From positions 1 to 32,576 of the IMG/VR virus record IMGVR_UViG_3300032294_002509: 32,576 nucleotides of DNA, one strand, 5' to 3'. A program made the position numbers and the translations under genes. The notes beneath the pieces are model-generated. The model searched no databases. It saw only the letters and a program-made list of their open reading frames with translations, and was not told the DNA's origin. Of the stretch, positions 1 to 32,576 are shown piece after piece. The number at the start of each line of letters is the position of its first letter. Position 1 is the first letter of the stretch. This stretch comes from a virus.

Positions 1-369
1 AATGATTATTTATATAATAAAGATTATATACTGATTGGTGCAAATCTTTTTGGATTCGATATTTATCAGCATAACAATATACATCGCCAATTAGGAATAC
101 CTTCTGATTATTCCTATATTGATAGAATTATTGATGTACAAGCACTACAAAAAGCTATATACTTGGGATTGAAGTCGATTCCAGAAAACAGGACGGCTTG
201 GCACTATCAAATGCAAAATTTCAGACAAAGAGGAATGAAAACATCAGTAAAGCACCTATGTAGTGTTTACGACATTCCGTACGATGAAAATCGCGCACAT
301 GATGCTATTTATGATAACCACTTAGTATTTTCAATCTTTAGAAAACAAATATTTACAATCGAAGTATGA
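1..369 (+). CDS. DEDDh 3'-5' exonuclease (DnaQ-like), C-terminal part
   Basis: The frame is open from the first base of the window, so the gene begins upstream; at least 122 residues are visible. Near the start is ILIGANLFGFDIYQ, which resembles the Exo II motif (N..FD) of DnaQ-type exonucleases. Near the end is RAHDAIYDNHLVF, matching the Exo III motif H-x-A-x-x-D. The family removes mispaired 3' ends during replication. The stop overlaps the next start in an ATGA, so translation is probably coupled to the polymerase and this is likely its proofreading subunit. The partner assignment is inference; the family call from two motifs is fairly secure. Confidence 0.8.
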   Translation, partial: NDYLYNKDYILIGANLFGFDIYQHNNIHRQLGIPSDYSYIDRIIDVQALQKAIYLGLKSIPENRTAWHYQMQNFRQRGMKTSVKHLCSVYDIPYDENRAHDAIYDNHLVFSIFRKQIFTIEV

Positions 370-2903
370 ACGAAAAATTTATTAAAGAATTTGGTGATGT
401 AAAAATCGATAAAGTCAATCTTGTGCGATTGCCAGAAATTGACTTATCCATAGAAGAAAAAAAATCTGTTGCAGGTAAATTTACAGATAATGAAAATTTT
501 TTAAAGAGACTTGTTCACGAGGGGTGGAAAAAGTTTAACCATAAGGTTGCGGAAGATAAGAAGCAAGTCTACCTTGATAGACTAACGGAAGAATTCGAAA
601 TTATTAAAGATCTTGGGTTTGTGGACTATTTTCTATTAGTTTGGCGCGTTATTAACAAGGCTAGGCAACTAGGAGCGTTCATTGACTGGGGTCGTGGTAG
701 CGCAGCAGGTAGTCTAATTTTCTTTTTGATTGGTGTTACTGGTGTTGACCCTATTGATAAGAAATTGTTTTTTACACGTTTTATTTCCAAGGTTCGTGCC
801 AAGAAAGAGATTATTGATGGCGTAACATATATTCAGGGCGATCTAGCTCCGGATGTCGATATTAATCTTGGAGGGGTACGTGAAGAGATCATTCAGTGGC
901 TAAAGGATTGCTATCCAAGTAAGGTTGCAAAAATTGCCGCTCTTTCCACCTTTTCTGGAAAGATTCTGGTTAAGGATGTTTATAAAATCATTAATGAAGC
1001 AAATGAGGAAATGGCTGGCGATCTAGCAGACACTATTGGTAAAACATTTGGTGTAGTTGAGGATATTGAAGACTCGTATAATAATAGTGAAAAGTTTAAA
1101 AAATGGGCGGATACATATCCCGAATCATATGGTATTGCACTTAAATTGCGTGACCTTATTCGCGGAAAGTCTACGCATGCAAGTGGATATTTTATTTCGT
1201 ACTCGGCCCTTGACGAGTTTGTTCCTATTGAATTAAATAAGGAGGGCGAAGTCAGTGTTTCTTATGAAATGAATACTGCCGCGAAGTTTGGTATTAAGCT
1301 TGATCTATTGGGTTTGACAAGTAATGAGATTATTAAGGATATTTTTGAGAATATCCCTGAAAAACTCGAAGATATTGATCTTGATACTAATATAGATGTT
1401 TACAAGCATCTACAGAGCGATAATCTTAAACCTTATGGTCTTTACCAAATTAGCGCAGATTGTGCTTACAGGGTTTGTCAAAAAATCAAGCCAGCTAATA
1501 TTCAAGAGCTTAGCGATGTTAATGCTATCGCTAGACCCGGCGCTTTAGCTTATGAAGATAAATATGTTTGCATGTCTGGAGAGCCACCGCATGAAAAATT
1601 ACGCGAGGTATTCTCAGAAAGTAGAAATCTACCACTATATCAAGAACAGCTAATTCAGAGCCTTGTTGCGGTTGGATTTTCTGCCGACGAGGGAGAAATT
1701 ATTCGTAGGGTTATCGGTAAAAAGAAAAGAGATGAAATGCCAAAATGGAAAGATAAGGTTTTTGAAACCTGCGAAAAGAATGGTTTTGGATCTCAAGTTG
1801 CGGAAGCAATTTGGAAAGTATGTAGCGATTCTGCTGACTATTCGTTTAACAAGTCGCACTCAATGGCAACCGCATATCTTGGTGCCCTTACTGTATATTT
1901 AAAATATAAATATCCATTACAATTCTTTACTGCATGCTTAAATGCCAGTCAGAGGCTTCCCGACCCGATGGAGGAAATTAGAAAGATACAGCAGGAGCTT
2001 CCCCATTTTGGAATTAAGTTGTTGCCGCCACATCTATTAAAATCTGGAATGGAATTTAAGATTGACGATAAAAATATTAGATATGGACTAAGCGCAATCA
2101 AGGGCATCTCTGATAGTGCTATGGAAAAACTTATCAAGTTTCGTGGAGAGTACGATAGCAAAATTGATTGCTTCATTGCAGCAAAGCAAGCTGGTCTTAA
2201 TATCGGCGTACTGTCGTCACTTATCCAAGCTGGATCTCTAGACGAACTAGAGACAAAGAGGACGCGCTTAGTTTTAGAGGCGCAGACGTTCAATCTATTA
2301 ACTGATCGTGAAAAGCGTTTAGTTAAAGACATACATGATGAAACAGATAATAAAGACATTCTTTCTATCATTAAGGTTTTGAACGAGAAGGGTCAAATTA
2401 AGGATAGTAGGTTTGAAACCATCAAGGGTAAGTATAGTACCTATAAAGACATTTATCTTCTAAATAGCAGAAACGAAGAAATAACAAATTACTTTTATGA
2501 AAGAAATTGCCTAGGTTTTAGCTATAGTGAAAATCTTACAAACATCTTCAAAAAGAAGAACCCAATGTTCAATACTATTCAGCGTATCCTAGATACAAGA
2601 AAAGAAAATGACAATGTTTTAATAGTTGGCCAAATTCTTGAGACGAAAGTTTCTAAATCTAAAAATGGCAATAAATTCTATAAAGCTATTGTGTCTGACG
2701 ATACGGGAACAATGACATGCCTACTTTTTGATGGTAAAAAAGGTATGCTGGATGAGCTACGACACGATAATGCTGGTCTTTTTCCAGAAGAAAACGATAT
2801 TGTAGCAATTAAGGGCAGACTAAAGGGCTCAGATGCTATTTTTGCAGATAAAATAGTCAAGCAAGACTGCAAAATTTATAGGAATATGAGAGATCTTAAA
2901 TAA
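366..2903 (+). CDS. dnaE: C-family DNA polymerase III alpha subunit, PHP-less
   Basis: 845-residue replicative polymerase. Palm motif GRGSAAGSL is at residues 109-117. The catalytic aspartates are D163 and D165 (APDVDIN) and D313 (IKLDLLGL). Finger-region signatures are PLYQEQ around 423-428, and later NKSHS with the following ALTVYLKYKYP. Residues about 750-840 look like the C-terminal OB fold. Cellular DnaE is about 1,160 residues with an N-terminal PHP domain of about 270; here the palm begins almost at once, so PHP is missing. Proofreading is probably supplied by the overlapping exonuclease upstream. The ATG at the ATGA overlap has no Shine-Dalgarno site. The 3' end overlaps the convergent virion gene by 8 bases. 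Confidence 0.95.
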   Translation: MNEKFIKEFGDVKIDKVNLVRLPEIDLSIEEKKSVAGKFTDNENFLKRLVHEGWKKFNHKVAEDKKQVYLDRLTEEFEIIKDLGFVDYFLLVWRVINKARQLGAFIDWGRGSAAGSLIFFLIGVTGVDPIDKKLFFTRFISKVRAKKEIIDGVTYIQGDLAPDVDINLGGVREEIIQWLKDCYPSKVAKIAALSTFSGKILVKDVYKIINEANEEMAGDLADTIGKTFGVVEDIEDSYNNSEKFKKWADTYPESYGIALKLRDLIRGKSTHASGYFISYSALDEFVPIELNKEGEVSVSYEMNTAAKFGIKLDLLGLTSNEIIKDIFENIPEKLEDIDLDTNIDVYKHLQSDNLKPYGLYQISADCAYRVCQKIKPANIQELSDVNAIARPGALAYEDKYVCMSGEPPHEKLREVFSESRNLPLYQEQLIQSLVAVGFSADEGEIIRRVIGKKKRDEMPKWKDKVFETCEKNGFGSQVAEAIWKVCSDSADYSFNKSHSMATAYLGALTVYLKYKYPLQFFTACLNASQRLPDPMEEIRKIQQELPHFGIKLLPPHLLKSGMEFKIDDKNIRYGLSAIKGISDSAMEKLIKFRGEYDSKIDCFIAAKQAGLNIGVLSSLIQAGSLDELETKRTRLVLEAQTFNLLTDREKRLVKDIHDETDNKDILSIIKVLNEKGQIKDSRFETIKGKYSTYKDIYLLNSRNEEITNYFYERNCLGFSYSENLTNIFKKKNPMFNTIQRILDTRKENDNVLIVGQILETKVSKSKNGNKFYKAIVSDDTGTMTCLLFDGKKGMLDELRHDNAGLFPEENDIVAIKGRLKGSDAIFADKIVKQDCKIYRNMRDLK

Positions 2904-3678
2904 ATTGATTAACAACGACTTTTCCACGGCCGACTCTTCCTGCGGAAGCGCTGCCATCGAGTTCTGTGATATACCCATAAGCAGAATATTGTTTTATCAT
3001 TGATGAACTGCTTCCACATAATGGGTAAACAGTTGCCGTTGCGGTAGCGAGTTGTCCATTCATGGAGATATTGGAGCTAATATTATATCCCTCAATAGTT
3101 ATTTTTTTTACTGCCTTATTTACATACGTCCTCGCGGGTATTGCGCTACCTATTTTAAATATAAATTCATATTGGATTGATGAGTCGTATGAAAACGATG
3201 CTACGTCTGATATTGCGCCAACCGAACCAACTGTAGATGCCCCGTGTGCAAATGCAGATATTGTTTCATCGTATCTAAAAGGCGCATTTCCAAATTCTAT
3301 CGCTTCATTTATGTTGTCAAAATATAAATCAAAAGCAGCCCTTGCTGTTACCAATTGATTAGATAAACCATTAACACCATGTGAAACTAAATATGCATTA
3401 TTAAATCCCTGTTCACCAATAGATAGAGATATCGGTGATATATTACCCGCTATATCTTGAAAAACTATTTTATCAAATAAATCCAATATACCATCTTTGT
3501 CAATATTATAATCTATATTAAACGTTCCTTTTATAGGAGAGTTACAGCTTTTATTTGCAACGCCATATTCAGATAATGAATATATAGGCTGTATTGGGGA
3601 CGCGATATTAAAACTCGCCTGAGTTGCTGCATAACCCTCCCCATTAATTTCTACCATTATATCTGTGTAGTTTAGCAT
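2896..3678 (-). CDS. virion-type protein, paralogue of the 3722-4498 gene
   Basis: 260 residues, not recognised as a named family. It is plainly homologous to the 258-residue neighbour: both begin MLNYT, share the motifs ATQA.F, SPIKGT or GPIKGT, a TARA.FDLYF block with EAIEFGN, IQY..IFK.GS, ITIEGY or ITLEGY, and end SAGRVGRGK or SAGQVGRGK plus a QFI tail. Composition is rich in Ser, Gly, Ala and Asn with few charges, as in tail-tube or decoration proteins. No signal peptide or membrane segment. The minus-strand set 2896-5304 is probably co-transcribed. Structural role is inference from composition and context. Confidence 0.7.
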   Translation of the reverse strand: MLNYTDIMVEINGEGYAATQASFNIASPIQPIYSLSEYGVANKSCNSPIKGTFNIDYNIDKDGILDLFDKIVFQDIAGNISPISLSIGEQGFNNAYLVSHGVNGLSNQLVTARAAFDLYFDNINEAIEFGNAPFRYDETISAFAHGASTVGSVGAISDVASFSYDSSIQYEFIFKIGSAIPARTYVNKAVKKITIEGYNISSNISMNGQLATATATVYPLCGSSSSMIKQYSAYGYITELDGSASAGRVGRGKVVVNQFI

Positions 3679-3721
3679 ATACAGAGAAAATAGTTAAAAC
3701 CAATAATAGTTATCTTACTTG

Positions 3722-4498
3722 TTAAATAAACTGTGTTACAGTAGCCTTGCCACGGCCGACTTGACCTGCACTTACACTACCCTCCAGTTGTGTTATTTGT
3801 CCAGATACCGAATAAGAAACTGCTCCGCCATTACCACAAATTGGATTAACATTAGCAGTAGCAATTGCATTAACTCCACACATGGTTATATTTTGCGACA
3901 CACTATACCCCTCAAGAGTAATTCTTTTAGAACCCCTTGAAACAAAAGCCGCCATAGGGTTGATGCTCCCAAGCTTAAATATATAATCATATTGTATTGT
4001 TCCATCATAACTAAAAGATGTCGCGTCTGTTATTCCCGCGCCAGTAACACTTGAGGCAGCGCCATGACCTAATGCTATTGACCCATTTGATGTGCTCGCA
4101 CTACCATTATTACCAAATTCTATCGCCTCAGATGTATTAGCAAAATATAAGTCAAAACCCGCCCTAGCTGTAGCTAACTGGTTAGCCTGTCCATTTGAAC
4201 CGTGAGAGGTTAAATATGCACCAGTAAAACTTTGTCCACCTATAGATACAGATGAAGGAGAACACGCAGACCCAACATTGGAAACGACGTTATTAAATAA
4301 ACTCAATATATTATCTCCATTTATATTATAATCGAAAGATAGCGTACCCTTAATAGGGCCATTTGGGTTTTGTGCAACCTTGCCCGCCTTACCAAGGCTA
4401 TAAACAGGGTCAAGCGCCGTAGCCACACTAAAATTTGCCTGTGTGGCCAGATAAGTCGTCCCATCAACAATAATTGGTATGTTCGTATAATTTAGCAT
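3722..4498 (-). CDS. virion-type protein, paralogue of the 2896-3678 gene
   Basis: 258 residues, beginning MLNYTNIPIIVDGTTYLATQ. It aligns end to end with the downstream neighbour, with conserved blocks at the N-terminus (ATQANFSVA), centre (TARAGFDLYFANTSEAIEFG) and C-terminus (GQVGRGKATVTQFI), which indicates tandem duplication and divergence. Low charge and high Ser/Gly/Asn fit a virion protein. The start is 8 bases from the end of the upstream gene at 4507. Tail-tube-like function is possible but no diagnostic motif was seen. Confidence 0.7.
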   Translation of the reverse strand: MLNYTNIPIIVDGTTYLATQANFSVATALDPVYSLGKAGKVAQNPNGPIKGTLSFDYNINGDNILSLFNNVVSNVGSACSPSSVSIGGQSFTGAYLTSHGSNGQANQLATARAGFDLYFANTSEAIEFGNNGSASTSNGSIALGHGAASSVTGAGITDATSFSYDGTIQYDYIFKLGSINPMAAFVSRGSKRITLEGYSVSQNITMCGVNAIATANVNPICGNGGAVSYSVSGQITQLEGSVSAGQVGRGKATVTQFI

Positions 4499-4506
4499 AT
4501 CTTTTC

Positions 4507-5304
4507 TTAAATAATATATCCCTGATACCCTAATTTTACACTAGAATTTTCTGTTAAGCTACTATTTATTGAGTTACTTATTAAGAATGCATTATTAATA
4601 GAATATGACTGAATTGTAGTACTACCATCACATTTATTTAAATTAACAGTTAAATTTTGTTGATACGGCGTACAAACCAATGATTGTATGTCAGGAGACT
4701 CATAATCATCTATCTCTACAGTTAAATTTAGCATTACTGGTATTGGCTTTTTTAAAACTACATATCTTGGATTAAGACTTCCCATTACATATTGAGGCAT
4801 TCTTTCACATTGTATTGAGTACTCAAAACTTGTAATTCTATTGGTTTCACCCTCGGTCGCATTAATGGCTATTTGACTAGAAATTGACGGCGTAAAAGGT
4901 ATACCCGCAGTAACCAATGGGTCGTTTCCAGATATATTATGACCAATATTTTCATATACAACAAAATCCGTATCTACCTGAGTCAATCCACCAACACTTG
5001 CGGTAACTGTATAGCTTGTTAAGTATCCACTATTGAATCCATAATTTTTATTATTATAAACCATACTACCACCGACACTTTCATCGCCAGTTAGGTAAAG
5101 AATGGGGTCGCTGCCAACCAAGTGCCTACTAAACGAAATATTCCTTGTCAACTCTCTTGTAATATACTGCTCTGTCCCCAGAAAACCAACCATATCAACA
5201 TTGGAAAACGGCACCTGAAAATCACTTGTAAAATCAATTACGCCAGATAACAAGTTTCCACCAATGTAAAGATTTTGGTCTGCATATATAACCCTTCCGT
5301 ACAT
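4507..5304 (-). CDS. virion-type protein, unassigned
   Basis: 265 residues, beginning MYGRVIYADQNLYIGGNLLS. Size and low-charge, Ser/Asn/Gly/Thr-rich composition resemble the two paralogues downstream. Some features are shared in order: an N-terminal beta-rich part, an FNSGYLTSY region comparable with their NAYLVSHG and GAYLTSHG regions, and a central TSFEYSIQCE region like their SFSYD..IQY. It may be a more distant member of the same family. First gene of the minus-strand trio; upstream is a divergent AT-rich intergenic region of about 80 bases. Function not known. Confidence 0.65.
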   Translation of the reverse strand: MYGRVIYADQNLYIGGNLLSGVIDFTSDFQVPFSNVDMVGFLGTEQYITRELTRNISFSRHLVGSDPILYLTGDESVGGSMVYNNKNYGFNSGYLTSYTVTASVGGLTQVDTDFVVYENIGHNISGNDPLVTAGIPFTPSISSQIAINATEGETNRITSFEYSIQCERMPQYVMGSLNPRYVVLKKPIPVMLNLTVEIDDYESPDIQSLVCTPYQQNLTVNLNKCDGSTTIQSYSINNAFLISNSINSSLTENSSVKLGYQGYII

Positions 5305-5382
5305 AATTATTATTACACTATATTAATTTAATAATTAATTTTTATTATACATTTTTATTATATGTGTGTAATATATTATTAT

Positions 5383-5997
5383 ATGAATAATAAGCTTCCC
5401 CTCCCGAAAAATAAAGAGGCCCGTGGAGAATTTATGAAACGCTGCACGGCAATTAAAATTGACCCATCTGATAGTAAATGGTCCGACCCAAACCGCGTGG
5501 TCGCTGCATGCGAAATGCAATGGAATAAGGCAAAAGAATCTTCAGCAATGATTATGGGAAGTGGAGATAGTGAAACCCTGTTCACCGTTAAGCCAATTGA
5601 GGAAATAAAGGCGAGTACCGAAATCCAAGTTAACGCAGACGCGCAAGTTGCAAATGAAGTTTTTGCCACATTACTAAATAGCGCTACTGTTGCTCACATT
5701 TTACATCTACAGACACGTAGTTATGCAAAGCATAAGGCTCTAGAGGATCTTTATGACTCTCTTCCGGAAATTACCGACACGCTAATTGAATCGTATCAAG
5801 GCAAGTATGGTATTGCTGAGTATCCGGTACAATCTGTAGAAACTCCAGTCGATGCGCTTGATTTCGTAAAAGGATTGAGAGATTATATCTCCACCAAGCG
5901 ATTTGCTATTGCTAAAGATAGTGAACTTCAAAATATTACTGACGAGATCATTCAACTTTTAGACACTACCATTTACAAGCTAACCTTTCTAAACTAA
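5383..5997 (+). CDS. probable virion protein with N-terminal Cys/Trp module and C-terminal helical domain
   Basis: 204 residues from the ATG at 5383; an in-frame upstream start at 5362 would add only seven residues inside the AT-rich promoter region and is less likely. Residues about 5-50 contain PLPKNKEARGEFMKRC, then ACEMQWNKAK, a Cys...Cys..W module repeated at the start of the next gene. Residues about 95-150, including LHLQTRSYAKHKALEDLYD and a following ESYQGKYG, resemble the ferritin- or Dps-like four-helix phage proteins often labelled DUF5856; I am not certain of that accession. Probably part of a head operon with the next two genes. Confidence 0.7.
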   Translation: MNNKLPLPKNKEARGEFMKRCTAIKIDPSDSKWSDPNRVVAACEMQWNKAKESSAMIMGSGDSETLFTVKPIEEIKASTEIQVNADAQVANEVFATLLNSATVAHILHLQTRSYAKHKALEDLYDSLPEITDTLIESYQGKYGIAEYPVQSVETPVDALDFVKGLRDYISTKRFAIAKDSELQNITDEIIQLLDTTIYKLTFLN

Positions 5998-6001
5998 TAT
6001 T

Positions 6002-6808
6002 ATGCCGCTACCAAAGCCCAAAAATAAAGAAAACAGAAGTGAATTTGTTTCACGCTGTATTCAAGACCTTAATGACAAAGGGGAAATGAAGGACAACAGT
6101 CAGCGTATAGCCGTATGCTATACACAGTGGAAAGATGCAAAGGCAAGTGCAGATGTTATTATTGGTAGTGGCGACGAAGAAGTAATAATATATTCACAAG
6201 AAAAATTTGGCGGAAAAAAGCGCTCGGATTTAAAAGATAGTGATTTTCTATATCCAAATGACAGAAGCTTTCCAATTGTTACCCCACAGGACGTTAAAGA
6301 TGCCGTTAGCAGCTTTGGTCGCAGTAAGGGTAAGGATTATGAAGACTTTAAAAAGCGTTTAGTTAGAAAGGCTAGATCAAAGGGCGCGGAATTTGTTTCT
6401 GCACTACCCGATACAATTAAAGAAGAATTTAAAATTAAGGCAAATATCGAAGAAGCGATGGCAGATCTAAGAGAAGACTATATTGCACAGGCAAAAAAAG
6501 TCATTTCTGAAATATTACACGCTGCCAATAAAGTGTCCGAATGTCTGGAAGATGACACATGCAAAGATAGGGCTATCGAAGCATGGGTTTTTGAGAAAAT
6601 GGTACTTTCTAAAGCAAAAATATGTGGTGTTAAAAACTATATAAAATTCGGTAAGGAAGATTCCGAAGAAGACAACTCCGAAGAAGGCGACTCCGAAGAT
6701 GACATGCGTATCGAAAATATTGAATTAGTCGAGCCAGCCAAAATTGCCTCTGAAGATGAGATTCGAGAGAAAGTTTATAATAATAAATTTGGCGCAGACA
6801 CTTACTAA
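6002..6808 (+). CDS. probable head-associated protein with shared N-terminal module
   Basis: 268 residues, starting 4 bases after the previous stop. The N-terminus (PLPKPKNKENRSEFVSRC, then IAVCYTQWKDAKA) repeats the module seen at the start of the preceding protein. Residues about 70-140 (LKDSDFLYPNDRSFPIVT, then DVKDAVSSFGRSKGK) resemble a phage domain I recall as DUF6582, which occurs in head-gene neighbourhoods. A highly acidic stretch follows near residues 219-236 (KEDSEEDNSEEGDSEDD). No catalytic motif seen. A prohead or scaffold-related role is inferred from context only. Confidence 0.65.
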   Translation: MPLPKPKNKENRSEFVSRCIQDLNDKGEMKDNSQRIAVCYTQWKDAKASADVIIGSGDEEVIIYSQEKFGGKKRSDLKDSDFLYPNDRSFPIVTPQDVKDAVSSFGRSKGKDYEDFKKRLVRKARSKGAEFVSALPDTIKEEFKIKANIEEAMADLREDYIAQAKKVISEILHAANKVSECLEDDTCKDRAIEAWVFEKMVLSKAKICGVKNYIKFGKEDSEEDNSEEGDSEDDMRIENIELVEPAKIASEDEIREKVYNNKFGADTY

Positions 6809-6811
6809 TAT

Positions 6812-7525
6812 ATGTTCGATATAATTTCCAGCGTAAAATATCAAGATCAAGACCTTTACAATCGTGTAAAGCAGGCTGCGAATAAAAAATTTGGCGATAA
6901 AAATAGCTATGTAAAGAACCTTTGGATTTTAAAAGAATATAAATCAAGAGGCGGGAAAGTTCAATATAAAGGAAAGAGGCCCTCTAATACATCAACTAAA
7001 AAATTAATTAAAGGTAGTCAAATTTTTCTTCACGTATCCTACCGCCCAGAAGAAGACCTATTTGCTTCGGAATATAAAGGTAAAAAAGTTAATTTAAATA
7101 AACCATTCAGAACACCAAAAGGGCCAAAAAAATTTGCGGTTTATGTAAAAAATGAAAAAGGCAATGTCGTACTTGTTAGGTTTGGCGACCCTAAAATGGA
7201 AATAAAAAGAGACGATCCAGCAAGACGCAAAAATTTCAGAGCTAGGCATAACTGCAGCAATCCGGGTCCAAAGTGGAAAGCTAGGTATTGGTCATGCCAG
7301 ACATGGAGAGCAGATAAGTCAGTCAAGCAAGTTGCCGGGTCCGAAGATATAGATTGGGATAATTTACCGACACAAGAAGAAATGTATGGCGAAATATTAC
7401 CCAATTTTGACATCGAAGAAATAGGCGGTAGTGAAGAATGCGATTGCGATTGCAACTGTGCCGACCCCAATAATTGTGACTGCGGGTGCGAAAAAGACTG
7501 CTGCTGCCATAATACTAATAAGTAA
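6812..7525 (+). CDS. phage protein with conserved basic/Cys core and Cys-rich tail
   Basis: 237 residues. The core at about residues 105-170 contains KKFAVYV, VRFGDPKMEIKRDD, then NFRARHNC, PGPKWKARYWSC. I recognise this as a block recurring in phage head-region proteins, of unknown function. The last 35 residues carry ten cysteines, mostly in C-D-C or C-x-C steps, ending CDCGCEKDCCCH, which is a likely metal-binding tail. N-terminal KQAANKKFGDKNSYVKNLW resembles helical repeats in related phage proteins. It starts 3 bases after the previous stop, so the three genes form one operon. Confidence 0.65.
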   Translation: MFDIISSVKYQDQDLYNRVKQAANKKFGDKNSYVKNLWILKEYKSRGGKVQYKGKRPSNTSTKKLIKGSQIFLHVSYRPEEDLFASEYKGKKVNLNKPFRTPKGPKKFAVYVKNEKGNVVLVRFGDPKMEIKRDDPARRKNFRARHNCSNPGPKWKARYWSCQTWRADKSVKQVAGSEDIDWDNLPTQEEMYGEILPNFDIEEIGGSEECDCDCNCADPNNCDCGCEKDCCCHNTNK

Positions 7526-7534
7526 ATATTTAAT

Positions 7535-7563
7535 TTGACTTATTAATTAAGTAGTGTTTTAAT
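7535..7563 (+). promoter_or_regulatory. sigma70-type promoter, leaderless geometry
   Basis: TTGACT (7535-7540), 17-base spacer, TTTAAT (7558-7563), then exactly 6 bases to the ATG at 7570. The expected transcription start falls on the A of the start codon. Confidence 0.55.
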
Positions 7564-7569
7564 TACTTA

Positions 7570-7890
7570 ATGTCATCAGATAACAATATCGTCAAATGGA
7601 CAGTTGAGGGAGCAAATTGGCAACAGTCTTTAAATTCTGATATAAACTCCCCACCTATAGAGGTTGCCACACGAATAATCGAAAACGCCTTTACCCTTAA
7701 AAAGGTATTCAACGCTACCGATAATAATTTTGTTTTGGGTCTTGGTATTATTTTAATGGTATCCCATGATAAAATGAAATCTACGGATGAAATATTTGTA
7801 TGCCACACTCCAACAGTTTTAGCAAACGCTGGCCTTTACAAAGAATCTACTTTACTACAAAATATGATTGACAAATTACTAAAACCATAG
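7570..7890 (+). CDS. hypothetical protein
   Basis: 106 residues, beginning MSSDNNIVKWTVEGANWQQS. No recognised motif, signal peptide or strong membrane helix; a hydrophobic patch NNFVLGLGIILMVSHD sits near the middle. The ATG lies 6 bases after a -10-like box, so the message is predicted to be leaderless. The next gene starts 15 bases downstream, with its own possible promoter inside the 3' end of this one. Function unknown. Confidence 0.6.
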   Translation: MSSDNNIVKWTVEGANWQQSLNSDINSPPIEVATRIIENAFTLKKVFNATDNNFVLGLGIILMVSHDKMKSTDEIFVCHTPTVLANAGLYKESTLLQNMIDKLLKP

Positions 7891-7896
7891 CATAGT
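7868..7896 (+). promoter_or_regulatory. possible sigma70-type promoter
   Basis: Perfect TTGACA (7868-7873), 17-base spacer, CATAGT (7891-7896). The ATG at 7906 is 9 bases further on, predicting a leader of only about 3 bases. Confidence 0.4.
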
Positions 7897-7905
7897 CTTT
7901 TATAT

Positions 7906-8193
7906 ATGAAAAATATAATTGCTGGTATAATTCTTCTAATAACACTACCAAGTTCTTATTCACAATTATACGACCGTTCTTATCATAACTACTATAACGA
8001 AAATACTAGAAAGGTAAACGAAGTTTTCATTGGTACCGGAAAAACTGCAGAACAGGCCAGATTAAGCGCTTGGTTATCAAGCGGGTCAAGAGCAGTTATC
8101 AATTCAACTTGTGAAATTCGCAAAATTGGTCCGGACAGCTACATAGCAACCATGAATACGGTATCTGTACAATCATCTAGTGTGCGGTACTAG
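7906..8193 (+). CDS. small secreted protein with signal peptide
   Basis: 95 residues. The N-terminus has a short basic start and a hydrophobic core (MKNIIAGIILLITLPSSYS) followed by QLYDRS, a convincing Sec signal peptide with cleavage near residues 18-20 and no lipobox cysteine. The mature part is about 75 residues and contains one cysteine (STCEIRK). Likely exported to the periplasm or envelope; role unknown. Ends TAG 13 bases before the next start. Not obviously a lysis protein. Confidence 0.65.
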   Translation: MKNIIAGIILLITLPSSYSQLYDRSYHNYYNENTRKVNEVFIGTGKTAEQARLSAWLSSGSRAVINSTCEIRKIGPDSYIATMNTVSVQSSSVRY

Positions 8194-8206
8194 ACCATGT
8201 ATTGAC

Positions 8207-9445
8207 ATGGAGTATACACAATATCAGTCAATATTAAATTCACTTGTTTCACATCATGCTGTTTTTTATCAATTTTGGCGCTTAGTAAAGCCCCGCTACT
8301 CGGAGGAAATTGATACTGCGTGTGTTAGTTTTAACGAGGATGGCCAATGTATTGATTTCTTGATTAACGAAACTTTTTGGAATTCGATTTCTCAGGAAAA
8401 AAGAAAGTTTGTTATATCACATGAGTGCATGCACGTAATCAACTCTCATGGTAAAAGAATTAATAAAAAATTTCAACAATATGCCGACCAAGCAAATATT
8501 GCGATGGATATCGTAGTAAATGAGGGGCTAATTAAATATTTTAATTTCCAAAGAACGGAAATTGATCCAGATGACGAGTATGTATGGTTTGATAAAATTT
8601 TTAAAGATCAGCCAAACATATCAAAAGGTAATAGTTTTGAGTACTATTTAAACAAAATTATTGAAAATAATATACAAATCCCAAATAGTAGCAAACAATT
8701 AATAAATTCACATGAGGGTTTGGACATACCACAAGATCTTGTTCAGCAAATTATAAACGAGCTATCAGATGAAGAGGCGGACGTTTTAAAAAGTATTGCG
8801 CAAAGATCGGAACAAAATAATTCCGATTCAAATGACAATAGCTTTGGCTCAAAAGCTGGCGGGCTTAGCAGGATTTTACAAAAAAAGCCAAGGAAAAGAA
8901 AGTCTAAATGGGAAACTATTATTAAGAAATTTGAAAGAAGCTTCGGTAAAGAAGAAACAAATGAATCACACTGGATAGCGCGTGATCGCAGAATGCACAC
9001 CCTCAATCACAAGATGCTATTGCCATCCGAAATAGAGTGTGAAATTAGAAAAACGAATATAGATAAAATTAAAACTTACTTTTTTATAGACACAAGTGGC
9101 TCCTGCGAGGGATTGGCGCAGCGATTTTTTGATGCGGCAAATAGTATAGATAAAAACAAGTTTGATGTTGAGTACTACTGCTTTGATACGAGTGTCTACA
9201 AAGTAGATTTAAAAAATAAAAAATTATTCGGATTTGGCGGTACAAGCTTTCGCTGTATTAGTGATTTTGTATATAAACAAACAAATCGCAGCCCTTTTGT
9301 TTGGGTTCTTACTGACGGATGGGGTGATCGGCCAAATATTCCGGAAAACCAACAAGCAAAATGGAGTTGGTTCGTAACTGAAGACGGTAGTTCAAAAATG
9401 ATTCCAAGGCAATGCAAGGTCTACAGTCTCGCAGATTTTGAGTAA
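8207..9445 (+). CDS. metallopeptidase-like / VWA-domain protein (DUF2201 type)
   Basis: 412 residues from the ATG at 8207; an in-frame upstream start at 8180 overlaps the previous gene and adds nine unlikely residues. The N-terminal domain carries HECMH at residues 72-76 (HExxH zinc motif in FVISHECMHVINSHGKR). The C-terminal domain has a MIDAS-like DTSGS at residues 295-299 after the hydrophobic strand TYFFI, then a GFGGTSF and WVLTDGW pattern typical of VWA folds. This arrangement matches the putative metallopeptidase plus VWA-like (DUF2201) family, which usually lies beside a MoxR AAA+ ATPase, as here. Probably forms a chaperone or remodelling pair with the next gene; target unknown. Confidence 0.85.
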   Translation: MEYTQYQSILNSLVSHHAVFYQFWRLVKPRYSEEIDTACVSFNEDGQCIDFLINETFWNSISQEKRKFVISHECMHVINSHGKRINKKFQQYADQANIAMDIVVNEGLIKYFNFQRTEIDPDDEYVWFDKIFKDQPNISKGNSFEYYLNKIIENNIQIPNSSKQLINSHEGLDIPQDLVQQIINELSDEEADVLKSIAQRSEQNNSDSNDNSFGSKAGGLSRILQKKPRKRKSKWETIIKKFERSFGKEETNESHWIARDRRMHTLNHKMLLPSEIECEIRKTNIDKIKTYFFIDTSGSCEGLAQRFFDAANSIDKNKFDVEYYCFDTSVYKVDLKNKKLFGFGGTSFRCISDFVYKQTNRSPFVWVLTDGWGDRPNIPENQQAKWSWFVTEDGSSKMIPRQCKVYSLADFE

Positions 9446-9452
9446 TATATTC

Positions 9453-9481
9453 TTGCATATATACCAATATTAATATATAAT
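9453..9481 (+). promoter_or_regulatory. sigma70-type promoter for the MoxR gene
   Basis: TTGCAT (9453-9458), 17-base spacer, perfect TATAAT (9476-9481). The ATG at 9501 is 19 bases downstream, giving a leader of about 13 bases without a Shine-Dalgarno site. Confidence 0.55.
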
Positions 9482-9500
9482 TCATTTAACCTCGTAAAAA

Positions 9501-10535
9501 ATGACAACCCAAGAATTAGAAGATAAGCTGCGCCTTTATTTAAAGCTAAATAAAAATGTCCTATTGGAGGGCAAGCATGGCGTTGGTAAAACATCATTAA
9601 TTGAAAAGCTTTTTGATGAGGCTTTTGGTAAAAATAATTGGATATATTTTTCTTCTAGCACATTGGATCCTTGGGTTGACTTAATTGGTGTCCCTAAGGA
9701 ATCTCTCATGAATAATGAGCCATGCCTTGATTTTATTTTACCAAAACAAATGGTAAATAACAATCTAAAGGCTATATTTTTTGACGAATATAATCGCAGC
9801 CACAAAAAAGTCAGAAATGCAACAATGGAGCTTATTCAGTTTAAAAGCATTAATGGGCGCAAATTTCCAAACCTAAAGGTCGTATGGGCGGCAATAAATC
9901 CTGCGGATGATGATGACGAATCATATGACGTAGAGAACCTAGATTCCGCACAGATTGACCGCTTTCAAATAAAAATTAAAGTTCCATATATTCCAGATTT
10001 TGATTATTTTAAAAATAAATTCGACGCAAAGATTGCTCGTAGCGCAATTGAGTGGTGGGAAGGCCTACCAAAAGAGGCGCAAAAACTTGTTTCCCCAAGG
10101 AGGCTCGACTACGCATTAGAGGTATTTAAAGAAGGCGGGGACTTATTTGATGTCTTAGACGAGAAAACAAACCCAACTAAACTTCTCGTTACGCTTCAGG
10201 TGGGTAGTTTAACTTTAAAGGTCAAGGAACTTTTTGAATCTAAAAATGGAAAGGAGGCCAAGAACTTCTTTCTTTCTGAAAATAATTTTCAAGGTGCATT
10301 GCCCATAATAAAGAAGAGCACCGAATATTTACACTTCTTCCTTCCGCTTCTTGATAATGAAAGAGTATCTTCTATATTCTTTTCCGACACTAAAGTGCAA
10401 AGATATATCCTAGAAAATTCTCAGCTATTTAAGGAACCACTCGAAGAAATTACCCGATTAAAAGCGATAGATCCATCAATACTCAATCAGATTAATCGCG
10501 CGCTTAAAAAGATTGGTAATGTTACATATTTTTAA
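9501..10535 (+). CDS. MoxR-type AAA+ ATPase
   Basis: 344 residues. Walker A is GKHGVGKT at residues 24-31; Walker B is AIFFDEYNR with D95 and E96. Sensor-1-like WAAINPADDDD and an AQIDRFQIK arginine region follow, then PRRLDYAL typical of the lid. MoxR proteins act as hexameric remodelling ATPases with a VWA partner, which is encoded immediately upstream. Own promoter in the 55-base gap, so it may be expressed separately. The substrate cannot be read from the sequence; virion maturation or host-protein remodelling are both possible. Confidence 0.88.
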   Translation: MTTQELEDKLRLYLKLNKNVLLEGKHGVGKTSLIEKLFDEAFGKNNWIYFSSSTLDPWVDLIGVPKESLMNNEPCLDFILPKQMVNNNLKAIFFDEYNRSHKKVRNATMELIQFKSINGRKFPNLKVVWAAINPADDDDESYDVENLDSAQIDRFQIKIKVPYIPDFDYFKNKFDAKIARSAIEWWEGLPKEAQKLVSPRRLDYALEVFKEGGDLFDVLDEKTNPTKLLVTLQVGSLTLKVKELFESKNGKEAKNFFLSENNFQGALPIIKKSTEYLHFFLPLLDNERVSSIFFSDTKVQRYILENSQLFKEPLEEITRLKAIDPSILNQINRALKKIGNVTYF

Positions 10536-10541
10536 TATATA

Positions 10542-10946
10542 TTAATTTGCGGAAGGTGCCCTAGAACTTCTCTCTAAATAAATTACTCTGTTATCAAGGC
10601 TGTCCACCTGTTTCTGGATGCTTACCATTATTTGGCTATAAGCCTTTAGCTGCTCTGTATATGAAACTTGCTGATTTATAATTGTTTCTAATTTTGCCTG
10701 TGTTACGTCAAATCTTTTTTGAGCTTCCGCGTCCTGCCTTTTATCACTATCCACCTGTGCTTTTACATACTCCCCGAACTTATCATTTGTTACGTAGTGC
10801 TGACCCATCCATAGCGTAGCATAACTAAACATCATAAAGGCCACTAACATAACAGCTGGTTTAATATATGCATGATACCATTTATCAGATTTATGCTCTG
10901 GCAAACTATCTATTGGATTTAATGCTGATAGAGGATCTATGCTCAT
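10542..10946 (-). CDS. membrane-anchored coiled-coil protein (spanin- or holin-like)
   Basis: 134 residues. A single hydrophobic segment at about residues 31-48 (AVMLVAFMMFSYATLW) follows a short N-terminal tail. The remaining 85 residues are charged, Gln-rich and predicted coiled coil (SDKRQDAEAQKRFDVTQAK and later QIMVSIQKQVDSLDNR). This layout is that of inner-membrane spanins (Rz-like) and of some membrane scaffolds. No overlapping second-frame lipoprotein was evident. It converges on the MoxR gene with a 6-base gap. Lysis function is only a suggestion. Confidence 0.6.
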   Translation of the reverse strand: MSIDPLSALNPIDSLPEHKSDKWYHAYIKPAVMLVAFMMFSYATLWMGQHYVTNDKFGEYVKAQVDSDKRQDAEAQKRFDVTQAKLETIINQQVSYTEQLKAYSQIMVSIQKQVDSLDNRVIYLERSSRAPSAN

Positions 10947-11036
10947 GCTATATATTACATTTAATTTTATAAAAAACTACGAAAAACATAAAAAAAACTA
11001 GATTTTATCTATTTAGAGCTTAATTTATTTTTTAAA

Positions 11037-11065
11037 TTGAGATTATAAACAATATTGTCTATAGT
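11037..11065 (+). promoter_or_regulatory. sigma70-type promoter, leaderless geometry
   Basis: TTGAGA (11037-11042), 17-base spacer, TATAGT (11060-11065), then 6 bases to the ATG at 11072. Confidence 0.55.
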
Positions 11066-11071
11066 ATATAT

Positions 11072-11602
11072 ATGCATTACCAACAGAAAGTAAAAGAATT
11101 TATGAATGTTTTTGGGCAAGACTGTCCATCCAAGCCCACTATTCCAGATGTTAAAACACGTATTTTAAGAGTAAAGCTTCTCTTAGAGGAAGTTTTGGAA
11201 CTAGCAGAGGCAAGTGGGGTAAAAATTATTGATTCTTTGGGCTTTGAATTTGAAAAAGCACTGCTCAAGGATAATGGTGGCATAGAGGTCGTAGAAGACC
11301 CGCAAAAATCCCCCGATATCATAGCTATAGCAGATGCCCTTGCAGATATTTCATATGTTAATTATGGGGCAGCAAATGCTTATGGAATTGATATTCATCC
11401 AGTTGAGCAAGAGGTACATGACTCAAATATGACAAAGCTTTTTAGTCAAGAGGAAATTTCTAGTCTTGATACTGGCCTATATGATATTGTAAAAGTTACG
11501 GAAAATAGATATCTAGTTAAGAGCTTAGATGGTAAGGTACAAAAAAGCCCATCTTATACACCCGCAAACATAGATAAACATGTAAAGTTAGAAATATTTT
11601 AA
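11072..11602 (+). CDS. MazG-like NTP pyrophosphohydrolase
   Basis: 176 residues. The helical motif RVKLLLEEVLELAEA (E-E-x-x-E) near residues 30-45 and IAIADALADISYVNYG around residues 86-102, with D replacing the usual E-x-x-D spacing, match the all-alpha NTP pyrophosphatase superfamily (MazG or PRA-PH like). These enzymes hydrolyse nucleoside triphosphates or phosphoribosyl-ATP analogues; in phages they may clean nucleotide pools or lower alarmone levels. ThyX follows 4 bases downstream, so a nucleotide-metabolism operon is likely. Predicted leaderless start. Confidence 0.75.
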   Translation: MHYQQKVKEFMNVFGQDCPSKPTIPDVKTRILRVKLLLEEVLELAEASGVKIIDSLGFEFEKALLKDNGGIEVVEDPQKSPDIIAIADALADISYVNYGAANAYGIDIHPVEQEVHDSNMTKLFSQEEISSLDTGLYDIVKVTENRYLVKSLDGKVQKSPSYTPANIDKHVKLEIF

Positions 11603-11606
11603 TATA

Positions 11607-12251
11607 ATGAACGCTGAACTAATTAGTTATTTTGGCAGCGATTTAATGATAGCAAATATTGCTAGAGTTTCGTACAACAAGGAAACCGACAGTATTTCAG
11701 ATAAAGAAATTAAATTAATTAAATATCTAGCCTCCCATAAGCACACAACTCCATTTCGGCACCCTCAATTACAGTTTAGAATTGAATGCCCTATATTTGT
11801 TGAGCGACAGTTATTTACTCACCAAATAGGTTGGGCGCGAAATAGTATAAGTGGTCGTTATGTTGATTTTTCTGATACTTATTGGGTAACTCCTAAACTA
11901 AGATATCAATCCAAAGATAGCAAACAGGGTAGTTCTGGCGACCTGTCCGACGAAGATAACGCGTATTTCCAAAATAAAATTCATAATATAATTAATCAAT
12001 CTCAAGAACTATATAAAGAAATGAGCGATTTTGGTGTAGCGAAAGAATTATGTCGTGTGCATTTGCCATTAGCTCTTGAAACGAAGTTTATATGGACGGG
12101 TAGTTTTCATGCTTTTGTTCATCTATGCAATCTTAGAATTAAGCCCGACGCACAAAAAGAAACTAGGGATCTAGTTGCTCTAATGCTGGAGCATGTAAAA
12201 AATATCGATGGGAACCCATTTAAATACTCTCTAGAAGCTTTTAGTTTATAA
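11607..12251 (+). CDS. thyX: flavin-dependent thymidylate synthase ThyX
   Basis: 214 residues. Converts dUMP to dTMP using FAD, NADPH and methylene-tetrahydrofolate. ThyX hallmarks are HKHTTPFRHPQLQFRIECP (residues about 45-65, FAD/nucleotide region), RQLFTHQIGWARNSISGRY ending in RYVDF around 84-88, and ELCRVHLPLALETKFIWTG with the C-terminal helix. The signature motif RHRxxSxNExSxR is much altered: aligning on SGRY, the first R-H-R reads H-Q-I, the serine is alanine and the glutamate is serine. The general fold call is firm. Operon with the MazG-like gene. Confidence 0.9.
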   Translation: MNAELISYFGSDLMIANIARVSYNKETDSISDKEIKLIKYLASHKHTTPFRHPQLQFRIECPIFVERQLFTHQIGWARNSISGRYVDFSDTYWVTPKLRYQSKDSKQGSSGDLSDEDNAYFQNKIHNIINQSQELYKEMSDFGVAKELCRVHLPLALETKFIWTGSFHAFVHLCNLRIKPDAQKETRDLVALMLEHVKNIDGNPFKYSLEAFSL

Positions 12252-12291
12252 TAATAACTGCATATAATATATAATATTAATACATTATATT

Positions 12292-12753
12292 ATGACTCAA
12301 CAAGAAACTAGTTTTTTTGAAAAAGCAAATGAAATTGTGGTAAACATAATGTTTTGCGCTGCATCTAAAGATTTAGTTTCTATAAATAATGGCAAAGATA
12401 AGTATTTTTATACTATATTTTGTCTTGAGTTAGTTAGCGGTTCGGGTTATATTGTTTTTGTAAAAATATTTAAACCCACAAAAAGAAAAAAGAAATGCGG
12501 AATGTATTTTAATCTCAATGCTAGTTCCACACAGATAATGGAGACCGTAAACGACGCGAACATATACCTTAAGAATTTTCTCATGTCCTTTAGTGAGCAT
12601 GAAAGAAAAATATGTAATTTCAATACAGATATTGATAATATGCCTGCCGGTGAGGCTATATTACTAGTAAATGAATGGGAAAAATCTATATTTGAATATT
12701 ACAATCAAATTATACCCATCATTAACAAACAGAGTAAAACTAGTTCTGTATAG
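12292..12753 (+). CDS. hypothetical protein
   Basis: 153 residues, beginning MTQQETSFFEKANEIVVNIM. No recognised domain; a strand-like segment GSGYIVFVKIFKPTKRKKKC lies near the centre and the rest looks helical. Preceded by a very AT-rich 40-base gap with TATAAT-like repeats. Its last 14 bases overlap the convergent gene ending at 12740. Confidence 0.55.
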   Translation: MTQQETSFFEKANEIVVNIMFCAASKDLVSINNGKDKYFYTIFCLELVSGSGYIVFVKIFKPTKRKKKCGMYFNLNASSTQIMETVNDANIYLKNFLMSFSEHERKICNFNTDIDNMPAGEAILLVNEWEKSIFEYYNQIIPIINKQSKTSSV

Positions 12754-13084
12754 AAGCGTAAGACCAAACACTACCAGACCCACTAGCAACAACAAGTCTT
12801 ACCTGAGAAATTGGAGAATCTAATAGCGCAGGAGCACTATACCCATTAGTAAGAGGGTTAAATGTATAAAAAGGCACTCCTACCTGAGCACCGGTATTAC
12901 TGAATAGTGGTGAGCCAACAAATGGGGTTTTTGTCTGCAAGGTTGCCGATGTATTTCCCACGATGCCGCTACCATAAACAACAAAAAGAGCATTTCTAGC
13001 TTCAGCAATATTTACCCACTGTCCAGTAAATGGTATTGACTGTCCAGTTGCAAGTAGTTTTGTGCCTATAAAAGAAGCGTTCAT
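12740..13084 (-). CDS. small virion-type protein
   Basis: 114 residues, low-charge, rich in Gly, Ser, Thr, Val, Ala, beginning MNASFIGTKLLATGQSIPFTG. The predicted all-beta composition resembles small capsid decoration or tail proteins. The 29-base gap upstream contains a GTGTAAT element seen upstream of other virion genes. It is the last gene of the minus-strand run 14825-12740, but its composition and promoter-like region suggest separate late expression. No named family recognised. Confidence 0.55.
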   Translation of the reverse strand: MNASFIGTKLLATGQSIPFTGQWVNIAEARNALFVVYGSGIVGNTSATLQTKTPFVGSPLFSNTGAQVGVPFYTFNPLTNGYSAPALLDSPISQVRLVVASGSGSVWSYASIQN

Positions 13085-13113
13085 AATTATTATAATATAA
13101 TTACACCTATTTT

Positions 13114-13518
13114 TTAAAAAAATATATCTTTCTTATTTATTTTATAAAATTCTTCTGGAATAATTACATTACTCGGGACATTAGAAAACATGGGGGCAAT
13201 ATCTTTCGGGGAATGTCCGGCCAAACCACACCCAATTTGAGTAACAAGAAAAGTTAAATATGGAAAGTTATGTGCTTCTTCTATAAAGTCGTCTACATAC
13301 TTTTTTATACTATCCAAATCGAGAGTTCTAATTGAGTGATCCTTTGTTGGTATAGCATATGTTTGACCAGTTCGACCTACACCTACACCAATTTTTGCGC
13401 CAAAAAGCTTATTGGCGACCCTTGCTGCCCCAGCGCCATGTATTCCTGCCTCATTACTTCCAAATACAAAAATCTCGTATGGTTTTAGACTGGTAATATT
13501 ATCTGGTGTAAATCTCAT
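13114..13518 (-). CDS. macro-domain-like protein (phage A1S_2505 type)
   Basis: 134 residues. The N-terminal strand and loop IFVFGSNEAGIHGAGAARVA, then GVGVGRTGQTYAIPTKD, and the C-terminal FLVTQIGCGLAGHSPKDIAPMF are characteristic of a macro-domain-like phage family that I recall as A1S_2505. Macro domains bind or hydrolyse ADP-ribose derivatives, so it could counter ADP-ribosylation or NAD-derived signals in defence; that is inference. The start overlaps the preceding gene's stop by 4 bases (ATGA), indicating coupled translation. Confidence 0.8.
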   Translation of the reverse strand: MRFTPDNITSLKPYEIFVFGSNEAGIHGAGAARVANKLFGAKIGVGVGRTGQTYAIPTKDHSIRTLDLDSIKKYVDDFIEEAHNFPYLTFLVTQIGCGLAGHSPKDIAPMFSNVPSNVIIPEEFYKINKKDIFF

Positions 13519-13784
13519 AAATCAATTGATTTTTTAATAGTATCCACTAGTACCTCATTTACCGAAATATCTCGTTCACAAGATTCCTTAATAAGTATTT
13601 CTAGAAATTCTCTTGGCCATTCAGCCATATCCAATTCTATACTTGTATACTTTTCTAGTTTAATAGAACCATCTTGTTCAAGTTTCAAATCGAACTTATC
13701 ATTTGGTTTTATATTTAGTTCTAGCATATCTTCTTCAGATAGCTTGATAAACACCTCATTAGTTGGCAGTAATACTTTTTTCAT
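13515..13784 (-). CDS. small AbrB/MazE-like protein
   Basis: 89 residues from the internal ATG at 13784; longer in-frame starts reach back into the upstream gene and are disfavoured because 13784 forms an ATGA overlap with it. The N-terminus (KKVLLPTNEVFIKLSEEDM, then LNIKPNDKFDLKLEQDGSI) resembles the swapped-hairpin AbrB/MazE fold with its L.IKPGDKF turn. The C-terminus is helical and resembles ribbon-helix-helix tails (ISVNEVLVDTIKKS). It could be a transcription factor or antitoxin; no toxin of a known family is adjacent. Confidence 0.55.
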   Translation of the reverse strand: MKKVLLPTNEVFIKLSEEDMLELNIKPNDKFDLKLEQDGSIKLEKYTSIELDMAEWPREFLEILIKESCERDISVNEVLVDTIKKSIDL

Positions 13785-13960
13785 AGTTTTAGAGATTTTT
13801 CTTGTATAAGCTCCGGATTTTTTTCTAATACTTCGCATATAATACCCACGATTTCTTCTGGCGAAAAATAACTCTTATCCTCCAAGATTTCCGAGATTAT
13901 ATGTATTTCGTTCATGTACAAAGAGTACAGTTTTGATTTATTTATTTTTATTTTTTTCAT
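13781..13960 (-). CDS. small hypothetical protein
   Basis: 59 residues from the ATG at 13960, beginning MKKIKINKSKLYSLYMNEIH. The start lies 23 bases inside the end of the upstream phosphoesterase gene and the stop overlaps the next start by 4 bases, so it sits in a tightly coupled chain. Mostly helical and charged, no motif recognised. A longer in-frame version is possible but would overlap the upstream gene by 68 bases. Confidence 0.5.
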   Translation of the reverse strand: MKKIKINKSKLYSLYMNEIHIISEILEDKSYFSPEEIVGIICEVLEKNPELIQEKSLKL

Positions 13961-14825
13961 TGTTGTATAGCTGTTCGTATATTTTACTGTAAGCGTCCAG
14001 ATCAATATGATCTAAAAACTTTTTTACTTGTTTTTGGTGTTGTTGAAAATAGAAGTTTGGATAATCCGTTGAGATTATATCATACCCTCCATTTTCATGA
14101 ATTCTTAATACCTCGGAAAGCCCGCAGTCAATATTTATGTTTACAGACCTATCTCCATCAGTATCGATATCAATACCAGAATGCATTTTAGAAGTAACTG
14201 GAGTATGTCCAAATACTTGTTTAATACCAGATACTAGAGTCGCTTCCCTAAAATAATCGCACCAAAGGATTCCGCCAGCTTTATGAATACCACCCCTACA
14301 ACGGCCAGCAGCGCCAATAAGGTCGTTCCAAACCCTGTTACGGTAATCATCGGTGGCCTTATCCAGTTTCTCTTTAACATAATCTATATTTACACCCAGC
14401 ATCGGATGCTCAAACCAGTGGGGATGTATACCAGCATGGGTAAAAATAAAACCGTATTCAATATGGTATAATTTAATCTTATCCCAGTCCTCTTGTTCTA
14501 AAACTTTATTTATAGCGATGTCTTTCTCTAGGGAATATCCAGAACAGTCATATATGTTTTTTGCACACCCTGCTTCGGTACGCCCAGCGTTATAAAAGGA
14601 GTAATTAATATCATGGTTACCCATGAGATGTATTCTATTTGGTTTTGCCAAAGAAGCTTTTAGCCATTTTGCAGTCTGGATGGCATCAACAGCAGAATCG
14701 CCAAAGTCATCAAAATAGTCGCCAGTAAATATGATTGTATGAGTATCGTCATACTTGGACGCAATAGCCTCAGCCTCTGGCCAATGGTTATGTATGTCGC
14801 CAATCGTTATTATTTTTTTACCCAT
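13938..14825 (-). CDS. calcineurin-like metallophosphoesterase
   Basis: 295 residues. All five metal-site motifs are present: GDIHNH near residue 8, GDYFDD near 35, GNHD near 69, THAGIH in the middle and GHTP further on. This is the order of PPP/ApaH-like phosphoesterases. Substrate may be phosphoprotein, dinucleoside polyphosphate or RNA end; the sequence does not decide. First gene of the overlapping minus-strand operon. Divergent from the HNH gene across a 121-base AT-rich region that has a TTGACA on this strand at 14862-14857. Confidence 0.88.
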   Translation of the reverse strand: MGKKIITIGDIHNHWPEAEAIASKYDDTHTIIFTGDYFDDFGDSAVDAIQTAKWLKASLAKPNRIHLMGNHDINYSFYNAGRTEAGCAKNIYDCSGYSLEKDIAINKVLEQEDWDKIKLYHIEYGFIFTHAGIHPHWFEHPMLGVNIDYVKEKLDKATDDYRNRVWNDLIGAAGRCRGGIHKAGGILWCDYFREATLVSGIKQVFGHTPVTSKMHSGIDIDTDGDRSVNINIDCGLSEVLRIHENGGYDIISTDYPNFYFQQHQKQVKKFLDHIDLDAYSKIYEQLYNNEKNKNK

Positions 14826-14903
14826 ATATATATATGGTGCTATATTTGTATATATCTGTCAAGATAAAGTTTTTCACAAATATCCGGATTTTACACAAAA
14901 CAA

Positions 14904-14932
14904 TTGACTGCACAACCAAAAAACTGTAAATT
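14904..14932 (+). promoter_or_regulatory. sigma70-type promoter for the HNH gene
   Basis: TTGACT (14904-14909), 17-base spacer, TAAATT (14927-14932). The ATG at 14947 is 14 bases downstream, so the leader is about 8 bases with no Shine-Dalgarno site. Confidence 0.5.
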
Positions 14933-14946
14933 ACTAAGAACGGTTT

Positions 14947-15534
14947 ATGGATCACTTAAGAAAAGAAACAGTTCTAGTATTGAATAGAAATTGGCAAGCC
15001 ATACATGTCAAGAGCCCACTAGAGGCAATGACAATGATGTATTCCGATACTGCTACCGCGCTCGACATTCGCGGGGAGGATTATATGATTCCGCTAAAAT
15101 GGAGTGAATGGGTAAAACTTCCCATTGATCAAGATAAAGATGATTTTATTCAAACGGTAAAGGGTAACATAAAAATCCCTAAAGTATTAGTGCTTTGCAA
15201 CTATGGAAAAGTTCCTAGAAAAAGACCGAAGTTTTCGCCCAAGGCGATATGGGATAGAGACGAGGGTATTTGCCAATATTCCGGCAGAAAGCTCACCCCA
15301 CAAGAGGCAAATATAGACCATATAATACCCAAGTCTCGTGGCGGAAAAACCGATTGGCATAATTGTGTCTTAACCCACAAGGAAATCAATTCTAAAAAAG
15401 CAAACAGGACTCCAGAAGAGGCCGGTTTAAAATTGATTAAAAAACCACACGACCCGAAAGAGCTTCCCTCTACTTTCTATATAAGGAATAAGCACAATGT
15501 TCGTGAGTGGGATTTATTTTTAAATCTTAATTGA
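14947..15534 (+). CDS. HNH endonuclease-family protein
   Basis: 195 residues. The N-terminal half (ETVLVLNRNWQAIHVKSPLE) is the usual lead-in of phage and bacterial HNH proteins of this type. The C-terminal HNH core has IDHIIPKSRGGKTDWHNCVL followed by THKEINSKKANRTPEEAG, giving D-H, N and the expected basic tail. The structural zinc cysteines are degraded: the usual C-x-x-C reads CQYSG and the second C-x-x-C reads THKEIN. Could be a packaging or homing nuclease; context does not decide. A strong promoter precedes it. Confidence 0.85.
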   Translation: MDHLRKETVLVLNRNWQAIHVKSPLEAMTMMYSDTATALDIRGEDYMIPLKWSEWVKLPIDQDKDDFIQTVKGNIKIPKVLVLCNYGKVPRKRPKFSPKAIWDRDEGICQYSGRKLTPQEANIDHIIPKSRGGKTDWHNCVLTHKEINSKKANRTPEEAGLKLIKKPHDPKELPSTFYIRNKHNVREWDLFLNLN

Positions 15535-15559
15535 CTTTGCGTTTAATTTTTATTAAGAT
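15531..15559 (+). promoter_or_regulatory. sigma70-type promoter, leaderless geometry
   Basis: TTGACT (15531-15536, overlapping the end of the HNH gene), 17-base spacer, TAAGAT (15554-15559), 6 bases, ATG at 15566. Confidence 0.6.
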
Positions 15560-15565
15560 TTACTG

Positions 15566-16315
15566 ATGAATAAAGCAGTTATAACAACGCTAACGAAGCG
15601 CTTGAGAGGCCCGTCAATTTTACCATATGTAAATGTAAACTCAGTTGAGGAATATTTTTCTCTACCAAGCAATCAGCGCGAGCGTTTTGGTCTATATAGA
15701 AAACCATTCGCTCTCCCTGTAGAGTGGCTCCATCTTCCATCGGGTGCAAAAATTGGTAAAAACTACCAGAACAATAAAGGATGGAAATTTTGGGAACAGG
15801 AAATTAAGCGCATATACCCCATACAGTGGCTTGTACGTGAATGGGTGTTTAGTTGGGACAATCCAGTATATGCATTTTATAAAAGCCTATACTTTAAGTA
15901 TTCTGAAATTAGGGGTAATATCTACAGATTTATTAACCCCTTTTACCCAAGGTTTCGCAAAGCCAGTCCAAGACACAAGTATTCTGATATAACAGAGTTC
16001 TCTAGAGAAATAAATTTTGCTCTAATTTTAGATTTTTGGTACGAGGAAATACTAAATGGTATTGTTAGTTGGGAGGACACCGATGCGCATAAAAAGTTCT
16101 ATAAAGAAATCAAGAATGCGGTCAAGTATATAGAAAAATATAGGCCAAAGTTAATAGCTAGATCCGATGCAGAACTTACCAAGGCAACACGCAAAAAGAA
16201 GGGCACTTTTGAACAGCGCTATGGCAAGCATAATGCAATAGAAGAGGAAATCGCAGAAAAAGATACAGAAATTTTGATTTGGTTCATGCGCGAGAGAGAA
16301 ATGTTTTGGACTTGA
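15566..16315 (+). CDS. hypothetical protein, aromatic-rich
   Basis: 249 residues, beginning MNKAVITTLTKRLRGPSILP. Unusually rich in Trp, Tyr, Phe and Arg (for example WKFWEQEIKRIYPIQWLVRE), with no membrane segment or catalytic motif that I recognise. The C-terminal 60 residues are highly charged and helical (ARSDAELTKATRKKKGTFEQ). Predicted leaderless. The next gene begins 4 bases after the stop, so they are probably co-transcribed. Confidence 0.6.
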   Translation: MNKAVITTLTKRLRGPSILPYVNVNSVEEYFSLPSNQRERFGLYRKPFALPVEWLHLPSGAKIGKNYQNNKGWKFWEQEIKRIYPIQWLVREWVFSWDNPVYAFYKSLYFKYSEIRGNIYRFINPFYPRFRKASPRHKYSDITEFSREINFALILDFWYEEILNGIVSWEDTDAHKKFYKEIKNAVKYIEKYRPKLIARSDAELTKATRKKKGTFEQRYGKHNAIEEEIAEKDTEILIWFMREREMFWT

Positions 16316-16319
16316 TTTT

Positions 16320-17315
16320 ATGACGCAAAAAATTCTTATAATTGAATCTACTAGCAAGACAAAACCACTTGCCGAAGATTATAGTGATACAAGTATTGTT
16401 CATTGTAGAAATTCTATTATCCTAAAAAATTATTTGGGGGCAGATTTTCTTGATGGCGAGTATAAGCTGCCACAGATTGTTAATAACAAATATGATGTTA
16501 TCATTTGCTGTTACGCCTCACCTTATATGCCACACATTCCGTATAGGAAAATCATTGATAATAACCCAAATGCAAGGTTAGTGTGGCTTGTAAATGATCA
16601 CGATTTAGAAGACAATCAACTACTACGTTATGCAATAAGTCAGGGTAGGACTTATGATATGATATGCAATAATCCAAGAGAAGGCTATCGCCACTGGATT
16701 CTAGGAAAAAATATAGGTGGTAAGAAATTAAATGATTTCATAATTAACTGGCATACTACAAACCTCAATTGTTTAATTTTTAGGGACACTAGAAGTATAC
16801 CGGTTAAAGAAAATAAAAAAGGGTTTATTTATTATGGAACATACAGAAAACATCGCGCCGATGATTTTAAACTATATCTGAAAAAGGGCATGGTTGTTTC
16901 TAGTAGTATTAAGCACTGGAAAAAATATGAAGCGCTAGGGTGCAATGCCGAATTTATCAGGCCGCTAAATTGGCAAAGAGACAATGAAGACCTTAGAAAT
17001 TACAAGTATAGTCTTTATATGGAAGATAAACATACGCATGATAACTATGCATTTTTAGCCAACCGTTTTTATGAGGCATTAATGTGTGATGTAGTTACAT
17101 TATTCGCGCCGAATACTATACAAACAGTACAAAAGTCAAATCTATTTAACTTAATGCCGGTCATATTGCCAAAAGATTGCTATGGAGATGACTTAATTAA
17201 ATATATTGATTCTTTAGATTTTAATTACTTATTAAACCAACAGAAGGCTTTATCTAAAAATATATTGGGTGAACGAGATATGGTGCTTTATGGAATAAAA
17301 GAATTTTTATCTTAA
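16320..17315 (+). CDS. possible GT-B glycosyltransferase-like protein
   Basis: 331 residues. N-terminal alternating strands and helices start with QKILIIESTSKTK, and YDVIICCYASPY and ARLVWLVNDHD look Rossmann-like. The C-terminal part has YSLYMEDKHTHDNYAFLANR followed by FYEALMCDVVTLFAP, resembling the nucleotide-sugar end of GT-B enzymes (R-F-x-E-A-L...P). No firm catalytic residues identified. If correct it might modify phage DNA bases or a virion component. Convergent with the fibre gene, 9 bases between stops. Confidence 0.45.
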   Translation: MTQKILIIESTSKTKPLAEDYSDTSIVHCRNSIILKNYLGADFLDGEYKLPQIVNNKYDVIICCYASPYMPHIPYRKIIDNNPNARLVWLVNDHDLEDNQLLRYAISQGRTYDMICNNPREGYRHWILGKNIGGKKLNDFIINWHTTNLNCLIFRDTRSIPVKENKKGFIYYGTYRKHRADDFKLYLKKGMVVSSSIKHWKKYEALGCNAEFIRPLNWQRDNEDLRNYKYSLYMEDKHTHDNYAFLANRFYEALMCDVVTLFAPNTIQTVQKSNLFNLMPVILPKDCYGDDLIKYIDSLDFNYLLNQQKALSKNILGERDMVLYGIKEFLS

Positions 17316-17324
17316 CTCTCTATT

Positions 17325-18458
17325 TTAGATAAAACCAGTAATGCTTGCAGAACTTCCAGTTAAGTAACTAGGATATGATTCAGTCATAAGAATCATAGCT
17401 TTACCTGTAGTACCATCTGCCCCACAAACATCTATTTCTCTCCATTTTGCATTTAATAAAACTCTTGCTCCGTTTTCTAGAGAAAAATATGGGTAATCGA
17501 TAACCACACTTCCGGAGCCGTTAGTTGTTGTATTTAAATTAAAAGATATACTCTCCGACTTTAACTGATACGATTGTAAATTGACTCCGGTAATATAACC
17601 GCTCGGATTATTCGATCCATAAAACGCGCCTGTTTCTACGGATCTTACATAACCACTCGGATTATTCGATCCATAAAACGCGCCTGTTTCTACGGATCTT
17701 ACATAACCGCTCGGGTTATTCGATCCATAAAACGCGCCTGTTTGCGTAGATCTGATATACCCACTCGGGTTATTCGATCCGTAAAACGCACCGGTTTGCG
17801 TAGATCTAATATAACCACTTGGGTTACTAGTAGCATAAAAAGCTCCCGTTTGCCCGACGGTAATATACGAATTTAAATCTACATTTGGTATAATTGCGTC
17901 TCCCGTGATTACATAAAGAGTATTATCAGATGGGGATGTGATTAGGTTAAATTGCGACTGAGTAAGTGATATAACTGTAATTACAGAGCCATCGCTATTA
18001 ACAAACGATCCAGTTTCTGACTTTAATACATATGGCGCAAGATTGACGCCAGTTATAAATCCACTCGGGTTATTCGATCCGTAAAATGCGCCTGTTTGTG
18101 TAGATCTGATATATCCGCTAGGATTATTCGATCCATAAAACGCTCCTGTCTGCGTAGACCTGATATACCCGCTCGGGTTATTAGACGTATAAAATATACC
18201 GGTTTCTACCGACCTAACATACCCGCTCGGGTTATTCGATCCGTAAAACGCACCGGTTTCTACCGACCTAACATACCCGCTCGGGTTATTCGATCCGTAA
18301 AATGCGCCTGTTTGCGCCAATTGCACATATCCAGATCTTACAAAAGCAGTTGTTGCCGTCCTTGTTGAATTATCTCCAGATAATGGTGTAGCAGCATAGA
18401 CATTGCCACTTACCAATAAATCTCCTGCTATTGTTGTTCCTCCTAGTAGTTTTGCCAT
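17325..18458 (-). CDS. tail-fibre protein with ten FYxSNNPSG repeats
   Basis: 377 residues. After an N-terminal segment (MAKLLGGTTIAGDLLVSGNV) come two blocks of five 18-residue repeats built on TGAFYGSNNPSGYIRSTQ or a YVRSVE ending, separated by about 80 residues (LKSETGSFVNSDGSVITVIS and following). The last 90 residues are a distinct beta-rich tip. The same FYxxxNPSG unit appears in the 723-residue fibre upstream, so the two are related. Likely a trimeric fibre with a repeated shaft; receptor binding by the tip is inference. Confidence 0.75.
   Translation of the reverse strand: MAKLLGGTTIAGDLLVSGNVYAATPLSGDNSTRTATTAFVRSGYVQLAQTGAFYGSNNPSGYVRSVETGAFYGSNNPSGYVRSVETGIFYTSNNPSGYIRSTQTGAFYGSNNPSGYIRSTQTGAFYGSNNPSGFITGVNLAPYVLKSETGSFVNSDGSVITVISLTQSQFNLITSPSDNTLYVITGDAIIPNVDLNSYITVGQTGAFYATSNPSGYIRSTQTGAFYGSNNPSGYIRSTQTGAFYGSNNPSGYVRSVETGAFYGSNNPSGYVRSVETGAFYGSNNPSGYITGVNLQSYQLKSESISFNLNTTTNGSGSVVIDYPYFSLENGARVLLNAKWREIDVCGADGTTGKAMILMTESYPSYLTGSSASITGFI
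17581..18320 (-). repeat. 54-bp tandem repeats in the fibre gene
   Basis: Two arrays, about 17585-17850 and 18055-18315, of 54-bp units encoding the 18-residue repeat; five units each. Adjacent units are nearly identical at DNA level, differing mostly at third positions, so recombination between units is plausible. Confidence 0.8.
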
Positions 18459-18533
18459 AAGTTTATATTTATTTTTTAGTTATTGTTATTGTTTAAATTT
18501 TTGTACAGAGCATATATATTTTTACACGCTAAG

Positions 18534-19682
18534 TTAGACTAAAGGATTTAATGTCACTTCGTCAAAGTGTCCACCCACATATAAAGAATGTATTTGTATA
18601 GCGTCAATATATGCAAATATATTTGAACCAAAAGCAATGGCAACAAATCGTCCATTACCGTAGGTTACTGAACTCCAATTAGCAATTGAAGGTAAATCGG
18701 CCCGAGTCCATGTTATACCATCATTGGAATAGGCAGCTATATTTGTCAAATTTGAATTTATCCTATTAGCAATAGCAAAAAATATTCCATTACCGTAGGT
18801 TACTGAAATCCAAGTAGCAATTGAAGGTAAATTTGCTTGAGTCCATGTTATTCCGTCATTAGAATAGGCAGCTATATTATTTGCACTAGTAACGGCAACA
18901 AATCTTCCATTACCATAGGTTACGGACTGCCAACCAATACCGGGTACAGTAATTGGAACCCATGTTATACCATCATCGGAGTAAGCGGCCACTGTACTTC
19001 TACTACTACTAACAAAAATAACAAATCTTCCATTACCGTAGGCTATTACATTCCAACCAGTACCGGGTAGAGTAATTGGAACCCATGTTATACCATCATC
19101 CGAATAGGCCCCAATATTTGATGAAAAAAAAGGAACAGCAACAAATCTTCCATTGCCATATGTTAGTGGAGACCAACGATTCCAAACAGGTAAAGTAGTT
19201 TGAACCCATGTTATACCATCATCCGAATAGGCTGCAATATTTGAAAGGTTAGCAATAGCAACAAATCTTCCATTACCATAGGTTACGGACTGCCAACGAG
19301 TACTTGAAGGCATCGTGGTTTGCACCCAATTAATACCGTCATCGGAATAAGCCCCAATATTTGTAATATTATTATTACTCGTATTACTAACAGCAACAAA
19401 CCTGCCATTACCATAGGTGACTGAAAGCCAGCCAGTATTAACAGGTAAAACATTTTGAACCCAATTATTATTAATACTGAAATCACAAGTCTGCCACTGC
19501 GCTGCATTTTTAAGATTAGAATTAACCCAAACTAACTTTGAACTGGTTTCATCAAAATTCCCACTATAAATCCCATCTTGTGAAAATTTATTTGTTGTAT
19601 AAGTAACTTCATCAAACTCAACGGAAGTTTTTAGTACGCCATCCTCTGTTAAACTTGATATTAAATTACTCATTTTATACAA
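18534..19682 (-). CDS. Asp-box (BNR-like) seven-repeat virion protein
   Basis: 382 residues. After about 70 residues come seven repeats of about 40 residues, each with a W-x-S-V-T-YGNGRFVAV strand pair and most with AYSDDGITW, an exact S-x-D-x-G-x-T-W Asp box. Seven such repeats predict a seven-bladed beta propeller, a fold used by sialidases and by carbohydrate-binding fibre tips. No sialidase catalytic arginine triad was recognised, so binding rather than hydrolysis is more likely. The start overlaps the end of the upstream fibre gene by 8 bases, so both are translated from one message. Confidence 0.8.
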   Translation of the reverse strand: MYKMSNLISSLTEDGVLKTSVEFDEVTYTTNKFSQDGIYSGNFDETSSKLVWVNSNLKNAAQWQTCDFSINNNWVQNVLPVNTGWLSVTYGNGRFVAVSNTSNNNITNIGAYSDDGINWVQTTMPSSTRWQSVTYGNGRFVAIANLSNIAAYSDDGITWVQTTLPVWNRWSPLTYGNGRFVAVPFFSSNIGAYSDDGITWVPITLPGTGWNVIAYGNGRFVIFVSSSRSTVAAYSDDGITWVPITVPGIGWQSVTYGNGRFVAVTSANNIAAYSNDGITWTQANLPSIATWISVTYGNGIFFAIANRINSNLTNIAAYSNDGITWTRADLPSIANWSSVTYGNGRFVAIAFGSNIFAYIDAIQIHSLYVGGHFDEVTLNPLV

Positions 19683-21846
19683 AAACTGTATCCAAGCTAT
19701 TTGTTCCAGTATTATAATACTGATATACCTTTACAGTATTATCGGACGAGTACTGTACTTGAGACTGTACATTAATATTATTAACTGTCAAGCTTCCACT
19801 TATTACTCCGCCTGCCGTTGTTAAAAATGACCCAGTTTGCAATTGACGGTTAAACCATATACCACTACTAGAATCATACTGTATAATATCATTATTCTGT
19901 AATACGTTTCGGTCCCCAATACTTACATTATGTAGCTCATCAAGCTCAAAACCATTTTGCACATGTACATATATTGCACCATTACTTTGATTTGATCTTG
20001 TAACAACACCCAAGTAAACCAAATGGGAAGGTGCATACGGCTTATTGGACAATCCAAATATTAAACTACCAGTTGGCCCTAACCATACCGGATCGCCTTC
20101 TAGTGCGCTATTCGTGTTTAATCCATTTAAAAGACCCTCTGTTACCACATACCCGTTGTCATTTACTAATAAGTCTTGCGCTAGAAGACCCAGTGTTTTA
20201 GATGAAGTCATTTCGCCAGTATTAGAAGCTGCGCTAATAATTATATTTGCCCCATTTGCGCTTGATATATAAACAGGCTGACCTTTATACAAAGTACTAG
20301 TATGGCCATTTTTTACCAACTGCGTTAAACTTAAACCATTTAAGTCAACGCCAGTAATATAACCACTTGGATTACTGTTTGAATAAAACATTCCGGTTGA
20401 CCATGATTGGCTTGCAATCTCATCTAAAGACGACAAATCTGTTCCAGAAACTCCCGTGCCAATTCTCCATGTATTTGATGGAATATCCCATCCAATGTAC
20501 GCACCACCAGTAAATATACCACTTTCATTTAAATTAATAAATAGACCAGCATCTCTCGCGCCTCCAGTAGCATTAAGATTTAGATAGTTACTGGCAACAT
20601 CAACAGTTTCCGTATTTACTATTGTTTGTGTGCCATTTACATAAAGATTATTTATATGTACGTTGTCAAAATACTTACTATCATTTATAATCTGATCTCC
20701 AGTAGTTCTAACATATGTTTGATCATTTAAAATATCATCAACCGAACTTTGTAGCGCATAGGGCGTTAAATCCACACCCGTAATATACCCATTTGGGTTA
20801 CTAGCAGGGTAAAATTGACCAGTTTCACCCGTTTGTACAAAATATCCAGTAACACCACTGAGCGCGGTTTGTGCGCTTAATATTGAGTAGCCTATTGCAA
20901 TTTGCGTAACTCCAGATAGCCCGCTCGCTAAATTATTTTTAGTCGTATATTGACTGAAATCTATTCCCGAAAAATCAACTCCAGTAAACGCGGTAGATTG
21001 AACTGATAAATCTGGAAATACTATTGTTCCATTTGGTAAAAATCTCCAACCATTTTGGCTTGTGGAAATAATAAATCTGGTTCCACCCAGTAATGTAACA
21101 ATACCATCAACATATCCAGATCCGGCATTTTGTATAGATATATTTAAAAATTCATCAATGCTGATTCTTGCGCCTAGATCTAGTCCATTTTGCAATAATT
21201 CTAAATTAGTATATCCATTAAAACTCTCGATACTGTCATAAGCGGAAATAGACACTATTTTACCACCATCAAAATTTGGTACTGTTATCTGTCCGGGTAT
21301 TTTAAGTACACCATCACCAGATAGGTTTACTACATACTCTCCATTTACCAAGCTGTCTGTTGACCAGCCCGTAATAAATCCGCTCGGATTATCGGCGGCG
21401 TAAAAAGCGCCAGTTTGATCGACTGTAACGAACGATCCAGTTTCGGAAGCTAGAGCATACGGCGATAGATCAACGCCCGTAATAAATCCGCTCGGATTAT
21501 CGGCGGCGTAAAAAGCGCCAGTTTGATCGACTGTAACGAACGATCCAGTTTCGGATTTATTTACATAGCTAGAAAGATCAACTCCAGTAATAAAACCACT
21601 TGGGTTTGAGCTTGGATAAAAACCACTACTTTGTACAATAATATCATTTATCTCATCTTTAAGTACCCCACTTACTGTCAATATACTAACATTTTCTACG
21701 TTACTTAATCCAATGTCATTTTTAGTTAAAACCACACTACCTATTTTGCCATTAACAGAGACAACCCTATTATTAGTATTAACTTCGATATTAACAACTC
21801 TAGGTTGAGGTTGAAATATTTCTATATTTGCGGTATTAAATGACAT
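19675..21846 (-). CDS. large tail-fibre protein
   Basis: 723 residues, the largest in the host-recognition module. Residues about 28-50 (VSVNGKIGSVVLTKNDIGLS plus NVENVS) are a common tail-fibre collar motif. Five spaced FYxxxNPSG-FITGVDL units (two of them encoded by an 80-bp exact duplication) alternate with beta-rich domains. A segment NNLYVNGTQTIVNTETVDVA resembles the repeat region of phage fibres with intramolecular chaperone-like surroundings, but no cleavage motif was found. Starts 3 bases after the baseplate-like gene upstream. Confidence 0.75.
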   Translation of the reverse strand: MSFNTANIEIFQPQPRVVNIEVNTNNRVVSVNGKIGSVVLTKNDIGLSNVENVSILTVSGVLKDEINDIIVQSSGFYPSSNPSGFITGVDLSSYVNKSETGSFVTVDQTGAFYAADNPSGFITGVDLSPYALASETGSFVTVDQTGAFYAADNPSGFITGWSTDSLVNGEYVVNLSGDGVLKIPGQITVPNFDGGKIVSISAYDSIESFNGYTNLELLQNGLDLGARISIDEFLNISIQNAGSGYVDGIVTLLGGTRFIISTSQNGWRFLPNGTIVFPDLSVQSTAFTGVDFSGIDFSQYTTKNNLASGLSGVTQIAIGYSILSAQTALSGVTGYFVQTGETGQFYPASNPNGYITGVDLTPYALQSSVDDILNDQTYVRTTGDQIINDSKYFDNVHINNLYVNGTQTIVNTETVDVASNYLNLNATGGARDAGLFINLNESGIFTGGAYIGWDIPSNTWRIGTGVSGTDLSSLDEIASQSWSTGMFYSNSNPSGYITGVDLNGLSLTQLVKNGHTSTLYKGQPVYISSANGANIIISAASNTGEMTSSKTLGLLAQDLLVNDNGYVVTEGLLNGLNTNSALEGDPVWLGPTGSLIFGLSNKPYAPSHLVYLGVVTRSNQSNGAIYVHVQNGFELDELHNVSIGDRNVLQNNDIIQYDSSSGIWFNRQLQTGSFLTTAGGVISGSLTVNNINVQSQVQYSSDNTVKVYQYYNTGTNSLDTVFV
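21368..21555 (-). repeat. 80-bp exact direct duplication in the fibre gene
   Basis: Bases 21368-21447 recur at 21476-21555 (period 108 bp), covering one fibre repeat and the following QTGSFVTVD segment. By eye the copies are identical, indicating a recent duplication or gene conversion. Confidence 0.8.
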
Positions 21847-21849
21847 ATA

Positions 21850-22194
21850 TTAGATATCGGTTACGTCCTGTATTATATTCCAAGTTCCATTGATAAAAGT
21901 ATCACAAATGCCACTAGTATTCACTTGTAGGTCAAAATTATGCGTTCCTGCAGGAATTTTCATTCGATTACAGTCTACACTTGCGAATGTTAATGTATTT
22001 CCAGATATATTTATAGTCCCATCCTCACTAGACCATTGCAGAAGTAGGCCATTTCTAGAATTTCTTACCTGAGCAACGGCAATAGAGTTATCGAAAGATA
22101 TGCCGCTCCCATTCTGATCTGTAAAAACAAAAATTATTGGGTCGTAGGTATCTCCACGATACGCATCAGGTAAGTTATATTCGCTAGGAATCAT
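21850..22194 (-). CDS. baseplate or fibre-attachment-like protein
   Basis: 114 residues. The opening (YRGDTYDPIIFVFTDQNGSG and ISFDNS, then VAQVRNSRNGLLLQW) has the pattern of the N-terminal domains of BppU-like baseplate proteins, a small beta sandwich that bears fibres. The C-terminus is NTSGICDTFINGTWNIIQDV. First gene of the minus-strand fibre operon, whose genes overlap or abut to 18534. The 156-base gap upstream shows no strong sigma70 promoter on this strand but has a GTGTAAT element. Confidence 0.6.
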   Translation of the reverse strand: MIPSEYNLPDAYRGDTYDPIIFVFTDQNGSGISFDNSIAVAQVRNSRNGLLLQWSSEDGTINISGNTLTFASVDCNRMKIPAGTHNFDLQVNTSGICDTFINGTWNIIQDVTDI

Positions 22195-22312
22195 ATAGTT
22201 TGTTTATTTATTCACTTAATTACACGTAAAATATACCATAAAATAAAAAAACCACCCCCAAATTCACTTATATCTTGTATTTATTGTGTGTTTTTTCTTT
22301 CTTGTAAAAAAG

Positions 22313-22341
22313 TTCTTGCCAAACCGCTAAAATAGTATAAA
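22313..22341 (+). promoter_or_regulatory. weak sigma70-type promoter candidate
   Basis: TTCTTG (22313-22318), 17-base spacer, TATAAA (22336-22341), 9 bases before the ATG at 22351. It is weaker than the other promoters but the only reasonable match in this gap. Confidence 0.35.
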
Positions 22342-22350
22342 AATAAAAAT

Positions 22351-22866
22351 ATGAGCAAAAATATCAGAACACAGAAACTCGGGTGGCTTGAAGCAGATGA
22401 CCGTTTTGAGATTCCATCTCTATCAGATATGATGCGCAATCTCAGGGTTATTTCTACAAACTCTTCAAGCACGAGCGTCGAGGGAGAGCGAAGGAATAGT
22501 ATTAACGATGAGTGGCAGCATTTTAGATTCCCAATTTCAAACGATGTCAATGTTGTACTTGTTGACAAGGGAGCACCAAAAACAAAGACAGAAAAGCCTA
22601 ATAAAAATATGAACACAGAAGAACAGAACATAGACACAGAAAAGCCACGCCGTAGGGGTCGGCCATCCAAGCAGACCAAGTCACTTAATGACCTCGTTGG
22701 AACAAACACCGAGTTTACGGTCAAGGATATTATCGAAAAGAATGGAATCAAGGAGTATGAAGCGCACAATCTTGTGCGTAGCGCCGTCAAGAGCGGTAAG
22801 CTCACTGTAGTCAAGGAGATTAGCGGCGGTAGGGGTAAGCCCAAGAAGGTTTATCGAATGGCCTAA
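22351..22866 (+). CDS. AT-hook / winged-helix-like DNA-binding protein
   Basis: 171 residues. Residues about 92-100 are KPRRRGRPSKQ, an AT hook (the R-G-R-P core binds the minor groove of AT-rich DNA). The C-terminal 65 residues (FTVKDIIEKNGIKEYEAHNL, then VRSAVKSGKLTVV and RGKPKKVYRM) look like a small winged-helix domain with its wing. The N-terminal 80 residues contain SDMMRNLRVIS and no known motif. Single gene with its own strong terminator; codons are GC-richer than neighbours. Probably a regulator or nucleoid-like protein. Confidence 0.7.
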   Translation: MSKNIRTQKLGWLEADDRFEIPSLSDMMRNLRVISTNSSSTSVEGERRNSINDEWQHFRFPISNDVNVVLVDKGAPKTKTEKPNKNMNTEEQNIDTEKPRRRGRPSKQTKSLNDLVGTNTEFTVKDIIEKNGIKEYEAHNLVRSAVKSGKLTVVKEISGGRGKPKKVYRMA

Positions 22867-22892
22867 TAGCAGCAACTGATACAGAAAAATTT

Positions 22893-22920
22893 GGGGCTAT
22901 TCACTTAGCCCCATTTTTTT
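22893..22920 (+). terminator. rho-independent terminator
   Basis: GGGGCTA (22893-22899), six-base loop, TAGCCCC (22906-22912), then A and a run of seven or more T. Perfect 7-bp stem, 27 bases after the stop of the AT-hook gene. Confidence 0.9.
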
Positions 22921-22941
22921 ATTTAAAATTCCTAATCTTTA

Positions 22942-22970
22942 TTGACTTTACTGTAATAAAACCTTACAAT
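22942..22970 (+). promoter_or_regulatory. sigma70-type promoter, leaderless geometry
   Basis: TTGACT (22942-22947), 17-base spacer, TACAAT (22965-22970), 6 bases, ATG at 22977. It lies just after the terminator, so it begins a new transcript, and is the best-scoring of the leaderless set. Confidence 0.65.
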
Positions 22971-22976
22971 AACTAT

Positions 22977-23183
22977 ATGAATTTGGATAAAACTCATGGT
23001 AACGAGGCAACTTATGACGAGTTCTCGGTTTTGAGAAAAAATAATGATTTTAATTCATTGTTAATTCAAGAACTGGAATCTTGGATCAAGTCTATGTACC
23101 TTCTTCCAGAAGAGTTTGATTTTCAAAAGAAAAAAATTTATAGGAAAGTAAAAGAAAAAGTTTTAGAAGAAAGCGGTTGGTAA
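22977..23183 (+). CDS. small hypothetical protein
   Basis: 68 residues, beginning MNLDKTHGNEATYDEFSVLR. Charged, mostly helical, no motif recognised. Start chosen because the predicted transcription start coincides with this ATG. tRNA-Gln lies 36 bases downstream and may be co-transcribed with it. Confidence 0.6.
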   Translation: MNLDKTHGNEATYDEFSVLRKNNDFNSLLIQELESWIKSMYLLPEEFDFQKKKIYRKVKEKVLEESGW

Positions 23184-23204
23184 TTATAATAAAAACAATA
23201 TACT
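23177..23204 (+). promoter_or_regulatory. possible promoter for tRNA-Gln
   Basis: TTGGTA (23177-23182), 16-base spacer, TATACT (23199-23204). The tRNA 5' end at 23220 lies about 15 bases after the -10. Confidence 0.35.
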
Positions 23205-23215
23205 AAACATAAATC

Positions 23216-23962
23216 TTATTGAGCAGTGGAGGAATTGGTAAACTCGGAGGTCTTTGGAACCTCTGTCGAAAGACACTGAACGTTCAAGTCGTTCCTGCTC
23301 AGCTTTTTATTTATAATGTCTCGAATTATCCTTAAATAAGGAATCACGTTATTTTGCTTAAAATAAACTAATTTTGATGCATCAATAATACAAAGCTCTA
23401 TACCTCTTTCTAAACAAGCTTGAAATTTTCTACTATCATTATTAATTATTTGTTTTAATTTTTCTTTTCCATAAATTGGCTCGTAATGAAAAATACCATT
23501 AAGCTCAAAAGCTAATTTTAAAGATGGGATATAAATATCTAATTCACTGTTGATGGCATCTTTTCTATTATAGTGTATTTCTAAATTTGCGTATAAAATA
23601 GACAACTCTTCTTCTAGCCATTTTTCAAGCTTGGATCGCCTACTACCTTTTGTTTTGTTTTTATTATTAAAACTCGCTGCACATGAACTACTGCAAAAAA
23701 CATTGTTGTATTTTTTATTTTTTCTATTTCTATCTCTCTTTTTAAGAGAGCCCTTTTCATAATTTATTGCTTTATTACATAATTTACAATAAAGAGGGTT
23801 TACTAAATACTTTTTTATTGCCCCCTGTTTTTGTTTATCGGATTGAATTTTTAAATTTATTAACTCGTTACCAGAACGAGGTTTATCTGAATGCACTCTT
23901 TGGTGCGCACTTTTCGCATATTTTGTCTTAAATATCAGATCGCATTTTTCACATTTATACAT
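23216..23962 (-). CDS. homing endonuclease, C2H2 finger plus Vsr-like nuclease
   Basis: 248 residues. The N-terminal finger is C-x2-C-x12-H-x3-H (YKCEKCDL...HQRVH). A second Cys cluster (YCKLCNKAINYEK and FCSSSCAASFNNK) follows. The nuclease domain at about 135-225 has SELDIYIPSLKLAFELNG and IFHYEPIYGKEKL, giving the D...E-x-N core of Vsr/PD-(D/E)XK homing enzymes, then ELCIIDASKL. The last 28 codons run antisense through the entire tRNA-Gln gene, so the end of the protein is fixed by the tRNA sequence. Only minus-strand gene in this plus-strand segment, consistent with mobility. Confidence 0.8.
   Translation of the reverse strand: MYKCEKCDLIFKTKYAKSAHQRVHSDKPRSGNELINLKIQSDKQKQGAIKKYLVNPLYCKLCNKAINYEKGSLKKRDRNRKNKKYNNVFCSSSCAASFNNKNKTKGSRRSKLEKWLEEELSILYANLEIHYNRKDAINSELDIYIPSLKLAFELNGIFHYEPIYGKEKLKQIINNDSRKFQACLERGIELCIIDASKLVYFKQNNVIPYLRIIRDIINKKLSRNDLNVQCLSTEVPKTSEFTNSSTAQ
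23220..23302 (+). tRNA. tRNA-Gln(UUG) with long variable arm
   Basis: Acceptor TGAGCAG pairs with CTGCTCA (7 bp), then G73. D stem GAG/CTC with a G-G-containing loop. Anticodon arm GAGGT/ACCTC with loop CTTTGGA, anticodon TTG (23254-23256). T arm GAACG/CGTTC with canonical loop TTCAAGT. U1-A72 and G73 are glutamine identity elements. Between anticodon and T arms is a 14-base variable arm with hairpin TGTC-GAAA-GACA, unusual for Gln. CCA is not encoded. The complement of this gene encodes the C-terminus of the homing endonuclease on the minus strand. Confidence 0.85.
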
Positions 23963-24037
23963 AATATTAAAATATAGATTTTCCAGTCCATTAATCGTAG
24001 CTTATTTATACTTACACCCATTTACTCTAAAATAGTA

Positions 24038-24068
24038 TTGACAATAAATCAATTATATTGCATATATA
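24038..24068 (+). promoter_or_regulatory. possible promoter for the RNA ligase
   Basis: Perfect TTGACA (24038-24043), then TATATA (24063-24068) after a 19-base spacer, and 6 bases to the ATG at 24075. The spacer is longer than in the other leaderless promoters. Confidence 0.4.
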
Positions 24069-24074
24069 AAATAT

Positions 24075-25082
24075 ATGAAGCTTGCATCACTAGAAGTAAT
24101 CAAGTCTATTAAGCCGCACCCAAATGCCGATTTACTTGAAATTGCTCAGGTTTTAGGCTGGCAGACTATTGTAAAAAAGGGGGAGTTCCAAGAAGGGGAT
24201 AAGATAATTTTCATTGTGATTGATACTATTCTTCCCGATGCACCTTGGTCAGAATTTCTTAAAGATAAAAAGAATCCAGACAAGCCAATTCGTCTTCGTA
24301 CCATAAAGCTGCGTGGCGAGTATTCACAAGGACTAGTTCTGCCGCTTTCCGTTCTTTATGGCAATACTTTTGCCGCATCGACTTGGCAGATCGGTGCGGA
24401 TGTTGGTGCTGAACTTGGGGTCAAGAAATATGAAAAAGAACTTCCCGCCTCACTTTCTGGCGAGATTGCAGGAACTTTTCCGGCATATATCATATCGCAA
24501 ACCGATGAAGATAATGCGCTTTCTAATCCTGATATCGTAGGGGAAGTTCTTAAGCATCCTATTACCATTACAAAGAAGTACGATGGCTCTTCGTGTACTA
24601 TTATAATTGATAGCGGAGAGATCACTCATGTATGCTCTCGCCGTCTATCCATCAAGGAATCTGCTTCCAATGCGTTCTGGCATGTTGCCCGAAAACTTAC
24701 CATACCCAAAGATTTTACTGGTGTAATTCAAGGAGAAGTTATGGGGCCCGGCATCCAAGGCAACCAACTTAAACTAATGGAGGCCACGTTATATGCCTAT
24801 CAAATACGTACCGATAACGGTTATATGACTTGGTATAATATGTCACAGTTCTGTCAACATAATCTTAATTGCAACTATGTTCCTATGGTTGCAAACTTTG
24901 CCGCAGAAGAACTTACTCTTGAGGATCTTATTATGATTGCTGACGACCAGACTCTGGATGCAGAGATTGATACCCAAGGAGTACCAGCAGAAGGTATTGT
25001 AGTTCGCCCTTCGGACTATCGTGCTTCTGGTATTGGTCGCCCACTTGGTTTTAAAATTATCAATCGTAATTTTAGAGACTAA
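24075..25082 (+). CDS. RNA ligase, Rnl5/DraRnl-like
   Basis: 335 residues. Nucleotidyltransferase motif I is KKYDGSS with the probable AMP-accepting lysine K168. Motif III-like VIQGEVMGPGIQ and the motif V-like EGIVVRPSDY and FKIINRNF follow in order. The N-terminal 110 residues (KSIKPHPNADLLEIAQVLGW, then VKKGEFQEGDKIIFI) form an OB-fold-like domain before the ligase, as in Deinococcus-type Rnl. It probably seals 5'-phosphate/3'-OH nicks in RNA. In a tRNA-rich phage, repair of cleaved tRNAs is the obvious use, but this is inference. Confidence 0.85.
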   Translation: MKLASLEVIKSIKPHPNADLLEIAQVLGWQTIVKKGEFQEGDKIIFIVIDTILPDAPWSEFLKDKKNPDKPIRLRTIKLRGEYSQGLVLPLSVLYGNTFAASTWQIGADVGAELGVKKYEKELPASLSGEIAGTFPAYIISQTDEDNALSNPDIVGEVLKHPITITKKYDGSSCTIIIDSGEITHVCSRRLSIKESASNAFWHVARKLTIPKDFTGVIQGEVMGPGIQGNQLKLMEATLYAYQIRTDNGYMTWYNMSQFCQHNLNCNYVPMVANFAAEELTLEDLIMIADDQTLDAEIDTQGVPAEGIVVRPSDYRASGIGRPLGFKIINRNFRD

Positions 25083-25091
25083 ATATATTTA

Positions 25092-25790
25092 ATGAACATA
25101 AAATACCAACTCAAAGAAATATACAAAAGAGTATTTCTTGTTACTATTAAGGACAGCTATGATCTTGCCATGTCATTTTGCAGGATTCAGGAATATTACG
25201 AATCACCATTTAAGCAGGTTAGAGGGAAAGTTTTCACCATGAATGAGTTGCAAAGATTATATTCAAAACGTTTTGGTGATGGAGTTTTTACGTACCCTCA
25301 AGACTGGAAAGGCTTCAATATACCCGGACATGTTGTTGACGAATTTATGTCTCTAAACTTTACTGACTGGAATAATGATTACGATAAGGTAATGGAAGAT
25401 ATTCATTCAGAAATTAAGCGTGGTAGTAAAAAAGCCAGTCAACCCTATTATGTAATAGGCTGTGAGCCACGAGACACCGAGACAATAAAACATGAACTAT
25501 GTCATGCGGTTTATTATCTTGATCAGGAATATAGAGCGAAGGTAAACGAGCTAATTAATTCGCTTCATAGGAATCTATTTGCATCTTTTCGTGAACACTT
25601 ATTGAATATCGGTTATTCAAAAAATGTTATTATAGATGAAATTAATGCATATATTTGTGTCGATTCACACCAATTAACTGATTCGGCACGTAAAATGAAT
25701 AAAAAAGAAAAGAAAAATTTTACCGAAACGCAATTAAAGCTGCAATCAATCTTTAATGATGCACTTTTGAATCGTAAAAATAAAAAATAA
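25092..25790 (+). CDS. putative zinc metallopeptidase-like protein
   Basis: 232 residues. A clear HExxH helix is present at about residues 137-141 (TIKHELCHAVYYLDQEYR), and a possible third ligand is in NVIIDEINAYIC about 45 residues later (gluzincin-like arrangement). No signal peptide, so cytoplasmic. The rest is not recognised; the N-terminus YKRVFLVTIKDSYDLAMSFC suggests a substrate domain. Operon with the RNA ligase (9-base gap) and the small membrane gene downstream. Confidence 0.6.
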   Translation: MNIKYQLKEIYKRVFLVTIKDSYDLAMSFCRIQEYYESPFKQVRGKVFTMNELQRLYSKRFGDGVFTYPQDWKGFNIPGHVVDEFMSLNFTDWNNDYDKVMEDIHSEIKRGSKKASQPYYVIGCEPRDTETIKHELCHAVYYLDQEYRAKVNELINSLHRNLFASFREHLLNIGYSKNVIIDEINAYICVDSHQLTDSARKMNKKEKKNFTETQLKLQSIFNDALLNRKNKK

Positions 25791-25794
25791 ATAT

Positions 25795-25977
25795 ATGACA
25801 AGACATATTCTACCTATTATATTAATATGCTTTTTAATAGCTTTTACCGTTGAGTTTTTGGAGGTATACAGCCACGCACCTAAACAATCTTTTCCAGAAT
25901 TTAGATATACTATGCAATTAAGCAATAACACTTACCCAAAAACAAAGTATGAACTCATTAAAAATAAACCTTTGTAA
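25795..25977 (+). CDS. small single-pass membrane protein
   Basis: 60 residues with a hydrophobic N-terminal segment (HILPIILICFLIAFTVEFLE) predicted to anchor it, then a polar tail. Starts 4 bases after the previous stop. Its last 29 bases overlap the next gene in another frame. No motif. Confidence 0.5.
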   Translation: MTRHILPIILICFLIAFTVEFLEVYSHAPKQSFPEFRYTMQLSNNTYPKTKYELIKNKPL

Positions 25978-26215
25978 ACTATTAGCTTTTCTAATAATAT
26001 TATCTTCAGCCATTAGCCAAACTAATAACATAACATATAAAGATATTACCGATAAAGAATTGACAATTACCCAGTTAGAGGATTTATATTATCTAAATAT
26101 ATTAAATAATAAAAAAATAAATGCACGATTAACAGGACAAAATTTATTTGATAATAACAACTTTAATAATATCGACAGAGTAAGAACGTATACAACTATA
26201 AAGATAAGTTTTTAG
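25949..26215 (+). CDS. small secreted or anchored protein
   Basis: 88 residues. The N-terminal hydrophobic segment (LCKLLAFLIILSSAISQ) looks like a signal peptide with cleavage near SAIS-Q and no lipobox cysteine in the usual place. The mature part is polar and Asn-rich. It overlaps the preceding membrane-protein gene by 29 bases, a nested arrangement like that of some lysis pairs, though the features of Rz/Rz1 are not complete. Confidence 0.5.
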   Translation: MNSLKINLCKLLAFLIILSSAISQTNNITYKDITDKELTITQLEDLYYLNILNNKKINARLTGQNLFDNNNFNNIDRVRTYTTIKISF

Positions 26216-26246
26216 TTACTGTCTTTACCTATTTATTTGTGTAAAA

Positions 26247-26468
26247 ATGCGTATGAGCGCACCACAAGTAGACCGCAATATTGAGAAATGGACGGCATTC
26301 TGCAAGAATGATGGCGATGCAGAAGAATTACTACAAAAAAGAGTTTTAATTATCTCACAAAAAAAACTTATTGTTAGCGCAAAAAAACAATTTGTCGAAT
26401 CAAGAAACAAACCTCAGGGACTGCTTATTTATAAATTTACAATAGTTACCTCCCCAAAAAAAGATTGA
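26247..26468 (+). CDS. small hypothetical protein
   Basis: 73 residues, beginning MRMSAPQVDRNIEKWTAFCK; a second ATG two codons later is possible. Basic, mostly helical then strand-rich at the end. No motif. Its 3' end overlaps the -35 box of the tRNA-Val promoter. Confidence 0.5.
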   Translation: MRMSAPQVDRNIEKWTAFCKNDGDAEELLQKRVLIISQKKLIVSAKKQFVESRNKPQGLLIYKFTIVTSPKKD

Positions 26469-26493
26469 CTTTTGATAAAATATATATTAGAAT
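26465..26493 (+). promoter_or_regulatory. sigma70-type promoter for tRNA-Val
   Basis: TTGACT (26465-26470), 17-base spacer, TAGAAT (26488-26493); the tRNA 5' end is at 26503, about 3 bases after the expected start point. Confidence 0.6.
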
Positions 26494-26502
26494 ACTAATA
26501 TT

Positions 26503-26577
26503 GCACGATTAGCTCAGTGGTAGAGCAGATCCTTTACACGGATAAGGTCGGGGGTTCGAACCCCTCATCGTGTACCA
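26503..26577 (+). tRNA. tRNA-Val(UAC)
   Basis: Acceptor GCACGAT pairs with ATCGTGT (7 bp, one G-U), A73 and CCA encoded. D loop has G-G. Anticodon stem GATCC/GGATA (first pair G-A), loop TTTACAC, anticodon TAC. T loop TTCGAAC canonical. Confidence 0.92.
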
Positions 26578-26585
26578 TTAAATGG

Positions 26586-26614
26586 TTGACGATAAACTAA
26601 AATCGTAGTAACCT
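26586..26614 (+). promoter_or_regulatory. sigma70-type promoter, leaderless geometry
   Basis: TTGACG (26586-26591), 17-base spacer, TAACCT (26609-26614), 6 adenines, ATG at 26621. Confidence 0.5.
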
Positions 26615-26620
26615 AAAAAA

Positions 26621-27274
26621 ATGAGGGACTTTTTTTATAAGCCAGTAAAAATATCTTCAACAGATCATAATGTGCTATTTTGGGGCTGTCTGCATTATGG
26701 TCACGACCCTAAGTGGGACGTTCCTATCTGGAAAACAAGGGGCTATAATAGTTCTATTGAACACGATAATGGTATTATTAATAACTGGAATAATAAAGCA
26801 AATAAAAATACTGTAGGATTTCTGCTTGGTGACAACATATTCGGACATAATGCTGATGAGAGGCTTAAGAATCTTTTTTCAAGACTTGAATTCGATACCC
26901 TATACATTCTACCCGGCAACCATCAAGCCGGATACAAGCAGCTATTTGAGTCATGTGATGGATCAATGCAAATTGGTGATAAGAAAATATTCTTTGTTCC
27001 AAACTATCTAGAGATATTTGTAAATGGTCAGGCTATTGTTCTCAGCCATTACCCCATACTTTCTTGGAACGGCGCGGGAAAAGGTGCGTATCATATTTTT
27101 GCTCATGTTCATGGAAACCTAAATAGGTCGGAGCTTGGTCGTATGTACCTTGCTACTGGTCTAAATTATGAGGTTTCTGTAGAGAATTGCCCATCACCAA
27201 TTACCTTTGGCGAACTACGCGCCGAGATGAGAAAAAGGCAAAAAAGCTGTCCAGATCATCATAATGAAGCTTGA
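26621..27274 (+). CDS. divergent metallophosphoesterase
   Basis: 217 residues. It has the phage phosphoesterase layout seen in the next gene, but metal-site residues are changed: motif I reads GCLHYGHD (Cys in place of the first Asp), motif III reads GNHQ instead of GNHD. GDNIFG, SHYP and HVHGN are kept. It may have altered metal use or be inactive and regulatory. Predicted leaderless. The canonical paralogue follows 31 bases downstream. Confidence 0.75.
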   Translation: MRDFFYKPVKISSTDHNVLFWGCLHYGHDPKWDVPIWKTRGYNSSIEHDNGIINNWNNKANKNTVGFLLGDNIFGHNADERLKNLFSRLEFDTLYILPGNHQAGYKQLFESCDGSMQIGDKKIFFVPNYLEIFVNGQAIVLSHYPILSWNGAGKGAYHIFAHVHGNLNRSELGRMYLATGLNYEVSVENCPSPITFGELRAEMRKRQKSCPDHHNEA

Positions 27275-27299
27275 CGCTGCTCTTAAATTATATTAATAT
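27271..27299 (+). promoter_or_regulatory. sigma70-type promoter, leaderless geometry
   Basis: TTGACG (27271-27276, overlapping the previous stop), 17-base spacer, TAATAT (27294-27299), 6 bases, ATG at 27306. Confidence 0.6.
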
Positions 27300-27305
27300 T
27301 GGAAC

Positions 27306-27914
27306 ATGAAAAGAACGTTCCTGATTTCCGATCTCCATTTTGGAGACGCAGATATGGTTAATGTTCTTGATGGAAATACCGAGGCAATGCGCCCATTCCG
27401 TTCTATTGAGGAACATGATGCATTTCTAATTCAACAATGGAATTCCGTTGTTACTCATCCTAGTGATAAAGTTTATGTTCTTGGGGACGTAGCACAGAAA
27501 CCAAAAGACCTTGAAAACTTTGCTAAACTTAATGGTAAGAAAATTCTTATTAAGGGCAACCATGATATTTACGACATGAAATATTATGCAAAATATTTTA
27601 AGGATATTCGCGCAACTCACAGGCTTACGCATGATAAATGCAATGGCATATTACTTAGCCATTTTCCAATTCACCCAATGTCACTCAGTGAGAGGGCGCA
27701 TAAACTCAATGTTCATGGACACATTCATGACAGAGTGGTAACAAAAAAAGAACCAGATGTTATTTCGGATAGGAATATCACATTTAAAGAATCTATCGAC
27801 CGAAGATACTATTGCGTATCCGCCGAAAGAATTGCATATACGCCAATCGACCTAGAAATTCTTATGGATATTCTCTACGGAGATGGCCAAATAGGAGAAA
27901 CCATACAGGCATGA
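27306..27914 (+). CDS. metallophosphoesterase, phage type
   Basis: 202 residues. Complete motif set: ISDLHFGD at the start, GDVAQ, GNHDIYD, LLSHFP, HVHGHIHD. This is the compact phage/bacterial phosphoesterase form related to YfcE-type enzymes. Substrate unknown; nucleic-acid ends or 2',3'-cyclic phosphates would fit with the RNA ligase nearby, but this is a guess. The stop overlaps the start of the next gene (ATGA). Confidence 0.85.
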   Translation: MKRTFLISDLHFGDADMVNVLDGNTEAMRPFRSIEEHDAFLIQQWNSVVTHPSDKVYVLGDVAQKPKDLENFAKLNGKKILIKGNHDIYDMKYYAKYFKDIRATHRLTHDKCNGILLSHFPIHPMSLSERAHKLNVHGHIHDRVVTKKEPDVISDRNITFKESIDRRYYCVSAERIAYTPIDLEILMDILYGDGQIGETIQA

Positions 27915-28117
27915 AAACTAAAGAAATAAAAATTAATTACGATCATATTCGTTTTGCCGAACAGTTCTTGATTGACTTTAAGAACGCAAAAAAAGCGATT
28001 AAAGAGTTTGATAATAACAATATGAATTATTATGAAACCCCTGATTGGCTTCGGGATCGTCGCAATAGCGCGCTTCAAGCTTTGGGGCGTTGGCTCGTAA
28101 AAAATGATCTAGATTAA
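27911..28117 (+). CDS. small hypothetical protein
   Basis: 68 residues from the ATG at 27911, which overlaps the preceding stop by 4 bases (ATGA); an in-frame upstream start inside the phosphoesterase gene is unlikely. Begins MKTKEIKINYDHIRFAEQFL, charged and helical. No motif. Confidence 0.55.
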   Translation: MKTKEIKINYDHIRFAEQFLIDFKNAKKAIKEFDNNNMNYYETPDWLRDRRNSALQALGRWLVKNDLD

Positions 28118-28118
28118 T

Positions 28119-28259
28119 ATGAGAGCAAAAAAAGTTCAGACGCTTTTAGACAAAGGTTATATCATTATTGAAGTCACTGAAGACACGACTGTATTAAGAA
28201 ATAAAAATGGAATTATCGCAAAAGTTGACAGCTTTGGCAAAGTCCTGTGGTATTTATAA
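28119..28259 (+). CDS. small hypothetical protein
   Basis: 46 residues, beginning MRAKKVQTLLDKGYIIIEVT, starting 1 base after the previous stop. The predicted small beta-rich fold (GIIAKVDSFGKVLWYL at the end) looks protein-like. The close spacing supports it as a real gene in the same operon. Confidence 0.5.
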   Translation: MRAKKVQTLLDKGYIIIEVTEDTTVLRNKNGIIAKVDSFGKVLWYL

Positions 28260-28289
28260 TACGTACGAAAATTAATAAATCATAATTTT

Positions 28290-28568
28290 ATGGCAATAAG
28301 ACAACACATATCAATGCTAATCCTATCAATTAAATCTTTAGGCCTTGTTACGGGGCTTAGGTACTTTAATTGTTATTTACAAGCACTAAAAGATCCTACT
28401 TTTATTTTATCGTGGGCAGATGCTTGCGAAAAACACGCTAGAAAATTAGAATTTTTTGATGCCGATGATCCGATAGCCGAGGCCGCGCGCGATTGGGCGA
28501 GAGTTCTAAGAGAATGTAATGCAAAAATTGAGCATTATAATCCCAACGAAGATTCTAGCTTGCAATAA
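28290..28568 (+). CDS. small hypothetical protein
   Basis: 92 residues, beginning MAIRQHISMLILSIKSLGLV. Helical, amphipathic, with a tail AARDWARVLRECNAKIE. No motif; not clearly membrane-spanning. Its last codons contain the -35 of the next promoter. Confidence 0.5.
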   Translation: MAIRQHISMLILSIKSLGLVTGLRYFNCYLQALKDPTFILSWADACEKHARKLEFFDADDPIAEAARDWARVLRECNAKIEHYNPNEDSSLQ

Positions 28569-28588
28569 TGCACAACAAGTAGTAACAT
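28560..28588 (+). promoter_or_regulatory. sigma70-type promoter, leaderless geometry
   Basis: TTGCAA (28560-28565), 17-base spacer, TAACAT (28583-28588), 6 bases, ATG at 28595. Confidence 0.5.
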
Positions 28589-28594
28589 AAAATA

Positions 28595-29020
28595 ATGCAC
28601 AAGAAATGTATTAGCGTAGATTTCGACGAAACTCTAGCGAAAACAGATACTTGCTGGAACGGATGGATACATATGGGCGCTGGATCTATCTCCCCAATCC
28701 CAGAGGTGATTGATTTTGTGCGCGAAAAACATAGTGAGGGGTATGAAATTCATATTGTAACCTTTCGTCCAGAGGAACATCGTCAAGAAGTTGTAGATTT
28801 TGTCAAGCTGTATGACTTACCAATCAAAGAAATTCATTGTACGGCGGGAAAAGACAAGACTCCAACACTTTTAAATATAAAATCTGAATTGCATGTGGAC
28901 GATTTCGTTGAGACACTCGTACTGGCAGAGCAAAAAGGAATTAAGTGCCTACTCGTAGATGCTGGTCAACATGAAAATAATTCTACCGCAATGTTGTTTG
29001 ATCGTATCAAAATCAAATAA
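28595..29020 (+). CDS. HAD-family phosphatase
   Basis: 141 residues. Motif I is SVDFDETLA with D9 and D11 (nucleophile and acid/base). Motif II-like IVTFRPE, the basic motif KDKTP and the acidic motif LHVDDFVETL follow in HAD order. Size and lack of a cap fit small phage HAD phosphatases acting on nucleotides or phosphorylated metabolites. Predicted leaderless. Confidence 0.82.
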   Translation: MHKKCISVDFDETLAKTDTCWNGWIHMGAGSISPIPEVIDFVREKHSEGYEIHIVTFRPEEHRQEVVDFVKLYDLPIKEIHCTAGKDKTPTLLNIKSELHVDDFVETLVLAEQKGIKCLLVDAGQHENNSTAMLFDRIKIK

Positions 29021-29109
29021 TTAATTTTATATATATTAAATATCTATTTATCATAATAAATACATTTATATTACGTATGGGCAAAGCAAATAAAAATATT
29101 TGGCATTAA

Positions 29110-29138
29110 TTGTAAAATTAGATGACTGCTTATATAAC
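29110..29138 (+). promoter_or_regulatory. sigma70-type promoter for tRNA-Ala
   Basis: TTGTAA (29110-29115), 17-base spacer, TATAAC (29133-29138), 20 bases before the tRNA. The rest of the 138-base gap before the tRNA holds nothing else I can identify. Confidence 0.45.
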
Positions 29139-29158
29139 AAGGTGTAATCAATATATTC

Positions 29159-29231
<73 letters not shown>

Positions 29232-29242
29232 CTTTTTTTAAC

Positions 29243-29722
29243 ATGATTGAGATTAGTAACATACCTCAACATGTGATTTCTGACGCGATTCGGCGCAGCG
29301 AACAACTTGGTAGTTTGCGTAATAGCATTACCGAAGGCAAGGGAAATGTCGCGGGTTATATAGGTCAATCACTAGTTGCAATGCATTTAAACGCACAAGA
29401 TATAGATGATTATCAATTTGATGTTATTAAGGATGGAGTAAAATTCGAAGTGAAAACAAAGCGTTGCACCAGCAAGCCAAGACCAGAATACGATTGTTCG
29501 ATTTCTGAATTCAATACCAAACAGCAATGTGATTATTATGTTTTTGTTCGTGTAATGGAAGACCTTTCCAAAGCATGGATTCTAGGCAAAAAGAAACGCG
29601 AAGATTATTTTAGTCAATCACGTTTCTGCAAAAAAGGAGAAAAAGATTCAAAATCGCATTTGGGCTGGACATTTAAATCAGATTGTTATAACCTAGCTAT
29701 ATCTCAACTAGATCCGATATAA
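29243..29722 (+). CDS. PD-(D/E)XK-like nuclease-type protein
   Basis: 159 residues from the ATG at 29243; an earlier in-frame start would lie inside tRNA-Ala and is rejected. The core GQSLVAMHLNAQDIDDYQFD, then VIKDGVKFEVKTKR, gives D-x(n)-E-V-K, the PD-(D/E)XK nuclease signature, and GNVAGYIGQ supplies the usual upstream glutamine-containing helix. Later QCDYYVFVRV and SKAWILGKKKREDYF fit the strand pattern of such phage proteins. Catalysis is not certain. Likely co-transcribed with tRNA-Ala. Confidence 0.6.
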   Translation: MIEISNIPQHVISDAIRRSEQLGSLRNSITEGKGNVAGYIGQSLVAMHLNAQDIDDYQFDVIKDGVKFEVKTKRCTSKPRPEYDCSISEFNTKQQCDYYVFVRVMEDLSKAWILGKKKREDYFSQSRFCKKGEKDSKSHLGWTFKSDCYNLAISQLDPI

Positions 29723-29732
29723 TAATTAATTT

Positions 29733-29981
29733 ATGAGTAACAATAATCAATCAACCGGAGCAGGAAAGGGCGATAGTCCACGCCCCGTAAACAAGCGACA
29801 ATGGGACGAAAATTACGATTCAATTAATTGGGGCAAGAAGAAGTTACAATGCGATGATTGCCTAGAAGAAAAGGAAGATGTTGAAGATACTTTCTGCCCA
29901 TTCAGTGAAGAAATCCATAATGAGAAAATTCCAGTAAAGCTTTGTAAAATGTGTTACCTAAACAGGTGTGAAGAAATATGA
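29733..29981 (+). CDS. small zinc-ribbon phage protein (GKGDSPRP type)
   Basis: 82 residues. The N-terminus GAGKGDSPRPVNKRQWDENYD is a recurring motif of small phage proteins of unknown role. A zinc-ribbon-like Cys set follows: CDDC near the centre and CKMCYLNRC near the end. The stop overlaps the next start by 4 bases. Confidence 0.65.
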   Translation: MSNNNQSTGAGKGDSPRPVNKRQWDENYDSINWGKKKLQCDDCLEEKEDVEDTFCPFSEEIHNEKIPVKLCKMCYLNRCEEI

Positions 29982-30172
29982 GGTTTATATATAAATTTTT
30001 AACTCTCGCTTTTTACTGTCTCGGAGACTTGTGCTGGAAAATTTGCGGACATTCTTGGAGAAGTGAACACGTAAGCTACCTGTTTTTTTGTGCGTATCAA
30101 AAATGCATGAACCTTTCGGTCGCTTGTGACGATAAGGCTGGCCCGTATTGGCTATGGAAAAAAGTTCCTTAA
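29978..30172 (+). CDS. small Cys-rich hypothetical protein
   Basis: 64 residues, beginning MRFIYKFLTLAFYCLGDLCW. Six cysteines and many aromatics; the N-terminal segment is hydrophobic enough for a membrane association. It starts within an ATGA overlap with the zinc-ribbon gene. Function unknown. Confidence 0.5.
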   Translation: MRFIYKFLTLAFYCLGDLCWKICGHSWRSEHVSYLFFCAYQKCMNLSVACDDKAGPYWLWKKVP

Positions 30173-30178
30173 AAAAGT

Positions 30179-30207
30179 TTGACAGCGGCGCAAAACTTTT
30201 ATATTAT
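30179..30207 (+). promoter_or_regulatory. sigma70-type promoter for tmRNA
   Basis: Perfect TTGACA (30179-30184), 17-base spacer, TATTAT (30202-30207). The tmRNA mature 5' end is about 80 bases past the expected start point, so a precursor leader must be removed. Confidence 0.65.
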
Positions 30208-30294
30208 AAGTGAGTAGGTAAATTACCATGTGTAATAAACTTATACTAGAGCACAGTCTCTTTTTATGATCTTTGATAGAAAAATCTAATTTTC

Positions 30295-30738
30295 GGGGGC
30301 GTTTTAGATTCGACTTAACCGTTGAAATTTAAATATGCATGCAGTGGTTAATCGTTCGGCCACTATAAAAGACGATTAAAAAACTAAACGCAGAGGACAA
30401 TACCGACGCAATCCTAGCAGAAGCAGAATACATCTTCAACAACGCTGACCAGTTCATCGTTGATGAGGTTGAGTTACTAGCTGCCTAAGGAACCAGAAGA
30501 GGATCCTATTAAATCTTTTGGAATCGCAATAGGTTGAGCCAATCATGTGTCGCTCGTTAAACTCTCATGAGGGTGTCTGTAGACTCTTCACTATAGAAGG
30601 TAGGACTCTAAACATGGACAGGTTAATAACACCTTGTTACCTTTAGTCAACCAAAGTACGAAGTTATTTAAGCATGTGAATGAATATTTAGATACCAATA
30701 TTAAGGACACGAGGGGCAGTTCCTCGTCGCCTCCACCA
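30295..30738 (+). ncRNA. ssrA: transfer-messenger RNA (tmRNA)
   Basis: One-piece tmRNA of 444 bases. The 5' GGGGGCG (30295-30301) pairs with CGCCTCC (30728-30734) with the alanine identity wobble G3-U70, then ACCA is encoded. The 5' tRNA-like part has the hallmark GATTCGAC (30307-30314), and TAAGCATGT (30669-30677) is the conserved element before the 3' half. A plausible tag frame starts at GCA 30390 and stops at TAA 30486-30488: 32 residues beginning AEDNTDAILA and ending VELLAA, a normal degradation ending but a long tag. The T loop is GGCAGTT, not TTCRANY, and the D-loop element reads TAGATTCGAC where Escherichia coli has TGG. It rescues stalled ribosomes. Confidence 0.92.
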
Positions 30739-30815
30739 AGTTGTCGCGTAATAACGACTGAAGAGCAAATGGAGTAAAGGCTAAATAGATAAAAATAAAT
30801 CTCCAACAATTTTAT

Positions 30816-30894
30816 GCCAGTGTGGCTCAGCGGCGACAGCGCCACTTTTGTAAAGTGGAATACAACATCGGGGGTTCGAGTCCCTCCACTGGCT
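30816..30894 (+). tRNA. tRNA-Thr(UGU), 11-base variable loop
   Basis: Acceptor GCCAGTG/CACTGGC, T73. Short D stem GCT/AGC with G-G in its loop. Anticodon arm CCACT/AGTGG, loop TTTGTAA, anticodon TGT (30849-30851). T arm GGGGG/CCCTC with loop TTCGAGT. The variable loop AATACAACATC is 11 bases, longer than the 4-5 expected for class I. CCA is only partly present. Confidence 0.85.
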
Positions 30895-30904
30895 CATTTT
30901 CTAT

Positions 30905-30981
30905 TCCTCTGTGGGCCAATGGTAAGCCAGCGCTCTGTTAAAGCGTTCATCATGCTAGTTCGAATCTAGCCAGAGGAGCCA
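30905..30981 (+). tRNA. tRNA-Asn(GUU)
   Basis: Acceptor TCCTCTG/CAGAGGA, G73 and CCA encoded. D loop AATGGTAA, anticodon loop CTGTTAA (GTT), T loop TTCGAAT canonical. Confidence 0.93.
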
Positions 30982-30988
30982 TTTTATA

Positions 30989-31017
30989 TTGACTTGATCT
31001 TTAAAAAAGTGTAATTA
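30989..31017 (+). promoter_or_regulatory. weak promoter candidate
   Basis: TTGACT (30989-30994), 17-base spacer, TAATTA (31012-31017). The -10 is poor; it could serve the small frame at 31035 and the tRNAs beyond. Confidence 0.3.
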
Positions 31018-31034
31018 TTAATAGGATCGACTCT

Positions 31035-31109
31035 ATGAAATGTTTAACTTGTAAAAAAACAATAAAACAAGAATGGCGAAAGGACGCACACACTATAAAA
31101 ACTATTTAA
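31035..31109 (+). CDS. possible 24-residue peptide with CxxC
   Basis: ATG at 31035 opens a frame of 24 residues beginning MKCLTCKKTIKQEW, ending TAA. The start KCLTCKKTI looks like half a zinc ribbon; it may be a decayed gene fragment within the RNA island. Confidence 0.25.
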   Translation: MKCLTCKKTIKQEWRKDAHTIKTI

Positions 31110-31167
31110 TTCCGTTCCAGAGTTAAAAAAAATTTATAATAGTATTCTACTTAATAGATAATTTTAT

Positions 31168-31262
31168 ATGTCGGTGGCAGACAAGAAATGCAACGGTCTC
31201 CAAAGCCGTACACGAGAAGGGATTCTCTTTTAATGTGGGAGCGTTACCCACCCGACATGCCA
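31168..31262 (+). tRNA. tRNA-Trp(CCA), long variable arm, noncanonical elbow
   Basis: Acceptor ATGTCGG pairs with CCGACAT (7 bp), G73 and CCA encoded; A1-U72 and G73 are tryptophan identity elements. D stem GCA/TGC with loop GACAAGAAA (no G-G; A18-G19 at 31184-31185). Anticodon arm ACGGT/GCCGT, loop CTCCAAA, anticodon CCA (31200-31202). A 25-base variable region (31210-31234) contains hairpin GAGAA-GGGA-TTCTC. T arm GTGGG/CCCAC with loop AGCGTTA in place of TTCGAAT. Every stem is intact, so it is not a decayed gene. Confidence 0.8.
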
Positions 31263-31268
31263 ATTCAA

Positions 31269-31353
31269 GCGTCAGTAGCCCGTTAAAGAGGCGGACGAGA
31301 CTGTAAATCTCGCGTCCGAAAGGACTCACTAGGAGCGTTACCTAGATGGCGCA
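31269..31353 (+). tRNA. tRNA-Tyr(GUA), noncanonical elbow
   Basis: Acceptor GCGTCAG/ATGGCGC (six pairs with one G-U; G7-A66 mismatched), A73, CCA not encoded. D stem GCC/GGC with loop CGTTAAAGA lacking G-G (A18-G19 at 31287-31288). Anticodon arm CGAGA/TCTCG, loop CTGTAAA, anticodon GTA. Class II variable arm with GTCC-GAAA-GGAC, normal for bacterial Tyr. T arm CTAGG/CCTAG with loop AGCGTTA. Confidence 0.82.
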
Positions 31354-31364
31354 AATTTTAATAT

Positions 31365-31440
31365 AGCAGGGTAGACAAGTGGTTAAGTCGTCACGCTCAT
31401 AACGTGAAGATCGTGGGTTCAAATCCCGCCCCTGCCACCA
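31365..31440 (+). tRNA. tRNA-Met(CAU), initiator-like
   Basis: Acceptor AGCAGGG with CCCTGCC leaves A1 opposite C72, a mismatch at the position mismatched in bacterial initiators; A73 and CCA encoded. D stem GAC/GTC has A11-U24, another initiator mark. Anticodon loop CTCATAA, variable AGATC and T loop TTCAAAT match Escherichia coli tRNA-fMet. The usual three G-C pairs of the anticodon stem are replaced by A-U, C-G and G-C (TCACG/CGTGA). An elongator Met or lysidine Ile tRNA is less likely. Confidence 0.8.
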
Positions 31441-31441
31441 A

Positions 31442-31527
31442 TTTATTCATAGCAATCATGCACGGAGTTAGCGAATGCGTATGAGGAAGAGTCTTTCGCT
31501 GGACTATGACTTCTCATTATGAATAAA
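31442..31527 (+). ncRNA. candidate structured RNA, three-way junction with kissing loops
   Basis: Lies between tRNA-Met and the broken tRNA-Ile. A closing stem pairs 31442-31451 with 31518-31527 (10 bp). Inside are hairpin A (31456-31462 with 31476-31484, two-base bulge, 13-base loop) and hairpin B (31486-31493 with 31502-31513, four-base bulge, 8-base loop). Loop A AGCGAA (31470-31475) is complementary to loop B TTCGCT (31495-31500). It does not fold as a tRNA: no anticodon arm or T loop. Not recognised; the structure is read by eye. Confidence 0.45.
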
Positions 31528-31537
31528 AATTAATTTC

Positions 31538-31575
31538 AGGACTATAACTCAGTTGGTAGAGTGGCATGTTGATCC
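31538..31575 (+). pseudogene. 5' half of a tRNA-Ile(GAU), interrupted
   Basis: AGGACTA, TA, D arm ACTC-AGTTGGTA-GAGT, G, anticodon 5' strand GCATG and TTGAT match a tRNA to the anticodon GAT, after which the sequence stops being tRNA-like. No complementary TAGTCCT 3' half is present downstream in the window. A homing-endonuclease gene follows. Confidence 0.7.
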
Positions 31576-31594
31576 CTATAGTGTATATATAAAT

Positions 31595-32188
31595 ATGATA
31601 TGTAAGTTTTGCGGAAAAGATTGCGTTAATAACAATAGCCATAGAAATCACGAAAGATTATGTCCGTATAATAAAGATAGGTCGTATACTTCATATACAA
31701 CAAAAGAAAGAGGTCATATAGCTTGGAATAAAGGCCTAAAAGGAGATCCAAGAATGGCAAGCCCATTTAAAGGGAAAAGTAGAAAAAAACATACGCAGCA
31801 AACAAAAGACTTATTATCTAAAATAGCTAAACTAAAAAAACTGGGCGGATATAGAAAAAATGCTGGAAAAAGTAAAAAATTTCAAGTATTAGATTCCTTT
31901 GGAAAGGAAACCACATTGCAGAGTACATATGAGTACAAATGCTACGAAATTTTAACCAAGTTAAATATAAAATGGCTAAGACCAAAAGCATTAAAGTATG
32001 ATAATAAAAACTATTTCGCTGATTTTTATTTAGTTGATTATAAAATATATCTTGACCCTAAAAATTCATATAAAGCAAGGCTAGATAAAGAAAAAATTGA
32101 GAAAGTGATTGAACAAAATAACGTTAAAGTCTATATATTAGAATATGAAAATTTAACAGAAAATAAAATTATAAGCCTTTGTAGTTAA
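31595..32188 (+). CDS. homing endonuclease, C2HC finger, NUMOD-like, PD-(D/E)XK
   Basis: 197 residues from the ATG at 31595; upstream in-frame codons lie in the tRNA fragment. Finger C6? set is C3-x2-C6-x12-H19-x3-C23. HIAWNKGLKGDPRM and PFKGKSRKKHTQQTKDLLS are typical of NUMOD3-type DNA-binding repeats of homing enzymes. The nuclease domain has TYEYKCYEIL, IKWLRPKALKYD and YFADFYLVDYKIYLDPKN, giving the D...D-x-K core. The last five codons and the stop lie within the following intact tRNA-Ile gene. It shares finger geometry with the other homing endonuclease at 23216. Confidence 0.8.
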   Translation: MICKFCGKDCVNNNSHRNHERLCPYNKDRSYTSYTTKERGHIAWNKGLKGDPRMASPFKGKSRKKHTQQTKDLLSKIAKLKKLGGYRKNAGKSKKFQVLDSFGKETTLQSTYEYKCYEILTKLNIKWLRPKALKYDNKNYFADFYLVDYKIYLDPKNSYKARLDKEKIEKVIEQNNVKVYILEYENLTENKIISLCS

Positions 32189-32245
32189 ATGGTATAACCG
32201 CCGCTTGATAAGCGGCTATCATAAGTTCGATTCTTATCGAAGGCA
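32175..32245 (+). tRNA. tRNA-Ile(GAU)
   Basis: Acceptor GCCTTTG/CGAAGGC, A73, CCA not encoded. D loop contains G-G. Anticodon arm GCCGC/GCGGC, loop TTGATAA, anticodon GAT. T loop TTCGATT canonical. The stop codon of the homing endonuclease is inside this tRNA (32186-32188). Confidence 0.92.
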
Positions 32246-32252
32246 TTATAAA

Positions 32253-32329
32253 GGAATTGTAGCTCAATTGGTCAGAGCACCGCCCTGTCACGGCGGGGGT
32301 TACGAGTTCGAGCCTCGCCAATTCCGCCA
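32253..32329 (+). tRNA. tRNA-Asp(GUC)
   Basis: Acceptor GGAATTG/CAATTCC, G73 and CCA encoded. D loop AATTGGTCA, anticodon loop CTGTCAC (GTC), T loop TTCGAGC canonical; outermost T-stem pair is A-C. Confidence 0.92.
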
Positions 32330-32335
32330 GTTTTA

Positions 32336-32410
32336 TCAGGTTGTGGTGTAATAGTAGCATTATTCTCTGTGAAAGAATCGGTCTAGGTGCGAATCCTAGC
32401 CTCCTGACCA
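32336..32410 (+). tRNA. tRNA-His(GUG), A18/G55 elbow
   Basis: Anticodon arm ATTCT/AGAAT with loop CTGTGAA, anticodon GTG. T arm CTAGG/CCTAG with loop TGCGAAT, differing from canonical only by G55. D loop TAATAGTAG differs from the usual TAATGGTAG only by A18. Acceptor CAGGTTG/CCTCCTG has two mismatches (positions 5 and 6), and an extra 5' T can pair with A73, resembling the extra -1 base of His tRNAs. ACCA encoded. Confidence 0.8.
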
Positions 32411-32417
32411 GTTTTAT

Positions 32418-32493
32418 GCGGCTGAAGAGAAACAGCAGACTCGACTCCCTTTCACGGAGTAGATAGTGGGGGCAGCACCCATCAGCCGTGCCA
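32418..32493 (+). tRNA. tRNA-Glu(UUC), noncanonical elbow
   Basis: Acceptor GCGGCTG/CAGCCGT (7 bp, G1-U72), G73 and CCA encoded. D stem GAG/CTC with loop AAACAGCAGA (A18-G19 at 32434-32435). Anticodon arm ACTCC/GGAGT, loop CTTTCAC, anticodon TTC (32451-32453). T arm GTGGG/CCCAT with loop GGCAGCA, the same type as the tmRNA T loop. Confidence 0.8.
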
Positions 32494-32498
32494 ATTTT

Positions 32499-32572
32499 GG
32501 GTTATTAACATAAAAGTAATGTGGGAGTCTTCCAAACTTCATAAGTCGGAGCATTACCGACATAGCCCTCCA
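32499..32572 (+). tRNA. tRNA-Gly(UCC), noncanonical elbow
   Basis: Acceptor GGGTTAT/ATAGCCC (7 bp), U73 (glycine identity) and CCA encoded. D stem ACA/TGT with loop TAAAAGTAA (A18-G19 at 32515-32516). Anticodon arm GGAGT/ACTTC, loop CTTCCAA, anticodon TCC. T arm GTCGG/CCGAC with loop AGCATTA, the third AGCRTTA loop of the island. Confidence 0.8.
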
Positions 32573-32576
32573 AATT

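Follow-up and report, generated by a model that had tools for sequence, protein, structure and literature searches.

To our knowledge, the contact between G18 of the D-loop and Psi55 of the T-loop is regarded as universal in tRNA, some organelle tRNAs excepted. Together with the G19-C56 pair it forms the tRNA elbow (PMC4810234), and the question raised by the locus described here is whether five tRNAs and a tmRNA that have A at position 18 and G at position 55 are working molecules and, if so, how their elbow holds together. The genes lie in IMG/VR virus record IMGVR_UViG_3300032294_002509, analysed over positions 1 to 32,576, and this whole stretch of 32,576 nucleotides is called the window below. 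Its six RNAs with the exchange are listed with the eight canonical tRNAs used for comparison:

30295..30738, +, tmRNA, one-piece (RF00023, 75.8 bits; acceptor and T-arm pairing)
30306-30307, +, A18-G19 of the tmRNA
30390..30488, +, tmRNA tag reading frame, 32 amino acids, C-terminal ELLAA (by translation); the putative resume codon, GCA, is placed by alignment to RF00023
30709-30714/30722-30727, +, T-stem of the tmRNA, 6 bp
30715-30721, +, T-loop of the tmRNA, GGCAGTT, with G55 at 30716
31168..31262, +, tRNA-Trp(CCA); A18-G19 at 31184-31185, G55 at 31241, V region of 25 nt
31269..31353, +, tRNA-Tyr(GUA); A18-G19 probably at 31287-31288 (D-arm register uncertain), G55 at 31335
32337..32410, +, tRNA-His(GUG); A18-G19 at 32353-32354, G55 at 32389, without G-1, A73
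32418..32493, +, tRNA-Glu(UUC); A18-G19 at 32434-32435, G55 at 32472, not called by ARAGORN
32499..32572, +, tRNA-Gly(UCC); A18-G19 at 32515-32516, G55 at 32551, not called by ARAGORN
23220..23303, +, tRNA-Gln, canonical elbow, comparison
26503..26577, +, tRNA-Val, canonical elbow, comparison
29159..29232, +, tRNA-Ala, canonical elbow, comparison
30816..30895, +, tRNA-Thr, canonical elbow, comparison
30905..30981, +, tRNA-Asn, canonical elbow, comparison
31365..31440, +, tRNA-Met, canonical elbow, comparison
32175..32245, +, tRNA-Ile, canonical elbow, comparison
32253..32329, +, tRNA-Asp, canonical elbow, comparison

The tmRNA score compares with an Rfam gathering score of 47 for RF00023, and tRNA-like ends are present along with the tag frame. 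The elongator tRNAs of the window have a four-stem cloverleaf, a 7-bp acceptor stem, U33 and a purine at 37, the Tyr D-arm and the His acceptor being imperfect; ARAGORN called 11 tRNAs and overlooked Glu (32418) and Gly (32499). The window also contains an RNA ligase gene.

When coordinates and loops were re-read, the exchange reported in the preliminary description held: A18-G19 goes with G55-C56 in tRNA-Trp, Tyr, His, Glu, Gly and the tmRNA, all eight comparison tRNAs have GG with UUC, and no RNA of the window mixes the two forms at 18 and 55. Among 13 tRNAs, the five with A18 would be the same as the five with G55 by chance once in 1287. The D- and T-loops read ACAAGAA and AGCGTTA in tRNA-Trp, AACAGCAG and GGCAGCA in tRNA-Glu, AAAAGTA and AGCATTA in tRNA-Gly, ..TTAAAGA.. 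and AGCGTTA in tRNA-Tyr, where the A18-G19 call relies on alignment with the tRNA-Tyr of L112, L124 and L125, TAGATTCGAC and GGCAGTT in the tmRNA, and AATAGTA and TGCGAAT in tRNA-His, which is exactly two bases away from the canonical AATGGTA and TTCGAAT, as had been claimed. Positions 54, 58 or 60 are non-canonical too in five of these six RNAs. The stems are not all intact, tRNA-His having two neighbouring acceptor mismatches (U5.U68 and U6.C67) and tRNA-Tyr the mismatch G7.A66 beside its uncertain D-arm.

The proposed covariation check was carried out in a wider set with a tRNA finder blind to the loops, which gave no matches in shuffled sequences at a score of at least 44. With counts limited to 7-nt D-loops, in which the positions are unambiguous, and with relatedness left in the counts, a first set comprised 27 tRNAs with A18/G55 (class B in what follows) and 65 with G18/U55, and enlargement with cellular loci brought these to 48 and 116; A18/U55 and G18/G55 were absent both times, so the association is complete. 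The absence of mixed combinations extends to all 7-nt D-loops and not to two tRNAs with longer D-loops in which position 18 is ambiguous, an apparent A18/U55 tRNA-Asn (L080:8283) and an apparent G18/G55 tRNA-Met (L120). The pair 19-56 is Watson-Crick in 167 of 169 tRNAs with 7-nt D-loops (161 G-C, 3 U-A, 3 A-U). All 59 G55-class tRNAs have a purine at 57 and nearly all have A18, while positions 54/58 are freed from U.A, with A/U, G/G and C/A also seen.

The exchange is present in many other environmental phages. When the window RNAs were compared by BLAST with 50,697 phage records, tRNA-Glu and the tmRNA gave no match and tRNA-Trp and tRNA-His short partial matches only; the tRNA regions of FelixO1 and Pectobacterium phage DU_PP_V, reached through these partial matches, are canonical at 18-55. 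Among tmRNAs, 57 had A18/G55, 7 had G18/U55 and none was mixed, with a search pattern that over-samples A18; a further 113 pattern matches were left uncounted because no T-arm reached the threshold in them, as in offset duplicates, contigs cut short or fortuitous matches. A18/G55 tmRNAs occur in contigs of Chloroflexi, Bacillota, Gemmatimonadota, Melainabacteria, a Planctomycete and Pelagibacter.

Cellular tRNAs also have this form, which rules out a swap confined to phages. A class-B model matched in 157 of 197 genomes of the SAR11 family, and every match inspected was an A18/G55 tRNA-Phe, Val-GAC or His (the tRNA-Phe gene was located with an approximate query, a 92% match, and sequences were read from the loci). 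In the near-complete SAR11 genome G246, which yielded 31 tRNAs, the sole Phe and the sole His recovered are A18/G55, from which it follows, indirectly, that the form presumably works in translation. Under strict filters, A18/G55 was found only in the centre genome among 398 Pseudomonadota and likewise among 392 Bacillota; apart from these two centre genomes, the other high-scoring matches were canonical when inspected. Positions 18 and 55 thus switch jointly in many isoacceptors, in phages, SAR11 tRNAs and tmRNAs, wherever the loops are unambiguous, which supports the earlier proposal that A18-G55 replaces G18-U55.

Why the exchange should have occurred is a separate matter. That the loops simply drifted once the genes had left translation, leaving decoys or decaying copies, could be suggested by the acceptor mismatches of the window tRNA-His and the weak D-arm of its tRNA-Tyr, but the changes are coordinated and not random, class-B stems contain 0.16 non-standard pairs per 17 bp against 0.24 in canonical tRNAs, they covary, with compensatory changes in the Trp stems, discriminators are conserved and CCA is encoded in 84%. 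Given this, and the use of the form by G246 for its only recovered Phe and His tRNAs, decay is extremely improbable, as had been argued earlier; we reject it on stem pairing and covariation. That phage tRNAs evade G18-Psi55-reading nucleases or defence factors of the host would suit the numbers of class-B tRNAs at some loci (12 in L120, 8 in L112), and the RNA ligase gene suggests that tRNA damage matters to the phage. Against it, the same form serves in apparently single-copy SAR11 tRNA-Phe and tRNA-His and in bacterial tmRNAs, and the tRNA-cutting defences that we can name target anticodon or acceptor parts. The phage-specific escape put forward earlier is thus neither supported nor needed as an explanation, and evasion in general is unlikely. 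Escape from modification fares better in part: by sequence, the exchanged RNAs would avoid TruB, TrmH and, if U54 is lost too, TrmA; the association with TruB absence in SAR11 fits independence from modification better than evasion.

Such independence could itself be the selected benefit, if A18-G55 holds the elbow without Psi55 or Gm18 and so spreads in hosts devoid of TruB and among phage tRNAs whose production outpaces modification by the host. TruB, the Psi55 synthase, is otherwise near-universal as far as we know; its domain (PF01509) was found in only 28 of 197 SAR11-family genomes, many of them incomplete drafts; an initial test of 11 members, near-complete single contigs among them, gave no match, whereas all 14 controls were positive. 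Strong class-B matches occur in 3 of the 28 TruB-positive and 125 of the 169 TruB-negative genomes (Fisher 2e-10, shared ancestry ignored), and TruB-positive G248, 99% covered, has 32 canonical tRNAs, Phe and His among them. However, TruB was possibly lost just once, the link concerns the SAR11 family, and class-B tRNAs stand alongside TruB in G062, G196, G052, G265 and G282, being Val in the family members G265 and G282 and Thr and Cys in genomes outside the family, which excludes TruB loss as a requirement. We hold this explanation tentatively, at clearly less than even odds. Alternatively, the two modules may be equivalent, so that drift through rare intermediates suffices, and weaker constraint on phage tRNAs would make the form commoner there. 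Its many independent occurrences over unrelated RNAs and isoacceptors, the unfixed set of isoacceptors and the syntenic Phe-His pairs with a His that is A18/G55 in some genomes and canonical in others all point this way; its great rarity in sampled cells outside SAR11 does not, and the near absence of intermediates implies a cost of crossing. Near-neutral switching is a real possibility that falls a little short of an even chance, and for the many class-B tRNAs of phages, drift and modification independence are about equally likely.

Whichever applies, our main reading is that the window RNAs, tRNAs and tmRNA alike, are functional and have a second, self-consistent elbow module, to which we give a probability of roughly 0.8. 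In this module G55 would take the place of U55 at the T-loop turn, giving a GNR turn instead of the UNR U-turn, and A18 would enter between 57 and 58 to pair with G55 in a sheared-type geometry, A18 and the T-loop together making a composite GNRA-like stack. RNase P, the ribosomal L1 stalk and other readers of the flat 19-56 face would meet the same surface, and processing and translation would therefore go on; modification to Psi55 and Gm18, and in many cases to m5U54, would no longer be possible. The switch would be a rare two-step move between two good states via poor intermediates, made independently many times and favoured or tolerated without Psi55, as in SAR11, and where phage tRNA sets evolve fast. 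The broader proposition, that A18-G55 is a fully functional elbow with no need of Psi55, that it originated repeatedly among phages, tmRNAs from several phyla and essential SAR11 tRNAs, and that in SAR11 it is tied to TruB loss, has in our estimate an even chance of being right. If so, the contact taught as universal is one of two natural forms, the other occurring in phages and in essential tRNAs of bacteria that are among the most abundant, and this natural alternative would show what an elbow truly needs, namely preservation of the 19-56 face and a purine fixed in the T-loop. It also predicts tRNAs overlooked by gene finders, as were 2 of 13 in the window, and the role of Psi55 becomes directly testable because one lineage both lost TruB and changed its target.

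In the papers searched, no earlier account of A18/G55 in tRNAs came to light. A study of SAR11 tRNA signatures (PMC3937112) deals with the same organisms, and a term search of it returned nothing for T loop, elbow, G55 or position 55. For tmRNA, the portion consulted of a 2005 report (PMC1168896) gives G at the U342 position in Caulobacter and GG in the Reclinomonas mitochondrial tmRNA; there the T-loop change is not tied to the D-loop and no tRNA is concerned. The Rfam alpha_tmRNA consensus (RF01849) is already swapped (AuAGGAUCGAC, T-loop GGCgGUA) and shares A18-G19 with the window tmRNA, but it is circularly permuted and two-piece, whereas the window gene is one-piece, with a 5' GGGG end, the tag and then the T-arm. 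With the canonical elbow (PMC4810234) the A18/G55 tRNAs share the cloverleaf, the 7-nt T-loop, the 19-56 Watson-Crick pair, purine 57 and one D-loop purine positioned for intercalation; they differ in pairing A with G, in barring Psi55 and Gm18, and in having 54/58 often other than U.A, the A54/U58 version being one for which the literature searched gave no close precedent. The proposed geometry is drawn by analogy with the UGNRA T-loop or lonepair triloop of riboswitches, in which the triloop G and an A from outside build a composite GNRA (PMC2258182) and a T-loop with G at position 2 receives an adenosine (PMC11363276); judged by sequence, G55-class tRNAs likewise have G at position 2, a purine at position 4 and A as the outside partner. 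The UGNRA motif lies inside RNAs of other kinds, mostly with U.A at positions 1/5, whereas here a comparable arrangement would form the elbow of tRNA itself, with 54/58 free to vary.

At the right end of the 32.6 kb viral record, the tRNA array and the tmRNA were examined by eye, with ARAGORN and Rfam, and with a purpose-built tRNA finder, which scores stems, U33, purine 37 and spacing only, is blind to D- and T-loop sequence, and gave no matches at a score of 44 or more in shuffled sequence. This finder recovered all 13 tRNAs of the window, including tRNA-Glu and tRNA-Gly, both missed by ARAGORN. A18-G19 is combined with G55-C56 in the tRNAs for Trp, Tyr, His, Glu and Gly, and TAGATTCGAC with the T-loop GGCAGTT in the tmRNA; the remaining eight tRNAs have the canonical elbow (G18 with U55). 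The swap claimed in the preliminary description for five tRNAs and the tmRNA is borne out. Its assertion that the stems are intact does not hold throughout: tRNA-His (no G-1, A73) has two acceptor mismatches and the D-arm register of tRNA-Tyr is uncertain. The variable region of tRNA-Trp (31168-31262) comprises 25 nt with a hairpin insert, that of the Trp tRNAs of relatives mostly 5-6 nt. Three other features of the window are:

30390-30488, tmRNA tag of 32 residues, AEDNTDAILAEAEYIFNNADQFIVDEVELLAA
31539-32188, tRNA 5' half (ggactataactcagttggtagag...) running into an ORF at 31553-32188
24075-25082, RNA ligase (PHROG 968, Pfam RNA_ligase)

The tag is much longer than that of E. coli, which has about 10 residues. 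The ORF, for which there were no Pfam matches, is possibly a mobile endonuclease that broke up the tRNA gene, and the ligase possibly serves tRNA repair.

The DNA polymerase III alpha-like protein encoded in the window has relatives on 41 viral contigs, whose tRNA regions contain further A18/G55 tRNAs, for Cys, Glu, Ile, Lys, Gln and Trp, as well as a tRNA-Gly with A18-U19/G55-A56. A pattern derived from tRNA-Trp yielded 19 IMG/VR loci, several rich in A18/G55 tRNAs, and at such loci swapped tRNAs span nearly every amino acid plus one amber suppressor; locus L211 (minus strand, 807) has an amber-suppressor-type tRNA with anticodon CTA and this elbow. Among 7-nt D-loops, to which the tabulation was limited since the assignment of positions 18 and 19 is unambiguous there, the covariation raised in the preliminary description is complete, with 27 A18/G55 tRNAs, 65 G18/U55 tRNAs and no mixed case of either kind (Fisher 7e-24, relatedness ignored); the set also holds three tRNAs with U18 or C55. 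Positions 19 and 56 change together (G-C, U-A, A-U). The exchange is coordinated, 19-56 complementarity is retained and the stems are sound. Positions 54/58 are U.A in 271 of 274 U55 tRNAs; in G55 tRNAs they are A/U (21), G/G (16), U.A (15), C/A (4) and rarer others, and the purine R57 is retained. We also observed G18-A19/U55-U56, with a compensatory A-U at 19-56, in Thr and Val tRNAs of loci L057, L053, L080-L082, L112 and L113.

The tmRNA pattern GGGGNNGNNTTAGATTCGAC matched at least 120 stretches in IMG/VR and 49 in bacterial genomes. Among the matches listed, every tmRNA whose T-arm was found has G55; the pattern itself selects A18, and the informative part is that G55 always accompanies it. 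All seven G18 tmRNAs have U55. Swapped tmRNAs come from phages as well as several bacterial phyla, and their genes include both one-piece and permuted ones. A 6-bp T-stem occurs in 12 of 57 G55 tmRNAs (L143, L179, L241, L248, L260 and window 30709-30727 included) versus none of the seven with U55, and T-stem length is possibly linked to elbow form. The alpha_tmRNA consensus in Rfam is the swapped form, and a 2005 paper notes the G in Caulobacter tmRNA (PMC1168896); the tmRNA finding therefore extends something on record.

In cells, a covariance model built from 20 swapped tRNAs, which splits most of them from canonical tRNAs, picked out a genome of Pelagibacteraceae, in which tRNA-Val(GAC) and tRNA-Phe are A18/G55, and one of Bacilli, in which tRNA-Cys is. 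Within the SAR11 family, 157 of 197 genomes match at 3e-12 or better, an upper figure for swapped tRNAs at this threshold because genome G248 has no swapped tRNA and its weak match is therefore canonical; the matches fetched for inspection, a set outside which the weakest lie, were all swapped Phe, Val-GAC or His. At the Phe-His locus of this family the His gene is swapped in some genomes and canonical in others. Swapped tRNAs are very probably used in cells: the 33 Rfam matches in G246, a SAR11-family genome, yielded 31 tRNAs that together serve every amino acid, and the sole Phe and sole His recovered there are swapped (two of the 33 matches, besides His, were not individually fetched). A swapped tRNA-Thr(GGU) occurs in two further alphaproteobacterial genomes. 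Among 398 Pseudomonadota and 392 Bacillota sampled, swapped tRNAs turned up in the two centre genomes only, an under-count owing to strict filters.

The domain of TruB, the Psi55 synthase, was found in 28 of the 197 SAR11-family genomes and in 14 of 14 control genomes. By hand count, a strong match to the swapped class occurs in 3 of 28 TruB-positive versus 125 of 169 TruB-negative genomes. TruB-positive G248, of which 1,148,300 of 1,160,202 bases were read piecewise, has 32 tRNAs, all canonical, and a swapped tmRNA. Swapped tRNAs accordingly go with TruB absence, an association strong in this sample and confounded by ancestry and draft genomes; in other genomes they coexist with TruB. Judged from the sequences, the exchange bars Psi55 and Gm18, and m5U54 where U54 is lost, since the target bases are gone, and barred modification may be its benefit.

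No earlier report of the swap in tRNAs was found in the open-access literature searched. Suppressor tRNAs obtained by selection, with changes in the D- and T-loops, have reportedly been described, which bears on any priority claim.

The window's tRNA-His, without G-1 and with A73, is like that of SAR11, from which one might guess at an alphaproteobacterial host for the phage. As to structure, A18 would intercalate into a GNR-type T-loop and pair with G55. The tRNA elbow itself is a T-loop into which a purine intercalates (PMC4810234), and the proposed A18-G55 elbow may be likened to the UGNRA T-loops of riboswitches, which are described as taking in an outside adenosine to form a composite GNRA (PMC2258182; PMC11363276).
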